64,000 nucleotides of DNA from Erinaceus europaeus (Eukaryota > Chordata > Mammalia > Eulipotyphla > Erinaceidae), in the NCBI RefSeq assembly GCF_950295315.1, contig NC_080179.1, positions 71,918,615-71,982,614 of the forward strand, written 5' to 3'. The position numbers were made by a program, and so were the translations under genes. Below are positions 1 through 64,000 of this stretch, one piece after another (position 1 is the first letter of the stretch; each line of letters starts with the position of its first letter). The notes under the pieces were generated by a model that was not told where the DNA came from, did not search any database, and saw only the letters and a program-made list of their open reading frames with translations.

Positions 1-215
1 TGAAAACACAAAGCAGAACTTGGACTGGAGTTGGTGTATTGCACCAAAGTAAAAGATGCTGGGATGTGGGGGAGGGCTTAGGTCCTGAAACATGATGGCA
101 GAGGACCTAATGGGGGTTGAATTGTTATGTGTAAAACTGAAATGTTACACATGTACAAACTATTGTATTTTACTATTTACTGTAAGCCATTAATCCCCAA
201 TAAGAAGTTAAAAGT
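1..215 (+). mobile_element. LINE-1 3' end (hedgehog-type), 5' truncated by window edge
   Basis: This is the terminal part of a LINE-1 3' UTR. It contains the phrase GCACCAAAGTAAAAGATG, a G-rich stretch, ACAAACTATTGTATTT and a terminal CCCCAATAAGAAGTT followed by an A-rich end. The same terminal string recurs at 26690-26903 and, reverse-complemented, at 13905-14050 and 53555-53760, which is how it was recognised. It has no coding capacity. Confidence 0.8.
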
Positions 216-239
216 ATATTTCATGTGATAAGAACTTCC

Positions 240-365
240 TTCTTTCTTTGTTTTGCCTTCAGGGTTATTGCTGGGTTTCAGTGCCAGTACTACAAATCCA
301 CTCCTCTGGTGGCCATTTTTCCCATTTTATTGGATAGAACAGATAGAAATTGAGAGAGGAGGGGA
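240..365 (-). mobile_element. SINE fragment (tail half)
   Basis: Reverse-strand SINE tail region. It has a T-rich start, the phrase CAGGGTTATTGCTGGG, a GGTGGCCATTTTT core, then a purine-rich AGAGAGGAGGGGA stretch. The tRNA-like head is absent, so this is a fragment. Confidence 0.6.
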
Positions 366-375
366 ATATATTATA

Positions 376-700
376 GGGAAATATAAATTAAAACAACCAT
401 GAGATACCACCTCACACTTGTGAGTATGTCGTAACTGAGATGATCAAAGTGGGAAGAAGGAGGAAGATAAGACTTGAAGAGATGGAGATTCACACATTGG
501 TGGTGGGTGTAGTGTGGGAAGGCACAGTTTGGAGAGATGAGAAAAATACACAGTATTTTCCTCAAAACAAAAATTTCTGACAAAATCTCTCTTTGGTGAT
601 AGCCACATGTCATAATAAATTAAGATACTGGCAACATTACACACTACACACACAGTGAAAAACTGAAAAGACAAATCAGTGGAGTATCTTGATATAAACT
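376..700 (+). mobile_element. Old LINE-1 ORF2 3' fragment
   Basis: It begins with the classic LINE-1 string AATATAAATTAAAACAACCA followed by GAGATACCACCTCACAC, which encodes part of the ORF2 C-terminal region. The reading frame is broken. It decays into non-recognisable sequence after about 680. Confidence 0.7.
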
Positions 701-864
701 ATAATTTTCTAAAAGATATATTTCAGTGATAAAGTATGCTTTTAAGAAGTAGCATAATCACATTGGATAGTATTCAGAATTAGACTAGTACTTACAAACT
801 ATGGGTTTAAATATTGTTTGTTAATTGAAATGGGCCACCCAAAATATGTTCTATATTTCTGCTT

Positions 865-1015
865 CTTTTTGTATTTTACTTACTTTAGAGATACGGAGAG
901 AAAGACCAGAGCACTGCTCAGCTGTGGCTTATGGTGGTGCTGGGGACTGAATTTGGGACATAGTGTCCTCAGGCATCAAAGTCTTTTGCATAAAGATTAT
1001 GCTAAGTCCCAAGCC
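865..1015 (-). mobile_element. SINE, reverse orientation
   Basis: tRNA-derived SINE. On the reverse strand a head with the sense GCATAATC...TTTGCATAA is followed by the CACCATAAGCCACAGCTGAG-like body seen again at 23611, 29713 and 51005. The tail lies at the left end. It is degenerate. Confidence 0.65.
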
Positions 1016-2564
1016 TTTGTGTTTCTCTTCTAATTGACATAAGGGTAAGTTGGGAAGATTACTTGTCAAAGAGCAGTATAGAAATGAAAATCATCATGTA
1101 TTTTACCTGGATTCTTCCAGAGAGCAACTGAGGCTTGTTAAGTATTTTACTGAACAGTAATGCCAGGTATAGGTTGAGAAGAAAAGAGAAGCAATACATG
1201 AATATGAGTTGATTGCTGCTAAAGAAGACTGAGTGTAAAAGGACAGATACCCCTCTTATAAGAGTGTTGCTTGACAACATTGTATAGTGGACAACGCTTC
1301 TTTATCTTCACCAAAACCTCACTTCTTCAAAAATTTAAGTCTTTTGATAAATATAGATAATGATAGTTTGCTTTATAATTCAACTCCTAGTATTATTCTC
1401 TCCCACCTGAATAAGGTGTAGGGGGGAAACTCACCAGCAGTTTGAATGCATTCCTTTAACTATACTTATACCATTTGTTATATAATACCTGTGCCATTTG
1501 TGACAGTAGCTATAGGCTATAGATATGTAAATATCATCAGCTTATTGAATATCAGCAATAAATACTCAGGGGTTGAAGATAAGGTCATACCTAAGAAATC
1601 TTGAGCATTTTAAGTTCTTCTAATTTTTGCTGTGTGATTTGAAGGTGGAGCTATATAGATATTAAGATGGGAAGACAGTTAAAACTTTTGGTATTGGTAA
1701 ACAGTATTGGTAACAGTATTGGTAAACAGTTAAAACTTATAATTTTGAACATTTATCTCATTAGAAAAAAAATCTGATATTTGCACAGTGGTCGAATCAA
1801 CTTTCTAGTTTCTGTTTAGGGTTTTGGGCAATTGATATACCATAGATATACTAGAGGCTTTATCCAGTATTTTTTTGAATTGAATAAAAAAGTAATAACA
1901 TAGATTCAACCTGTATATTAGATATTTAATAGGTAAATGAGGGCTTTATCAAACATCTTTCTTTGAAGGCATATAACTGAGATCAATTATTTACTAGCTT
2001 AAGGTGATTTAGTGATAAGACTTGACTGAAAGTAGGAAATGACCCATTTATTGTCCATAGCCTCTTGTAGTTCCATGGTTCTAAACAACACCACTAAACT
2101 GTAATATTCAATTATAGTCTAGAATTTATTGAATATTTCCCCTAAGGAATCTTAACAGTAACTATTCTACTGTCTTTGCTAAATTTAATATATGTGTGAT
2201 GTGAAGGCTTTAAAAAAGTGCTTTTTATACTATGGTTTGTTCAGCTTTCTCCCACAATGACATTTCTGGGAACCTTTCCAATCTTTTATTCCTCTTAAAA
2301 TAGACTGAAACCTTATGTTCTGTCTTGGAAAGCACTACATTTATCTGCTACTTCTGAGCTATGCATTTTCAGTGTTGCTGAAAGGCAGTGCTTTAAAAAA
2401 ACACAGAGTTGTTTTCTAAGGATTTATCTGGCTTGGATTCCATATAAGCTTATAAGTTTGTGCTTATGTTAGTGGAATGTTCTTCATTGGTGTATGTAAA
2501 GAAATGTGACTTTTTATAGGAACAACAAAAAGGATTAGGGAAGATAAAGTTAGTAAATATTTTT
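1016..2564. other. Unique AT-rich DNA, no gene seen
   Basis: No long open frame, no splice-bounded exon candidate and no young repeat was recognised. One short tandem repeat lies at 1675-1738. The start of a LINE-1 ORF2 fragment follows at about 2565. Confidence 0.5.
1675..1738. repeat. Short imperfect minisatellite
   Basis: About three copies of a 13-14-bp unit of the type TATTGGTAAACAG are bracketed on both sides by ACAGTTAAAACTT. This looks like a local replication-slippage product. Confidence 0.75.
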
Positions 2565-3600
2565 GAGGAGAATCAGTTCCATTCACTATAGTGGCAACAA
2601 CAATCAAATATATAGGAATAAACCTAACATAATAAAAACTTATATACTGAAAATTATGAGTCACTATTCAAGAAAATTGAAAAAGATACAAAGAAGTGGA
2701 GAGGCATCTCATGTTCATGGATTGTGAGAAATAACATCATCAAAGTGACTATTCTATCCAGAGTCATTTACAGATTTAATACAATCCCATCAATGTCCCA
2801 TCATTTTTAAAAGAGAATAGAAAAAAAGCTACAGTTTATTTGGAAGCAGTAAGTCCCTAGAATTGCCAAAGTGGCCTTGAGAAAAAAAGAACAGAACTGG
2901 AGGCAACACACTCCCAGATCTCAAACTATATTATAGGGCCATTGTAATAAAAACTTTCTGGTACTGGAGCAAAAATAGACAATTGACCAGTGGAATAAAA
3001 TTGAGGGCCCAGAATTAAGCCTTTATAACTATGGACATCTAATTTTTTACATGGAGACCCAAATTATTAAATGGAAAAATACAATCTCTTCAACAAATAG
3101 TGTTGGGATAATTGGATTGAAGCATGCAGAAGAATGAAAATGAACCACTACATTTCACCACACACAAATATAAATGCCAAGCAGATCAAGGACTTGGATA
3201 TTAGACCTGAAACTATCAAATACTTAAAGGAAAAAATTGGCAGAACTCTTTTCCATCTAAGTTTTAGAGTCATCTTCAGTGATACAAGTTCAATTGCAAG
3301 AAAGACAACAACAGCAACAACAACAAACCAATGGGACTACATCAAATTGGAAAGCTACTATACAGCAAAAGAAATCACCACCCAAACAAAGAGATTTCTT
3401 ACAGAATGGGGAAGATCTTTGCATGCTATATATCACACAAAAGCTTAGTAACCAAAATAAAAAAAAGTTCACCAAACTCAGCAACAAAAATCAATGACCC
3501 CATTCAAAAATGGGGAAGTCAGGCTCTGTTTCCCTTATCAGAAAGAAGAGGAAAAAAGGAAGTATACCTGGAAGTAGTAATAGGTGTAGGTGAGATTTAA
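2565..3600 (+). mobile_element. LINE-1 ORF2 C-terminal half (inactive)
   Basis: Translation in shifting + frames gives LINE-1 ORF2 hallmarks in order: a region with WRGIS-type text after the RT, RFNTIP-type residues, then from 3134 to 3448 an open 104-codon stretch with KDLDIRPETIKYL and WDYIKLESYYTAKE. These match the carboxy-terminal domain of mammalian ORF2p. Frames are broken several times, so the copy is dead. It ends near a CA microsatellite. Confidence 0.9.
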
Positions 3601-3625
3601 GAAGTAATAACATAGAAAAACTGGG

Positions 3626-3628
<3 letters not shown>

Positions 3629-3670
<42 letters not shown>
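3629..3670. repeat. (CA)n microsatellite
   Basis: About 20 uninterrupted CA units are followed by a short TATATATG run. It lies just downstream of the LINE-1 ORF2 fragment and probably grew from its A-rich region. Confidence 0.95.
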
Positions 3671-3677
<7 letters not shown>

Positions 3678-3813
3678 GTAAATATATATGTAGATGGAGA
3701 TTGATAGTCACAAATATAAAGTCAATTTATATCTGTAAACATAGGAGAACTACTGAAGTTCCCAATGAAGGGGATGGGGATACAGAGCTCTGGTGGTGGT
3801 CACATCATGGAGT
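3671..3813 (+). mobile_element. Probable LINE-1 3' UTR remnant
   Basis: The text GAGCTCTGGTGGTGGTCACA resembles the sense of the LINE-1 3'-terminal phrase (tctggtggtgggaattgtg) found reverse-complemented at 8630, 15470 and 56840. The remnant continues at 4125-4180 beyond the SINE. Assignment is tentative. Confidence 0.4.
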
Positions 3814-3830
3814 TATATACCTATTATCTT

Positions 3831-4107
3831 TTCATTTTTATATTTATTTTCTCTTTTGTTGCCTTTGTTTTTTTAATTGTTGTTGTAGTTATTGTTGTCG
3901 TCATTGTTAGATAGGACAGAGAGAAATGGAGAGAGGAGGGGAAGACAGAGAGGGGGAGAGAAAGACAGGCACCTGCAGACCTCCTTCACCGCCTGTGAAG
4001 CAACTCCCCTGCTGGTGGGGAGCCCGGGATTCGGACCAGGATCCTTGCACTGGCCCTTGCACTTCACGCCATGTACACTTAACCTGCTGTGCTACCGCCT
4101 GACTCCC
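3831..4107 (-). mobile_element. Full-length tRNA-derived SINE (long type)
   Basis: Read on the - strand: a tRNA-like head with B-box sense GGTCCGAATCCCGGGCT, a CT-rich body (CTCTCTGTCTTCCCCTCCTC), a CAACAACAA-type segment and an A/T-rich tail. It is flanked by imperfect 17-bp target duplications, TATATACCTATTATCTT at 3814-3830 and TATATACCTACGATCTT at 4108-4124, so it is a bona fide LINE-1-mobilised insertion. Confidence 0.93.
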
Positions 4108-4204
4108 TATATACCTACGATCTTATAATTCTTTAAATCCGTCCTCCAGCACCTTGTAACACAATGTACAAAGCTTGAGGATTAGATGACTGGGGGAAAG
4201 CATC

Positions 4205-4317
4205 TTGAGGCAGAGGTGGCTGGAATCCTGAGCTGTACCAGCAGCTGGGGAAAAGCAGATGAAGCCACTTTGAAGTGTGGGTGAGTTGTGGGTAGCTGTA
4301 TGGGTGTTGGGGTCACA
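4205..4317 (-). mobile_element. Partial 3' LTR of the 4.2-7.1 kb ERV
   Basis: The block GGAATCCTGAGCTGTACCAG through GGTAGCTGTATGGG repeats the block at 7046-7132 in the same orientation. Its position, directly downstream of a polypurine tract on the - strand, fits a 3' LTR U3. The match is lost to the left of about 4205, so the rest of this LTR has been deleted. Confidence 0.65.
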
Positions 4318-4318
4318 A

Positions 4319-4335
4319 AAATTCCCCTCTTCTGA
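4319..4335 (-). other. ERV polypurine tract
   Basis: On the - strand the sequence reads AGAAGAGGGGAA then T-rich just before the LTR block. Retroviruses prime plus-strand DNA synthesis at such a tract immediately 5' of the 3' LTR. Confidence 0.55.
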
Positions 4336-5924
4336 TTATAGAAATCAGTATGAGCACAGGAGCATAGGAGAAATAAGCAAATTTGTATGAGCATAGGAGA
4401 AATAAGCAAATCTTCAGTGATTGTAGGGTTACCCCTGCAAGCTCTGCCTTCACCCCCACTCAGAGTGCAGGTACAATGACTATGCATCAGATAAGGCCTT
4501 GTTAGCCTGAAGACCTGTGGTCTAATATCTGTGTCTAACCCAGAGATGGTCCATCACTCAGGGAAGCTCAGAACAGAGACTTACAGAGGTGTCCCCAAGT
4601 TCAAGTGGCTCCTGGGTGGCAATCATGACATATCTAGGGTTTTGGAGTGCTGCAATCCATGCTTCAGCTCATGTTCTTCTGAGGAGTTTGCAGATGATAG
4701 GGGTTTAACTGCTCAGCATGGGTCCAAACAGGACCTGTAAATGAGAAAGTAGAACAAACACACCCTATGCTTTAAGTTAGTAATTTTATTGATTTCAATC
4801 ACAAAGGCTAGACAAATCGTGAGGCATCTGCTAGAGAAGGAATAGCTCTGTGGAGAAAAGTAACACCTAGCAGCTATCTGATTAGAATTATGCAGTACAA
4901 AATTTAAAATATATATAGCTTTCTGTATTCTTCTGTTCATGACTGAGAAATAGCCCTTTAAGGGTACATATGGTGTTCCACAATTATTTATCTAATGGGG
5001 TAGTAATGCATGTGAAATGCATGCTTAGAAGAAATAAGCCATAATCTAGAAATGTATTTAGGGTCGTAGTCAGTCTAATAAGGAATACTTCAGCAGAAAA
5101 GGCAGAGAAAGTGTTCACAAACATGGGTTACTTTCTGTGTAACAGGTGACATATATAAAGCCTGTAACAGTGTCCACAGAGATAGGAATAAATTTCAACT
5201 TAGCAAACTGAGGGATGTGTGAAACATCCATTCTTCAGCATCAACATTAAAAAGTACACTGAGAAAAACATTCATTAAGGGGGGAGGGGTCATTCCAGTC
5301 TAGGCATATAGGAACAATGGCTCATGCTATACCAGAGAAATATCCAATCACTTAACTAGAGCTTAGCACTTCAGTAAAAGAAGGACTGGGAATTAATAGC
5401 TGGTTAGTATGCACCATCATCTTAGGAAGATCACAGATGGTCTTGTATATAGGGTATAGGGATTATACTATGTAACTCAGGCACCAAAGGGCAAGTGAGA
5501 AATTTTAATTTGTCCTGCATAGTCAATACCAATAATTCTAAAATGTGCTTGAATACTAGAGAGGTTAACTAGAGCACAGTAGCAAAACATCAGTAAAATC
5601 TATGGGGAGAGGACACCAAACACTGGTGGATACAGTTTTTATTCTTTCACTTTTGGTTAAAAGACACAAATGTGTATAAGAGCATACCACAATCAACAAT
5701 GGCTTTAGGATAAACTAGAGTCAATACATACATACATACCTCATATTCAGATAAATGACTTCCCTATAGGGAGACTAGAAGGTTAAAGACATAAGTGACA
5801 CAGTGATGCAATCCATTAAATAAGAGTCATGCCTGTAGTCAGTAGCTATCTTTCAGAGCATCCTATAGTCCTCATTGCTATGTGGGCTGGAGGGCCAAGA
5901 CCCTACATTTGGTCTTCTGGCAGA
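4336..5924 (-). mobile_element. ERV internal sequence, mostly unrecognisable
   Basis: No open frame survives. A short - strand stretch near 5490-5550 reads IIGIDYAGQIKI, reminiscent of a retroviral dUTPase/protease-side motif, but this is weak. A 28-bp local duplication (TATGAGCA...AATAAGCAAAT) sits at 4349-4412. The segment is assigned to the ERV mainly by its position between gag and the polypurine tract. Confidence 0.35.
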
Positions 5925-6476
5925 GAATTGTCTCTTGCATAAGACCTGGATGGAAGTATATTGCCCAGTGAAAGCCTCTTTTACAGAGTGGGCATTTGGT
6001 TAAGTGAGGTTTTGAATTTCTGTCATCTCCAGATACCTTATAATCAAACTATTTGAGATTCATTTCACAATTCTTTTGTAAATGGCCCTCATTATTAAAC
6101 TTAAAACAAACTTTGTTTTGCATGGGCTATACTGAGCCTGCCACATGAGTGGCCTGATTAAATGCATCCATAACATGTGCTTTATGGGTTTGAGTCTATA
6201 CCTTAGTACATGCTTTTATCATCTGAGCAATACTTAAATCTAGACCCTTATGAGGCCCAAGAATTCCTTTACAATCTTTCTTTGCATTGTCATAGGCTAG
6301 TCACTTAATTAGAATTTTGGCTGCTTCTTCATTGTCTACTTGTCTACTGATAGCTTCTTATAACCTGTCCACAAATTCTCTGTAGAGTTCTGTGGCTTTC
6401 TGAATAACAGAGCTGAAAGACTGTACATGAGTTCCAGGTAACTTGTCACTTATTTTGACTGCTGATTGCACAGCAG
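5925..6476 (-). pseudogene. ERV gag remnant: capsid C-terminus and nucleocapsid
   Basis: The - strand frame starting near 6470 gives a recognisable betaretroviral capsid C-terminal region: a major-homology-type FVDRL segment, then EEAAKILIK and LAYDNAKKDC, with in-frame stops. Two CCHC zinc knuckles follow. The first (6108-6067) has its second Cys changed to Phe, and the second (5994-5953) has its last Cys changed to Phe. Matrix and the N-terminal capsid are absent: the gag text starts immediately after the tRNA-like block. Gag packages RNA in retroviruses; this copy cannot. Confidence 0.75.
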
Positions 6477-6479
6477 GGT

Positions 6480-6552
6480 GCCTAGCTAACTCAGCGGTAG
6501 AGCATAAGATTTAATCTCAGGGTCATGGGTTCATGCCTCACATTGGGCACCA
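6480..6552 (+). pseudogene. Near full-length tRNA-Lys(CUU)-like sequence with CCA at the ERV primer site
   Basis: The + strand reads as a whole tRNA-Lys including the 3' CCA. From nucleotide 1 (G at 6480) it has acceptor GCCTAGC, D-arm ending GGTAGAGC, anticodon stem around TTTAA (loop two bases short), T-arm ATGGG/TTCATGC/CTCAC and ATTGGGCACCA. It is 73 nt rather than 76. Most differences from the mammalian tRNA are C-to-T or G-to-A. Its CCA end lies three bases from the LTR, and its 5' end lies against gag. An ERV primer site normally holds only about 18 nt of the tRNA, so the remaining 55 nt are abnormal. It is not a plausible functional tRNA gene. Confidence 0.85.
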
Positions 6553-7133
6553 TTTGGTGAAACTTCACTAAAAATGGGATTGTGGGAGATGTGGCATGTA
6601 AAAGGATTCACAGTGGGGAGCTGGGAATGGGTTTAAACAATATGAGGTTTATTAAGGTGAGACAGATAAAAGGCAAAATATCGTTAAGAGTTAAGCAATT
6701 ATCGTTAAGAGTACGCTAGGACCAAAAATTCTGAATATAGTTATCAAAAGTTTAGTCCCATAAGATAAACAATTATCAGCTGTGGTAAAGGTTGCTCATG
6801 GCTATAGAGGGGTCTAAAAGTTTACCAGCTAGCGGAGTCACACATGTTCAGTTCCCAGGAGAAGTGGCCATGGTGGATACCTGGAGCACCTCCACTGAGA
6901 TGCTTCTGACCAGGAGAAGCAGCAGCAGTCAAAAGAGAGTGACCTGATTCAAGTCCCTGCCTTTTATACATTCCCTTGTCTGTCATGCCTCCTCTCAGGC
7001 TGATGTCATTAATATGCTAATAGTCCCAAACTCTTGTTGGTGACTGGAATCCTGAGCTATACCAGCAGCTGGGGAAAAGCAGAGGGAGCCATTCTGAAGT
7101 GTGGGTGAGTTGTGGGCAGCTATACGGGGATAC
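6553..7133 (-). mobile_element. 5' LTR of the 4.2-7.1 kb ERV
   Basis: On the - strand it has a TATA box (TGTATAAAAG, 6970-6961), a polyadenylation signal AATAAA (6653-6648) about 310 bp downstream, and an end GTTTCACC adjacent to the primer site. This U3-R-U5 order and the shared U3 block with 4205-4317 define it as an LTR of about 580 bp. The exact outer boundary near 7133 is uncertain. Confidence 0.7.
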
Positions 7134-7440
7134 CCAAGACTGTGGCACAAGGCAGTCAGAGGCCAGAGTATCGTTTGAAAGAGGCAGACACTGCTGGATC
7201 CCAAGGCATGAAAAATAGTACCTACACCACCTGTATCAGTTTGAGAACTGGAAAGGCAGCTGTGGGAATAAGGGAGGTTAGGGAAAGAGGGGACTTGGGG
7301 TCCTTGACGGAGGGGTAGATAAGAGTATTACAGACATCTGTTACACAGAACTGAGAACCATATATATACATCATCTATAAACAAATGTGCTGTAGTTCAT
7401 TAACCCCCAGTAAAAAATACTAAGAAAAATTAGAGGCTTG
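7134..7440 (+). mobile_element. Possible LINE-1 3' end
   Basis: The segment terminates with AGTTCATTAACCCCCAGTAA and an A-rich tail at 7395-7440, resembling the CCATTAATCCCCCAATAAAG-type LINE-1 terminus at 190-210. The upstream part was not matched to another copy in the window. Confidence 0.45.
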
Positions 7441-7474
7441 AAATAGGAAAGAAAAAAACTTATTCAATTTTGTT

Positions 7475-7800
7475 TTTTTTTTTTTTCACAGCAGTTTTTA
7501 GCTTCATGGAAAAAAATAAGTAGAAAGTACAGAAAGTTCCCACATCCCCACACATACACCACCTCCTCCACCTTCAGCATCCCACACCAGTATCTCAGAA
7601 TGTCACATCTCTTATAACTGATGCACAATAGTGGCACATCATTGTCAGCCTAAGTCTGTTGTTAACACTAAGCTACATTCTTTGTGATGTGTGTTTTGTG
7701 AGTTTTGACAATGAATGATGATATGTCTCCATAATTAGAGAACCCTGTAGGATAGCTTTACTGTCCTATATGTCCTTTTCTGCTTCATTTCATTGGGACG
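7475..7800 (-). mobile_element. Ancient mammalian LINE-1 3' UTR
   Basis: Reverse-strand text with ATCTCAGAATGTCACATCTC, GTGGCACATCATTGTCAGCC and GAGTTTTGACAATGAATGAT follows the order of the 3' UTR of old mammalian (L1M-type) LINE-1s. It is bounded on the left by a T-run. Confidence 0.6.
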
Positions 7801-8541
7801 GGGTTAATAGTGTGCTGTACAGTTATTAACATATGAGCAGAATTTCTCACCTCCCCATTTTAGGCATCTACAAGAAACTCCTAATTTAGGTTAATTTTTA
7901 ACATCACACACCAGGATCCTAGTTTCTTTCTTTCTCCCTTTCCCTCTCAGAGTTTTTTGTTTTATGCTCCATCTCTTTATTCCTCTTTTTTCTTAACCAT
8001 TTTTTCAATCAACTTACCTTTTCAAATCTGTTATATAACTGGAATGATGCAGTACGAAACCTCTCCCAACTCTTTTAACTTAGTAATAGGTTACAAGGTA
8101 TCTCATTTCCTCCCAAATTAATATGAAGCTTTTACTCTATTAATATAGAAATCACTAATTAGAGACTATTATCTAATAGGAGCTTCCATAAAACTGTCAA
8201 TTATTAATTAATTGAATAAAAATTGGGCTTTATTTTCTTAGACACAGTGAAAAAAACCAGAAAAGAAATGTCTATAATGACTATTCTCTTTCCAATGCAG
8301 ACTCAATCCCCTCTAGCCACTGTTTCTCCCCTTTCAGGTCCAGCTCTCCTGCCCTCAGCTTTGCCCAGTTCAGCTCTGGCTCTGCACTCTTAATTCTGAT
8401 AGTATCTTTAGCAATTTTTTCCCTTTACACTTCTTCTCCTCTTTATTTTCCTATGTCTCCTTGTATATATGACCCAGATTCTAATGACACATTCCAAATG
8501 TTTCTCCTGTTCAGTAATTTGCCTTACATTCTTCTTTTTGG
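7801..8541. other. Unique DNA, nothing recognised
   Basis: Pyrimidine-rich and AT-rich sequence without a convincing exon or young repeat. It ends in the left target duplication of the next LINE-1 insertion. Confidence 0.4.
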
Positions 8542-8559
8542 AACAATTTAATTTTCTTT

Positions 8560-8959
8560 TTATTTTATTTTTTTTATTTAAGAAAGGATTAATTAACAAA
8601 GCCATAGGGTAGGAGGGGTACAACTCCACACAATTCCCACCACCCAATCTCCATATCCCACCCCCTCCCCTGATAGCTTTCCCATTCTCTATCCCTCTGG
8701 GAGCATGGACCCAGGGTCATTGAGGGTTGCAGAAGGTAGAAGGTCTGGCTTCTGTAATTGCTTCCCCGCTGAACATGGGCGTTGACTGGTCGGTCCATAC
8801 TCCCAGTCTGCCTCTCTCTTTCCCTAGTAGGGTGGGTCTCTGGGGAAGCTGAGCTCCAGGACACATTGGTGGGGTCTTCAGTCCAGGGAAGCCTGGCCAG
8901 CATCCTGATGGCATCTGGAACCTGGTGACTGAAAAGAGAATTAGCATACAAAGCCAAAC
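8560..8959 (-). mobile_element. 5'-truncated LINE-1 3' end with 18-bp target duplication
   Basis: On the - strand it ends in ATCCTTTCTTAAATAAAA and a poly(A)-like run. It is flanked by identical 18-bp duplications AACAATTTAATTTTCTTT at 8542-8559 and 8960-8977. The body carries the phrase GTTGACTGGTCGGTCCATAC shared almost exactly with 56745-57150. Low divergence implies a recent insertion. Confidence 0.9.
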
Positions 8960-9029
8960 AACAATTTAATTTTCTTTCACTGTTGTTTGGTACCAGGAAT
9001 TCTGGAAATAGAGTGTTTCTCTATCTAGT

Positions 9030-9300
9030 TATACACTTTATAATTTTTTTATTTTACTTTTTATATAAATTTTGCATTGAAGTGAAACATATCTAGATAC
9101 TGTATAGTATGTATAGCCATAATTATCTAGCTTGATAGAATTTTACAAAGTCAACATCCATTTACACTACAGTTATTATAGAACATCCATTTATACTACA
9201 CACAGATCAAGAAATAGTATGTCATCAGCATTTCAGAAGTTCTAAATTTTCTTCTCTAGCTTTATGCTTCTGTAGAGCTAATTACCACTAATCTAATAAT
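9030..9300 (-). mobile_element. Possible ancient LINE fragment
   Basis: Text such as GATAGAATTTTACAAAGTCA and CAGATCAAGAAATAGTATGT resembles old LINE-1 3' UTR sequence in mammals. Highly diverged, so weakly supported. Confidence 0.3.
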
Positions 9301-9424
9301 TTTAAGCATCACACACTTTAATTATTTAGAATAATGAAGTAATGGTAACAACATAGTAGTAATTCATAACATATGCATAATGAGACTAACCTAGAGGGTC
9401 TGAACATTTAATAAAGAATGATAT

Positions 9425-9717
9425 TTTTTAAATTATTTTTTATTTATAAGACTGACAAGACCACAGGATAAGAGAGGTACATTTCCACACATTGCCCACT
9501 CCCATATCCAATCCCCTCCTTTGATAGCTTCCCTATTCTTTATTCCTCTGGGAGTATGGACTCAGGATCATTGTGGGTTGCAGAAGGTAGAAGGTCTGTC
9601 TTCTGTAATTGCTTTCCCACTGAACATGGCCATTGGCAGGTCAATCCATATTCCCAGCCTCTCTCTTTCTTTCCCTAGTTGGGCAGGGATCTGGGGAGGT
9701 GGGGCCCCAGGTGACAC
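9425..9717 (-). mobile_element. LINE-1 3'-terminal copy, 5' truncated
   Basis: It shares the phrases GATAAGAGAGGTACATTTCC, CTCTGGGAGTATGGACTCAG and TCTGTAATTGCTTTCCCACT with the copies at 8560, 15396 and 33583. The A-tail (as T-run) is at the left. It is older than the 8560 copy, judged by more mismatches. Confidence 0.85.
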
Positions 9718-10282
9718 TTAAAGCTTCAAATTAGTAATCTGATTGAATTTTAACAGTGGTATCAAATTGTTAATACCTTTCTAATAATGACTTGTTTTTT
9801 GAAATATTAAATCTCCTGAAAGCTTAGACCAGGGAGAACAAAATCAACTGGTGGTGTTCCTTTATAAGATACAGTTATAAGTAAATATCCTAAAAGGACA
9901 CAAATTATGTCAAGGTCTTGTATGCTACAGAAAATCCTAAAAATTAGGTTTTCAAAGTTAATCCAATTGCCAAATGATTTGGTTATAGCTGTAACTATCT
10001 ATTGTTTTCTTAAACCCTAAGACAGCAGGAACATTCCCTTTTCTCTATAAAGTCCATATTTCTCCTAGTCCTGAAACCTCTAGGTGTCACTTTCATGCAT
10101 ACTTCTCCCAATTCATACCAACTGATACTTCACCTGCTGATCCCAGCCTAATCAGTGCAGCACCACCTTGGCATGTTTCACTTTGGACTGTGTCCAGAGA
10201 CGTCAGGCATGCCATGTGAACTCAACCAGCTTCATTAATCTGCTAAGACCTTTCCTAGCTCATAGGACTCCTTAAATTCATT
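9718..10282. other. Unique DNA, nothing recognised
   Basis: No repeat or exon candidate was seen between the LINE-1 copy and the pyrimidine tract that precedes the TCTA microsatellite. Confidence 0.4.
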
Positions 10283-10332
10283 TTGGGTGGTAATTCTTTT
10301 TCTTTCTTTTTTTTTTCTTTTCTTTTTCCATA

Positions 10333-10338
10333 TCTATC

Positions 10339-10393
<55 letters not shown>

Positions 10394-10395
10394 AT
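10333..10395. repeat. (TCTA)n microsatellite
   Basis: About 15 TCTA units, followed by an interrupted TCTA/TATA/TTAT zone to 10475. It lies at the T-rich end of a reverse-strand SINE, a usual birthplace for such arrays. Confidence 0.95.
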
Positions 10396-10484
10396 GTATC
10401 TATATATATATAATCTATCATCTACCTATGATCTATCTATCATTTATCTATCTATTTATCTATCATTATCTGTCTATCAATTTA

Positions 10485-10640
10485 TTTTCTTGCTTCCAGG
10501 GTTTCACCGCTATGGGGTGACCTTTTCTCATTGAACAAGAGAGAGAGAAAGACACCACAGCACCAAAGATTCCTCCTGTGCAGTGGGGGCTGGATTCAAT
10601 TGCACATCAAGCATGAACAAGCAGATGCACTATCCATGTA
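10485..10640 (-). mobile_element. SINE, reverse orientation, degenerate
   Basis: It has a CTTCCAGGGTTTCACCGCTA start, GAGAGAGAAAGACACCACAGC in the middle and the diverged head GGCTGGATTCAATTGCACAT. It matches the purine-rich body order of the other reverse SINEs. Confidence 0.6.
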
Positions 10641-11599
10641 AATTGTTTTCCCCATCATTGTTAAGTCATTGTATATAGCATTGCTTCTTTCCCCCAAATT
10701 CTTCCAACCAACCATCCCTAATATACTGGTTTTATGTTGTTCTGTTCAGTATCTCTCCTTTGGTCTCTATTTAGCCCACTAAAATGTATGTAACTTAGTA
10801 GGACCTGGCCCTGATCTAGCTTTCCAGCTTAGCCCCTTTCCTATACCTTCATTTCATCTCAAATAGAAGAAAGCAACTTTCACTAATATGCTACATATAT
10901 CCCTGCTTTTCTGTTACTTCTCAAGCTATCTCCTGAGCTGGGAATGTCTGTTCTTTCCTTGTCTGTCTGTGTGAAGTCTGCCCAGTCTTTCATACTTGAT
11001 GCAGTGGGTAGCATCTTTAGAGCATTTCTCTGAACCACTCCTTTCTTTTCACTTGTCAGCTGCAGTCAGCTTATCTTTATGTCTCTCTTTTTATTTCCTA
11101 TCATGGAGTGGTGATTTTAGATTTATAGAAATGATTATCTTGAATGATATTTATCTTCTTTCCTCCAATGCTCTTCCCATGCTGTTTCAAGATTAATATG
11201 AATTCTCTATTATTTCAAAGTAGACATGGAATCAATATTTTGAACATTAACTAGTTGCTTTAACTACTTGAAAACCCTAAGAGGAAACTCAGAAATATTT
11301 TAGACTACTTAGACCATGTGGCATAGGAAAATGTGTGATTAGCGTGGGAATCATAGAGACTGATGCCCAGATATCTAAAGACTAAATGGTTGCTGTTGTG
11401 TGAAATTTCAAAATCTTTGAATGCATCACACATGTCCTACCTCTGCCCTAGCCAGTTTTACTGTTATTTATCTTTATATCACAATACTGTTCCACCATCC
11501 ACACAGCACCCTTTTGCCTTCATGATGCATCCATGTGTTTTCTGAGTTTGAGCCCAAGTCTGGATGTATGAGAAGGTGGGCTATCTTCTGGTTAATAGT
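10641..11599. other. Unique DNA, nothing recognised
   Basis: No strong exon or young repeat. A - strand open frame enters from the LINE-1 ORF1 fragment at its right edge and has no independent support to the left of about 11600. Confidence 0.4.
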
Positions 11600-12406
11600 T
11601 CTTTGTATTATATGAATGCTGCTTCTTTTGAGATCATTCCATATGTATCTGCTGTTGTTTTCAGTGTCTCTCAATCTCTTTGTGAGCTCTTTTACCTCTT
11701 TCTTAGTTTTCTCTAGCTCATCTTCTGTCTGGCTAATTCTGTTTTCTGCTTCTGTTAATCTGCTTTCCCTTCCCTCAGCTTCTTTCTTCTGTTCAGTTAT
11801 AATATTAGCTTTTTCTGCTAATTGGCCTTTTAACTCAGCTATTTTAGCTTTCAATTCTTTAATTACCTCGTGGTAGCTAGTATTTTCCTTGAGGGTCTCA
11901 TCTGTTGTTTCCCTAATTCAGATAGCCCTTTCCTCCATAGTGTCTTCATTTCTGTGATTATTAGGTTTACTATTGCTTGCATACTTTTCCTATTTATGGT
12001 TACTTCTGACTGATTTGGAGTTTCTTCTGGGATCCTGTCCTTATTCATTGTGATAGCAGTTTTACTTAATCTTGATTTAACCATTTTTTTTAATCAATGT
12101 GGTTTTTATTTTCTGTTCTGTTGTTCTTCAGTTGTTGTTTTTTGAGTACTAGCCATGCTATACTAAAGACTTACCACAAATGCAGTCACAAACCTCAGAA
12201 ATTGCAACAATAGCAACTGAAGCAAGGATTGATACAGTTCAACCAATACCAGTTAGCCAAACAACACCTCCAGCCCAAGAAAAAATAGCAAACAAAACCA
12301 AAAGAAAAAGAGAAAGGAAAAAAGGGAAATCAAGATTAGTCAATTATGCAAATCTACTGTCCAGTATAATAAATTCTAGGAATAGCAAAAGGATAAAGGA
12401 AAGTAG

Positions 12407-12443
<37 letters not shown>

Positions 12444-13338
12444 CACTCCAAGTTAGATTTCTTCCACAAAATAATTCACAAATGAGTGTCAGTGAATTCA
12501 GAAAGAAAAAGAAGGAAGAAAAGAAGAAAGAAAAAAAAAAGCAGTTAAAGGAAAGAGTTTTTTTTTTTTTAAATTAGCTAGGAGGAGAGAACTAGGAGGG
12601 AAGAGGAAAAGAGAAACAAGTTTTTCTCACAATGGATAGGACACCTAGTCACCTATGAATGTAAAAAGCAAGAGCAGTTAATTTTGGTTAACCTGAAGAG
12701 AAGGGAAAAGGGACATACATATATAATAATAGTAATAATAAAATAAAAAGAGTAAAAAACCCTAACAGTCAGTCTGAAGATTGGCTGCATGCAGCCTGAG
12801 CAAAGACAACCACTTACAAGAAGTTTCAAACAACAACACAACAAACTCCAGGTAGTCTTTCTCAGTCAGAGCTGAGGTTCTGATTGGTCAGGTATTTTAT
12901 CACTCAAATAGAGCTCCAGCAACCTAAAAAAAAAAAAAGAGAGAGAGAAGGAAAAGAAAAAGAAAAAAAGCTTGGAATGACACTTCTGCTGAACCAGGAA
13001 TCTTGGAAAAGAAAATAGCTCCACAGGAAGCCTGCTAGCAGCAGCTGACCAGTCTGTGGGGCTCATTCTGGGGGGTGTGTGTGTGGGGGAAGGGTGAGTT
13101 CACAAATAGTGAAGCCAAAGATTTTCCTTTCTTTGTCCATTTGGACTCTGTTTGCCAGCCCAAGAGTGGGTTATAGTACTCTTTTTTGGTATCATCCTGA
13201 CCAACCCTTATTCACCCTTTCATGGAAGCACCAGATAGCCTACCCTCTCCAGAGAATCCCAGGTTGTGAGCCACTTCTTTTTGGAGGTCATGCCAGGTTT
13301 TATTTCCAAGTTGCTATCTTGGCTCTGCCCCCTGCTAG
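11600..13338 (-). mobile_element. LINE-1 5' end: 5' UTR and ORF1 N-terminal half; 3' part missing
   Basis: The right end on the - strand reads GGGGCAGAGCCAAGATAGC, the usual LINE-1 5' start. The 5' UTR runs to about 12085. ORF1 follows in two broken pieces (about 12084-11863 and 11854-11600): a lysine-rich start, then a long heptad coiled coil with AENRISQTEDELEKTKKEVK. ORF1p is the RNA-binding trimeric chaperone of LINE-1. The copy stops inside ORF1, so ORF2 and the 3' UTR are absent. A CA microsatellite sits in the 5' UTR. Confidence 0.8.
12411..12441. repeat. (CA)n microsatellite in the LINE-1 5' UTR
   Basis: Fifteen CA units between GATAA and CTTCACTCC. Confidence 0.95.
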
Positions 13339-13904
13339 TTCTTTGTACTTAGAAATTCATATAGTGTTTTTCTTCAGGATGATTTTTTTGCTGTTGTTTC
13401 CAGGATTTGAATCTGTGTTAAAGGTATGGCAATGCAGGCACCATAGGCAGAGAACTACCATTCCAGTCCAAAGTTTGAGTTCTTAGTGACCATTAGTTTT
13501 TGTTAATAAAACTTTTTTTTTCCTATATGAATGTCTCAGTTATATTTGCTGTAGTCAGTTACTCATTTGGAATTTATTATTATTTTCTAGAAGGATAAAC
13601 ATACTCTTGAGGAAAATGACAATTTACTTTAAAATTGAAAAACTTTTGTAGGCAGAAAAGTACTTCTGATAGTAGAGGTTTAAAGATTTTTGTACAAGTC
13701 CTCAAATCCCTCTAGAGTTGAATGACATGTGCAGTAATGATAAATGTATGGGGTAATAGTTATTATATTTCTGCCACATATGACCAGTGTTCACAGCCTG
13801 ATTTGTAGGTAGATACTAATCTGGAAATAAGTTGAACACTTTAATCATCTTATAGTGTAAAGAGATGAGGTCTTGGACTTGAAATAAGGTATATACTTTC
13901 TTTT
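13339..13904. other. Unique DNA
   Basis: AT-rich, with a degraded SINE-like stretch near 13380-13480 (a bent CAGGATTTGAATCTGTG motif). No gene was recognised. Confidence 0.35.
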
Positions 13905-14050
13905 TTTATTTTTTATTTTTTTTATAATTTATTTCTTTATTGGGGAATTAATGTTTTACATTCAACAGTAAATACAATAGTTTGTACATGCATAACATTC
14001 CCAAGATCCCCATTTAACAATACAACCCCCACTACTTTCTAATACAAGGC
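13905..14050 (-). mobile_element. LINE-1 3' terminus, 5' truncated
   Basis: Reverse complement of the terminal LINE-1 string at 1-215: CTTTATTGGGGAATTAATG, ACAATAGTTTGTACATGCAT and AATACAACCCCCACTA, with the T-run at the left. Confidence 0.85.
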
Positions 14051-14194
14051 TGCCTACTGAGCCCTTGTTAATGTGGTATTATGGTACTAAGATGCCAACA
14101 TTTTTATGAAATATATACTTCTTCCACAGATTTTAAGCCTGTTTTCCCCTCAAGATACTTCTCCTCCTCTTCCTCCTCTTCCTCCTTCATTTTC

Positions 14195-14650
14195 TCCTTT
14201 TTTTTTTTTTTACCACCAGGATTATTGTTGGAGCTTGGACAACTATACTGTTCCTGATGGTCATCTTTTTGATAGATGGTGAGAGACAGAGATTCTGGTA
14301 GTATTGTTCTACTACTTGTGAGCCTTTCCCCCTGCAAGTAGAAAGCAGGGGCTTGAACCTGGTACTTGCTCATGGTACCACATGCATTCTTTTTTTTTTT
14401 GCCTTCAGTGTTATCATGGGACTTGATGCCAGCACTATGAGTCCACTGTTCTCTGTGGCCATTCCCCACCTCCCATTTTATTCGATAGGATAGAGAAAAA
14501 CTGAGAGGGGAGGGGAAGACAGAGAGTGAAAAAGGAAGATAGACACCTACAGACCTGCTGCACCACTCGTGAAGTGTTTCCACTGCAGGTGGGGGAAGAG
14601 GGCACTAAGCCAGAAGCTAATGCACTTAACTAGGTGGCCAACCCCCCACC
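14195..14650 (-). mobile_element. Two adjacent reverse SINEs
   Basis: The first (about 14195-14394) starts with a T-run and ACCACCAGGATTATTGTTGG and ends with the head ACTTGCTCATGGTACC. The second (about 14392-14650) starts with a T-run and GCCTTCAGTGTTATCATGGG, has a purine-rich body and ends with a head fragment near 14650. A (TCC)n-rich stretch at 14158-14195 borders the first tail. Confidence 0.75.
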
Positions 14651-14711
14651 ATGTGCATTCTACTTAGTAAGCCACAACCTAATACCAAGACCCTTCTGAA
14701 AAATACTTTGG

Positions 14712-15085
14712 AGGACTGGGACTGGGAGATAGTTTACCTGGTAGAGTATACATTTTGCCAGGTTTGATTGCCAACCATTATATAGGAGTATCTTCACAGG
14801 GAATCTTCATGAGTGGTGGAGCAGTGCTGTGGTGTCACTCCTCTCTCCTATTTCTCTCTCTCTCTTTTAAAATATTTTATTTATTTATTAATAAGAGGGA
14901 TAAGAGGAGAGAGAGAAAGAACCAGACATCACTCTGGTACATGTGCTGCTGGGGATTGAACTCAGGACCTTATGCTGAGAGACCAACACTCTATCCATTG
15001 CACCACCTCCTGGACCACTCTCCTTTTATTTCTCTATCTTTCTCTTTTATTCACTAAGAGAATAAATAAATAAAATAAGAGTCTG
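14712..15085 (+). mobile_element. SINE interrupted by a second SINE
   Basis: Host SINE on +: head GGACTGGGAGATAGTTTACC, body with GTGGTGTCACTCCTC, tail AATAAATAAATAAAATAAG at 15059-15085. At about 14867-15014 a reverse SINE is inserted (A-rich tail read as TTTTATTTATTTATTAATAA, head CCATTGCACCACCTCCTGG). The insert must be the younger of the two. Confidence 0.8.
14867..15014 (-). mobile_element. Young SINE nested in SINE
   Basis: A compact tRNA-derived SINE of about 150 bp with the sense head CCAGGAGGTGGTGCAATGGA, B-box GGGATTGAACTC read on the opposite strand, and a TTAATAAATAAATA tail. The same short family occurs at 49249-49400 (-) and 60075-60225 (+). Confidence 0.85.
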
Positions 15086-15395
15086 CCTGGGGTGGTGTAA
15101 ATGTACAGGCACTGAGTGTCAGCAATAACCCTATTGGCAGCTAAACAAGATAAAATAAAAACCTTAATCTTTAAACATTTTGCTAACTATCACCTAATAG
15201 CCCAGTTTTAAAAAGACATACTTATTAACTTATCATCCACAGTACAGTCTCTTAGAATATATGTCCCCCCTCCTTTCTTAGGATAGCTTTTTATTTTGCT
15301 AAAAGATTGTGTATTTGTATTTTTTCTTTCTTTGCCCACAGAGGCTCTTAGAAGCCTGTGTGTTTCTAGCACTTGAGGCTGACTCTGTCCACTTT
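15086..15395. other. Unique DNA, nothing recognised
   Basis: About 300 bp between a SINE tail and the T-run of the following LINE-1. Confidence 0.35.
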
Positions 15396-17200
15396 TTTTT
15401 TTTTATTCTTATTTATAAAAAGGAAACACTGACAAAAACCAGAGGATAAGAGGGGTACAACTCCACACAATTCCCACCACCAGAACACCATATCTCATCC
15501 CCTCCCCTGATAGCTTCCCCTATTCTTTATCCCTCTGAGAGTATTGATCCAGGGTCATTATGGGGTGCAGAAGGTGGAAGGTATGGCTTCTGTAATTGCT
15601 TTCTCACTGAACATGGGTGTTGGCAAGTCGATCCATATTCCCAGCCTATCTCTCTCATTCCCTAGTGGGGCAGGGTTCTGGGGAAGTGGGGCTCCAGGAC
15701 ATATTGGTAGGGTCTTCTGTGCAGGGAAGTCTGGTTGGCATCATGTTAGCATCTGGAACCTGGTGGCTGAAAAAAGAGTTAACATGTATTGCCAAACAAA
15801 TTGTTGACTAATCATGAACCTAAAGGCTGGAATAGTGCAGATGAAGTGTTGGGGGGTCTCCATTTTGTAGATAGCTAGTAGTCCTATTTTAGTTATATTC
15901 CAAAGGGCCTATGATTATACTAGTTTTCTTTTCTTTTTCTTTTCTTTTCTTTTTTTTTTTCTGAGCCTGACATCTGATATTCAGGTGGATCCTGGGAAGA
16001 TGATATCATGGCCAGAAAAAGGACCAGAAAGCTGGATCAGGGAAGAAAGTAGCTCCCAAATATGGGAAAGGTGTATAAGTATTGTTGACTGTAAACCCTA
16101 TCAACTTGATCTGATTTGGGGCCCATATTCAGCTTAGGAGCCTATGTAACCTCTGCATCCCTATAGATTTGAGGTTACATTCTGTGGTCATGAGTAGGAA
16201 CGTTCCAAGCTGCACCAATTTCAGGGCCCTTCTTCCTCAGGTGGGACATAAAATACGTTGTCCAGCCTCCCTTCGGAGGATGGAGCTTTCTCTACCATGT
16301 TGATCCACGTTGAAGGCAAGGTCCTATGGGGGCCCACAAAGGTGGGTCTGTTGTGTTGTTTCTGATAGAGATGACCAGTAACAGAATGGAGAAAGGGATG
16401 TATTCAAGATCTAGGCCCATCTTGTCTGGGACTCTCAGGACTCCCTGACTAGGGCCCCAATTGATGGGTGGCCTGATAGTGACTAAAGAGTCATCATTAA
16501 AGTATGCCAATCTCTTGTCCTTATTCAGATTTTGCAGTCCTTACTTTGATAAGGTTAGCTTTGGAGTGACTGAGGGAAGTGTAAAAGGAAGTAGGTGAGA
16601 AGATTATCTACTTCTATGTAGACACTACCTCATTAGGAACTTTATGGTATCTTTTTAGGTCTTTCTACTTGCTTGCTGCATATACTGACTCATTGCAGAC
16701 TATTGTGCACCTTTTGCACTTTCAGGTATATATTTTGCCCTGAATTACGGATACATGTGAACGTATGCCCTGTTTCATGGGACCTGGTCTATATCTAGGT
16801 TTTGGGACTTTGGTAGGAAGTGAACCACCCGGAATGGAATTAGAGAATCCTATGAAAGTAAAGGTCTTACCCAAGTAATGAGGCTGAAGGCTTGACATTC
16901 CATGCCTGATGTCTCTGGACACAGTCTGAAGTGAAGCATGCTGAGGTGGTACTCATTGTGTTGATTAGGCTGGGATCAGTAGATACGATATCATTTGGTA
17001 TGAATTGAGAGAAGCATGCAGGAAAGTGAACCCCACCGATAGAAATAGAGAGGAAGAGAGATTGAAGAGGGTGGGGAGATGTCACAGACTTTTTCATGTT
17101 TTTCTGGAACATTCTGACATATTGATTGAAAATAAGATTTCTTTTCAAGTTGTGTTATGCTTTACCATTGCCTGGATTGAGTATAGATGTTTTAAATGAT
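15396..17200 (-). mobile_element. Long LINE-1 3' non-coding region (about 1.8 kb)
   Basis: It starts (left) with a T-run and GGATAAGAGGGGTACAACTC and contains in order all phrases shared by the shorter copies (TTCTGTAATTGCTTTCTCAC, GCATCTGGAACCTGGTGGC, AACAAATTGTTGACTAATCA). It then continues for another 1.2 kb of non-coding sequence with a pyrimidine tract at 15926-15960. Shorter copies stop at different points along this order, as expected for 5' truncation of one LINE 3' region. No ORF2 C-terminus was reached. Confidence 0.75.
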
Positions 17201-17374
17201 TGACTTGACACTGAGTATTTTTATTTTTGGGGATTTATTGCTATAAACAATGTTGTGGTATACATTGACGTAGTCATATCATTGCAGATATGGCAAATAT
17301 GACCTTGAGGTGAATTAGAGGGGGGAGGAATTCTTGAAAGTCTGTGTATTTTAATAGATGTTACAAAAGTTTAT
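17201..17374. other. Short unique interval
   Basis: No feature was recognised before the tail of the split SINE. Confidence 0.3.
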
Positions 17375-17880
17375 TATCTTTATTTACTTATTAAACAGAG
17401 ATAGCCACAAAATGAGAGGGAAGGAAGTTGTTGGTATGCTTCATATTGGTTTGGTATCACTCCCCCCCACCTCCGGGAGATTGTGATTTAGTCTTTGCCT
17501 TTTTGTGCTTCTCCCTTCTCCCTGCCCCCTATCCTACATACTTCCTGAGTTCCTGCCGCTGCCGCAGGAGGAGAAAGATGCAGGACAGATCTGTGTGGTG
17601 ATTAGTTTAGGTTAGTTTATGAATCGTTGCTCCTGAATAAAGAAATACAACTTCTGTGCTCAGCCGTGTGTCCTCAAGTCTTTGTCTACCACCGTGAAGT
17701 TAGCCTGGCCTACTAGCGCCCTGAACTCTAACAACAGGAAGTGACAGAGAGACACCTGCAACACTGATTCACTGCACTCACAAAGCTTTTCCCTTATAGA
17801 TGGGGACTGAAGGTTTGAACCCAAGTCCTTGAGCACTGTTGACACATGCGCTCAGTGAAGTGTGCCACCACATGGTCCCA
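17375..17880 (-). mobile_element. SINE split by a solo LTR
   Basis: The tail part at 17375-17428 and the head part at 17743-17880 form one reverse SINE: the tail TTATCTTTATTTACTTATTA, then after the LTR ACAGAGAGACACCTGCAACA and a head ending CATGGTCCC. Removing the LTR and one copy of GGAAGT restores a continuous SINE. Confidence 0.85.
17429..17736 (+). mobile_element. Solo LTR, 308 bp, with 6-bp target duplication
   Basis: It begins TGTTGGTATGC and ends CTAACAACA, the retroviral TG...CA form. The 6-bp duplication GGAAGT lies at 17423-17428 and 17737-17742. A polyadenylation signal AATAAA is at 17636-17641. No clear TATA box. Six-bp duplications suit class II ERVs. Internal sequence has been lost by LTR-LTR recombination. 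Confidence 0.88.
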
Positions 17881-17884
17881 GATT

Positions 17885-18110
17885 TTTTTTTTTGTAATTA
17901 CAAATGTTCATCATTTTTTCTTCTGGAAGGCTAAGGCTTGCGCCTGAACAACTCTAATATTCTCTGAAGACTCATCCCCCTCTTATAATTAAGATAGAGA
18001 AGAGAAAGACAGAGAAGGAGCGAAACCATAATGCATCAGAATGTATAATATCTAGACTCAGTCCGCTTGCAGGGTAACATATAGTCTGTCGGGGGGCTTT
18101 CTTCTGCTTT
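17885..18110 (-). mobile_element. Degenerate SINE remnant
   Basis: A T-run, then AGATAGAGAAGAGAAAGACAG and CCGCTTGCAGGGTAACAT, correspond weakly to tail, body and head of the reverse SINEs. Confidence 0.4.
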
Positions 18111-18740
18111 TCCTAGTTTGAGCTCACTGGCATTGTAAGAAACTTTGCAACAGCCAATAGCACTATTCTTTTTATTTTTTGCTAATTTAGTGAATAAAAT
18201 TTGAATTTCATTTTAATGACTATGCTTAAAAATTAAAAAAAATCTAAAAGAAACCCCAGGGAGTGTCTTAATTCACCCAGCTCACTTTACAAGAGGCTAC
18301 ATCTTGGGCTCCACCCAAAATTTCACAGCTATTCGCTGCAACACTGGGACTGTAATCCTATCTTCCTGGACCTCAGCCCAGGGCTTTCCCTCTAAAACTG
18401 GCTTATTAGGGGTCCCTGCTGCAGTTTTCTTCCTGGAGCACACAATGGGGGAGAAAGTGGTCTTGTCCAATGAAAGACTCTTAGCTGCTGATTGTAGCCT
18501 GCAGAAGTAGTGAGTGCACCCAGATTTCTAGAACTGCTTCTGCCTTGGGCAGTGACTATGAAGATGTCAAAGCTTATAGGAGGAGCTGGCTGGTGTACCA
18601 GCAACTACCAAGGAGAAGCTACTGAGCTGAGAAAAGCTTAGTTGGATCCTGTTGCATTTCCTGCCACGCCCTGCATGACTCTTTTGAGGTCAGCTCTTTT
18701 CACTGCAGGCTTGAAGATGAAGCCAGAAAGGGCTTCACCA
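18111..18740. other. Unique DNA, possible old LTR-like sequence
   Basis: The GC content is higher than in the neighbours. Short open frames occur on both strands but without start context, splice signals or recognisable domains. I cannot assign it. Confidence 0.3.
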
Positions 18741-18744
18741 GATT

Positions 18745-19040
18745 CTCTCTCTCTTTTTCCCCCACCAGGTTTATAACTAGGACTCGGTGCTGGCACTACA
18801 AGTATATACTGCTCCTAGTGGTCATTTTTTTCTTTTCTTTTTCTCTTTTTCATTTTTATTAGCTAGGACAGAGAGAAATTTATTAGATAGGATAGAAAGA
18901 GGTGGGGTGAAAGAAATGTAGAGAGAAAGACAGACAGACAACTGCAGACCTGCTTCACCCCCACAAGGGGGGAGTGAGGTTGAAAACTCACATCCCTGCA
19001 CACAAGAATGTGTGGGCTCAGTTGGGTGCACACTACCTAG
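18745..19040 (-). mobile_element. SINE, reverse orientation (long type)
   Basis: It has CACCAGGTTTATAACTAGGA, a GTGGTCATTTTTTTC core, an AGACAGACAGACAACTGCAG body, a diverged head, and CACACTACCTAGTCCC at the right end. Confidence 0.75.
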
Positions 19041-19044
19041 TCCC

Positions 19045-19250
19045 TCTTTTTTTTTTAATAGAGTGTGAGAGACAGAGTAGGATGGTGAGAAAGAGAATGA
19101 GAGAGAGAGAGAGAGGGAGAGAGAGAGAGAGATACCTGTAGCACTACTTCTTCACACATGTTGTTTTCCCCCGCATATGGGAACTTGGGACTTGAACCTG
19201 GGTCCTCAGATGGAAACATATGCACTCTAGCCATCCAGTTTCACCATCCT
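19045..19250 (-). mobile_element. SINE, reverse orientation, with (GA)n body
   Basis: Contains a GAGAGA run at 19088-19131, ATACCTGTAGCACTACTTCT, then the head with GGGACTTGAACCTGGGTCCT and CCATCCAGTTTCACCA. Confidence 0.8.
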
Positions 19251-19815
19251 TCCTTTCTATACTCACCCACTCCTTCCTTCACAGAGACTTTGTGCTAGTT
19301 AAATCAATCTTTCCATATTGCAATACTATTATTACATGATTGTTCGAGATCTGCATTGTGTCAACTCTATTAACCACTGCCTGTACTTCTCTTTGCTTTC
19401 CCTGAATCCACTCATTCAGTATTGATTATATATTGAACTGCTACTATGTATCTTTTAGTGAAGCTTCTTTGGTAAATGTGTTACCTTACTTCTGGTGACT
19501 ATTAGTGCCAAAAGCTCTCAGCAACGTGACTAGGCTGAATTCTATGTTCCAGAATCCTCTTTGCTGGCATGTCCAGTTATTCAGTTACAAAATCAATATT
19601 TATGTGCGATTTGGAAGGCAGATGTTAAGCAGCAGCTGTTTAATATTTCACACAGTCTATCGCTGATCTCTTGCTTCACCCTATTGTGGTGAGGTGCTAG
19701 TTAGAACTGCAAAGATTCCACTGTTTCCATCACAAGGGCCCAACTTTTGCAAGACACCCATTCCACTAAGAGGTAAGGGAGCTCTAGGCTCAACTTATGC
19801 TTGTGAAGCTCAGTT
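19251..19815. other. Unique DNA, nothing recognised
   Basis: About 560 bp with no repeat or exon call. Confidence 0.35.
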
Positions 19816-19821
19816 TCAGTT

Positions 19822-20245
19822 TGTCAGGCATTAAACCAGCTCCCCTGCTCCATGCTGCATTGCTGATAGTATGGCCTATTTACATAATCATTGTTTGGCC
19901 TGATCTATCTTCTTTCTACCTCGAGACCCACCCTGCCTGCAGGGTACATTAATCCTGTCAGCTAAAACCCTAGCAACCATTGCTATGGAAGCTTTCTACC
20001 TTCCTACTCTTTCTTTTCTCCACCCCCTTTCCCAGTCATCTCTGTTCCCAACTTGCCACTTCCAGTTTTTACCCTATAAATCCCACTTCTGTTCCTGGTT
20101 CCTCTCTTGGTTTGGTGCCATGTGGCTTAACCCGCTGTGCTCATACTCAACTCTGGGGCATCCACCTGAATAAAGATTTGTATTGCTACCACCACGAGCT
20201 TGGTTCCTGGATCATATCTCTCTCTCCCTTGAAGCTAGCCCGGCA
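19822..20245 (+). mobile_element. Solo LTR, 424 bp
   Basis: It starts TGTCAGGCATTAAACCAGC and ends AGCCCGGCA. The TATA box TATAAA is at 20075-20080 and the AATAAA signal at 20169-20174, the right order for U3-R-U5. Flanks are TCAGTT (19816-19821) and TTAGTT (20246-20251), a 6-bp target duplication with one mismatch. Its first 23 bp resemble the LTR start at 46607 and the stub at 22443, so the three belong to related ERV families. Confidence 0.85.
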
Positions 20246-20251
20246 TTAGTT

Positions 20252-21070
20252 TGCTTTCTCTCACCAGGTATTGTTTTTCTTCTTCCCATAAAACAGATTG
20301 TGAGACTCGAGCTTTAGTATCAGATGTCTTTCAGGGACTGCTTAATAAGATTTTGTAGTTGTGTGATTAAGTCAGCCTAATACCTCCCTGTTATAAGTAA
20401 GGTAGGAAACTGATTAGCTATATATTTTCATCTGTTAGTAGGCACTTGAGTTGTTCCCATACCTTGAGAATTATGAGCTGTGGTGCAATGAACATAGGGT
20501 GCATATAGGAAGGATATTAAAAAGTGAAAATGAAGTCTAAAACCATAAGACACATTTTAAATTTTATTAACCTGTTTATTTTGTGGACATATATTTATTA
20601 ATTTCTTAACTTACACCCCATGTGTATTATGATAGGCAGAGAGTGCATAGTAAAAATTCAGTGAGCATAATCTTGCCCTCAAATAATTTTCAGTTCATCA
20701 CAGACTACAGGGATTAAGCAAAAGTAAATGTTATGATTATGGCTGAACAAGGAGCTGAAAAAAATTACAGAGGGGTCAACTTCAATCTAACATGAAAGCC
20801 ACACCAGGACTCCTCAGCATAATGAGAAGTGAGACAAACAGACTTAGCCAGGAGTAGTGGTAGGCAGGATGAGTGGTCCAAGGTAAAGTATCAGTATCCT
20901 TGAAGAAACAGAGCTGGAAGGATAGGCTGTGGAATGTACAGGAAAAACAAACAAACAAAAAAAACTCAGGATAATTGAAATATTAAAATTCAAACATTTG
21001 AGTCTATAGGATGAAACTGGAGATACAGACACCAGAATTTAATAGGCTTGTAAGATAACTGAAAGATTAA
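20252..21070. other. Unique DNA
   Basis: About 820 bp. A tract of AAACAAACAAACAAAAAAAA at 20946-20965 is the only simple repeat. No exon was recognised. Confidence 0.4.
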
Positions 21071-21074
21071 GCCT

Positions 21075-21235
21075 TATGAAATGGCTTGGGAGGTGGTGCA
21101 AGAGCTAGAGTGCTGGATTTATGAGCAAGAGGCTGTGAGTTTAATCCTTAGCATTGCATGTGCCAGAGTATTGCTCTATTTCTCTGTTTCACAAATAAAG
21201 CGACCAATCAACCAGTCAATCAGTCTTTAAAAACA
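21075..21235 (+). mobile_element. Short SINE
   Basis: tRNA-like head TTGGGAGGTGGTGCAAGAGC, GTGAGTTTAATCCTTAGCAT (B-box region), TGTGCCAGAGTATTGCTCT, tail AATAAAGCGACCAATCAACC. Confidence 0.75.
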
Positions 21236-22440
21236 AACCAACAACATTAGATAGTGAAGGATTTAGACTATTTTCAAGAAATGGAATGACATTATCATAT
21301 GTATCCTACAAAAGATCACCAATGATTGCAGGATGGGGAATTTACTGAAAGGGAGGGATGACTGTAGAACGAGGCTTGTGAGATGTCACTGTTACATAAC
21401 CATGGTGGCTGTAGGTGTTGGCGAAGGGGGGGTAGTGGCATATGTTGTTGCTATTTCTGCTATCTGAGGGAAATCTATTGGTGCTGCTGGTATTGGGAGG
21501 GTTCCAGAGACAGAAGGATCAACCTAGATAGCAGTTCTCAAACTTGAACTAATATCTGAATCACCCAGAAAATTTACTAAAACTCGGATCATTGGATACC
21601 ACCTCCAGAGTTCCTGACTCAGTAAGCTAGAATTAGGAGCAGACAATTTATATTTTAATGCTTTTCTGGGAACTAACTAAACTTTAAGACCTACTAGCTT
21701 AAAACATGTGGTAACAAAAATAAGGTGGGAAGGGAAGGAAAAGAAGATAAAATATGGAATCTCTGACTGAGTACAGAAAAGGCTTCACAATTTGATTATT
21801 TTTGTTTCCTTAAAGTTGAGTGAATTAAAAAACAGGTGAGAGGCAACTAAACAAATTTGAGAATAGTGGGTGTTTAAAAATAGAGATAGTGTTAAATAGG
21901 ACAGAGAGTTGGCATGCATAGTGGTATTTGTGATGATAGTTTTCAAATATAAGCTGCAACAGCAAGAATGAAGGGGGTGAAAGATTCAACCAAAGAAAAA
22001 GACGAGGTCTGGAGATCTTAATCAGGAAAACTGGTGCACTGAAGGCTAAACTGACAAGAAAGTCAATTGTCTAAGGTAGAAAATAAAAGTTGATTTAGCT
22101 AACAAACACATCTAAATTTATGATGTCAGGGATACAGGCGATGGTGAGTTCCAGGTTTCCATAGTAGTAGGGGCTGAAATGGGGCTAGAAAAAGGATGAA
22201 GGCAGGGGTCACTGGAAATGAGGGTCAAGGTGCCAAAATTTTAGAGAATTGCTCTCCCTCTGAATGTTAAGCATGGAAGGGCTGAGAAAAGAGGTTAAGA
22301 TGATGATGATGAGCTTTGCTTTGGCCACAGTCTTCAATGAATGTGGGAGACTGACCAAAAGCTTCAAATTCTCTATTTGTAGAGAGGATTGTAGGTAATA
22401 AGAGTTAATGACAAGAGTGAGCCTTGAAGGAAGAGAGGTT
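21236..22440. other. Unique purine-rich DNA
   Basis: About 1.2 kb without a young repeat. AAAA- and GGG-rich text, no supportable coding exon on either strand. Confidence 0.4.
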
Positions 22441-22442
22441 CT

Positions 22443-22771
22443 TGTCGGGCATTAAGCCAGCTCCCTCTTTCTTTTTATTTAATAGCCATAGTATCAGGAA
22501 TATGGGGTGCTTTGTGAGCCCTGCCGAGCTCAACTACATCCTCACAATTTCCCGACATCTCCCCCTTTCTTTTTATCTAATGGCCATAGTATCAGGAATG
22601 TGGGGTGCTTTGTGAGGTAGGGAGTCTGATAGGACAAGGCAAACCTTTGGGGTTACTCCTGTCCCTCCTTGTTCAACCTCTCGGTAGAGAGAGAGAAAGA
22701 CTGACAGGAAAGACGCACTCCTCAGGTCAAGCCCTGCCAAGCTCAACCACATCCTCACAATTTTCCAACAG
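22443..22771 (-). mobile_element. ERV 3' internal fragment with repeated polypurine tract and inverted LTR stub
   Basis: Reading on the - strand, a 213-bp unit (22770-22558) starts TGTTGGAAAATTGTGAGG and ends in the tract AAAAAGAAAGGGGGAGA. A second, shortened unit (22557-22443) starts TGTCGGGAAATTGTGAGG. The same unit lies next to each LTR at 45113-45321 and 46398-46606. The + strand start TGTCGGGCATTAAGCCAGC at 22443 is an LTR start in the opposite sense, so the junction is rearranged. No full LTR is present. Confidence 0.7.
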
Positions 22772-23560
22772 GTTCTCAAAGGAGAGCGGAAGATCTGTAG
22801 ACTTCTTGAACAACTAGAAAAACCCTGACTCACACCTAAGTGAATGGAAAAGTCACAGCTTTTCCCATAAGGAGATGAAGCAACATTTGTAAAAAAAAAA
22901 ACAAAAACAAAAACAAGCAAGCAAACAAACAAACAAAAAACGTTGAGGCAATGAGGGAGCATATTAGTAATTAAATCTGAGTCTTAGAGGACGTGGTGGA
23001 AACATTTTAATTTATGGAATCGAACCTACATATTAGAGAAAACTGCTGGCAAGCAATCGATGAACTTGTCACAACCTCACTGCTTTAATTTATAGTTTGC
23101 TGAAGATAAGCTGAATTGATCTGTCCATTTGCTGAGAATGTCAATTAGCTAAGGAAAGTCATTCTCATGCTCACCGAATTCTAGCAGGCTTGCTCAGGTT
23201 AGTGGCATGGAGGAGAAGTCAGAAAATACATCTGTAATTAGATTATTGATAATCTGAGAGAAGAAACTCAGTTGGTATTATCCTAGGCACTTTAAGAATT
23301 ATTTATAACCCAGATAGAATCAATCTGGAAAATCGGAACCCAAAAGTCACCTACATGTGACTGATTAAAAGGTTAATTTGATTTATTGCTCTCATTGCTT
23401 TGACTGCCACTTAATACCAAGTGGTAGATTGCTTTTATTTAAAAGAAAGCAATTAGAGAAATGTATTCTTTGTAGACCAGGCATCATAAATTAGGTCTTT
23501 GGTCTGACTTTCTTAGGACAAAATAACTTTATAAATCTATAAAACCATTTTCTTTTCTTC
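22772..23560. other. Unique DNA with candidate conserved non-coding element
   Basis: An A-rich (AAAC)n tract lies at 22892-22940. From about 23020 to 23480 the sequence is free of repeats and rich in homeodomain-like TAATTA/ATTA and NKX-like CAAGTGG sites. No exon was seen. Confidence 0.35.
23240..23255. promoter_or_regulatory. Perfect inverted repeat in candidate regulatory DNA
   Basis: AGATTAT-TG-ATAATCT, two 7-bp arms around a 2-bp spacer, overlapping a TAATTAGATTA homeodomain-type motif. Function is inferred only. Confidence 0.3.
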
Positions 23561-23564
23561 ATTT

Positions 23565-23722
23565 TTAGAAGATTTATTTATTGATTGGATCTATAAAGAA
23601 ATCAAGAGGGTAGATAGCATAATGGTTATGCAAAGAGATTCTCATGCCTGAGGCTGGTCCCACATTTAATCCCCCACCACCATAAGCCAGAGCTGAGCAG
23701 CGCTCTGGTAAAAAAAATAAGC

Positions 23723-23777
<55 letters not shown>

Positions 23778-23940
23778 GAAGAAAGAAAGAAGTCAAGGGA
23801 GGGAAGAGGAGATATTGAGACATTTGCAGCACTGCTTCATGACTCATGAAACTTCCCTCCACCCCCCAAAGGTGGAGACATGGGTTCCTGAGCATTGTAA
23901 TAATTGTGCCTTCAACCAGGTGTGCCCCCACCTGGATCCT
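23565..23940 (-). mobile_element. Reverse SINE split by a younger forward SINE
   Basis: Tail part 23565-23610 (GATTTATTTATTGATTGGAT) and head part from 23791 (AGTCAAGGGAGGGAAGAGG to CACCTGGATCC) form one SINE. The insert at 23611-23788 is flanked by GAAATCAAGAGGG (23598-23610) and GAAGTCAAGGGAG (23789-23801), an imperfect target duplication. Confidence 0.8.
23611..23788 (+). mobile_element. SINE with (GAAA)n tail nested in SINE
   Basis: Head TAGATAGCATAATGGTTATG, body CACCATAAGCCAGAGCTGAG, then a tail that has become a GAAA microsatellite at 23722-23788. The same family is at 29713 and 51005. Confidence 0.85.
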
Positions 23941-25870
23941 TACAGAAATATTTAAAAATCTTACTTGTATAGGTTTTTAAGATTGCATTGTTGTGTAGAT
24001 GTTATTTGCAACTCCATGCTCTTCCTGAAAACTGCCTTCTGAGATTACAGGTAGTGCTTGTCATGGAGAGGATGAATGCAGAATGTATTTCATGTGTCCA
24101 GAGCTAAACTATTAGCTGCAAGTGGAATGATTGCCTCATCATTGTAGTTGTAGTTGTAGTTCTCTGCTGGTGTTTGTGCTGAGGTTCTTTCTTGGTTCTG
24201 CCAAGATTGTCGATTTTGTCTTGGTTCTTTGTCTTCTAGCAGGAAAGATTGCAGTCCTTCTTAAGTCTGCAGAAATGAGGGTTGTAAGCAACTACTGAAG
24301 GAAAATACAGATTGGTTGCAGCTGGTCTACTTAAGAGAAATATGGAGGTAGAAAGGATGATTTCCAAGGGTGAGAACAGTCAGGGTCTATTAACCAAGCA
24401 AAAAAAAGTACATTCAAAAAAGGTCTGAGCGAGTTATCCCAAGATGAGAAACAGTTCTACAAACTGTTGGACTTGTGACTTAAAGAACTTTTCCAGGGTT
24501 CGCATCCACTCACCTCACGCAGATGGCTGCTTGGTGTCCATCTTTGCACATATACTCAACAGTGACAGATGTGTTCTCTCTATGTAAGACCAGTGGCTGG
24601 GAAGGTCCCAATAAAAGTCCCTTCACCCTTATTTTCTTCCTAGTCAGGGACGCTGTTAGCCACAAGGTCCCTGCTCTGACCTGGGTATGCATTCTTTGGG
24701 AGGCATTCTACAAGTGGTCAGCCACTGTGGAATTTCCCCTTCAAGCTTTCTTATTGCCTCTCAAGTCTGACTAACTTCCTGTAAGAGTTCCTTCTCAGTT
24801 TAACTCTCTCCCATTTCTTTAGGGGATTTGATCTCTACAGCATGCTTTTTCTGGGCTTCTTTCTGGCTTACACCACTGGGGAAGGTTATTGGCAGGAGTT
24901 TATAGCATTGGAAGATCTGACATGCCTGGCTATTTCTTTGCCTCCTTTCTTTACCTTGGTGACATTTCTGGAAATGGTGTTTCTTCCCTGACGCTGCAAC
25001 TCCTGGGTAGCCTGACATGAATCCAGATTCTGCCAGGATAGTTCAGATCTCAGGTCCCAATACTTCTCTCTACTCTCTCCACTTTAGAATGCTTGCTATT
25101 GCTGTATTTTTTCTTCTTCTTTTCTTTCTATCAAGTTACCTCTGTGATTTCTCTATTGTATTCTATATTAAATGACCTTTGTTTTAGATACTTAGAACCA
25201 TCCCATTTTTCTTGTTGGACCTAGACTAACATACATGTCAATCTTGTAAAGCTTTGGTTAATACTTTCTAAATGTGAATTCATGGTGTGGCCACTTATAG
25301 GTAGTAACATATTTCTGAGTGAGAAGAACAGCTTTGCCAAGTTGTTTTGCAGTATCTTTCTGAATGGTACCAGAAACAGGAGGGGCATCTAAGATGGCTG
25401 CAATCACTTCCCCAATGTACAGACATCTAAGATGGCTGCAATCACTTCCCCGACTCCTGATAATCATGTTGGCGAGGAAAGAAGTTTGAAGAGAATGGAA
25501 TCAAAGATGTGGTGATTTAAATCACTTCAATAGTCATCTGAGGAAAATAGCAATCATCAGGATAATTCCCAAGTCTAAAGTACTTATTGCCACAGCAGTT
25601 CAAGCAATAGGCATTTGCATTTTATGTAAGACATGTTCTTTTGAAAGCTACCTCTAATTCAGCACTCAGCTAATTCAGAACTAAATTTTTCATTAGCTTG
25701 AATAAATCCACAACTTGTCTTAGCAGTAAGATATCATGGCAGTTGATTGGATTCCTGGTATTTTTATCACATTCTTTTCCACAGACATTGGCTTTGGCTT
25801 TTATGCACTGATACTAGACCCATTACACAGTCAGTAAAATACAGCATATCTACACATGCAGATAAATTTA
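23941..25870. other. Unique DNA, about 1.9 kb
   Basis: Mostly non-repetitive. Small open frames on both strands at 24510-25018 lack domains and splice context. A two-copy 38-bp tandem repeat is at 25386-25451. No gene is supported. Confidence 0.4.
25386..25451. repeat. 38-bp tandem duplication with YY1-like core
   Basis: The 28-bp core beginning CATCTAAGATGGCTGCAATC occurs at 25386-25413 and 25424-25451 without mismatch, separated by 10 bp. Each copy contains AAGATGGC, resembling a YY1 site. Confidence 0.8.
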
Positions 25871-25874
25871 AAGT

Positions 25875-26020
25875 ATGATGGGGCCATGAAATAGCTCACT
25901 TGGATAGATCACTGCTTTGCCATGTTCCCAGAGTAGGGACTGAGCAGCACCACATTAAAGGAAGCTTCTGTACTGGGTCTATTTCACCGTCTCTCTGTTT
26001 CAATCTAAAAATAACAAAAG
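25875..26020 (+). mobile_element. SINE, forward, older family
   Basis: Head GGGGCCATGAAATAGCTCAC, TTTGCCATGTTCCCAG, the body CTGAGCAGCACCACATTAAA, tail AATAACAAAAGCAAAACA. Related copies are at 29300, 31587, 33122 and 36562. Confidence 0.7.
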
Positions 26021-26311
26021 CAAAACATTTAATATGATAGTGAAGGAAATGCATGTTGCCAATTTTCTTTCCCAAACTTGAGGCAAATAAACAAGACATG
26101 TATGTGCTATGAAGAAAGTTTATGGGTGGGGATTAATAGCTTACAGAAAGAGTTTTCTATCTGGCATGTCATTTAATAAAGTTGATTGCCTGTTGTGGAG
26201 TTATTAAATTCTTGGTAAGTTTTTATAGACTGGGGGCTTTAAAGTTACTTTTAAAAAATTTTATAGAATTTGGTACATTATTTTGTATCATATACAATGA
26301 AATAAAAGAAG
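26021..26311. other. Unique DNA
   Basis: It ends in the left target duplication of the following LINE-1. Confidence 0.35.
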
Positions 26312-26320
26312 TCATTGCAA

Positions 26321-26903
26321 TGATTATCAACATCTATGCACCCAAGGAGAGGCCAATTAAATACATCAAACATCTACTGAAAGAGCTACAGCAATATATT
26401 AACAGCAACACAGTCATAGTGGGGGACTTAAAACACCCCACTCTCTCAACTTGACAGATCATCCAGACAGAAAATCAACAAAGAAATGAAGGAACTAAAT
26501 GAAGAGATAAACTAGAAGTATTGGACATTTTCAGAGTGAAAATGGTGATTTCACCGTTTTCAACCCATCTTGGATGGAGCTTGAAGAAATCATGTAAGTG
26601 TAAGTCAGAAACGGAAGGATGAATATGGGGTGATCTCACTCACAGGCAGAAGTTGACAAACAAGATCAGAAGAGAGAACACTGAGCAGAACCTGGACTGG
26701 AGCTGGTGTCCTGCACCAAAGTAAAAGACTGTGGGGTGAGTAGGTGGGTGGGTGGGGCGTCAGGTCCTGGAACTAGATGGCAGAGGACCTACTGGGTGTT
26801 CTATTGTTGTGTGGAAAAATGAGAAGTATGATGCATGTACAAACTATTGTATTTACTGTTGACTGTGAAACAGTCCCCCAATAAAGAAATTAAAAAAAAA
26901 AAA
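26321..26903 (+). mobile_element. 5'-truncated, internally deleted LINE-1
   Basis: It starts in the ORF2 endonuclease domain (INIYAPKERPIKYIKHLL then SNTVIVGD) and at about 26525 jumps to the 3' end of ORF2 and the 3' UTR (GGATGGAGCTTGAAGAAATC to CCCCCAATAAAGAAATT and A12). It is flanked by TCATTGCAA at 26312-26320 and 26904-26912. The join removes RT and most of ORF2, over 3 kb in a full LINE-1, within one retroposed copy. Confidence 0.9.
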
Positions 26904-26939
26904 TCATTGCAAAAAGCCAAGGGGTCATATATGTACTTA

Positions 26940-28000
26940 GGTGTTTTTTTTATTTTCACTTTATTTTTCAACTCTAATATCACTTTATTGAGAAAATGTT
27001 GGCTTCAGGGATTTTAAGGTATTTTTCATTTTTACTTTATTTTCAATTCTAGTATCACTTTATTGAGAAGATGTTGACTTATAGGATTTTTTGTTATCAC
27101 AATGGCATATTCCCACATTCCCCCAAAATAGGTACCAATATATTTCACGCTCCACCAAACCACCATCTTGTTCTACCATAAAGACTGAGGTCCCCAATCT
27201 CCTCTTCCCTTCCACACTGAGTCCTCTGGATTAGCCCTTCATTGTCTTTGGCTTTGTTTCTTAGAGCCAGTCTCTGAGTGAGATCATCTAGTAGTTGCCC
27301 TTCTGCTGGCTCATCTCACTCAATATAATTCCCTCTAGTTCCTTCCATGCTGTAGCAAAGGAGAATAGGCTGTAATTTCTTTCAACTGTGTAGTGTTCCA
27401 TTGTGTACATATGCCACGACTCCTTTTTAAAAATTTTTTTATATTTATTTATTTTCCCTTTTGTTGCCCTTAATTTTTACTGTTGTTGTAGTTATTATTG
27501 TTGTTGTTATTGATGTCATTGTTGGATAGGGCAGGGAGAAATGGAGAGAGGAGGGGAAGACAGAGAGGGGGAGAGAAAGACACCTGCAGACCTGCTTCAC
27601 TGCTTGTGAAGCGACTCTCCTACAGGTGGGGAGCCGGGGGCTCAAGCCCGAACACTTATGCCAGTCCTTGCGCTTCATGCCACGTGCCCTTACCATGACT
27701 TCTTTATTCATCTGTTGTTGGGCACTTAGGTTATTTCCAAATGTTGGCAATCACAAACATGGGTCTGCATAGTAATTTTTGGAGGAGTGTTTTGGATTCC
27801 TTTGGATAGTTTTGTAAGAGAGGAATTTCTAGGTCATGTAGTAGGTTTATTTTTAGTGTTTTCAGGAAATTCCCACCTGTTTTCCACTGGGGCTGCACTA
27901 ATCTGTCTTCCTACCAACAGTATAGAAGGGTTCCCTACTCTCCACATCCTCATAGCACTTGTTTCTGTCTCTCTCTTTTAAGTCCCTATGTTATTTTCAA
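26940..28000 (-). mobile_element. LINE-1 3' region, split by a SINE
   Basis: Reverse-strand 3' UTR and ORF2 C-terminal text: TTTTCAATTCTAGTATCACT, GGTACCAATATATTTCACGC, TGTAGTGTTCCATTGTGTAC, then after the SINE ATCTGTTGTTGGGCACTTAG and CCTACCAACAGTATAGAAGG. A partial duplicate of the 3' terminus lies at 26950-27020. Frames are broken. Confidence 0.85.
27426..27692 (-). mobile_element. Full-length long-type SINE nested in LINE-1
   Basis: All parts are present: tail TTTATTTATTTTCCCTTTTG, (TTG)n segment, purine body, CACCTGCAGACCTGCTTCAC, head with GGGGCTCAAGCCCG. The target duplications are CCACGACTCCTT (27414-27425) and CCATGACTTCTT (27693-27704). Confidence 0.95.
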
Positions 28001-28904
28001 GGAATACTAAAAAAATTCTTCTATTCAACTCTTTAATGAGTAAAATAACAAGACACAGAAATTATATGTCTATAGGAAAAAATCACCTGATAGAAATTCA
28101 AAATCTATTTTATTCAAAACCTGAATAGAAGAATATTAAATTTTCTTATAATGGCTTATAAACCATTATGCACTCACTAATTTAAAAAGAAAAATAAAAG
28201 TTATTCTATACTGGAAACAGCATTGTTAGATAGCATTTAGTAATTATAAGTAAAAAAGTTATATGAAATATACATATTTGAATTTTACATTGAATTTTTA
28301 TTCTTTAAAATTTTCTAATTAGAAATAATATTGAAGTTCTAATTGAAATATATTCATGTCTAGTAATTTCTCCTTACCTTACAGTCTGTTCCCTGTTTAT
28401 GTTAAAAATAAGACTTAGGAGAAGGTTGTTACTGTAAAAGAAAAGAAAAATCACTCAATTCTTGTTTTCAGTTTAAAATATAAGCTTATATAAAATCAGG
28501 GGAACAGTAATCATTTTGAGAAAGAAAATGTTTTTGAATTTGATGCACCTGGACATTATTAATGGTTTAAAAAACAGAGCAATGAAATACTAAAGGCTTG
28601 AACTATATGAGAAGTAGCAGATATGAAAAATACTGCCAGAGAGAGAGAGAGAGAGAGACTGAAGGAATCTAAGTATGAGCCCCTAGTAGTAGGTCTGTCT
28701 CTTGTTTTCTGGAGTTAACAGGGAGGGGACAAGATGTAAACCCCTGCGATAATTTTGAGTATTCAATATCAGCTGCAAATAAAACCTTTCAGGAAACAAC
28801 CCAGGGAGATAGTGAATTAGGGAGGGAAGCACTTCTAAGTGCCTTAATAATCAGGGATGTATGCACAAGACTTCTATGCTGGAGACTCTGAGGTCACTTT
28901 GGTA
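28001..28904. other. Unique AT-rich DNA
   Basis: About 0.9 kb, very AT-rich, with a 20-bp GA run at 28638-28657. No coding exon or young repeat was seen. Confidence 0.4.
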
Positions 28905-28961
28905 AAAGAGAGAGAGAGAGAGAGGGAGAGGGAAAGAGAGAGAGACAAAGAAAGAAAGAAA

Positions 28962-29009
<48 letters not shown>

Positions 29010-29022
29010 AAAAGAAAGGAAG
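28905..29022. repeat. Compound (GA)n(GAAA)n microsatellite
   Basis: A GAGA run (28905-28948) is followed by about 15 AAAG units to 29022. It probably grew from a degraded reverse SINE whose other parts are no longer readable. Confidence 0.95.
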
Positions 29023-29299
29023 AAAGAGAGCAGGCAGGTCGAGAAGAAACATCTATGTGGCTTGTATGGAAGGAAAACTTCCTTCTGATAGTTCCAGGAA
29101 GCTCTCTGCTTTTCTCACAGCAATATGCCAACACCACTTGTTTCCAGACATTCAAGTATGAGGCCTGAGAGCTACTGAGAAAAAAAAAAAATCGGACATG
29201 TTAAAGATGTCGTGGATAGTTGCAAGCAGCATTTGGAACTTGTACCTGGGAATCTGAGAGTCACAATCATGCTGCATATCTCACAAAGAAAATTGGGAC

Positions 29300-29510
29300 T
29301 GGAGAGGTAGCTCACTGAGTGGGGTACCTGAGTCATCCTGTACATGACCCAGGTTCCAGCCTGACACCACATGGGAGGGTCAATGGAGACAGAGAACTCT
29401 GCTATGTTTTGGTATCTTTTCCTCTCTCGGCCTCTTTCTGTCTCTCTTCGCATGATAAAAAGTGACCCAGAGTGGTGAAACTTCATATGTTTGAGGGCCT
29501 GGCATGACCA
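29300..29510 (+). mobile_element. SINE, forward, older family
   Basis: Head GGACTGGAGAGGTAGCTCAC, ATGACCCAGGTTCCAGCCTG (B-box region), CT-rich body to 29445, then GATAAAAAGTGACCCAGAGT and a short (AT)n end at 29516-29530. Confidence 0.75.
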
Positions 29511-29712
29511 AAAAGATATATATATATATATTTTGGACTATGACCTGCAAAAAGAAATACATTTTCCATGGTGTCCCAGAGCACACAAAGTCTTCATAAA
29601 GCAATATTTCTGGTTCTGATTTATACTTTCTCCCCTTTCTTCCTATTTTTGTTATTGTTTAAAAGCATTTGATGTGATATACTAAAATTGATACCATAGA
29701 TTGAAATATACA

Positions 29713-29836
29713 GAGGGGCAGAGGATAGATAGCACAATGGTTATGAAAAGAGACTCTCATGCCTGAGGTTCCGAAGACCCAGGTTCAGTCTCCTGCACCA
29801 CCATAAGCCAGAGCTGAACAGTGGTCTGATAAAAAA
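29713..29836 (+). mobile_element. Short SINE
   Basis: GAGGATAGATAGCACAATGG head, CCCAGGTTCAGTCTCCTGCA, CACCATAAGCCAGAGCTGAA, then an A9 tail. Same family as 23611. Confidence 0.85.
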
Positions 29837-29841
29837 AAATG

Positions 29842-30112
29842 TGGGAGTCAGGAGGTAGCACCATGGTTAAGCGCATGTGGCCCAAAGCACAAGGACTGGC
29901 ATAAGGATCCCGGTTCGAGTCCCCAGCTCCCCACCTGCAGTGGAGTCGCTTCACAGGCAGTGAAGCAGGTCTGCAGGTGTCTATCTTTCTCTCCCCCTCT
30001 CTGTCTTCCCCTCCTCTCTCCATTTCTCTCTTTCCTATCCAACAACAACATCAATAACAACAACAGTAAAACAACAAGGGCAACAAAAGGAATAAATAAA
30101 TAAATAAATATT
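29842..30112 (+). mobile_element. Full-length long-type SINE, forward
   Basis: The best-preserved forward copy: GTCAGGAGGTAGCACCATGG head, B-box GGTTCGAGTCC, CACCTGCAG..GAGTCGCTTC, CTCCCCCTCTCTGTCTTCCC, (CAACAA) segment, tail AATAAATAAATAAATAAATA. It defines the orientation of the other copies. Confidence 0.95.
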
Positions 30113-30149
30113 TAAAAAATGCAAAAAACATAGTGTAAAAAGTATCTCT

Positions 30150-30650
30150 TTTTCACCAGATTATCCCTGGGCCTCTGTGCCTGCACTGCGAATCCACCAC
30201 TCCTGGAAACCGTATATATATATATTTGATAAGACAGAGAGAAATTGAGAGGGGAGGAGGAGACAGAGAGTAAGTAAGACAGAGACAGAGTGACATCTTC
30301 AACATCTGCTTCACTGCTTGTGAAACATCCCCCTGCAGGTGGGGAGAAGGGACCTGAACCCGAGTCCTGGAGCTTGGTAACGTGGTGTGTGCTTCACAAA
30401 GTGTGCCACTGTCCCACCCTGAAAAATATCCTTGTTTATTATTTTTTAAATTTCTCTTTTTGTCTGATAAGACAGAGAGAAATTGAGAGGGGCGGGGGAG
30501 ATAGGGAGAGAGAGACACACAATGACACCTGCAGACGACTTGTGAAACGTCTCCCCTGCACATGTGGAGCGTGGCCTCAGACCTGTGTCCTTAAGTGTGG
30601 CAATGTGTGTTTGCTCAAACAGGTGCACCACCCTCTGGTCCCCTCAGTTT
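30150..30650 (-). mobile_element. Two reverse SINEs in tandem
   Basis: First, about 30150-30418: CACCAGATTATCCCTGGGCC, GAAATTGAGAGGGGAGGAGG, head GGGACCTGAACCCGAGTCCT. Second, about 30430-30645: TTTGTCTGATAAGACAGAGA, CACCTGCAGACGACTTGTGA, head with CAGGTGCACCACCCTCTGG. Confidence 0.8.
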
Positions 30651-30654
30651 AGTT

Positions 30655-31480
30655 TTTTTTTTTTTTAATTGGGAAATTGCTTCAAAAACATTTGCTCTCT
30701 CAGGGATACAATTTGACACTTCCCTAAAATATGTGTCAGCTCACCTCACCCACCAGCAGAGTGGCATCTGCCTCCATCACAGGGCATTGAATCCTCAACT
30801 CTGCCTCATACTCCTCAGATCTGCTTATCTCAGCAAAAGGTGTGTTCATTCTTCAGTCTTGTCCCTTGCTTTGTTTCTTTAATCCTCCATGAGTGAAGTC
30901 ACTTTGTATTTGTTTTTATCTTTCTGGGTTTTTTTCACTTATTTTTTAAAAATTTTTTATTATCTTTATTTATTCATTGGATAGACACAGTCAGAAATCA
31001 AGAGGGAAGGGAGGGATAGAGAGAGTGAGAGACAGAGAGACACCTGCAGCCCTGCTTCACCACTTGTGAAGCTTTCCCCCTGCAGGTGGGGACTGGGGGC
31101 TCAAACCCAGGTCCTTGTGCATTGTAACATGTACACTCAGCCAGGTGTACCACCACCTGGCCCCTTTTTTTCACTTATTATGAGCACCCCCCCATAATGT
31201 CCATGCTGTAGAAAATGACAAGATTCCATCTTTGTTTCACAGCTGAGTAATATTCCTTTGCATGTATCTGTCCCAGCTTTATCCATTCCTGTGCGTCTGA
31301 CACATGGGTTGTTTACAAATCTTGGTTATTACACTATTATGTTTATGGTGCTGTGATGTGTACACTGATCTCTTCAGTCAAAGGCTTTTATATTCTTTAA
31401 ATAGATCCTTAGTAGAGAAATTGCTGGATCACATAAAAAGTCTATTTTTAATATTTTGATGACACCCTGGACTGTTTTCC
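30655..31480 (-). mobile_element. Old LINE-1 3' region split by a SINE
   Basis: Text after the SINE such as CACAGCTGAGTAATATTCCT and TTTATCCATTCCTGTGCGTC is the reverse complement of the ORF2 C-terminal segment of old mammalian LINE-1s. It is highly diverged. Confidence 0.65.
30944..31164 (-). mobile_element. SINE with exact 15-bp target duplication
   Basis: Reverse SINE, tail TTTTTATTATCTTTATTTAT, body, CACCTGCAGCCCTGCTTCAC, head ACCACCACCTGGCCCC. TTTTTTTCACTTATT flanks at 30929-30943 and 31165-31179. Confidence 0.93.
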
Positions 31481-31484
31481 GTTG

Positions 31485-31690
31485 GGGCTAGAGTAGCAAG
31501 ATAGCTTACCTGGAAAGGTCCTCCATAGATAAAAATGTAATCACTCGAGCTTCCTTTCTTCCTTTTTCCTTTAAAACCTCCCCCATGGGCTGGCAAAATA
31601 GCTCACCTAGTTAATAAGCACTTTCTTCACAAAGAGGCATTCACTCATTTTTTATAACATGAGTGAAAGATCCAGGGATTTGGTGTCAGG
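31485..31690 (+). mobile_element. Two SINE head fragments
   Basis: GCAAGATAGCTTACCTGGAA at 31497 and GGCTGGCAAAATAGCTCACC at 31589 are the heads of the same older SINE family, each with a truncated body. Confidence 0.6.
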
Positions 31691-31702
31691 TGAAACTTGC
31701 CT

Positions 31703-31960
31703 TTTTTTTTTTTTTTACCACCAGGATTATTGCTAGCGTTGGGTGCCTGCGTTATGACTATATTTGTTTTCTTTTCTTATATACACAGAAAGAAAGATAA
31801 AGGGAGAGAGAGAGAGAGAGAGAGGGAGAGAGGAGGAGACACCTGCAGGACTGCTTCAACATTCATGAAGCTTCCTTCTACAAGTGGGGACTGGGGAGCT
31901 TGAACCTGGGTCCTCAAGCCTGGTAATGTGTGCTCTACCAGATGACCTACAGCTTGACCC
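31703..31960 (-). mobile_element. SINE, reverse orientation
   Basis: T14 run, ACCACCAGGATTATTGCTAG, (GA)n at 31805-31826, CACCTGCAGGACTGCTTCAA, head GAGCTTGAACCTGGGTCCTC and CCAGATGACCTACAGC. Confidence 0.85.
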
Positions 31961-31969
31961 TGAGAGCCC

Positions 31970-32170
31970 ATCTTTTTGCTGTGTCCCCACAAGGAGGAAA
32001 GGAGAGGTTATTTCTCTGAAGTGTCTTGGTTAATAGCAATAATCTCATACGGAAAGGCTCCCCCCTCCTGACCTAGTCACCACTTACAGGCCCAACCTCC
32101 AAATATCATTATCTAGACTTTTGGGACTTAGCATATAAATTTGGGGGAAAATTTCTATCCATAAAAATTT
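31970..32170. mobile_element. Possible ancient mammalian interspersed repeat
   Basis: GACCTAGTCACCACTTACAG, CAACCTCCAAATATCATTAT and GGGGGAAAATTTCTATCCAT resemble a repeat text common in mammalian genomes, but I cannot name the family with confidence. Confidence 0.35.
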
Positions 32171-32353
32171 TCTAATTAAGGAAGATTTTCATATCGACAC
32201 CCCTCTGGGAGCAGTGTGACTTCACTTGAAATAGCAAGCGAGCAGCTGGGACAAAGACTGATGACAATGTTTCAGTAAGGCTCAAGTATCAGGTATCAGG
32301 CTGCCCAAAAAGCCCAAGGTAAAGGCATTTTCTTTCTTTCTTTCCCCTTTTTC

Positions 32354-32437
32354 CTTTCTCTTCTCTTCTCTTCTCTTCTCTTCTCTTCTCTTCTCTTCTC
32401 TTCTCTTCTCTTCTCTTCTCTTCTCTTCTCTTCTCTT
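32354..32437. repeat. (TTCTC)n pentanucleotide microsatellite
   Basis: About 16 near-perfect CTCTT units in a longer pyrimidine tract (32325-32475). The + strand is almost pure C/T, so a strand-asymmetric or H-DNA-prone structure is possible. Confidence 0.95.
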
Positions 32438-32475
32438 CCTTGCCTCGCCTCCCGTCACCTTTTCTTTTCTTTTTT

Positions 32476-32990
32476 TAACAGTAACCTAGATGAACCAAGG
32501 TCACAATATAGTTCTAGTGAACTGTGAACCCGGAAGGAGCAAAGTATTTGATGAAAATGAATGAAGCAAAATTATGACTCTTCTCCTGAGACATTTTTCA
32601 CTCTATCCCCATAATCCTTGTCACACACTTCTGTTGTTTTTAAAATGAATCTTTGATTTGTTAAATAATAGATACCATATCTCATCCCGATGAGGAAGTC
32701 ACAAAGTCAAGCTCACTAGGGTCCAGTAAGAAAAAAATAAATGGATGAAACCAGGTCTAAGAGAAAGTACAGTCAATTACAGAAAACTGAAAAAAAAAAT
32801 CTATGCTTTAGTTAAAGACAAGCAAATGTGTATTAAAAATCACTGTGTAGGACTAGATGAACTGTTTGTAGCTAAATTCAGCTTTGCACTACCAGCGTGC
32901 TTTATGTCACTTACATTTACATCTCATTCATCTCAGCCAAGTACAAGGAGAATGTGAATAAAGATACAACTAAGCTTCTGGCGACAGTGG
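32476..32990. other. Unique DNA
   Basis: About 500 bp with no repeat or exon recognised. Confidence 0.4.
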
Positions 32991-32994
32991 GTTG

Positions 32995-33222
32995 TGTGTG
33001 GGGTATAGATAGCTCGGTGTCAGAGCACAGGATTTGAGTGCCTGAGATCCTAGGTTCAAGTCATGGTCATGCCATATGCCAAAGTTGACCAATGTTCTCA
33101 CCCTTATAAAAATATGTCACTCTTAGGGCCAGCAAGATAGCTTACCTGGAAAGGTAACTGCTTTGTCATGTGTACAATCTAAATCCATGGTTGGCCCCTC
33201 ACCACACAGAAGGGATATTTTA
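32995..33222 (+). mobile_element. Two forward SINEs
   Basis: GGGTATAGATAGCTCGGTGT to CACCCTTATAAAAATATG (32995-33115), then GGGCCAGCAAGATAGCTTAC to AGAAGGGATATTTTAAAAAA (33125-33228). Both lack part of the body. Confidence 0.7.
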
Positions 33223-33302
33223 AAAAAATTTATATTTATAAAAAAGAAACACTGACAAAACCATAGGACCCATCCCCTCCCCTGATAGTTTTCCTATTCT
33301 TT

Positions 33303-33582
33303 AAAATTTTTTTATTATTTATTTTCCCTTTTGTTGCCCTTGTTTTATTGTTGTTGTAGCTATTATTGTTGTTGCTGATGTCATCATTGTTGAATAGGAC
33401 AGAGAAATGGAGAGAGGAGGGAAGACAGGGGGAGAGAAAGAGAAGCACCTGCAAACCGTTTCATCACCTGTAAAGCGACTCCCCTGCAGGTGGGGAGCCG
33501 GGGGCTCGAACCAGGATCCTTACACCAGTACTTGCGCTTTGCGCCATGTGTGCTTAACCTGCTGCTCTACCGCCCCACCCCT
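33303..33582 (-). mobile_element. Full-length long-type SINE nested in LINE-1
   Basis: Tail TTTATTTTCCCTTTTGTTGC, (TTG)n, GGAGAGAGGAGGGAAGACAG, B-box sense read through GGGGCTCGAACCAGGATCC, head GCTCTACCGCCCCACC. Target duplication AGTTTTCCTATTCTTT / TGCTTTCCTACTCTTT. Confidence 0.92.
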
Positions 33583-33873
33583 GCTTTCCTACTCTTTATC
33601 CCTCTGGGAGTATGGACCCAGGGTCATTATGGGGTGTAGAGGGTGGAATGTCTGGCTTCTGTAATTGCTTCCCCGCTGAACATGAGCGTTGACAGGTTGA
33701 TCCATACTCCCAGCCTGTCTCTTTCTTTCCCTAGTGAGGCAGGGTTCTGGGGAAGCAGGGCTCCAGGACACATTGGTGGGTGGAGTTGTTGGCCCAGAGA
33801 AGTCTGGTTGGCATCACGGTGGCATCTAGAACCTGGTGGCTGAAAGAAGAGTTTGGATATAAAGCCAAACAAA

Positions 33874-33970
33874 GCTTTCATGCCTGAGGGTTCAAGTTCC
33901 CAGGTTCAATCCCCAGCACCACTTTAAGTCAGAGCTGAACAGTGCTCTGGTGTTTCTCTCTTTATCTCTG
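33874..33970 (+). mobile_element. SINE fragment between 50-bp direct repeats
   Basis: GTTCCCAGGTTCAATCCCCA and CAGAGCTGAACAGTGCTCTG identify a forward short-SINE fragment of 97 bp without a head or A-tail. It is flanked by 33823-33873 and 33971-34020, which repeat the same LINE text (CATCTRGAACCTGG ... AAAGCCAAACAAA). Confidence 0.75.
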
Positions 33971-34224
33971 CATCTGGAACCTGGAGGCTGAAAAAGAGCT
34001 AACATATAAAGCCAAACAAATTGTTGACTAATCATGAACCTAAAGGCTGGAATATTGCAGATGAAGATTTGGGGGAAAGGGTCTCCGTTTTGAAGATAGC
34101 TAGTAGGCCTACTAATGACTCTTTAGTGCTGTGTTATCTTTCCTTCTTTCTCTTTGTATCTTCTTTCCTTCCATTTTCAAATAATCATATTGAATAATGG
34201 TATACAGAAGAATTGTTGACACAG

Positions 34225-34550
34225 CGTAAACTTTTTTTTTTTTCTTTTGATCTATGTCGCTGTGATAGGTCCTGCACAGTGCTCCTACCACCAACACAAG
34301 TGCCTCCTCCTCATCGTGTCATGGGGAACCCAAGCCCTACCACACTCATCTCCTAGTTTAGAGTCCTTTGCTCTGGTGCAATACGCTCACCCAGTCCATG
34401 CTTCACCCTGTATCCCTCTTACTTCCCTTACTTCTTAAGTTCCATCTATAAGTATGATTATCTGGTAGACATCCATCTCTTTCTACCTTAATCTGAAGAA
34501 GTCACCCTGAGTCATGAAGCTCCAGTGATAAATAAATGAATAAATAAACA
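34225..34550 (-). mobile_element. LINE-1 3' UTR fragment and SINE tail
   Basis: Text to about 34440 (GCTCTGGTGCAATACGCTCA, CAAGTGCCTCCTCC) matches the reverse LINE-1 3' UTR seen at 53700. From 34480 CTGAAGAAGTCACCCTGAGT and AATAAATGAATAAATAAA is a forward SINE tail. Confidence 0.6.
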
Positions 34551-34882
34551 GGAAAAACAAACACATATTTAAAAAATAAGTAGCTTCTGGTGGTCCAGAT
34601 TTAAAGTATTTCTAATATAGGGAAAAGAAAGGGGAAATGATTTCTTCTAGAGTATAAGGTGAGTGGAGGCGGGTGAGGTAGGAACTGGGGACCAGGGGGC
34701 TTGAACTAGGTCCTGTGGTATGTGATCCATTGGGAAAGTCATGAGCTAACCCCCATGCAAAGATTCTTGGTCTGCTTCATGGAACAAATTCTTTTTTCCT
34801 CATCTATGTTATTATGATTGTGTTTGGAGAAGTTGGTCTCCTTTATTCAGCTTACTTTTATCTCTAAAGTATTTTTACGTAG
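34551..34882. other. Unique DNA with a SINE-head remnant
   Basis: GGGGGCTTGAACTAGGTCCT near 34697 is a decayed reverse SINE head. The rest was not recognised. Confidence 0.4.
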
Positions 34883-34884
34883 TG

Positions 34885-35085
34885 TGGCTGGGTAGTGGTA
34901 CACCTGGTTGAGTGCACAGGTCACTACACTCAGGGATCCAGGTTCAAGTCCCCGGTCCTTATCTGTGGAGGAGAAGCTTCAGGGGCAGTGAAGAAGGACT
35001 TCAGCTTTACCTCTCTGTCTTTCTCCCTCTCTTTCCACTTGTCTCTCAATTTCTCTGTCTTGCTCCAATAAAATAGTAAAAAATA
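34885..35085 (+). mobile_element. SINE, forward (short B type)
   Basis: GGGTAGTGGTACACCTGGTT head, GGTTCAAGTCCCCGGTCC B-box, CT-rich body, tail CAATAAAATAGTAAAAAATA. Confidence 0.88.
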
Positions 35086-35089
35086 ATAA

Positions 35090-36490
35090 TATATTTTCAC
35101 TTTGCTGCCAAGCTAATGTTCTTATAGCATTTATAATATTTGTGCTCCATTTAAAAGGTAACATTTGGTGACTTGTGGTTGCATTTAAGAAAATACTAAA
35201 CTTCCTACCACAACACATACATGACCTTCCATATTAATCTAATGTAGCTTTCAAGTACGCTTTCTTATCATCCTTTCTTCCATTCTTGCTGTCAGTCTTT
35301 GTCCAGTGAAGAACTTGCTCCCATTTCTCAAAAGGGCCATGGTAGGTCACACTTTTGTCTCCCGTTGCTCAGACTGACAAACCCAGTGTTTAATGTGTCT
35401 CGTGTGACAAATCCTCCCTTGTGAAAATCTGAGCCACACTTAAAAGCAGAAAATGATGTTGTATTGGGGAACAAAGACTGAATTTAACACCTGATAAACT
35501 GATAATTCTGATGTTTAAAATGGGTTTGGGATGAGTGTTTATTCTCACACTATTTAAGAATCCATTGGGGTGTCTGCCCCTGCCTCTGCTTCTCTGGATA
35601 GGAAGGGTTGCATTGGCTTTGCTAACTTGTGTAATCAGAAAATGAATGCCATAAATCCAGGCTGGAAATCAGATCTTTCACCATTCCTGTCTGCAGTGGT
35701 GTATTACTTTTTCTCGATAGCCATGGCAACCAGCGCTCTGCAAGTTATTGGGCTATAGTTCACATGGTCTCTTTGGTAGGGAAGCTGCAAGCAATCCGTT
35801 TTTTCTCACAAAATAAACTGGGTGAAACGAGATTATACAATAGGAGACTATCAAATCACGTTATGTAAATATGGATGAAATAAAGTAAGATCTATTCACT
35901 CTGAAGTGCGATCAGGTATTAAGAAGAGCCTAATGGAATTTACATGAATTCTCATAAATAAACCTCCTTCAGTTACCATCCTCCTCAGCTAGGAGGCAAG
36001 GACTATATACTCCAGTCTCTGACATCTTATGAGATCATGGCTAGGGATCTAAAAATATTTTTACATCTGTTATTTAATATTGCTTCATGAAATGAGAGAA
36101 AATCATAAACAATTGTTGCCTCTGCTGTGGGTATTCAGCATTCGAATTGTATTTGACCTTGGTGGATTTCACTGGGTTATAAATGGGGAGGGTCATTCGG
36201 AGGTCAATGTTCTACAGACAAATTCACACCAGGTGATCACAATAATAGAAATATTATCTCTCACAAATAAGAACATAAGACTAAATTGTAATCCTACTCA
36301 GATTAGAGGCTCCCTATGGCAATTACAATGTGTAGTGCCTGCATTTCATTAAACTGTCAAGGTTAAGTAGGTCATCGATGTGCTTGAATACTGAAAGTTG
36401 AGTGGGGAAAACTGAAATAACCTGGGCTGAAATTATGGTGTACCAAGCCCCAGTGATAATCATGGTTATCAATAATTAATCAATCAACAA
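35090..36490. other. Unique DNA, about 1.4 kb, candidate conserved non-coding stretch
   Basis: No repeat was recognised. Open frames at 35570-35758 and 36080-36352 (+) lack domains and conserved splice context. The text from 35540 to 36350 is compositionally balanced and holds an RFX-type motif, so it is a candidate regulatory element. Confidence 0.4.
35719..35732. promoter_or_regulatory. RFX X-box-like motif
   Basis: AGCCATGGCAAC carries a perfect right half (GGCAAC) and a near-perfect left half of the RFX palindrome. RFX factors act at ciliary and neural enhancers. Evidence is motif only. Confidence 0.3.
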
Positions 36491-36502
36491 GGGAAGAAAT
36501 AA

Positions 36503-36560
36503 AGGAAGGAAGGAAGGAAGGAAAAAAGAAAGGAAGGAAGGAAGGAAGGAAGGAAGGAAA
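36503..36560. repeat. (AAGG)n microsatellite
   Basis: About 13 AAGG-type units interrupted by AAAAAAGAAAGG. Confidence 0.95.
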
Positions 36561-36561
36561 A

Positions 36562-36695
36562 AGATTGGCAGAATAGCTCGCTTGAATAATGTAGTGCTTT
36601 GTCATGTGCTTCATCAGGGTCAAGCGCTGAAGGCAGCTCTGGTGGTGTTCTCTTTCACTCCCTCTGACTCTCCATTTCTATCTTAAAAAACAAAA
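36562..36695 (+). mobile_element. SINE, forward, older family
   Basis: GATTGGCAGAATAGCTCGCT head, GTGCTTTGTCATGTGCTTCA, CT-rich body, A-rich tail with ACACACAGC. Confidence 0.7.
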
Positions 36696-36979
36696 CATAC
36701 ACACAGCAAAAGATAAAACAAAAACTTAAGTAACTTTTATTCCTGAATAATTCAGGTAATATGAATTTAGTTTCACTATATATGAAAAAGAAAGATTAAA
36801 TGCCCTTCCATGGTTAATGTTCTCCTTGCTTTCATCATTCCTTGTTTAAATGTGGGATGTGTCAAACCATTTATTCAAATCCAGAACCTCTCACATGCAA
36901 GACAATTGTTCTATTAAGAAACTACTTCCCCAAATTTTTTGATAATATAAATGCCATGTAACTCCCTTTCCCCTTTTCT

Positions 36980-37005
36980 TTTCAGAGAGAGAGAGAGAGA
37001 CAGAC

Positions 37006-37036
<31 letters not shown>

Positions 37037-37160
37037 CCTGTATCACTGCTTGACCACTTGAGAATCTTCTCTTCTAGACATAGGGATGCAGGTTTGAACC
37101 TAGATCCTTGGGTATAACATCATGTGCGCTCTATTGGTTGAGACACCTCCTGGCCCCAAA
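36980..37160 (-). mobile_element. SINE, reverse orientation, (GA)n body
   Basis: A GAGAGA run (36985-37034), ACCTGTATCACTGCTTGACC, GGTTTGAACCTAGATCCTTG, head end GACACCTCCTGGCCCC. Confidence 0.8.
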
Positions 37161-37780
37161 TGTTATACAACTTTTTAAAGCTTTATGATTTGCTTTAAGG
37201 CCATTGTTTTTAATTTCCCTTTTTCTTTTGTATTTATTTGTGCTCTGATACACTGTTTCCATCATTATTCACGTCCATACAATTAAAGTATAATATAAAC
37301 TTGAATATTTATTACCTTTGATTTTAATATATATTTCATTTCAACTTAATACAGTTCATTGTTTAAAAAGATTTTGATGCAGAAAGAGTCCAGTACCTCA
37401 CATAGGTGCCAGAATGCTAAGCCTCCCCCCCCTGCCCAATTTTCACTGTGTATTTTGTGACGAGGGCTAGAGAGTTAAGTGCCACTCCTCCCTCCCCAGA
37501 GCTCTGTTTTTATCTTTGGTGCTGTCCATGGTGTATTCTCATCTGACTTATGGGGTTAAACAGAAGACCTGATAAACAAGAGGCATATACTCTATGCTAA
37601 GTCACATTTACATATGCTAAGTCACCCCTCTCCACAGGGCCCTATAACTTAATTTCAAATTGTTGGCTGTAAGAATTGGCACAGAAGTCCTAGCAATTTA
37701 CCAACAGCCTTTATCAGTCTACTTTGAGCCAGGCTCCAGCACATAATTAATTGTAGGTGATAGAACAAGGTATAGAGGGG
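37161..37780. other. Unique DNA with SINE-like scraps
   Basis: About 620 bp. AGTTAAGTGCCACTCCTCCC and GGTTAAACAGAAGACCTGAT near 37480-37580 resemble decayed SINE parts. Nothing else was recognised. Confidence 0.35.
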
Positions 37781-37975
37781 GCCAGGCAGTGGCACACCTG
37801 GCTAAGCGCACACATCACAGTGCACAAGGACCCAGGTTCAAGCCCTGGGTCCCCACCTGCAGGGGGAAAGCTTCATGAGTGGTGAAACAGGGCTGCAGGG
37901 GTCTCTCTGTCTCTCTATATCTTCCTCTCCTCTCAATTTCTTTCTGTCTCTATCCAATAATAAAAAAAAAAGAGA
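37781..37975 (+). mobile_element. SINE, forward (short B type), well preserved
   Basis: GGGGCCAGGCAGTGGCACAC head, B-box GGTTCAAGCCCTGGGTCCCC, CACCTGCAGGGGGAAAGCTT, CTCTCTGTCTCTCTATATCT, tail CCAATAATAAAAAAAAAAG. Confidence 0.93.
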
Positions 37976-38269
37976 ATAAGATGTGAAGGTTGAATCTCAC
38001 TTTCCAGTTTGAAAGATTTTGAGTGCTTAGACTCTGATTATGTAAACTTGTCAATTCCTTTCAGCTGTCAAAGTTATAAAAACATTAACTGAAAGGAATG
38101 AGAACTGTCCTTCATGTATGGTCAAAGCACCCAAACTCTGCAGAGGTCAATTCTTAGTTCTTAGTTGCATTTCTCTCTTCCACATTCAACATCTCTGACC
38201 ATGGCATGCATCTTGTCATTGAGGTATGCAGTTCCCCAGAATTTATCTTGTGGTTCCTACAAGTGATGA

Positions 38270-38719
38270 CTCTTTTTATTGCCACCAGAATTATCACTGG
38301 GGTTTAATGACTGCACAAGGAAGCTACCATTCCCAGCAGTCTTTTCTTTTTCTTTCTTTTATTTGATAGAATAGAGAGAAGTTGAGAAGGAGAGAGAGAG
38401 AAAGAGAAACCTGCAGCACTGCTTCTCTGCTTTTGGATCGATGGGCTTGAACCAAGGTCTTTATGAATAGTAATGTGTGCACCTGTTAACAGAGTATGCC
38501 ACCACCTGTCCCCCTCAAATGATCATTCTAAGGAATGATGAAATATGGACTTAAAATTAAAAACCTTATTTATTTATTATTGGGTAGATGCGGGGGGAGA
38601 GAAATTGAAAGGGAAGGAGGAGCTAGAAAGGAAAAGTGACAGAGAGACACCCGCAGCCCTGCTTTACCACTTGTGAAACTTTTCTGCTGTAGGTGGAGAC
38701 CAGAGGCTTGAACCTGGGT
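38270..38719 (-). mobile_element. Two reverse SINEs
   Basis: First, about 38270-38515: TTGCCACCAGAATTATCACT to GCCACCACCTGTCCCC. Second, about 38557-38719: TTATTTATTATTGGGTAGAT, CACCCGCAGCCCTGCTTTAC, GGAGACCAGAGGCTTGAACC; its head end has been lost. Confidence 0.8.
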
Positions 38720-38840
38720 CACTTAGAAATACCTCAGTTCAGAATTTCTTGTGAATGTCTGATTTTTTTTTCCCTGAAGGAAAAGTTCTTGGGTAATATC
38801 ACTATTTTATTTTCTTTTCAATCCCATTATCAAATAGATA
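38720..38840 (+). repeat. Direct repeat, copy 1
   Basis: About 120 bp starting CACTTAGAAATACCTCAGTT and including AAGTTCTTGGGTAATATCAC. It repeats at 39877-39996 in the same orientation with roughly one mismatch in ten. Confidence 0.85.
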
Positions 38841-39504
38841 TGAATTTTCAATGTAACAACTGCTGATTTGCTAAGCACTATTATATTGTTGATTTTTTTT
38901 CCTTACACTAAATAGAACGAATTCCTTCATATTCCAGTTGAGTATCTACCATTAATTCAAAATGTCCAAGGAGTATGCCAGGAAGTAGAAAAAAGGACAC
39001 ATCATAGGAAATTAAGGGAATTGACATTAAAACGGTTTAGCTCTTCAATTAAAGTCAAAACAACTATGCTGTATGAAGAACACAATATTATTTTCTTCCT
39101 CATCAGGGCTTTACTCTGAACAACTATTGTGTGAAGAATGAAGCATGCGCCAGTCTGTTTCTTGCAGTAATTGGTTTTATCCATTATGTGTTTCAGTGAT
39201 GGCAAACAGGACACTGCTAATAAAGAGAAAGCCAGTAGGTGACATCTGAAATATAGCTGAGTATGAAGACCCAGAGAGATAGAAATTGCCTTTGGTTCAT
39301 TCCTGCTATCAAGTTAATCTATCTTCTGATTTTTTTTTTCTTTTAGAGAAAAACCATTTTGATTCCATGTCAAGGCAGAGAATCAAATAGTGAGTTCTAT
39401 TTTTCTCTCTGCCTACATGGCCTGCTGGGGGCCAACTAGGTCACCAGTTTGGCAAAGGACAGCCCCTCATCATTAAGTTGGAGGACTCAAAGAGCAGGAC
39501 CAAC
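38841..39504. other. Unique DNA
   Basis: No exon or young repeat. GGCCTGCTGGGGGCCAACTA at 39419 begins a GC-richer block that leads into the dispersed repeat below. Confidence 0.35.
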
Positions 39505-39650
39505 AGCTTGAAAGCTGTCAGGAGCTGCTTGTTGCTGGCTATGAAAGTGACTGGGATCCATGTGGATTCAGTCACCTAGGAAGGATCGTCAGTTTCCCCA
39601 ATGAATGGGTACTCACTGGATGCACCATGGGAAGGTCGATCCAATGCATC
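39505..39650 (-). mobile_element. Dispersed retroposon-like repeat, copy 1
   Basis: The 146-bp text from GAAAGCTGTCAGGAGCTGCT to GGTCGATCCAATGCATC matches 55921-56066 in the same orientation with few differences. At 55877-56064 it is a bounded insertion with target duplications. Family not recognised. Confidence 0.75.
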
Positions 39651-39876
39651 CCACCAGTATCATCCTTGAACACAGCGATAGACTAGAAGGAGGACAAACA
39701 AATGGTGGGACTTCTTCTGTGTTTAGTTGTTGGCTCTTGCTTTGTTTTCTGAAAGATAGAATAATTTCATTTCAGGGTTCCTCTGTTTAAAATGGTTCTG
39801 TACAATTGCCATACACATATCTGAAAACTCCAGAAAAGGGTAAAAATGGAAATAGAGATCTTTCCTGATCATCTCA

Positions 39877-39996
39877 CACTTAGAAATACCTCAGTTCAGA
39901 ATTTCTTGTAAATGTCTTTATTTTTTTCTTCCCTGAAGAAAAAGTTCTTGGGTGATATCACTATTTTATTTTACTTTCAATTCCAGTATCAATTTA
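39877..39996 (+). repeat. Direct repeat, copy 2
   Basis: Partner of 38720-38840, 1.16 kb away. It runs directly into reverse LINE-1 3' UTR text. Confidence 0.85.
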
Positions 39997-40330
39997 TCAA
40001 ATAAATATTGATTTGGAGGATTTTTTGTTGTTGTTGTCAACAGGGTGCATTTCTCCAAGATAGGTATCAGTATATTTCACCGTCAATCAAACCATCACCT
40101 TATTCTGGCAGACATTTAGGTCCCCAGTGTCCCCTTAGTAACTGCTTCCTCTCCCTTCTGAGTTCTTCTGCTATGTGCTGTGATAGGCTGCAGACGATTG
40201 GTTCCCCAGCCTGTATTGTCCTTTGTTTTGTTTCTTCGCACCCACCTGGATGTCACCATTTTAAGAGGACCATCATTTGCCGGGTTTTATAAAATGCCTC
40301 CAGGTATTTGGACCTGATGACACTTTCAAC
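39960..40330 (-). mobile_element. LINE-1 3' region, 5' truncated
   Basis: TTTCAATTCCAGTATCAATT, GATAGGTATCAGTATATTTC and CATTTAGGTCCCCAGTGTCC parallel 27040-27210 in the same order. Confidence 0.8.
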
Positions 40331-40650
40331 AATAGTGTCTGAGAGTATTTGTTCTATTGCATCCATGTGAACTTGTGATATCGTCATTTAATGTGAACAA
40401 TGAACTATAGATACGTGGCAGTTCATTATTTAATTTAATTTTTGTTTATTAGATTAATGATGCTTTTGGCTGAAGTTGAACTGCCTTTTGCCTTTTCATG
40501 AACAGCTATAGTTCTTTTGTGAATAACTTGATGTGCTTTTTCTACTTCAAACATTTAGAATGTTTACATTTGGTATGGTGATGTGTAAAAACATCTACAT
40601 GTAAAAGAGAAATATTTTACACAGATGTGTTTTTTTAATTAGTGATTTAA
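40331..40650. other. Unique DNA
   Basis: About 320 bp, nothing recognised. Confidence 0.35.
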
Positions 40651-40654
40651 TAAT

Positions 40655-41514
40655 GATCAATAAGATTGTGGGATAAGAGGGGTACAATTCCACACAATTC
40701 CCATCACCAGAGTTCCACATCCCATCCTCTCCATTGGAAACTTAGTGGATTCTTCTTCATATTGGATCTCGCCATTTTCAGCCACATGGATAGCTAGCTC
40801 ATCATTTATCTTGTAAGCATCTCATACATCACACTTCCTATTTGTTAGTCTGATAATTAAATAGGTAACATTTCTGGGATAGTTTATTTTGGTCAGAACT
40901 TGCCTATGTGACATCCATTCCTCTAGGTTTGATACACTTTGTGAGTTCATTTTTGTTTGACATTTACCTTTGAGTATTCTGAGAGTCCGAAGTAGAGAAT
41001 GTTTTCCAGAAGAGAAGATGCATTTGCCTTTCTTTCTGCTAGAATACAGGGAACACAACTGATGTGATTTCTTTTCCTTCATGTATCCTTGGACAAATTG
41101 GCTAGTAGTCTGTGTCCCCTATTATTGATAAGACTCTAGTACTCCTCCTCAGGATCCAGGAGTTGAAGGCTTTTTACTGCTTCACTTAGTTATGTGTACT
41201 TTGGTTTGTAGGTAAGTTCTTTTCCCCCAGGTAACTTGTAAATATCTCTTATTTCCTCTTGATATTCTACAATTCACTATTTACGTTTTCAAATTCTGCT
41301 ATAACTTTCACACACTATTTTGAATAGACCTCTTTGATTTGGGTCATTTGTCCTTTACTATCTTTTTGGAATATTGCTTCTCCACTGTAGTTCTCTCCCC
41401 ACAGCTTCCATTTTGGAGCTTTGCTTGGTGTTTCTTGAGTGTTCCTTCATGCTGAACTTTGGCAAATGGCTCATTTCTTTCTTTCCTTCTTCCATTCTTC
41501 CTTCCTTTCCTTTC

Positions 41515-41575
<61 letters not shown>

Positions 41576-42540
41576 TCTCTTTCAGCTAAGACTGGTCACT
41601 ACATTTCTGTATTTTATTGAAAGATTAAAAAACTAAAGCAACTGCATACATGTACAGAATACACATGACTGTAAAGTGTAGATAAGTGAGACAAGTTGAA
41701 GGGTTATTTTCTGATATAAGGTTTGGGTTAGAGATCTTGAACTTTACATTCTATCTGCAGGTTCTTGTGAGTAGTCACCACATCACTGACAGTAAGCATC
41801 CTTTGCAGATGGGGTACTTGAGTATCTGGGTATATAGCTAACTTCTTACTTTCCAAATGCCAAGCTTCTTTTTCTTTAAAAATATGATCAGGTTTGGCTG
41901 AGACACAGACAGACTGTCTTTCCCATTGCCCCGAGACTTTCTTCAGTATCCTTGCTGAATTATTGGGCACCATTCAGTTCTCTCCATATCAGTTTCATCT
42001 CTAACTGTGGACTTCCTAACTTCACTGTGCCTCTTAAAGTTTATATTTTATTGGGCGCATTTTTCTTTTTAAAATGTCTGTGTTCTTTCTCATTTTCTTT
42101 GTTTTCCCCTATTTTATTATAATTTCTTGCCTTTTTCTAAATGGGAATTTTTTGAGCATGCAGAAGACATTAAGTTTAAAGCCTTTGGCATATTGATTAA
42201 TGAATTGTTGCTGTTTTGATATGTGTGATTTTGCTTTAAGTGGAAATATTTGTTCTACGTCTTTTCTCTGTCCCTATTCCTGAGACCCCTTACCTAATGT
42301 TAAATTTTACTTCTCACCTCAGGGCTCCTCTCCCATAGTGACTGGATAGTTCAGATCTAGTTACAGAGCAAAAAGGCTGTCTGATTCATTTTCTAAATTT
42401 TGTAGTTTTGCCTGTGATCTTTTTCCTTCTTAGCCTCAGAACTTGCTCAAACAAAACTATAGCCACAGGTGGTAGCTGTTAACAGTGTTGATTTAACTAC
42501 ATTCCCATACTGCTTATTTGAGTTTTTTCAGTTTTCATAT
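40655..42540 (-). mobile_element. Old LINE-1 3'-type sequence, then unassigned DNA
   Basis: 40660-40740 carries GGATAAGAGGGGTACAATTC and CCATCACCAGAGTTCCACAT, the LINE-1 3' terminus. The following 1.8 kb may be the older continuation of that region but has no shared copy in the window to prove it. A CTTT microsatellite interrupts it. Confidence 0.4.
41502..41572. repeat. (CTTT)n microsatellite
   Basis: About 16 TTTC units within a pyrimidine tract that begins at 41477. Confidence 0.95.
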
Positions 42541-42579
42541 AGAATGTATTTATTTTATTAGTAACTTAATATTGATTTA

Positions 42580-43390
42580 GAAAATTATATGTCAATAGGG
42601 GTATAATTCCATGCTGTTCCCACCACCAGAGTTTTGAACCCCTGATCTCCCCACTGTAAGCATTGTCCTCCTAAGGTTGCAGACATCATTTTTACAACAG
42701 TCTGTCTACCTTCATACATAATCGCCCCCTTTTTCTTCCAGGTCCAGTCCTCTCTTCCCCTCCAAGCCACTCACGACACCATTACTACATCCAATTGTCC
42801 CTCTCCTTTCCTTCCTCTCCCTCTGGGTACTGATGGAGCTGGAGTTCAGAGCCCTCTTAGCCTCTTTCTCCCATCACTTCTCTCCCACTTGGAAGTGGGA
42901 AGTGGATCAAGATTGTTTGTGTAATGCAGATGGTTGGAGTTCTGTAATTGCTTCTCCACTGGACATGAGCATTGGCAGGTTGATCCAGACTCCCAGCCTT
43001 TTTCTATTTTTGCCCTAGTAGGCTAAAGCTCTGGAGAGGCAAGGCTCCATAACACACTGTTGAAGTCATCTGCCCAGAGAAGCCAGGATGGAATCATGGC
43101 AGCATCTGCAACATGGTGTCTGGAAGGTGGCAGGGCATAAAGTGAGACAAAATAGTTAACAAACAGGAACCAAAAAGTAGGAAAAGAGCAGATGAGATTA
43201 TGAATCTTAGGGTGGAAGAAAGGTAGGATGTCCATTTTAGGCATGTTTCTAGGGGCCCAAAATTATGGTAGTTTTGATTGAGTTTGATAGCTAGCATGAA
43301 GTTAGATAGAAATATTGTCTGAGAAGAAATATCAAGCAAGAAGTATGGGCATAGTCCTAAAAGTTCTAGGACTAGGAGAAATGAGTATCA
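42580..43390 (-). mobile_element. Old LINE-1 3' region, 5' truncated
   Basis: TTCCCACCACCAGAGTTTTG, GTTCTGTAATTGCTTCTCCA, GACATGAGCATTGGCAGGTT and GGAATCATGGCAGCATCTGC follow the order of the 15396 copy with more divergence. Confidence 0.75.
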
Positions 43391-43864
43391 AAGATAATTC
43401 AAGGGGGTTTCTTTTGTAGTCTTAGAAAAAGTTTAGAATAGCAATAATTAATTATTATTATTATTATAACCAGGTTAGTTTGGGGTTTGTTTTCTATGCT
43501 TATCCAATGGTTGGCATCTATAGTAATATACTAGACCTCACTTTACTTTTTGCCCTTTAGTGGTATCTGAATATCTTCATATTTTAGATACTGACAGGAC
43601 CAAATGGTCTTGATCTGTCTGGCCTAAAGTTGTAGTTGACTTAGTTGTTTAAAAAAGCTATACATGGGCATATATTTTTCAGGATCCTTGAACAATTTAC
43701 ACCCATTATCAGACTTTGATAATCTTACAGATCTAAGATATTAAATACTTAGGCTAAAGCAAATATTTGTACTTAGGGCTATGATTTAGGCAGTTAGAAA
43801 ACTTGAAGTATTAAATCTATTTCACTCTGACATGTCACATTTATAATGATTTATGAGAATATAG
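43391..43864. other. Unique AT-rich DNA
   Basis: Contains an ATT run at 43449-43466. No exon was recognised. Confidence 0.35.
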
Positions 43865-44606
43865 ATCAGTAGGATTATAATTTCACACCTTTTCCACTAC
43901 TGGAAGTCTTATCCTCCACCCTTCCTCCTAGATAACCATTATAGTTTTCCACAGTCTAAATATGGGTTGCATTTTGTTTATTTGTTTCTTTCTTTCAAGT
44001 GTTCAGAACTGTCTATTCACATCTTCTGCCCACTTTTTTTATTGGGTTTTTCTTTTTCTTGAACTTTATGAGTTCTTTATAGATGTTTGATATCAACTGC
44101 TTGTCTGAAGTATGCTGTGTAAATGTGTTCTCCCAGTTGTTAGGTTTTCTGTTTCTGTGACCGTATAGAAGCTTTTTAATTTGATATGGCTCCATTTGTT
44201 CAGTTTTGATTTTATTTCTCTTGCCCATGGGGTGAAGTCTTCAAATATGTCTTTAGTGTTGATGTCATGAAGTATTTCACCGATATGTTCTTCTATGTAT
44301 TTTATACTTTTTGGTTAAATATCTAGATTTTTTATTCATTTTTAGTTAATTTTAGTGTATGATGTTAATTGAAGGAGGGTGTTTAATTTCATTTTTCTAC
44401 ATGTGGCTGTCCAATTTTGCCAACACTACTTGTTAGAAAGATCTTTTTTTTCCCATTGGGCAGATTTGTCCCCTTTGTCATATATGAGGTTCTATACATG
44501 TGTGGATTAAGTTCTGAACTCTCTATCTTATCCTTTCATCCATATGACCATTTTTGTTTGAGTAACACACAGTTTTAACTATGTAGTAACTTTGTAGTAT
44601 AACCTA

Positions 44607-44612
44607 GAGCTG
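44607..44612. repeat. Target-site duplication, left (GAGCTG)
   Basis: GAGCTG precedes TGCCGGGATAGC. The same six bases follow the element at 47107-47112, and joining the flanks restores continuous LINE-1 text (CCTAGAGCTGGATATTG). Confidence 0.9.
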
Positions 44613-45112
44613 TGCCGGGATAGCCTGAGGGTGCTTCTTCCTAAGCTAGTGCTCTCTGGGTTGGAGAGAACTCAACTGGAGCTAATCTAGGCTGCTGCGT
44701 GGGAGAGGGATCAGAAACTCGTGCCGCACTAACTTCGCAGGAGATACACTCTGGAACTCTCGGAGCCAGAAAGCAATTTCCAAGTGTGTTTAATCAGAAG
44801 AGCAGCTGTTTTTATACTCTCCAAGTAGGGTGGAAACAGGATGTGACATAGACAGGGTGGAGCGAAAAGTGACTGGTGGAAGATCAGGGTGTGACAAGGA
44901 GAGGATCAGGGTGTGATAAGGAGAGGGGGCGGAGCAGGTGAGAATTTTACCAGTAAACCACTAATGCCCTGGAGGGAGTGTGGTGCTTTATGTAAATGTA
45001 AAAGTGATTTATGTAAATAGACAGTTTTGAATGGGATCAACCCAATCCCTTATACAGGCATACTGGTGTTTGGTTAAGCAGAAGCCAGGGGGAGCTGGCA
45101 TACTACCCAACA
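44613..45112 (-). mobile_element. Left LTR (500 bp) of the palindromic provirus
   Basis: On the - strand it runs TGTTGGGTAGTATGCC (45112) to GCTATCCCGGCA (44613). TATA box TATAAAAA at 44816-44809, ATTAAA-type signal just downstream, and a two-copy CACACCCTGATC motif upstream of the TATA. Transcription from it would run leftward, out of the element. Confidence 0.92.
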
Positions 45113-45365
45113 TCTCCCCCTTTCTTTTTAACTATTTGCCATAGTATCAGGAGTGCGGGGCACTTTGTGAGGCAGGGAGACTGATAAGAGGCACACCTTT
45201 TGGGGTTCTACTGTCCCTCCTTGCTCAACCTCTCCGTAGAGAGAGAGAGACTAACAGGATTGACACACCCCTCAGGCTCAAGCCCTTCCAAGCTCAACCA
45301 TATCCTCACAATTCTCCAACATCTCCCTCTTACTTAATGGCCATATATAACTGCGTCAATGTCTG
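45113..45365 (-). mobile_element. 3' internal unit and polypurine tracts, left arm
   Basis: On the - strand: an inner tract AAGAGGGAGA followed by TGTTGGGGAATTGTGAGG, a 209-bp unit, then the tract AAAAAGAAAGGGGGAGA abutting the LTR. A TG-type LTR-like start therefore occurs twice. Confidence 0.85.
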
Positions 45366-46353
45366 TAAAAGGCTTCATCTCTGTCAGGGGAATAGCAGTG
45401 TAGGGGTGAACATAAACCTGTTGGGAAGAAGGCAGAATGATCAAGAGACAGAGTGAGCCTGATGGGTGGAGGAGTGGGGGCCTGATAAGCCGAGGGGCTA
45501 GAGGGGTGATCTGGCATTGCAAAATCCCGAGTCAGCTGGCGCAAAGTTCTGTGAACTGCTACAGTCATTCTTCAAGAAGTCCAGCAGTATAAAGGGAGTA
45601 TCCAGCAAGTTCTATAGAAGCATCAGTCCAATGTCAACGGCCAGGAAATAAATGCCACACGTCTATCTTGATGGAGGAGGACAGCCACTGGAACTTTTCT
45701 TCTCTGTAGAGAGTGACCTGGAACCGCCAAAACATGATGGGCGAAACAGAAGCAGGAAGAGCAGACACCGATGGTTGAGAGAAAGGCAGTAGGAAAGTCT
45801 TGTCCTTTGGAGTCTGTGAATCAGGTTCTCCAGATCGTGTCAGGTCACATCATGGGTTTCCGGGGGTGTGTTGTAGTCATTCCATCTTGTGGGCGATGTC
45901 AGAGAACAGGATCCAAATGGATTTCCAGGAATTCTATTTGAGTAGATGCTTTTTCATGTGAAGACTTGACAGCTGAAATTCACTTACTTGTCAAACAAAA
46001 CTTGTAGCAGATTAGTTTACTATAATTGATAACTCCATTATAATTGGAAGTCCTTTCTAGTATGATTTTAAGGTTGTTTAAACAGTTTAAACTCAATAAA
46101 ATGTGGAAAGGTAAACAGAAGAACCATGGTAGAAGCCTCAGGCATGAGAATAATTAACATAATCACTGCACTATCTGCCCCACCCATAACTCATAACGTT
46201 TTAGGATTAAATGTTTTAGATTTATGCCAAGACCTAGAAAAAGAAATCAAAGGAGGAAAAAAAATTTTTTTGGATTATTTCTGGATGTCTCTAGAAATCA
46301 TGGCTGCATCTAGCATTTTTTTTTTTAAGTCAATGTCATACAAAAATTCAGTC
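45366..46353. mobile_element. Non-palindromic spacer of the provirus
   Basis: The left half reads open on the - strand for 62-70 codons up to the arm and looks like genuine ERV internal sequence continuous with it. The right half reads open on the + strand (46126-46389) into its arm. I recognise no domain in either. The point where the two senses meet is not visible by eye; a T13 run and AAAAAAAATTTTTTT occur near 46260-46325. Confidence 0.5.
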
Positions 46354-46606
46354 CAGACATTGATGCAGTTATATATGGCCATTAAGTAAGAGGGAGATGT
46401 TGGGGAATTGTGAGGATATGGTTGAGCTTGGAAGGGCTTGAGCCTGAGGGGTGTGTCAATCCTGTTAGTCTCTCTCTCTCTATGGAGAGGTTGAGCAAGG
46501 AGGGACAGTAGAACCCCAAAAGGTGTGCCTCTTATCAGTCTCCCTGCCTCACAAAGTGCCCCGCACTCCTGATACTATGGCAAATAGTTAAAAAGAAAGG
46601 GGGAGA
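46354..46606 (+). mobile_element. 3' internal unit and polypurine tracts, right arm
   Basis: Mirror of 45113-45365: inner tract ending 46397, unit from TGTTGGGGAATTGTG at 46398, outer tract AAAAAGAAAGGGGGAGA ending 46606. Confidence 0.85.
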
Positions 46607-47106
46607 TGTTGGGTAGTATGCCAGCTCCCCCTGGCTTCTGCTTAACCAAACACCAGTATGCCTGTATAAGGGATTGGGTTGATCCCATTCAAAACTGTCT
46701 ATTTACATAAATCACTTTTACATTTACATAAAGCACCACACTCCCTCCAGGGCATTAGTGGTTTACTGGTAAAATTCTCACCTGCTCCGCCCCCTCTCCT
46801 TATCACACCCTGATCCTCTCCTTGTCACACCCTGATCTTCCACCAGTCACTTTTCGCTCCACCCTGTCTATGTCACATCCTGTTTCCACCCTACTTGGAG
46901 AGTATAAAAACAGCTGCTCTTCTGATTAAACACACTTGGAAATTGCTTTCTGGCTCCGAGAGTTCCAGAGTGTATCTCCTGCGAAATTAGTGCGGCACGA
47001 GTTTCTGATCCCTCTCCCACGCAGCAGCCTAGATCAGCTCCAGTTGAGTTCTCTCCAACCCAGAGAGCACTAGCTTGGGAAGAAGCACCCTCAAGCTATC
47101 CCAGCA
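46607..47106 (+). mobile_element. Right LTR (500 bp) of the palindromic provirus
   Basis: TGTTGGGTAGTATGCC to GCTATCCCAGCA. TATAAAAA at 46903-46910, ATTAAA at 46925-46930, transcription outward to the right. Flanked by GAGCTG at 47107-47112. Confidence 0.93.
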
Positions 47107-49248
47107 GAGCTGGATATTGTGATGCCTCCATTTTCCTTCTTTTTTCTTAAGAGTGCTTTTGCTATTTATGTTTTTTTTTAAGTTCCACATGAATTTTTAA
47201 ATAACCTTTTCAATTTCCTTGAAATATGTCATTGGGATTTTAATGAGAATTACATTGAATCTATAGGTTGTTTTTGGTAGAATTGTCATTTTAATGATAT
47301 TTATTCTTCCAGTCAATGAACAGGGGATGCTCTTCCATTTCTTTGTGTTATTCTCTATTTCTTTTAACAGTGTCTTAAAGTTTTCATTGAATAGACACTT
47401 TAATCCTTTGTTCAATTTATTCCTAGGTATTTAATCTTTTTCAGTGTTTCCTCTGACTCATCTTTTGCATAGATAAATGCTACAGATTTGTGGTTATTGA
47501 TTTTGTTACCTGCTACTTTACTGAATTTAATTATGATTTACAGTAGTATCTTGGCAGATTTTCTGGAGTCTAGTAGGTATATCAACATATTATCTGCAAA
47601 TAATGATAGTTTAACTTAATTTCTCTTCCTTTTTTGGTTTATTTCTAGTTTCATGACTTCATGGTCTGAGAAGATGCATTTTAGTATTTTAATATTTACG
47701 TATTTGTTTAGGCTATCTTTGTGTCCCAGCATCTGGTCAATCCTTGTGGATTTTCCATGTGTACTTGAGAAGAATTCACTTCCTTTGGGATGAAAAGATC
47801 TGTATATAACTATTAGGTCCATTTAATCTGCTGTTTCATTTAAGATAGTTATTTCTCTATTGATTTTTTTTTTTTTGTCCTGATGTTCTCTCTTTTGCTG
47901 TGAGTGGTGTATTAAAATCTCCTACTTTTGTTATATTGTATTGTTGTCAATGTCTCCCTTAAGTTCAGTTTTTGTCTGATGTACTTGGGGTGTATATATT
48001 TATGATGGTTATATCTTTTTGTTGGATTGATCCTTTAACCAGTATGTAGTCTCTGTGTCTCTGATTACTTTTTCCCACTGGAATACTGTTTTATCAGAGG
48101 ACAGAATAGTTGTCCATACTGGTTTTTGTGAGTTATTAGCTTGAAATATCTTGCTCCAGCCTTTTATATTCAGTTTCCATTTATCTATTCTTTAGATGTG
48201 TGTTTCCTGAAGACATATAATGGTTGAATTCTGTTCTTTAACACATTTAGCTACACTGAATCTTTTGGCAGGTGAATTTGAGCCTTTCACATTTAGGGTG
48301 ATTATTGATATGTGTAGTTTACTTACGTCCTATCTGATTTTTGCTTTGAGTTTGTTTTAAATTCTTGATTTTTTTGCCCATTTGTTTATATCTGTCCTTT
48401 TGTGTGGATGAGTTTCTGTGGTGAGTGCCTCACTCATTTCTCTTATACTTTCTGTAAATCTCTGTTTTCTGTTTTGTTTTGTGGTTACCATAAGTGTAAT
48501 AGCTAGCATTGTGTATCTAGAAAAGTCTCTTTTAAGTTGATCTTGATTAACAAACATTTGATAGAGCTGCTTTATCCTTTAACTCCCTCCCCTGCTTGTT
48601 TTGTTGTTATTTCCTATTTTTATTGTGTTCTTAGTTCTAGTCTACTGCTTTTAACCTCACTTAGAATGTGTATTTTTTTTTTTTTTGCTTCCTCCTTTCT
48701 TGAAGGACTCCATCCAGTATTTCTTGTAGGGTGGGGTTGATTTTGTGGCAAATTCCTTTAGTTTTTATAAGTTTGAGAAAACCTTTAGTTCTCTCTTATA
48801 TTTGAAGGATAGTCTTGCAGGATACAAGATTTGTGGCTAGAATTTTCTCTCCTTTAGTACTTTTAATATTTCATTCCACTTTCTTCTTGTCTCTAGCTTT
48901 TGTGGAGAGAAATATGATGAAAGCTTGACAACTCTGCCTTTGTATGTTACTTCTTTCCTTTCTCTAGAAGCCTGCAATTTCCCCCTTGTAATTGAGTTTT
49001 GATAGCTTTACAATAATATGCCTTGACGTTGGTTGTTTTGAATTTACAAATTTGGGTGAGCATTCTGCCTTTTGAACAAATATATTCTGAGGATTGCCTA
49101 GGGGAAGGAATTTCTCAGCTAAAATTTCTCTGAAAATTATGTCTGGTCCTTTGACCTGATCTTCAGCCTCAGATATTCCTATCACTCTTACATTTGACCT
49201 TTTAACGGAATTCTGCAATTTCATAGAAAGTCACTTCTTTCATTCTTT

Positions 49249-49400
49249 AAAAGATTTTATTTATTTATTAATGAGGAAGATGGAGGGAGAGAGAGGAAGA
49301 GCCAAACATCACTCTGGTATATCTGCTGTCAGGGATCGAACTCAGGACCTGATGCTTGAGAGTCCAGTGCCTTATCCACTGTGCCACCTCCCATACCATG
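49249..49400 (-). mobile_element. Compact SINE nested in LINE-1
   Basis: Same family as 14867-15014: tail TTTTATTTATTTATTAATGA, CATCACTCTGGTATATCTGC, GGGATCGAACTCAGGACCTG, head CACTGTGCCACCTCCC. Exact target duplication TTCATTCTTT at 49239-49248 and 49401-49410. Confidence 0.95.
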
Positions 49401-50643
49401 TTCATTCTTTCTAAACTTTTCCTTTTCCTCATCTTTAAATTGAAAAATAGACTAACTATCTTCTAGATTGGAAATTTTTTCTTCTGTATGTGTGAGCCTA
49501 CTTTCTAAGCCTTCTACTTGAGCTTGAATTGCACTCAAAGTGTCTTTCACTCCCTGCAATTCTGTCAGAAGTTTTTCTTTCATACTTTCTACTTGGTGAA
49601 TTCTGATTGAAATTCTTCTTTAAAACCTTGTAGTTTCTTAGTGAACTCTATTCTGAGTCCCTCTTTTATGTATCTTAATTCCACAGTAAATTGATTTTTC
49701 AATTCTTGGTTGTTTCTTCATAGTATGCTTAGGTTCTTGAGGATTTCTCCTAATAAGCATTCTGTAGTCTGTCTCTGATAGTCTCTGGATCTGTAATTTC
49801 TTGGAGTTCTTCTGCTTCACTTCTGTCTGGCTGATGTGGCATCATACTTAATCATTTATTTCTATTTCTTTGCTTATGCATTCATTATTCTGGTTATTGC
49901 TGGCTAGAAGGTGGTGCCACTGTTGTGATCTCTAGGCTTCTATTTGTTTATATGTTTAGTGGTATAGGGATTTGGGTTGAGCTTGAGGGCTTTTTTTTTT
50001 TTTGGTCTTCTGTGGTTTTTTTGTGTTGCATTTATATAGTTACTCTGTATGATTTTGACTTATAATCATACCTAATTGGGTTGTTGTTGGCTTTTACCTG
50101 TGTTCATATAAGCAGGAAAAATCACTGTTTAACAGTTTGGCTGTTCACCGCTGCCAGCTGCCACAAATTACCTTTAAGTTTGGGCAACAGACTGAATGAA
50201 CTTCTTATAGTGGTAAATGTTCCCTGTTTTGTTTGTTTGTTTGTTTGTTTGCTTGCTTGTTTTTTGTGGGGGGGCACATACTTGCCTGAAATTCAGAAGA
50301 CTATAACATTCGAGTCAATAATTACAATGTAGGAAGCTGTTTTCTCTCACCACTGGCTTGCAGTTGTGGGTAGAGGCAAAATGGCACCAAGTTGTGTCAC
50401 TTGGGGCAAAAAATTTTCATGTTTGCCTACAAACCCACATCCCTTCTTGCTCCAGCCAGGAGTGTGAGCACCCACTTGTGGCTGAAAATGTCTCAGTTGT
50501 AGTTGCTGGCTTTGGTGAAGTCAATTGTTGTAGATATTTGTTGTTTTTTTGGGAGGGTGATCCTTTCTGTTCGTTGTTACTCTATGACCATGCCTCCCAG
50601 AAGTCTCCCCACACTGTTTACATGGCACCTCCAACTCCTATCT

Positions 50644-50733
50644 TCTCCCATCCAAGTACTAACCAGGTCCGACCCTGCTTAGCTTCTGAGATCAGATGAG
50701 ATCGGGCGTGTTCAGGGTGGTATGGCCATAGAC
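50644..50733 (-). pseudogene. 5S rRNA retropseudogene, 3' truncated and tailless
   Basis: On the - strand, from 50733, the sequence is 5S rRNA nucleotides 1 to about 90 (GTCTATGGCCATACCACCCT ... TTGGATGGGAGA). About five mismatches to the mammalian 5S, all transitions. The last 30 nt are absent and no poly(A) follows. The 11-12-bp duplication CTCCAACTCCTA flanks it (50629-50640 and 50733-50744). The internal promoter C-box is cut, so pol III transcription is unlikely. Confidence 0.92.
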
Positions 50734-51004
50734 TCCAACTCCTAACTTCAAACAATGAGTCAGGTTACAGTTTTCACAGGGAGTACTTTTCACTTTCTTA
50801 TGGTTGGGTCTAAACTTTCAGCAGCGGCTGCCTGCCAGAACTTAGTGCATCCAAGTTGTTGGTTCTTTTTATGGCTCTGTATTTTTGTTCTATTTCTGTT
50901 TACACCAATTTACTGTATCCCTAGTAAGAATCAGTCTGGTTTTGAAGCTTTTAAAGCTGTGAATATACTTCTCTATAGTCATAAAAATCCTAGATGACAT
51001 CTTC

Positions 51005-51160
51005 TTCCAGTATAAGACTACAGTGAAAGAAAAATAGAATAGTGGTTATGCAAACAACTTTCACACATGAGGTTCTGATATACCAAGTTCAGTCCCTAAT
51101 CCCACCATAAGCTAAACATGAGCAGTGTGATACTAAAAACAAAGAACAAAACAAGAACGA
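51005..51160 (+). mobile_element. Short SINE, degraded
   Basis: GAATAGTGGTTATGCAAACA head, AAGTTCAGTCCCTAATCCCA, CATAAGCTAAACATGAGCAG, A-rich tail. Same family as 23611 and 29713. Confidence 0.75.
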
Positions 51161-52594
51161 AAATGACAACAACAGCATCAATAAGTACTACAGTAAAAAT
51201 CAACAGTGTGACTACTTTCATCAGATGTCTTAGGATAACTTACTGCTTTACCTTGCACCTTGATGTTACAGAGACAGCGTCTTTTCTTAAATCTCATGAA
51301 CAAACCTCTTTAGCTTCTAGTTTTTTTTTTTTTTTTTTTAGCTGTCTCATCTCTCTCAATCTTCGTCCAACTGAAAGGAGTCAGAATCTTATTCTGCATT
51401 AGTTTTGGTCCCACAGAAACATTGTGGTTGGTTGATCTTCTCCCCAGACCACTGAACTTCTCTTTGTTTTAGCCATAAGACTGTTTTTTTTTTTTTGCTT
51501 TCTTATTATTTGTGTGCTCAATAGAGTAGCAAATTTAATTTCCTTTTTAAAGACTTCTTTTATGGAATAGAAAGAAACCTCAGACAGTGAAACACAAACT
51601 TTGCCAAGTCTGAGAACCTGGGTTCAAGTCCCTAGCACTATTTAGATGCACTATGGGGGAGTTCCATGAATAATAGAGTAGTACTTTGGTGTGTTTATGT
51701 ATATCTTTTTCTCCCTATAAGAATTTAAAAAGGAAATAAATATCCACTAGGAGCTATGGGATTTTGTAAGTGCCAGGCCTTTATGCATTCATACTTAAAG
51801 AAAAAGTTTCTTTTGCATTCCTTTTCAAGTTGGTTAGTTGTTTGGGACATGAGATTCAGATTCCATCTATTTTAAATTTTGACATATCTTCCTCACTAAA
51901 CTTTATTATTTTTTCTTCCTTTGATTTCAAGTGAGACATGCAATGCTTCCTTTTGGTTGAACATTCAGAAACCATTTTAGGGTTACTTATGGGCTTACTC
52001 TCATTATTGTTTCATCTCAGGTAAGAACAAGGCCCATTTGGGGGGGTCTGAGAGGAGCTAGGGCCTCCAAGTTGGCCTGACAGCAGGAACATACATGGTA
52101 TTGATGAAATTACTTCACTATCTTATAGGCATGGTTTGTAGCACCCTGAACTGACTGCAATAGTAACATTACTGATAAAAAATTACCTTTACACACTTGG
52201 TAATAGTATAGAATGAAGTATTTTAAGACTTACTAAAAATGCAACAGAGACCTCAAATGTGTATAAACTTTTGGGACAATGTTGTCAAGTTGGCTTGCTT
52301 GATGCAGAGTTGCTATAAACCTTCAGCTTGTGTAAAAAATTACCAAAGCCATGAGATCCACCAAGTGCAATAAATGAGGCAAGACTGCATTTGAAATACT
52401 GTCCAGTGGAATTGCATAGTGACTTCTTGTGTGAAGAACCTGTGAAAATGACATTTGGCACATATATGTCTAGCCTACTGTAAACACCCCTGTTCACTCA
52501 GAATTAATTACTGCTCTCCAGTAAAAGCCTTTTTGTGGGAACTAAAGTTCTTTGGAAATCATGTCTCCTGCCTTAACAAAAAGCTGAAAATGAA
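51161..52594. other. Mostly unique DNA
   Basis: A T19 run lies at 51321-51339 and a T12 run at 51486-51497. A degraded forward SINE (GAACCTGGGTTCAAGTCCCT) is at about 51570-51735. The remaining 1.2 kb has no recognised exon. Confidence 0.4.
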
Positions 52595-53060
52595 AAGAAA
52601 TGGGCTATCAAGACATGAAAAGACACAGAGAAAACTTAAATGGCATACTATCCAGTAAAAGCAGCCAGTTTGTAAAGAGTACATAGTATGACTCCAGTTA
52701 TCCAGAATTCTGAGAAAGGCCCAGATATGGATGCTAGAGAAAGCTTAGAAGTTGCCAGCAATTCATGGGGGGTAAGAAATCGGTTGAAAAGGAAGCAGAG
52801 TCATTTTAGAGCAGTAAAATTATTCTACACAGTGACACCAGGCATTTCTTAGAACCTGTGGAAGTATGCAACACAGAAAGCCCTAATATGAACTTTGGAT
52901 TTTAGTTAATGATTATGTACAATATTTGTCTGTTGAAAGGAATGCCCTGCATTCATGAAGCATGATAACAGGAGAAACCATTTTAGGTGAAAATATACTA
53001 TATAGAGCATTCTCTGTACTTTCAGTTTTTCTATAAACTTCAAACTGCTCAAAACTAGTG
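52595..53060 (+). mobile_element. Ancient mammalian LINE-1 3' UTR
   Basis: GGGCTATCAAGACATGAAAA, AAACTTAAATGGCATACTAT, GTAAAAGCAGCCAGTTTGTA, TTAGAAGTTGCCAGCAATTC and the closing TTCTCTGTACTTTCAGTTTT reproduce in order the 3' UTR of old L1M elements. It predates the hedgehog lineage and is useful as a neutral-age marker. Confidence 0.8.
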
Positions 53061-53550
53061 TAAAAGGCTGTGTTTCTTAAGCTCTGTAGTATGTATGGCC
53101 TATAACATCTGGTATAGGAGTTCTAGAAGCTTCTTCTCTGCAAAGGGTCTTGCATCCCTTAGAGAGAAAAAGTCTACCTCTTTTTCTATGTACTTATTAA
53201 GGTTGCAGAATGCTTTGTGTTAGAAATCTTTGTTCATTCCTCTCAAACTTTCTGAACACCATACTTTTCTTCCATCTGAAATATCTCTAATCTTGGTCTT
53301 AGCTCAAGGGTGAATTTTAAAGGGAATGTGAAATCCAATTTCTTCAAATATGAGTTATGAGACTAGGAGGAAAATAAGAACACTGAAATTATTTTCTTGT
53401 ATTTAGCCCACAGGCATTTTAGCAATCATAAATCACAAATAACTGCAGTTAAACATCAAATTTTTCAGGGTGAAAATCCCTCAGAAAGACTGTAGTAAAA
53501 AAATTTGGGGTAATTGGTTTGCTTCTTTAATATTCAAGTTTTTATTATTA
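53061..53550. other. Unique DNA
   Basis: About 490 bp, nothing recognised. Confidence 0.35.
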
Positions 53551-53554
53551 TTTT

Positions 53555-54255
53555 TTATTTATTTTCTTTTTTCCCCCTTTACTGGGGGATTGATGTTTTA
53601 CATTTGACAGTAAGTACAAAAGTTTGTACATACATAACATTTCTTAGTTTTCCACATAAAAATATAACCCCCACTAAGTCCTCTGTCATCCTTTTCCAGG
53701 ACCTGTACTCTCCCCACCATCCACTCCAGAATCTTACTTTGGTGCAATACACCAGCTCCAGTCCAGGTTCTGCTTTGTGTTTTCTCTTCTGATCTTGTTT
53801 TTCAACTTCTGCCTGAGGGTGAGATCATCCCATATTCATCCTTCTGTTTCTGACTTATTTCACTTAACATGATTTCTTCAAGCTTCATCCAAGATGGCTG
53901 ACAATGGTGAAATAACCATTTTAATAGCTGAGTCATATTCCATTGTGTATATAGACCACAACTTGCTCAGCCATTCATCTGTTGTTGGACACCTGGATTG
54001 CTTCCAGGTTTTGGCTATTACAAATTGTGCTGCCAAGAACATATGTGTACACAGATCTTTTTGGATGGGTTTGTTGGGTTCTTTAGGATGTATCTCCAGG
54101 AAAGGAATTGCAGGATCATAGGGTAGGTTCATTTCTAGCCTTCTGAGAGTTCTCCAGACTGCTCTCTCCACAGGGGTTGGGCCAATTGACATTCCCACCA
54201 GCAGTGCAGGAGGATTCCTTTGACCCCACAACCTCTCCAATGTTTGTTGTTGCTA
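53555..54255 (-). mobile_element. LINE-1: ORF2 C-terminus and 3' UTR, 5' truncated
   Basis: T-rich left end, then TACTGGGGGATTGATGTTTT and CAATACACCAGCTCCAGTCC (3' UTR). A 120-codon - strand frame (54240-53878) encodes the ORF2 C-terminus with PYDPAIPFL, ATTDEW-like PTTDEWLSKLW and IYTMEYDSAIK. It is one of the longest intact LINE-1 frames here but covers only the last tenth of ORF2. Confidence 0.92.
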
Positions 54256-54619
54256 CCTTTTCTGATGTATGACATTTTCCCAGGAGTGAAGTGATATCTC
54301 ATTGTTGTCTTTATTTACATTGCTCAGACAATCAATGACTTAGATACTTTTTGGTTTTTATGCTTCAACAATAAAGTCACTTGATAAAATAAATTTGAGA
54401 TTTTTCCTTCTTCCTTTCTTTAACTAGAACTGTTTAGTTGGGATTATCTGATCTTTATAGTTCTGAGAGAAAATATCTTTGAAACATCCTGATTTGATAT
54501 TTTTCCCTTGGTGATGTAGAGAGGGAACTCTTAGCCATTCCTTCTGTTGCTTGTACAGAAAATTGATCTGCTCAAATTTTATTTCTCTCTTAGATTCAAT
54601 GAGATGTCTTTATTTTTAT
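54256..54619. other. Unique DNA
   Basis: The first 100 bp may still be diverged LINE-1 (TCCCAGGAGTGAAGTGATAT). The rest is unassigned. Confidence 0.35.
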
Positions 54620-54860
54620 TTAGTTAGTTATTTTTGCAGCAGAGCTGAAGCTGGGATTTGTGCTTTTACAGCTCTCCCATTCTTAGTAGATGTATATATA
54701 CATACACATATATCTATATATACCACAGGGAGAGACACAGAGAAAGAGAGGCACCAGCAGCACAGCTCCTCTCCTGCAGGTGGGAACCAGGCGTCTGAAG
54801 CTAGTTCACACGTATGATAATATGTACAATCTACCAATGAGCTGGTCTCCACAGTGGCAT
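54620..54860 (-). mobile_element. SINE, reverse orientation, degraded
   Basis: TTGCAGCAGAGCTGAAGCTG, an AT-rich insert (ATATACATACACATATATC), GAGAGACACAGAGAAAGAGA, a short CTCCTGCAGGTGGGAACCAG, decayed head ending AGCTGGTCTCC. Confidence 0.65.
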
Positions 54861-55774
54861 TTAAACACATAGGTTCTTATCATTCTTTAAGTATGGCAAG
54901 ACCAACAGACTGGGAGCAATCACTAGTGAAAATAATTTGTTATAGTCTCTGATCCCGAGGATGAGGAAGCCCTTGCATTGATCAGAAGCTAGAAGCAGAT
55001 GAGAAAACTCCAGCAATAGCCTTTATTGTGGTGTTCACAGGAATACATGGACAAGACCAACAAGCAGGTTTAGAATTGACTCCTTCCAATAATTTGGTGA
55101 TCCTCGGGTATTTTGTACCTGGCCATATGGTTAACAAATACAGGCAGAATAACATTGCTGGGTGTAAGAGCCACATGGAAGAAGCTGTTGGAGTGTGGGT
55201 TCTGGATTGATCAGTTTGCATTTGAGGGACACTTATTCTCAGGCAAGTTATTTTCTATATCTAAGGCGACTCTGTTATGCCCCCTCCTCCAGAGGGAGTG
55301 GTCATGGTATCAGAATACAAGGGGAAAAAAGGTAAGCTATATTTTGTAGAGAATATAAACTTGATCTGTATCCACAAAGAGTTGCATATAGTAGTGGGTA
55401 TTTTGATGATCATTTTATCAAATACTTTTTTGGACTTTCCTTTCTGTTTGCTGAATTAAGGTAGCTTTAGTTTATTGATATATTTCAGAGAACTACTTTT
55501 TATGTCTATGTATTATTTCTATCTTTTCCCCGAAGAATTAATTTCTAATTTTATCTCACTTCTTTAACTCTGGAAGGGGAACTTAATTCATTGTTCTCTT
55601 TAGCTGTTTGAGTTGAATCCTCATTTTCAATTTCACTGGTATACATACTTATTCTAAAAACTTTCCTCTACTGAATATTTGAGCCCTGTCCTGCAGTTCC
55701 AGATATGTGGGAAACTTATAATTCTCAGATGGTCAGTTTCATATTTCTCACTAGCTTAATTTCCATTTTTTAAG
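54861..55774. other. Unique DNA, about 0.9 kb
   Basis: Small frames overlap on both strands without domain or splice support. No repeat was recognised. Confidence 0.4.
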
Positions 55775-56560
55775 TTTTCACTTATAAAATGGAAATACTG
55801 ATGAGACCATAGGATAAGAGGGGTACAGTTCCACACAATCCCCGCCACCGGAACTTGGTGTCCCATCTCCTTTCCTTCTTCTTCTAGCGTTCGCCCTTCT
55901 TCCGTAGCCAGTCAACAGCGTCAGGTTGAAAGCTGTCAGGAGCTGCTTGTTGCTGGCTTTGAAAGTGACTGGGATCCATGTGGATTCAGTCGGCTAGGAG
56001 GGATTGTCAGTTTCCCCAATGAATGGGGACTCACGGGATGCACCACGAGAAGGTCGATCCAATGCATCTCCTTTCCTGATAGCTTTCCTATTCTTTAACT
56101 CTCTGGGAGCATGGACCCAGGGTCATTGTGGGTTGCAGAAGGTGGAAGGTCTGGCTTCTGTAATTGCTTCCTCACTGAATGTGGGCTTTGACAGGTTGAT
56201 CCATACTCCCAGCCTGTCTTTCTCTTTTCCATAGTGTGGTGGGGATCTGGAGAGGTGGGGCTCCAGGAAACATTGGTGGGGTCATCTGCCCTGGGAAATC
56301 CTGTTGGCATCATGTTAGCATCTGGAACCTGGTGGCTGAAAAAGACTTAACATATAAAGCAGAACAAATTGTTGACTAATCATGAATCTAAGGGCAAGAA
56401 TATTGCAGGTGAAGATTTGGGGGTCTCCAATTTTGAAAAAGCTAGTAGGTCTATTTTAGGTATATTCTAAGGGGCCCATGACCCAACTAGTTTTTGCCTG
56501 TGCCTGACATCTAACATGCAGGTGACCTAAGCTATTGTTTGGGGGGATGGTGAGCCTATT
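55775..56560 (-). mobile_element. LINE-1 3'-terminal copy split by a retroposon
   Basis: AAATGGAAATACTGATGAGA, GGATAAGAGGGGTACAGTTC, then after the insert TTTCCTGATAGCTTTCCTAT, TCTGGCTTCTGTAATTGCTT and TTGTTGACTAATCATGAATC, extending to the CTGACATCTAACATGCAGGT point of the long copy at 15396. Confidence 0.88.
55877..56064 (-). mobile_element. 188-bp retroposon of unknown parentage
   Basis: Inserted in LINE-1 with exact 13-bp target duplications CATCTCCTTTCCT (55864-55876 and 56065-56077). On the - strand it ends in CTAGAAGAAGA, a purine-rich 3' end. It is not a tRNA-SINE: no A or B box is visible. A 146-bp part recurs at 39505-39650. Confidence 0.85.
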
Positions 56561-56744
56561 TTAAGTTTTTGGAAGAAGTGCCTTTTGTTTATATTAGCAT
56601 TTTGTTATAGAATGCTGCGTTCTAATTTTGGAATTTGACCTTTACTTGCAGTGTAAGATATAGCAGTTTTCATAGCCGTTACGTTCAGTTGCTGAAAAGA
56701 AATATTCACTATTATTGGAATTTAGAGTTTGATTTATCTATTGT

Positions 56745-57386
56745 TTTTTTTTGTTTGTAATTATTATTATTTTTTTTTATTTAAGAAAGGATTAATTAAC
56801 AAAACCATAGGGTAGGAGGGGTACAACTCCACACAATTCCCACTGCCCAATCTCCATATCCCACCCCTCCCCCAATAGCTTTCCCATTCTCTATCCCTCT
56901 GGGAGCATGGACCCAGGGTCATTGAGGGTTGCAGAAGGTAGAAGGTCAGGCTTCTGTAATTGCTTCCCCGCTGAACATGGGCGTTGACTGGTCGGTCCAT
57001 ACTCCCAGTCTGCCTCTCTCTTTCCCTAGTAGGGTGTGTCTCTGGGGAAGCGGAGCTCCAGGACATATTGGTGGGGTCTTCAGTCCAGGGAAGCCTGGCC
57101 AGCATCCTGATGGCATCTGGAACCTGGGGACTGAAAAGAGAGTTAACATACAAAAACATACAAAAATGATGAATGAAATAGTGGGGGTTGTATTGTTAAA
57201 TGGGAATCTGGGGAATGTTATGCATGTAAAAAAAAAAAAAGAAATAGAAACGCAAAGCAGAAATTGACTGAGTTTGGAGTATGGCACCAAAGTAAGAAAG
57301 CAGAAGTACACTAGAGTTTGCAGTGAGTACCTCCCTAATACTTCCTCTCCACTTTTCCAAGCTTTGGGTCCATGATTGCTCAACAA
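56745..57386 (-). mobile_element. LINE-1 with 5' inversion (twin-primed)
   Basis: The left part (56745-57150) is a - strand LINE-1 3' end nearly identical to 8560-8959. The right part (57165-57386) is LINE-1 3' region in + orientation (GTATGGCACCAAAGTAAG, CACTTTTCCAAGCTTTGGGT), the text that should lie just upstream in the - sense. The 17-bp duplication TTTGATTTATCTATTGT flanks the whole (56728-56744, 57387-57403), so it is one insertion with an inverted 5' portion. Confidence 0.88.
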
Positions 57387-57403
57387 TTTGATTTATCTAT
57401 TGT

Positions 57404-57762
57404 AATGTAAGGTTTTCAGGTCATTTTTATTTAAGTCATCTATGTTCCGACAAGTTATTTTTATTCACTTGGCCTCAAGCTGAGAGATTTGTGTTAAATT
57501 CTAATATATTTTTTTGTTATTTTAATCATTTTCTTTAGGATTTTTTATGTATTGTATTCTCTATGAATGATTTTTCTGTGTCATTGGTAATAGAAAAATA
57601 TATGATATTTTCATTATGAATCTTAACTGTAAGATATCAAAATATCTTTTGCTCCTTTAATACTTTATATCTGAAACTTTTTCAGATATGAACTTTATGA
57701 TCAACAAACACTGCATCATTTACTTTTACTTTCTAGTATTCATTTTCCACCTTTTATTTTTT
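57404..57762. other. Unique AT-rich DNA
   Basis: About 360 bp, nothing recognised. Confidence 0.4.
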
Positions 57763-58035
57763 ATATTTAATAATTTATTTTCCCTTTTGTTGCCCTTGTT
57801 GTTGTCGTTATTATTGTTGTTGTTACTGATATCATCGTTACATAGGACAGAGAGAAATGGAGAGTGGAGAGGAAGACAAAGGGGGTAGAGAAAGATAGAC
57901 ACCTGAAGACCTGCTTCACTGTTTTTGAAGTGACTCCCTTGCAGGTGGGGAGCCAGGGGCTCAACCGGCATCCTTATGCTGGTCCTTGCACTTTGCGCAC
58001 ATGCGCTTAACCCGCTGCACTACCACCCGACTCCC
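57763..58035 (-). mobile_element. Full-length long-type SINE
   Basis: TTATTTTCCCTTTTGTTGCC, (GTT)n, GGACAGAGAGAAATGGAGAG, GCAGGTGGGGAGCCAGGGGC, head GCTGCACTACCACCCGACTC. CACC(C)TTTTATTTTT flanks both sides. Confidence 0.93.
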
Positions 58036-58214
58036 TCACCCTTTTATTTTTAACTTTTCTTAATTTATCCCATTTAAAATTATATATGTGTTTCTGTATA
58101 CAGCATAGAGTTAAATCTTGGCATTTTATAAGATAAGAGATTTATTTGGCCTCAAATCTATGTTGAGTTCATGTTTATATGTTCATACACACCTACTTAC
58201 TAAAAAATAAAATC

Positions 58215-58437
58215 ATTGGGGCTGGGTGGTGGTGCAGCTCATTGAGTGCATGTCGCAATGTGCAGTGACTCAGGTTCAAGCCCCCAGTCCTCATCTGCAA
58301 GGGGAAAGCTTTGTAAGTGGTGAAGCAGAGTGGCAGATGTCTTTCTACCTCTCTCCCTTCTATATCACCCCCTTCCCTCTCGATTTTTGGCTGTCTCTAT
58401 CCAGTAAATAAATAAAACTAATAAAAATAAAATAAAA
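58215..58437 (+). mobile_element. SINE, forward (short B type)
   Basis: TGGGGCTGGGTGGTGGTGCA head, CAGGTTCAAGCCCCCAGTCC, CT-rich body, tail AATAAATAAAACTAATAAAA. Confidence 0.88.
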
Positions 58438-58519
58438 TCATTGTATTAATTATTTCCTTCTCTTCTTTTGATATTTCTTGCCATATAACATTATTTTTTG
58501 TGATTTTTAAAATTATTTA

Positions 58520-59065
58520 TTAATTTATTTATAAAATAAAAAATATTGAGAAGCCCATATGATAAGAGGGATACAATTTCACACAATGTCCACCACCAGA
58601 GTTCTGTATCCCCTCCTCTCCCTTGAAAGCTCTCCTATTCTTTTTTTTTTTTTAAATATCTTTATTTATTTGTCATATAGAGACAGCCAGAAATCAAGAG
58701 GGAAGGGGGTGATAGAGAAAGAGAGAGACGCCTGCAACACTGTTTTACCGCTCACAAAGCTTTCCCCCTGTAGGTGGGGACCAGGGTCTCAAACTTGAGT
58801 CCTTGCACATTGTAACATGTGTGTTCAACCAGGTGCACCATCACCTGGTCCAGTTCTAGTCTTGATCCCTCTGGGAGCATGGGCCCAGGATCATTATGGG
58901 GTGCAGAAGGTGGAAGGTCTGGCTTCTGTAATGCTTGATCCATACTCCCAGCCTGTTTCTGTCTTTCCCTATTGGGTCTGGACTCTGTAGAGGTGGGGCT
59001 CCAGGGTACACTGGTGAGGTCCTCTGTCCAGGGAATTCTGGTTGACATCACGGTAACACCTGCAA
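58520..59065 (-). mobile_element. LINE-1 3'-terminal copy split by a SINE
   Basis: ATAAAAAATATTGAGAAGCC, ATAAGAGGGATACAATTTCA, then beyond the SINE TGATCCCTCTGGGAGCATGG, GGGTACACTGGTGAGGTCCT and CACCTGCAACTTGGTGGCTG. The ATTG...GAACATG section present in other copies is shortened (58933). Confidence 0.8.
58648..58855 (-). mobile_element. SINE (short B type) nested in LINE-1
   Basis: T11 run, TATCTTTATTTATTTGTCAT, GAAATCAAGAGGGAAGGGGG, head CCAGGTGCACCATCACCTGG. Confidence 0.88.
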
Positions 59066-59084
59066 CTTGGTGGCTGAAATTCCC

Positions 59085-59160
59085 GGGTTTAAAGCAGCCT
59101 CCTTGCAGAGCTCATACCAGGTGTTGTCCCCAAGCCACCATTTTGGCTTTGTCCCACATT
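59085..59160 (-). mobile_element. LINE-1 5' end scrap
   Basis: On the - strand the text GACAAAGCCAAAATGGTGGC is the start region of a LINE-1 5' UTR. Only about 75 bp remain, next to a LINE-1 3' copy. Confidence 0.5.
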
Positions 59161-59161
59161 C

Positions 59162-59378
59162 TTTTTTAAAAATATTTTTTAAATTTTATTATCTTTATTT
59201 ATTTATTGGATAGAGACATCCAGAAATTGAGAGGGAAGGGGGATATAGAGAGGGAGAGAAACAGAGAGATACCTGAAATACTGCTTTACCACTCACAAGG
59301 CTTTCCCCCTGCAGGTGGGGACCAGGGGCTCAAACTCAGGTCCTTGTACATTTTAACAGGTGTGCCACCACTTGGCCT
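59162..59378 (-). mobile_element. SINE (short B type)
   Basis: TTTTATTATCTTTATTTATT tail, GAAATTGAGAGGGAAGGGGG, CCCCCTGCAGGTGGGGACCA, head GTGTGCCACCACTTGGCCTC. Confidence 0.9.
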
Positions 59379-59987
59379 CCCATTCCACACACTTTCATAT
59401 GTTGGTCACATAGAAAGGTTTTAAATCTTGTTAACAGTTAGGTAGATGCAAAATATCTTTAACTCTCATCTGATTTTTTAGTCAGTAAGTTCCCTTTTCT
59501 CATAATTTCCTTTTCTTTCCCTTCGTATTTAGTAGTAGAACTCTATATTGTCAGACCGTGCAGAAAATGTTTAGCAGTTTCCTTTACCTCCTTTCTAACT
59601 ATCTTTTTTTTCTTCTCCTAGTCCTTCAAATATATATCATGCTCATCGTTGGTATCTATATCAATGCTTATCTGGTTACTTTGGTTTTCCAATAACTTCT
59701 TCATGAAGGTCTCTTGAAAAAAATAGTTCCTGAGCTCTTACTTATTCACAATACCTTATGGCTTTTATACTTGATGAGTAATTTATTTAGCTACAACATT
59801 CTTGATTCATAGCTTAATTTCAAAAAACAGATACCCAAGTTACTAATCATATCCCCTTTCTCTAAAATTAATACTGTTGTATAGTTATAGTAATATTTTA
59901 TTGCTTTATTTTTATAATCTTGCCACGTAAGTATACATTTATAATATGCATTTTACTTTGGACTGTTAAGGATTATAGAAAAAAAAA
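59379..59987. other. Unique DNA
   Basis: About 600 bp, AT-rich, no exon or repeat recognised. Confidence 0.4.
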
Positions 59988-60230
59988 AAAGGAAAAATGG
60001 CCACCTGGAGTGGAGGATTTGTAGTGCCAGCACCAAGCTCCAATGATAATCTAGGAGGAAAAAAAATTTTTTTGGTGGTCCAATTGGTGGTTCAGTGGAT
60101 AAAGCATTGGATTCTCAAGCATGAGGTCCTGAGTTTGATCCTGGGTAGCACATGTACCAGAGTGATGTCTGGTTCTTTTTCTCTCTCTTCCTATCTTTCT
60201 CGTAAGTAGATAAATAAACCCTTAAAAAAT
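59988..60230 (+). mobile_element. SINE fragment followed by a compact SINE
   Basis: 59995-60070 (GAGTGGAGGATTTGTAGTGC ... AATGATAATCTAGGAGG) is the forward middle of the long-tail SINE. 60075-60225 is a complete compact SINE: GGTTCAGTGGATAAAGCATT, TGAGTTTGATCCTGGGTAGC, CAGAGTGATGTCTGG, tail AATAAACCCTTAAAAAATAA. Confidence 0.85.
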
Positions 60231-60489
60231 AAAAATAATTTTGTCATGCAATATAATTCACCATGGCTTATATTTAGTACAGTCACAATTAATAATGCCA
60301 GCAATTCAATTTCAAGTATGTATGTTCAGTTCTCTAAATTCCACACACGAGTGAAACCATCCTGTGGTTGCTTACTTCATTAAGCATAATGGTTTTGAGT
60401 TCCATTCTTTTTATTCCAAAGGATGTAAAATTTTCTTTTTTATTGCTGAGTAGTACTCCATTGAATATATGTTCCATAATTTTTATTTT

Positions 60490-60806
60490 CTTTTCTTGCC
60501 TCTAGGGTTATCAGTGGGTCTCAGTACTTGCACTCTGAATCTGCTGCTACTGGTGGCCATTTTTTCCATTTCCATTGTTGTTGCTGTTACTATTATTGTT
60601 GCTGTAGTTGGATAAACAGAGAGAAATGGAGAGAGGAGGGGAAGACAGAGAGGGGGAGAGAAAGACAGACACCTGCAGACCTGCTTCACCGCCTGTGAAG
60701 TGACTCCCCTGCAGGTGGGGAGCCGGGGGCTCGAACTGGGATCCTTAGTCGGTCCATGTGCTTTGTACCACCTGCACTTAACCCACTGTGCTACTACCCG
60801 ACTCCT
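60490..60806 (-). mobile_element. SINE, extended long type
   Basis: Includes the extra tail block GCCTCTAGGGTTATCAGTGG ... GGTGGCCATTTTTTCC, then (TTG)n, body, GTGACTCCCCTGCAGGTGGG, GGGGCTCGAACTGGGATCC and head CTGTGCTACTACCCGACTCC. Confidence 0.92.
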
Positions 60807-61070
60807 TCCTGTTTATCTTTATAGAGTTTTCTCTTGATGTACAGAAGTTTTTAAATTTTGATATATTTCTATTTGTTCAATATTGTTTTTTTGTTTTTGT
60901 TTGCCCATGGGATGAAGTCTCCAAAGACATCTTTAGTGTTAATGTCATAAAGTGTTTCACCGATATGTTCTTCTATGTATTTTACACTTTCAGGTCTAAT
61001 TCCCAGATCTTCATTCCATTTTGAGTTAATTTTGGTGTGAGATGTTAATTGGTTGTCTAGTTTCATTTTT

Positions 61071-61344
61071 TTAAATATTTATTTATTCCCTTTTGTTGTC
61101 CTTGTTGTTTTATTGTTATAGTTATTATTGATATTGTCATTGTTGGATAGGACAGAGAGAAATGGAGAGAGGAGGGGAAGACAGAAATGGGGAGAGAAAG
61201 ACAGACACCTGCACACCTGCTTCACCGCCTGTGAAGCGACCCCCCTGCAGGTGGGAAGCCGGGGGCTTGAACCGGGATCCTTACACCTGGCCCTTGTGCT
61301 TTGTGCCACATGCGCTTAACCCACTGTGCTACCACTCGACTCCC
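61071..61344 (-). mobile_element. Full-length long-type SINE nested in LINE-1
   Basis: All modules are present. Target duplications TAGTTTCATTTTTT (61058-61071) and TAGTTTCAATTTTT (61345-61358). Confidence 0.95.
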
Positions 61345-61400
61345 TAGTTTCAATTTTTTACCTGTGGCTCTCCAATTCTGCCAACACCACTTTTTAATGA

Positions 61401-62157
61401 GAACTTCTCAAATGAGCACTTCAGAAGGAATCATTTGAGAAGGGCAAGTGGGCCTTCTAAACATGTCCTTATAGCCCAATGATACTTCACATCAAATTCA
61501 GTGAACCTGAAAATGGATGAGTTCAACCAAACTAAACAGAATAAAAAAAGAGGAAACAAAGAAAGACAACCCCAAACCCTTCAGAAGATGGCAGGACCTA
61601 GACTGGCTTTCTCAATCAATGAGCATATGCCAGGACTGTGTAGCTCCTGTCCACTGCGGCTGCTCTGACTGACAGCTGGACCAGCAGTTCCTTCTTATCA
61701 AACCAGAAGCGACAGCAGCTGTGATCAAAGCATTCTGTCAACTGTCACTGGGAATGAATTTCTGCTTTGTGCTGTTCAGAGATCCCTATTGTGTCAGTAT
61801 GGGGACTCTTAGTGAGACTTGTGGGGAAATGGTTTTGCAAGAAATGCAGAATAAGATCTCTTCAATGTGACCCATAGAGGATTATGGCGCTTGTAGGATT
61901 ATCAGTTTCATTATTTTATGCTTTACTGAAAATGAGCCTTGTTTGCCTTCTACTTGAGTCTTCTTTGCTCATCTTCATTGATTTGACCTTAAATATTTAT
62001 GTATACAGGTGTTATTTTTAACTAACAGATAAATAATAAAGAACAGATGCAGATACCTCAATTTCCTTGTAGGAATGTCTAATATCTATTTGTTTTTATT
62101 ATCACACATTTGTGTTAGCTGCTATTATAGTTGTGTAACTCATAATGTATACATTTT
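61401..62157. other. Unique DNA, about 0.75 kb
   Basis: The first 150 bp may be decayed LINE. The rest, including a GC-balanced block at 61590-61850, is unassigned and has no open frame with support. Confidence 0.4.
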
Positions 62158-62169
62158 TATGTAATCTCT

Positions 62170-62449
62170 TTTTTAAAATTTTATTTATTTATTCCCTTTT
62201 GTTGCCCTTGTTGTTTTATTGTTGTAGTTATTATTGATGTCGTTGTTGTTGGATAGGACAGAGAGAAATGGAGAGAGGAGGGGAAGACAGAAAGGGGGAG
62301 AGAAAGACAGACACCTGCAGACCTGCTTCACCACCTGTGAAGGGACCTGCCTGCAGGTGGGGAGCCGGGGGTTCGAACCGGGATCCTGACGTGGGTCCTT
62401 GAGCTTAGTGCCACCTGCGCTTAACCCGCTGCGCTACAGCCCGACTTCC
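62170..62449 (-). mobile_element. Full-length long-type SINE, young
   Basis: Very close to the 61071 and 27426 copies: tail TTTATTTATTCCCTTTTGTT, GGAGAGAGGAGGGGAAGACA, GGGGGTTCGAACCGGGATCC, head GCTGCGCTACAGCCCGACTT. Exact target duplication TATGTAATCTCT (62158-62169 and 62450-62461). Confidence 0.96.
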
Positions 62450-62461
62450 TATGTAATCTCT

Positions 62462-62764
62462 ATAGTATAAATGTTTATATCTGTTTTCTGAGGGCATGTG
62501 ACTAAGCATTTTGATTACACGCTAATGATATAATAGTAATGAGCTTTTAGAGAAAAAGAAGTCTCATTCATTCTACCCAGTCCAGGGCCTGAATACCAGA
62601 GAGTGGGTCATCAGTGATTATGTTCAGTGTTTAAATGCATAATTCCTCTGTAGCAGAGAGAAATACATCCGGGGCCTTTAGGGACAAGCATCTTGTAGAG
62701 GGTCTCACAAGAATAAGGAGTAGATCTATAAGAAGTGGAACTGAGCATTGGGTTTTTAAAATCA
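62462..62764. other. Unique DNA
   Basis: About 300 bp, nothing recognised. Confidence 0.4.
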
Positions 62765-62789
62765 TATATTTTATTTGTTCATTTTTTAT

Positions 62790-63013
62790 TATTTAAAAAA
62801 ATATTATTATTATTTTCTTTATTTTATTTGATAGGACAGTAAGAGATTGTGAGGGAAAGGGGAGATAGAGAGGAAGAGACAAAGAGAGATATCTGCAGCC
62901 TTACTTCACCACTTGTGAAGCTCCCCCACTGCAGGTGTGAACTAGTATTTTAACCAGGATCCTTGTGCATGCAAAAGTGTGTGCTCAACCAGGCATGTCA
63001 CCATTCAGCCCCC
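62790..63013 (-). mobile_element. SINE (short B type), degraded
   Basis: ATTTTATTTGATAGGACAGT, GAGATAGAGAGGAAGAGACA, ATCTGCAGCCTTACTTCACC, head AGGCATGTCACCATTCAGCC. Confidence 0.8.
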
Positions 63014-63029
63014 TATTTATTTTATTTAA

Positions 63030-63030
<1 letters not shown>

Positions 63031-63072
<42 letters not shown>

Positions 63073-63094
63073 TACACATATATGTATATATATA
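63031..63094. repeat. (TA)n microsatellite with TATACACA variants
   Basis: About 17 TA units, then TATACACATATATACACATA and GTATATATATA before a G8 run. It marks the tail of the reverse SINE that follows. Confidence 0.93.
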
Positions 63095-63099
63095 GGGGG

Positions 63100-63228
63100 G
63101 GAAGAAAGAGAGAGAGATACCACAAAACAAGTCAACTCTAGCTTATGGTGCTGCTGGTGTTTGAACCTGAGACTTTGGAGCCTCAGCCATGAATGTCTTT
63201 TTGCATAACCATTATGCAGCTCTAATGT
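63100..63228 (-). mobile_element. Short SINE, reverse
   Basis: AGCTTATGGTGCTGCTGGTG, TTTGAACCTGAGACTTTGGA and TGCATAACCATTATGCAGCT are the reverse of the 23611-type SINE. Confidence 0.8.
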
Positions 63229-63389
63229 GCTGTAGATTGTCAAGATCAGGTTTTTATAGGCTTGAGCAGTATCTCAACTAGCTAACTTACTCACTTCAAC
63301 TAGAACTCCTTAAAAGCACACACATTCCTTACTCTTTCTGTCTCCCCTTATGTCCGCCCTCCTTCTTTCGTTCCCTCCCCTTCTCTTTC

Positions 63390-63640
63390 TTTCATCATTG
63401 TACTAGGGGATTATGTTTCAAAGTACAGTTGTTAGTACATGAATACAATTTCCCATGTCCCCATGATAGGTGTCTGCAAAGACTCTAACCCCCAGCTTAT
63501 GGTTTTGTTTCTTTTTCCCACCATTAGGCATCTGGAATCCACCATTGTTCCCTTCCTTCTCTTTCCTCAGAATCCTTTACTTTAGTGCAATACATTCAGA
63601 GAAGACACTGAAGCTTTATATAATTTCTGTGGTTTGGGCT
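63390..63640 (-). mobile_element. LINE-1 3' terminus, 5' truncated
   Basis: GTACTAGGGGATTATGTTTC, ATGAATACAATTTCCCATGT, TTACTTTAGTGCAATACATT parallel 13920-14040 and 53575-53760. Confidence 0.75.
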
Positions 63641-64000
63641 CCTATTGTCCAAGAAAGAAAACAGGAAAAGAATGGAAGTTTTCGGATAACAAAAGGGCAC
63701 AAAAAGCTCTAAAAGCATCTTCACTTAGCACTGTGGGGTTATTCTACAGTGTTTGCTGTAAAAGTGACTCATAAACAAGATGGATGAGCTTCATTCTGTC
63801 TTCAGCTTTGGATGTCAGAAATGCAGAGACATTCCACACAAGAGAAGCAAGGCATCCGCATGCCAATGATAAGGCCATGCACATTTTAGGGAAAATATTC
63901 TACTTTCTACTGATGATTATGTGAAATGATGGGCTTTTCTGGAAAAGTGTTTCAGGAAAACAATTCCTTCTTCCTTTCCTCCATCTTCTCCTTTGTCCTT
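63641..64000. other. Unique DNA to window end
   Basis: No repeat or exon recognised. It ends in a pyrimidine-rich run. Confidence 0.4.

Follow-up and report, generated by a model that had tools for sequence, protein, structure and literature searches.

In the window, i.e., the whole 64,000-nucleotide stretch of Erinaceus europaeus DNA that was analyzed, positions 44613-47106 hold an insertion in which the U5 end of one LTR of an endogenous retrovirus (ERV) forms both edges and which is flanked by an exact 6-bp duplication, GAGCTG. The element would very probably go back to one integrase event by which an aberrant cDNA with a U5 end at both termini was inserted; it represents normal integrase chemistry on an abnormal substrate. 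A provirus is normally expected to have two different ends, and the U5/U5 pairing that is known in vitro survives here in the germline, with the duplication intact and with an interior that can be resolved. Two questions are opened to genome tests by this element, namely, how strict the choice of ends is in vivo and how unfinished cDNAs get joined. It also calls for caution in annotation and dating based on LTRs, for which direct pairs are taken for granted.

Architecture of the Element

The element contains two inverted arms, 44613-45365 and 46354-47106, of 753 bp each, with 8 mismatches in an arm-versus-arm alignment. As had been described in an initial annotation, each arm is composed of a 500-bp LTR on the outside and of 253 bp of internal sequence with a polypurine tract on the inside. 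The left LTR (44613-45112, minus strand) has its U5 tip outermost and is followed by the polypurine tract and the 3′ internal sequence, termed UNIT (45113-45365, minus strand), as seen from the comparison of the arms and from relatives; the counterpart of the latter stretch in the right arm (46354-46606, plus strand) leads into the right LTR (46607-47106, plus strand), which was delimited with relatives and the provirus introduced below, has its U5 tip outermost as well, and carries a TATA box at 46903 in the sense direction of the arm. The joint between the two inverted halves divides the element unequally, leaving 1741 bp to the left versus 753 bp to the right.

Reverse-complemented, the left tip reads AGGCTATCCCGGCA, and the right tip reads AAGCTATCCCAGCA. 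Both are U5, i.e., the LTR end that faces the primer-binding side in an ordinary relative, and the LTR tips at both edges are processed viral ends of the TG...CA type. The arrangement of an ordinary provirus, with U3 at one edge, U5 at the other, and LTRs in direct order, is thus not found in the element. The orientation of the LTRs is secure, because in an ordinary provirus of the same family (C87:61076521-61084227), which has U3 on the left, U5 on the right, and GGGAAG duplicated at its edges, a PBS-like sequence begins 2 nt after the 5′ LTR and a polypurine tract precedes the 3′ LTR; the earlier assignment of both outer tips to U5 is thereby placed on firm ground. Of the class II traits, the family has the 6-bp duplication and the TG...CA ends of the LTR. 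At L007, the sequence following the LTR may resemble a primer-binding site of the lysine type.

Upstream of the polypurine tract, 46399-46606 (and 45113-45320 in the left arm) resembles the U3 start of an LTR type of approximately 693 bp and begins after a purine-rich tract of its own, so that the 3′ end has two boundaries of tract plus TGTTGGG, 209 bp apart. A Pfam search with ten reading frames of the element gave a single match, far below the cut-off, and viral contigs scanned with the polypurine-tract/LTR pattern gave no match.

Target Site

The left copy of GAGCTG (44607-44612) lies in LINE-1 ORF2 sequence, in antisense orientation, and the right copy is found at 47107-47112. If the flanks are rejoined with a single GAGCTG, their alignment with human LINE-1 ORF2p (five PDB sequences, best E value 8.3e-33) is gapless at the site, in agreement with the previous claim that the duplication sits in a continuous LINE-1. 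The joined flanks also align across the same point with a second L1 copy in the window (2603-3389), in a gapped alignment of 65% identity with two mutually offsetting 1-bp gaps close to the site. Since the LINE-1 is continuous across the site, the element and a single 6-bp duplication are all that the insertion visibly contributed, which is the mark of a two-ended integrase insertion. An exact 6-bp duplication is also present in five of six other insertions checked, namely, in the ordinary C87 provirus and in four of five solo LTRs, the fifth of which (L004) has 5 bp.

That two U5 ends were joined by integrase in one event, as had already been proposed, is strongly supported because the U5 tips and the 6-bp duplication are exact, the LINE-1 is continuous, and the ordinary C87 provirus has a 6-bp duplication of its own.

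Composition of the Interior

The 988 bp between the arms were searched in the window's own genome (2.72 Gb) and are made up of a mosaic of two sequence types, A and B, which ends at one blunt joint, 46353|46354. Sequences of the A type (L011-L016 and L023) match 45366-46047 and lead into UNIT and the LTR, except that L011 has a gap of about 22 bp and L023 about 60 extra bp inside. Sequences of the B type (six loci fetched, L017-L022) match 45805-46353 and are part of short elements, with two related LTRs about 2.2 kb apart at five of the six loci. Accordingly, A-family 3′ internal sequence, continuous with the left arm and in the order seen in relatives, occupies 45366-45854 (minus strand), and internal sequence of the B family, i.e., of the short element with related LTRs, occupies 45861-46353 (minus strand). 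In comparison with seven A and six B copies, the diagnostic sites are of A type through 45854 and of B type from 45861, with one exception further on, at 45935; from these sites, the switch within 45855-45860 (minus strand) is a sharp homologous crossover as in copy-choice recombination. An origin of the 988-bp spacer from foreign or host DNA was ruled out, as the A and B families match it over its whole length.

Another A/B mosaic is found at L010, where 45442-46190 is matched in one stretch with 94% identity and where B-type states occur at 45830, 45834, 45840, and 45854, at which the window is still of A type. Chimeras of the A/B kind are therefore not confined to the window and, since such mosaics exist elsewhere, the A/B chimera may predate the insertion, and a mixed virion is not proven.

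Two further observations concern the A and B relatives. About 60 bp between the equivalents of 45441 and 45442 are present in L010, L023, L032-L034, L039, L042, and L044-L051 and absent from the element in the window, L011-L016, and L043, which makes them a subfamily marker. L014 and L016 (G000:C2:9468734 and C2:9644725) are near-identical 3′ ends of proviruses that lie on one contig at a distance of about 176 kb and may result from segmental duplication.

The Tail-to-Tail Joint

The order of the left arm, i.e., spacer end, UNIT, and LTR, was found in all 28 A/B 3′ ends examined, eight of which had been fetched by a spacer match and are thus biased toward this order, and 20 by UNIT alone, as the top 20 of 38 other matches. 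Among the eight spacer-picked loci, a gap of 1 bp in L010 and of about 22 bp in L011 is seen; six of the 20 UNIT-fetched ends are B-like, and in these UNIT adjoins just the final 54 bp of the spacer. At 46353|46354, B sequence in antisense meets A sequence in sense, tail to tail, with 0 bp of microhomology and no inserted base. Beyond 46353 all six B copies diverge from the window, and upstream of 46354 four A copies and the left arm do so; among the fetched relatives, including the 28 A/B 3′ ends, the joint occurs in none. The right arm, instead of the left, as the one in ordinary order was ruled out by the order in relatives and by the joint comparison. Autointegration was rejected as well, the internal joint having no LTR tip.

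Across the joint lies an 8-bp inverted repeat, TCAATGTC/GACATTGA (46330-46363), which stems from a 9-bp word common to A and B near their ends; in a control with 5000 random pairs of 40-bp pieces of the window, 43 pairs shared at least 9 bp.

Ancestry and Age of the Arms

A tree of 24 rows places the arms as sisters (100/99), with a bootstrap that was not fully settled. All 8 differences between them are transitions, with one arm keeping the commonest family state and the other having changed from C to T or from G to A. At four of these positions the minority state is also encountered in 3 to 5 of 22 other copies; therefore, the arms may have differed from the outset. Seven states are common to both arms and absent from the 22 copies. 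Five of them are also absent from a 14-copy comparison, which includes six LTR-only copies; one of the five, located in UNIT, could be compared in the 22 copies only. For the other two, absence from the 14 copies does not hold, and they are hence not private. The simplest reading of these sequences would be that a single source served as the template of both arms and that decay set in once they had been inserted. If neutral rates are taken as 2 to 4 per billion sites and years, the arm divergence of 1.06% would correspond to an age of roughly 1.3 to 2.7 million years.

Frequency and a Probable Second Like-Ended Insertion

A genome search for further U5-U5 proviruses had been suggested. Queries with the 3′ end gave 120 rows with 66 distinct 3′ ends, two of them from the window, in a small sample of the most similar copies (the best 40 of about 1900 to 2000 candidates per query). 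The search recovered the pair of the window, which lies on opposite strands and is the sole inverted pair as well as the sole case of neighbors within 20 kb among the 66 ends; no other U5-U5 provirus came up among them. The interior of the element is spanned by no other of 44 genome matches.

A second unusual insertion, of 328 bp, is located at 22443-22770, between copies of GGTTCT at 22437-22442 and 22771-22776. On the minus strand, its tip corresponds to the beginning of U3 in another LTR type; of seven relatives fetched, five have a match that starts exactly there, beside sequence that varies between copies; one of the five, L026, is 693 bp long and has the edges AGTTCT and GGTTCT, which are alike in five of six bases. 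The plus-strand tip, TGTCGGGCATTAAGCCAGCTCCC, corresponds to the beginning of U3 in a related LTR type. When Y is allowed at position 4, this motif has 138 occurrences in the genome, the reversed control having 0, and similar LTR-like sequence follows at all eight loci inspected, in L054 after a polypurine tract. Between the two U3-like tips, the strand turns back at GGGAG. Judged from these sequence matches, the insertion is a probable U3-U3 case, i.e., the mirror image of the U5-U5 element.

The only exact match of the fold-back junction in the genome is the junction itself; 10 matches with one mismatch are, judged by their 60-bp surroundings, not such junctions. An ordinary solo LTR was considered for 22443-22770 and set aside; in 43 matches, no other one passes base 313 of 328.

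Since one 64-kb window has both the U5-U5 element and the probable U3-U3 insertion, the genome may hold many of them. That like-ended insertions, U5-U5 and U3-U3, would be recurrent in this ERV group, with the germline integrase accepting identical ends when fed by unfinished or folded reverse transcripts, is a tentative and rather unlikely proposal; if true, such insertions would be a fossil record of end pairing.

Routes to a Molecule with Two U5 Ends

The U3 end of a retrovirus forms only after the second strand transfer. Before that transfer, the cDNA would offer integrase only its U5 end, and both halves of the element would be unfinished reverse transcripts. The U5 pair would come from two molecules of this kind or from a minus strand that was copied back with a minus strand as template. 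Reverse transcriptase would have switched by copy choice from A to B RNA and stopped within B; the 3′ end would then have been extended on a further A minus strand, or ligated to it, in tail-to-tail fashion. Integrase, as a symmetric enzyme, would process and join both U5 ends with the normal 6-bp stagger. The left half of the element is an A 3′ end that recombined with B through homology, and the right half is another A 3′ end that shares its source. The joint would be due either to reverse transcriptase or to end joining, and the sequence does not tell whether joining or integration came first. Such a use of U5 ends has parallels in vitro. For HIV-1 integrase, the part of the report drawn on here describes U5-end pairs as preferred over U3/U5 or U3/U3 pairs and a 5-bp duplication in most cloned products (PMC8742673); for MMTV, the corresponding part describes integrase assays with U5-end oligonucleotides and a complex built with 6 bp between the joining sites (PMC9410886).

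Roughly an even chance may be given to a snap-back or a jump of reverse transcriptase from minus strand to minus strand before integration, in the course of which minus-strand strong-stop DNA would prime the second strand and both ends would become U5. The A-to-B copy-choice switch in the same strand and the derivation of the arms from one source would fit this course of events, as would the inverted repeat across the joint with its 9-bp A/B word and the GGGAG homology at the fold-back of the 22.4-kb insertion. Against it, the 9-bp word has no clear priming role, and primer homology is missing at the joint itself, contrary to what a simple self-primed snap-back predicts; this is one of the points that speak against the best explanation. 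If the virion had contained a single A and a single B RNA, degradation by RNase H would have limited the A region to one round of copying from RNA, and the second A arm would consequently have been copied from DNA. This argument slightly favors the reverse-transcriptase jump and would be cancelled by a pre-existing A/B chimera.

Somewhat less probable, yet a serious contender, is a pairing by integrase of the U5 ends of two unfinished cDNAs, which would leave a chromosome break and have the viral tails linked by host end joining. The blunt joint, the unequal lengths on either side of it, and the preference for U5-end pairs in the in vitro work cited (PMC8742673) would suit this sequence of events, but it needs two same-source cDNAs in one cell, given the five private shared states, and survival of the chromosome break. 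The palindromic or dimeric DNA that had been invoked in the initial annotation was right as a class of substrate. The dimer may have existed before integration or have arisen only later, because two one-ended cDNAs that were integrated together and end-joined afterwards would give an element of the same appearance. Snap-back, proposed along with it, stands as one option, and both the lack of microhomology at the joint and the asymmetry of the molecule tell against it.

Later rearrangement of an ordinary provirus, be it by inversion of the 5′ LTR, by nested opposite insertion with deletion, or by gene conversion, is very improbable. Inversions and nested insertions do occur in old ERVs, but the breakpoint would have to fall exactly between viral tip and target duplication and to recreate an exact U5 tip beside the correct 6 bp, and no LINE-1 sequence was lost at the site; the lower rank that had been assigned to this possibility holds. 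Least probable of all is an assembly or library artefact, since fold-back reads can create long inverted repeats but would mirror the flanks too; the flanks here represent distinct parts of a LINE-1 that follow on from each other, with a 6-bp duplication, and 8 differences separate the arms.

Comparison with Known Systems

A single integrase event on a cDNA with two U5 termini thus remains the preferred reading, to which the present analysis adds a resolution of the interior, the assignment of ordinary order to the left arm instead of the right, and a second insertion that is probably like-ended. Palindromic retroviral DNA has been the subject of older studies in subscription journals; among the open-access papers listed, no germline U5-U5 provirus was reported. 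A near counterpart is an ordinary class II-like provirus of the same family, such as that at C87, which has the same LTR type, the polypurine tract, and a 6-bp target duplication, but which differs by having U3 at one edge and U5 at the other, and one 3′ end in place of two inverted ones. Concerted U5/U5 integration in vitro, as far as covered by the part of the report cited, likewise involves two U5 ends and a normal short duplication, albeit in the test tube and with short substrates (PMC8742673), whereas a joined molecule was inserted into the germline here. The template-switch complexes of cereal LTR retrotransposons (Sabot and Schulman 2007, PMC1950507) resemble the element in that an aberrant reverse transcript was inserted once, with one target duplication; in the cited portion of that paper, they comprise an internal LTR and two core sequences, and the word "inverted" is absent from its text, whereas the halves of the element are inverted and both of its tips are U5. 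In aberrant HIV proviruses formed with impaired integrase, viral DNA is joined to further viral DNA in either orientation, but mostly, according to the section of the report cited, with one end integrase-like, the other host-made, and with large duplications or deletions (PMC5041404), whereas the element described here bears the hallmarks of integrase at both of its ends.
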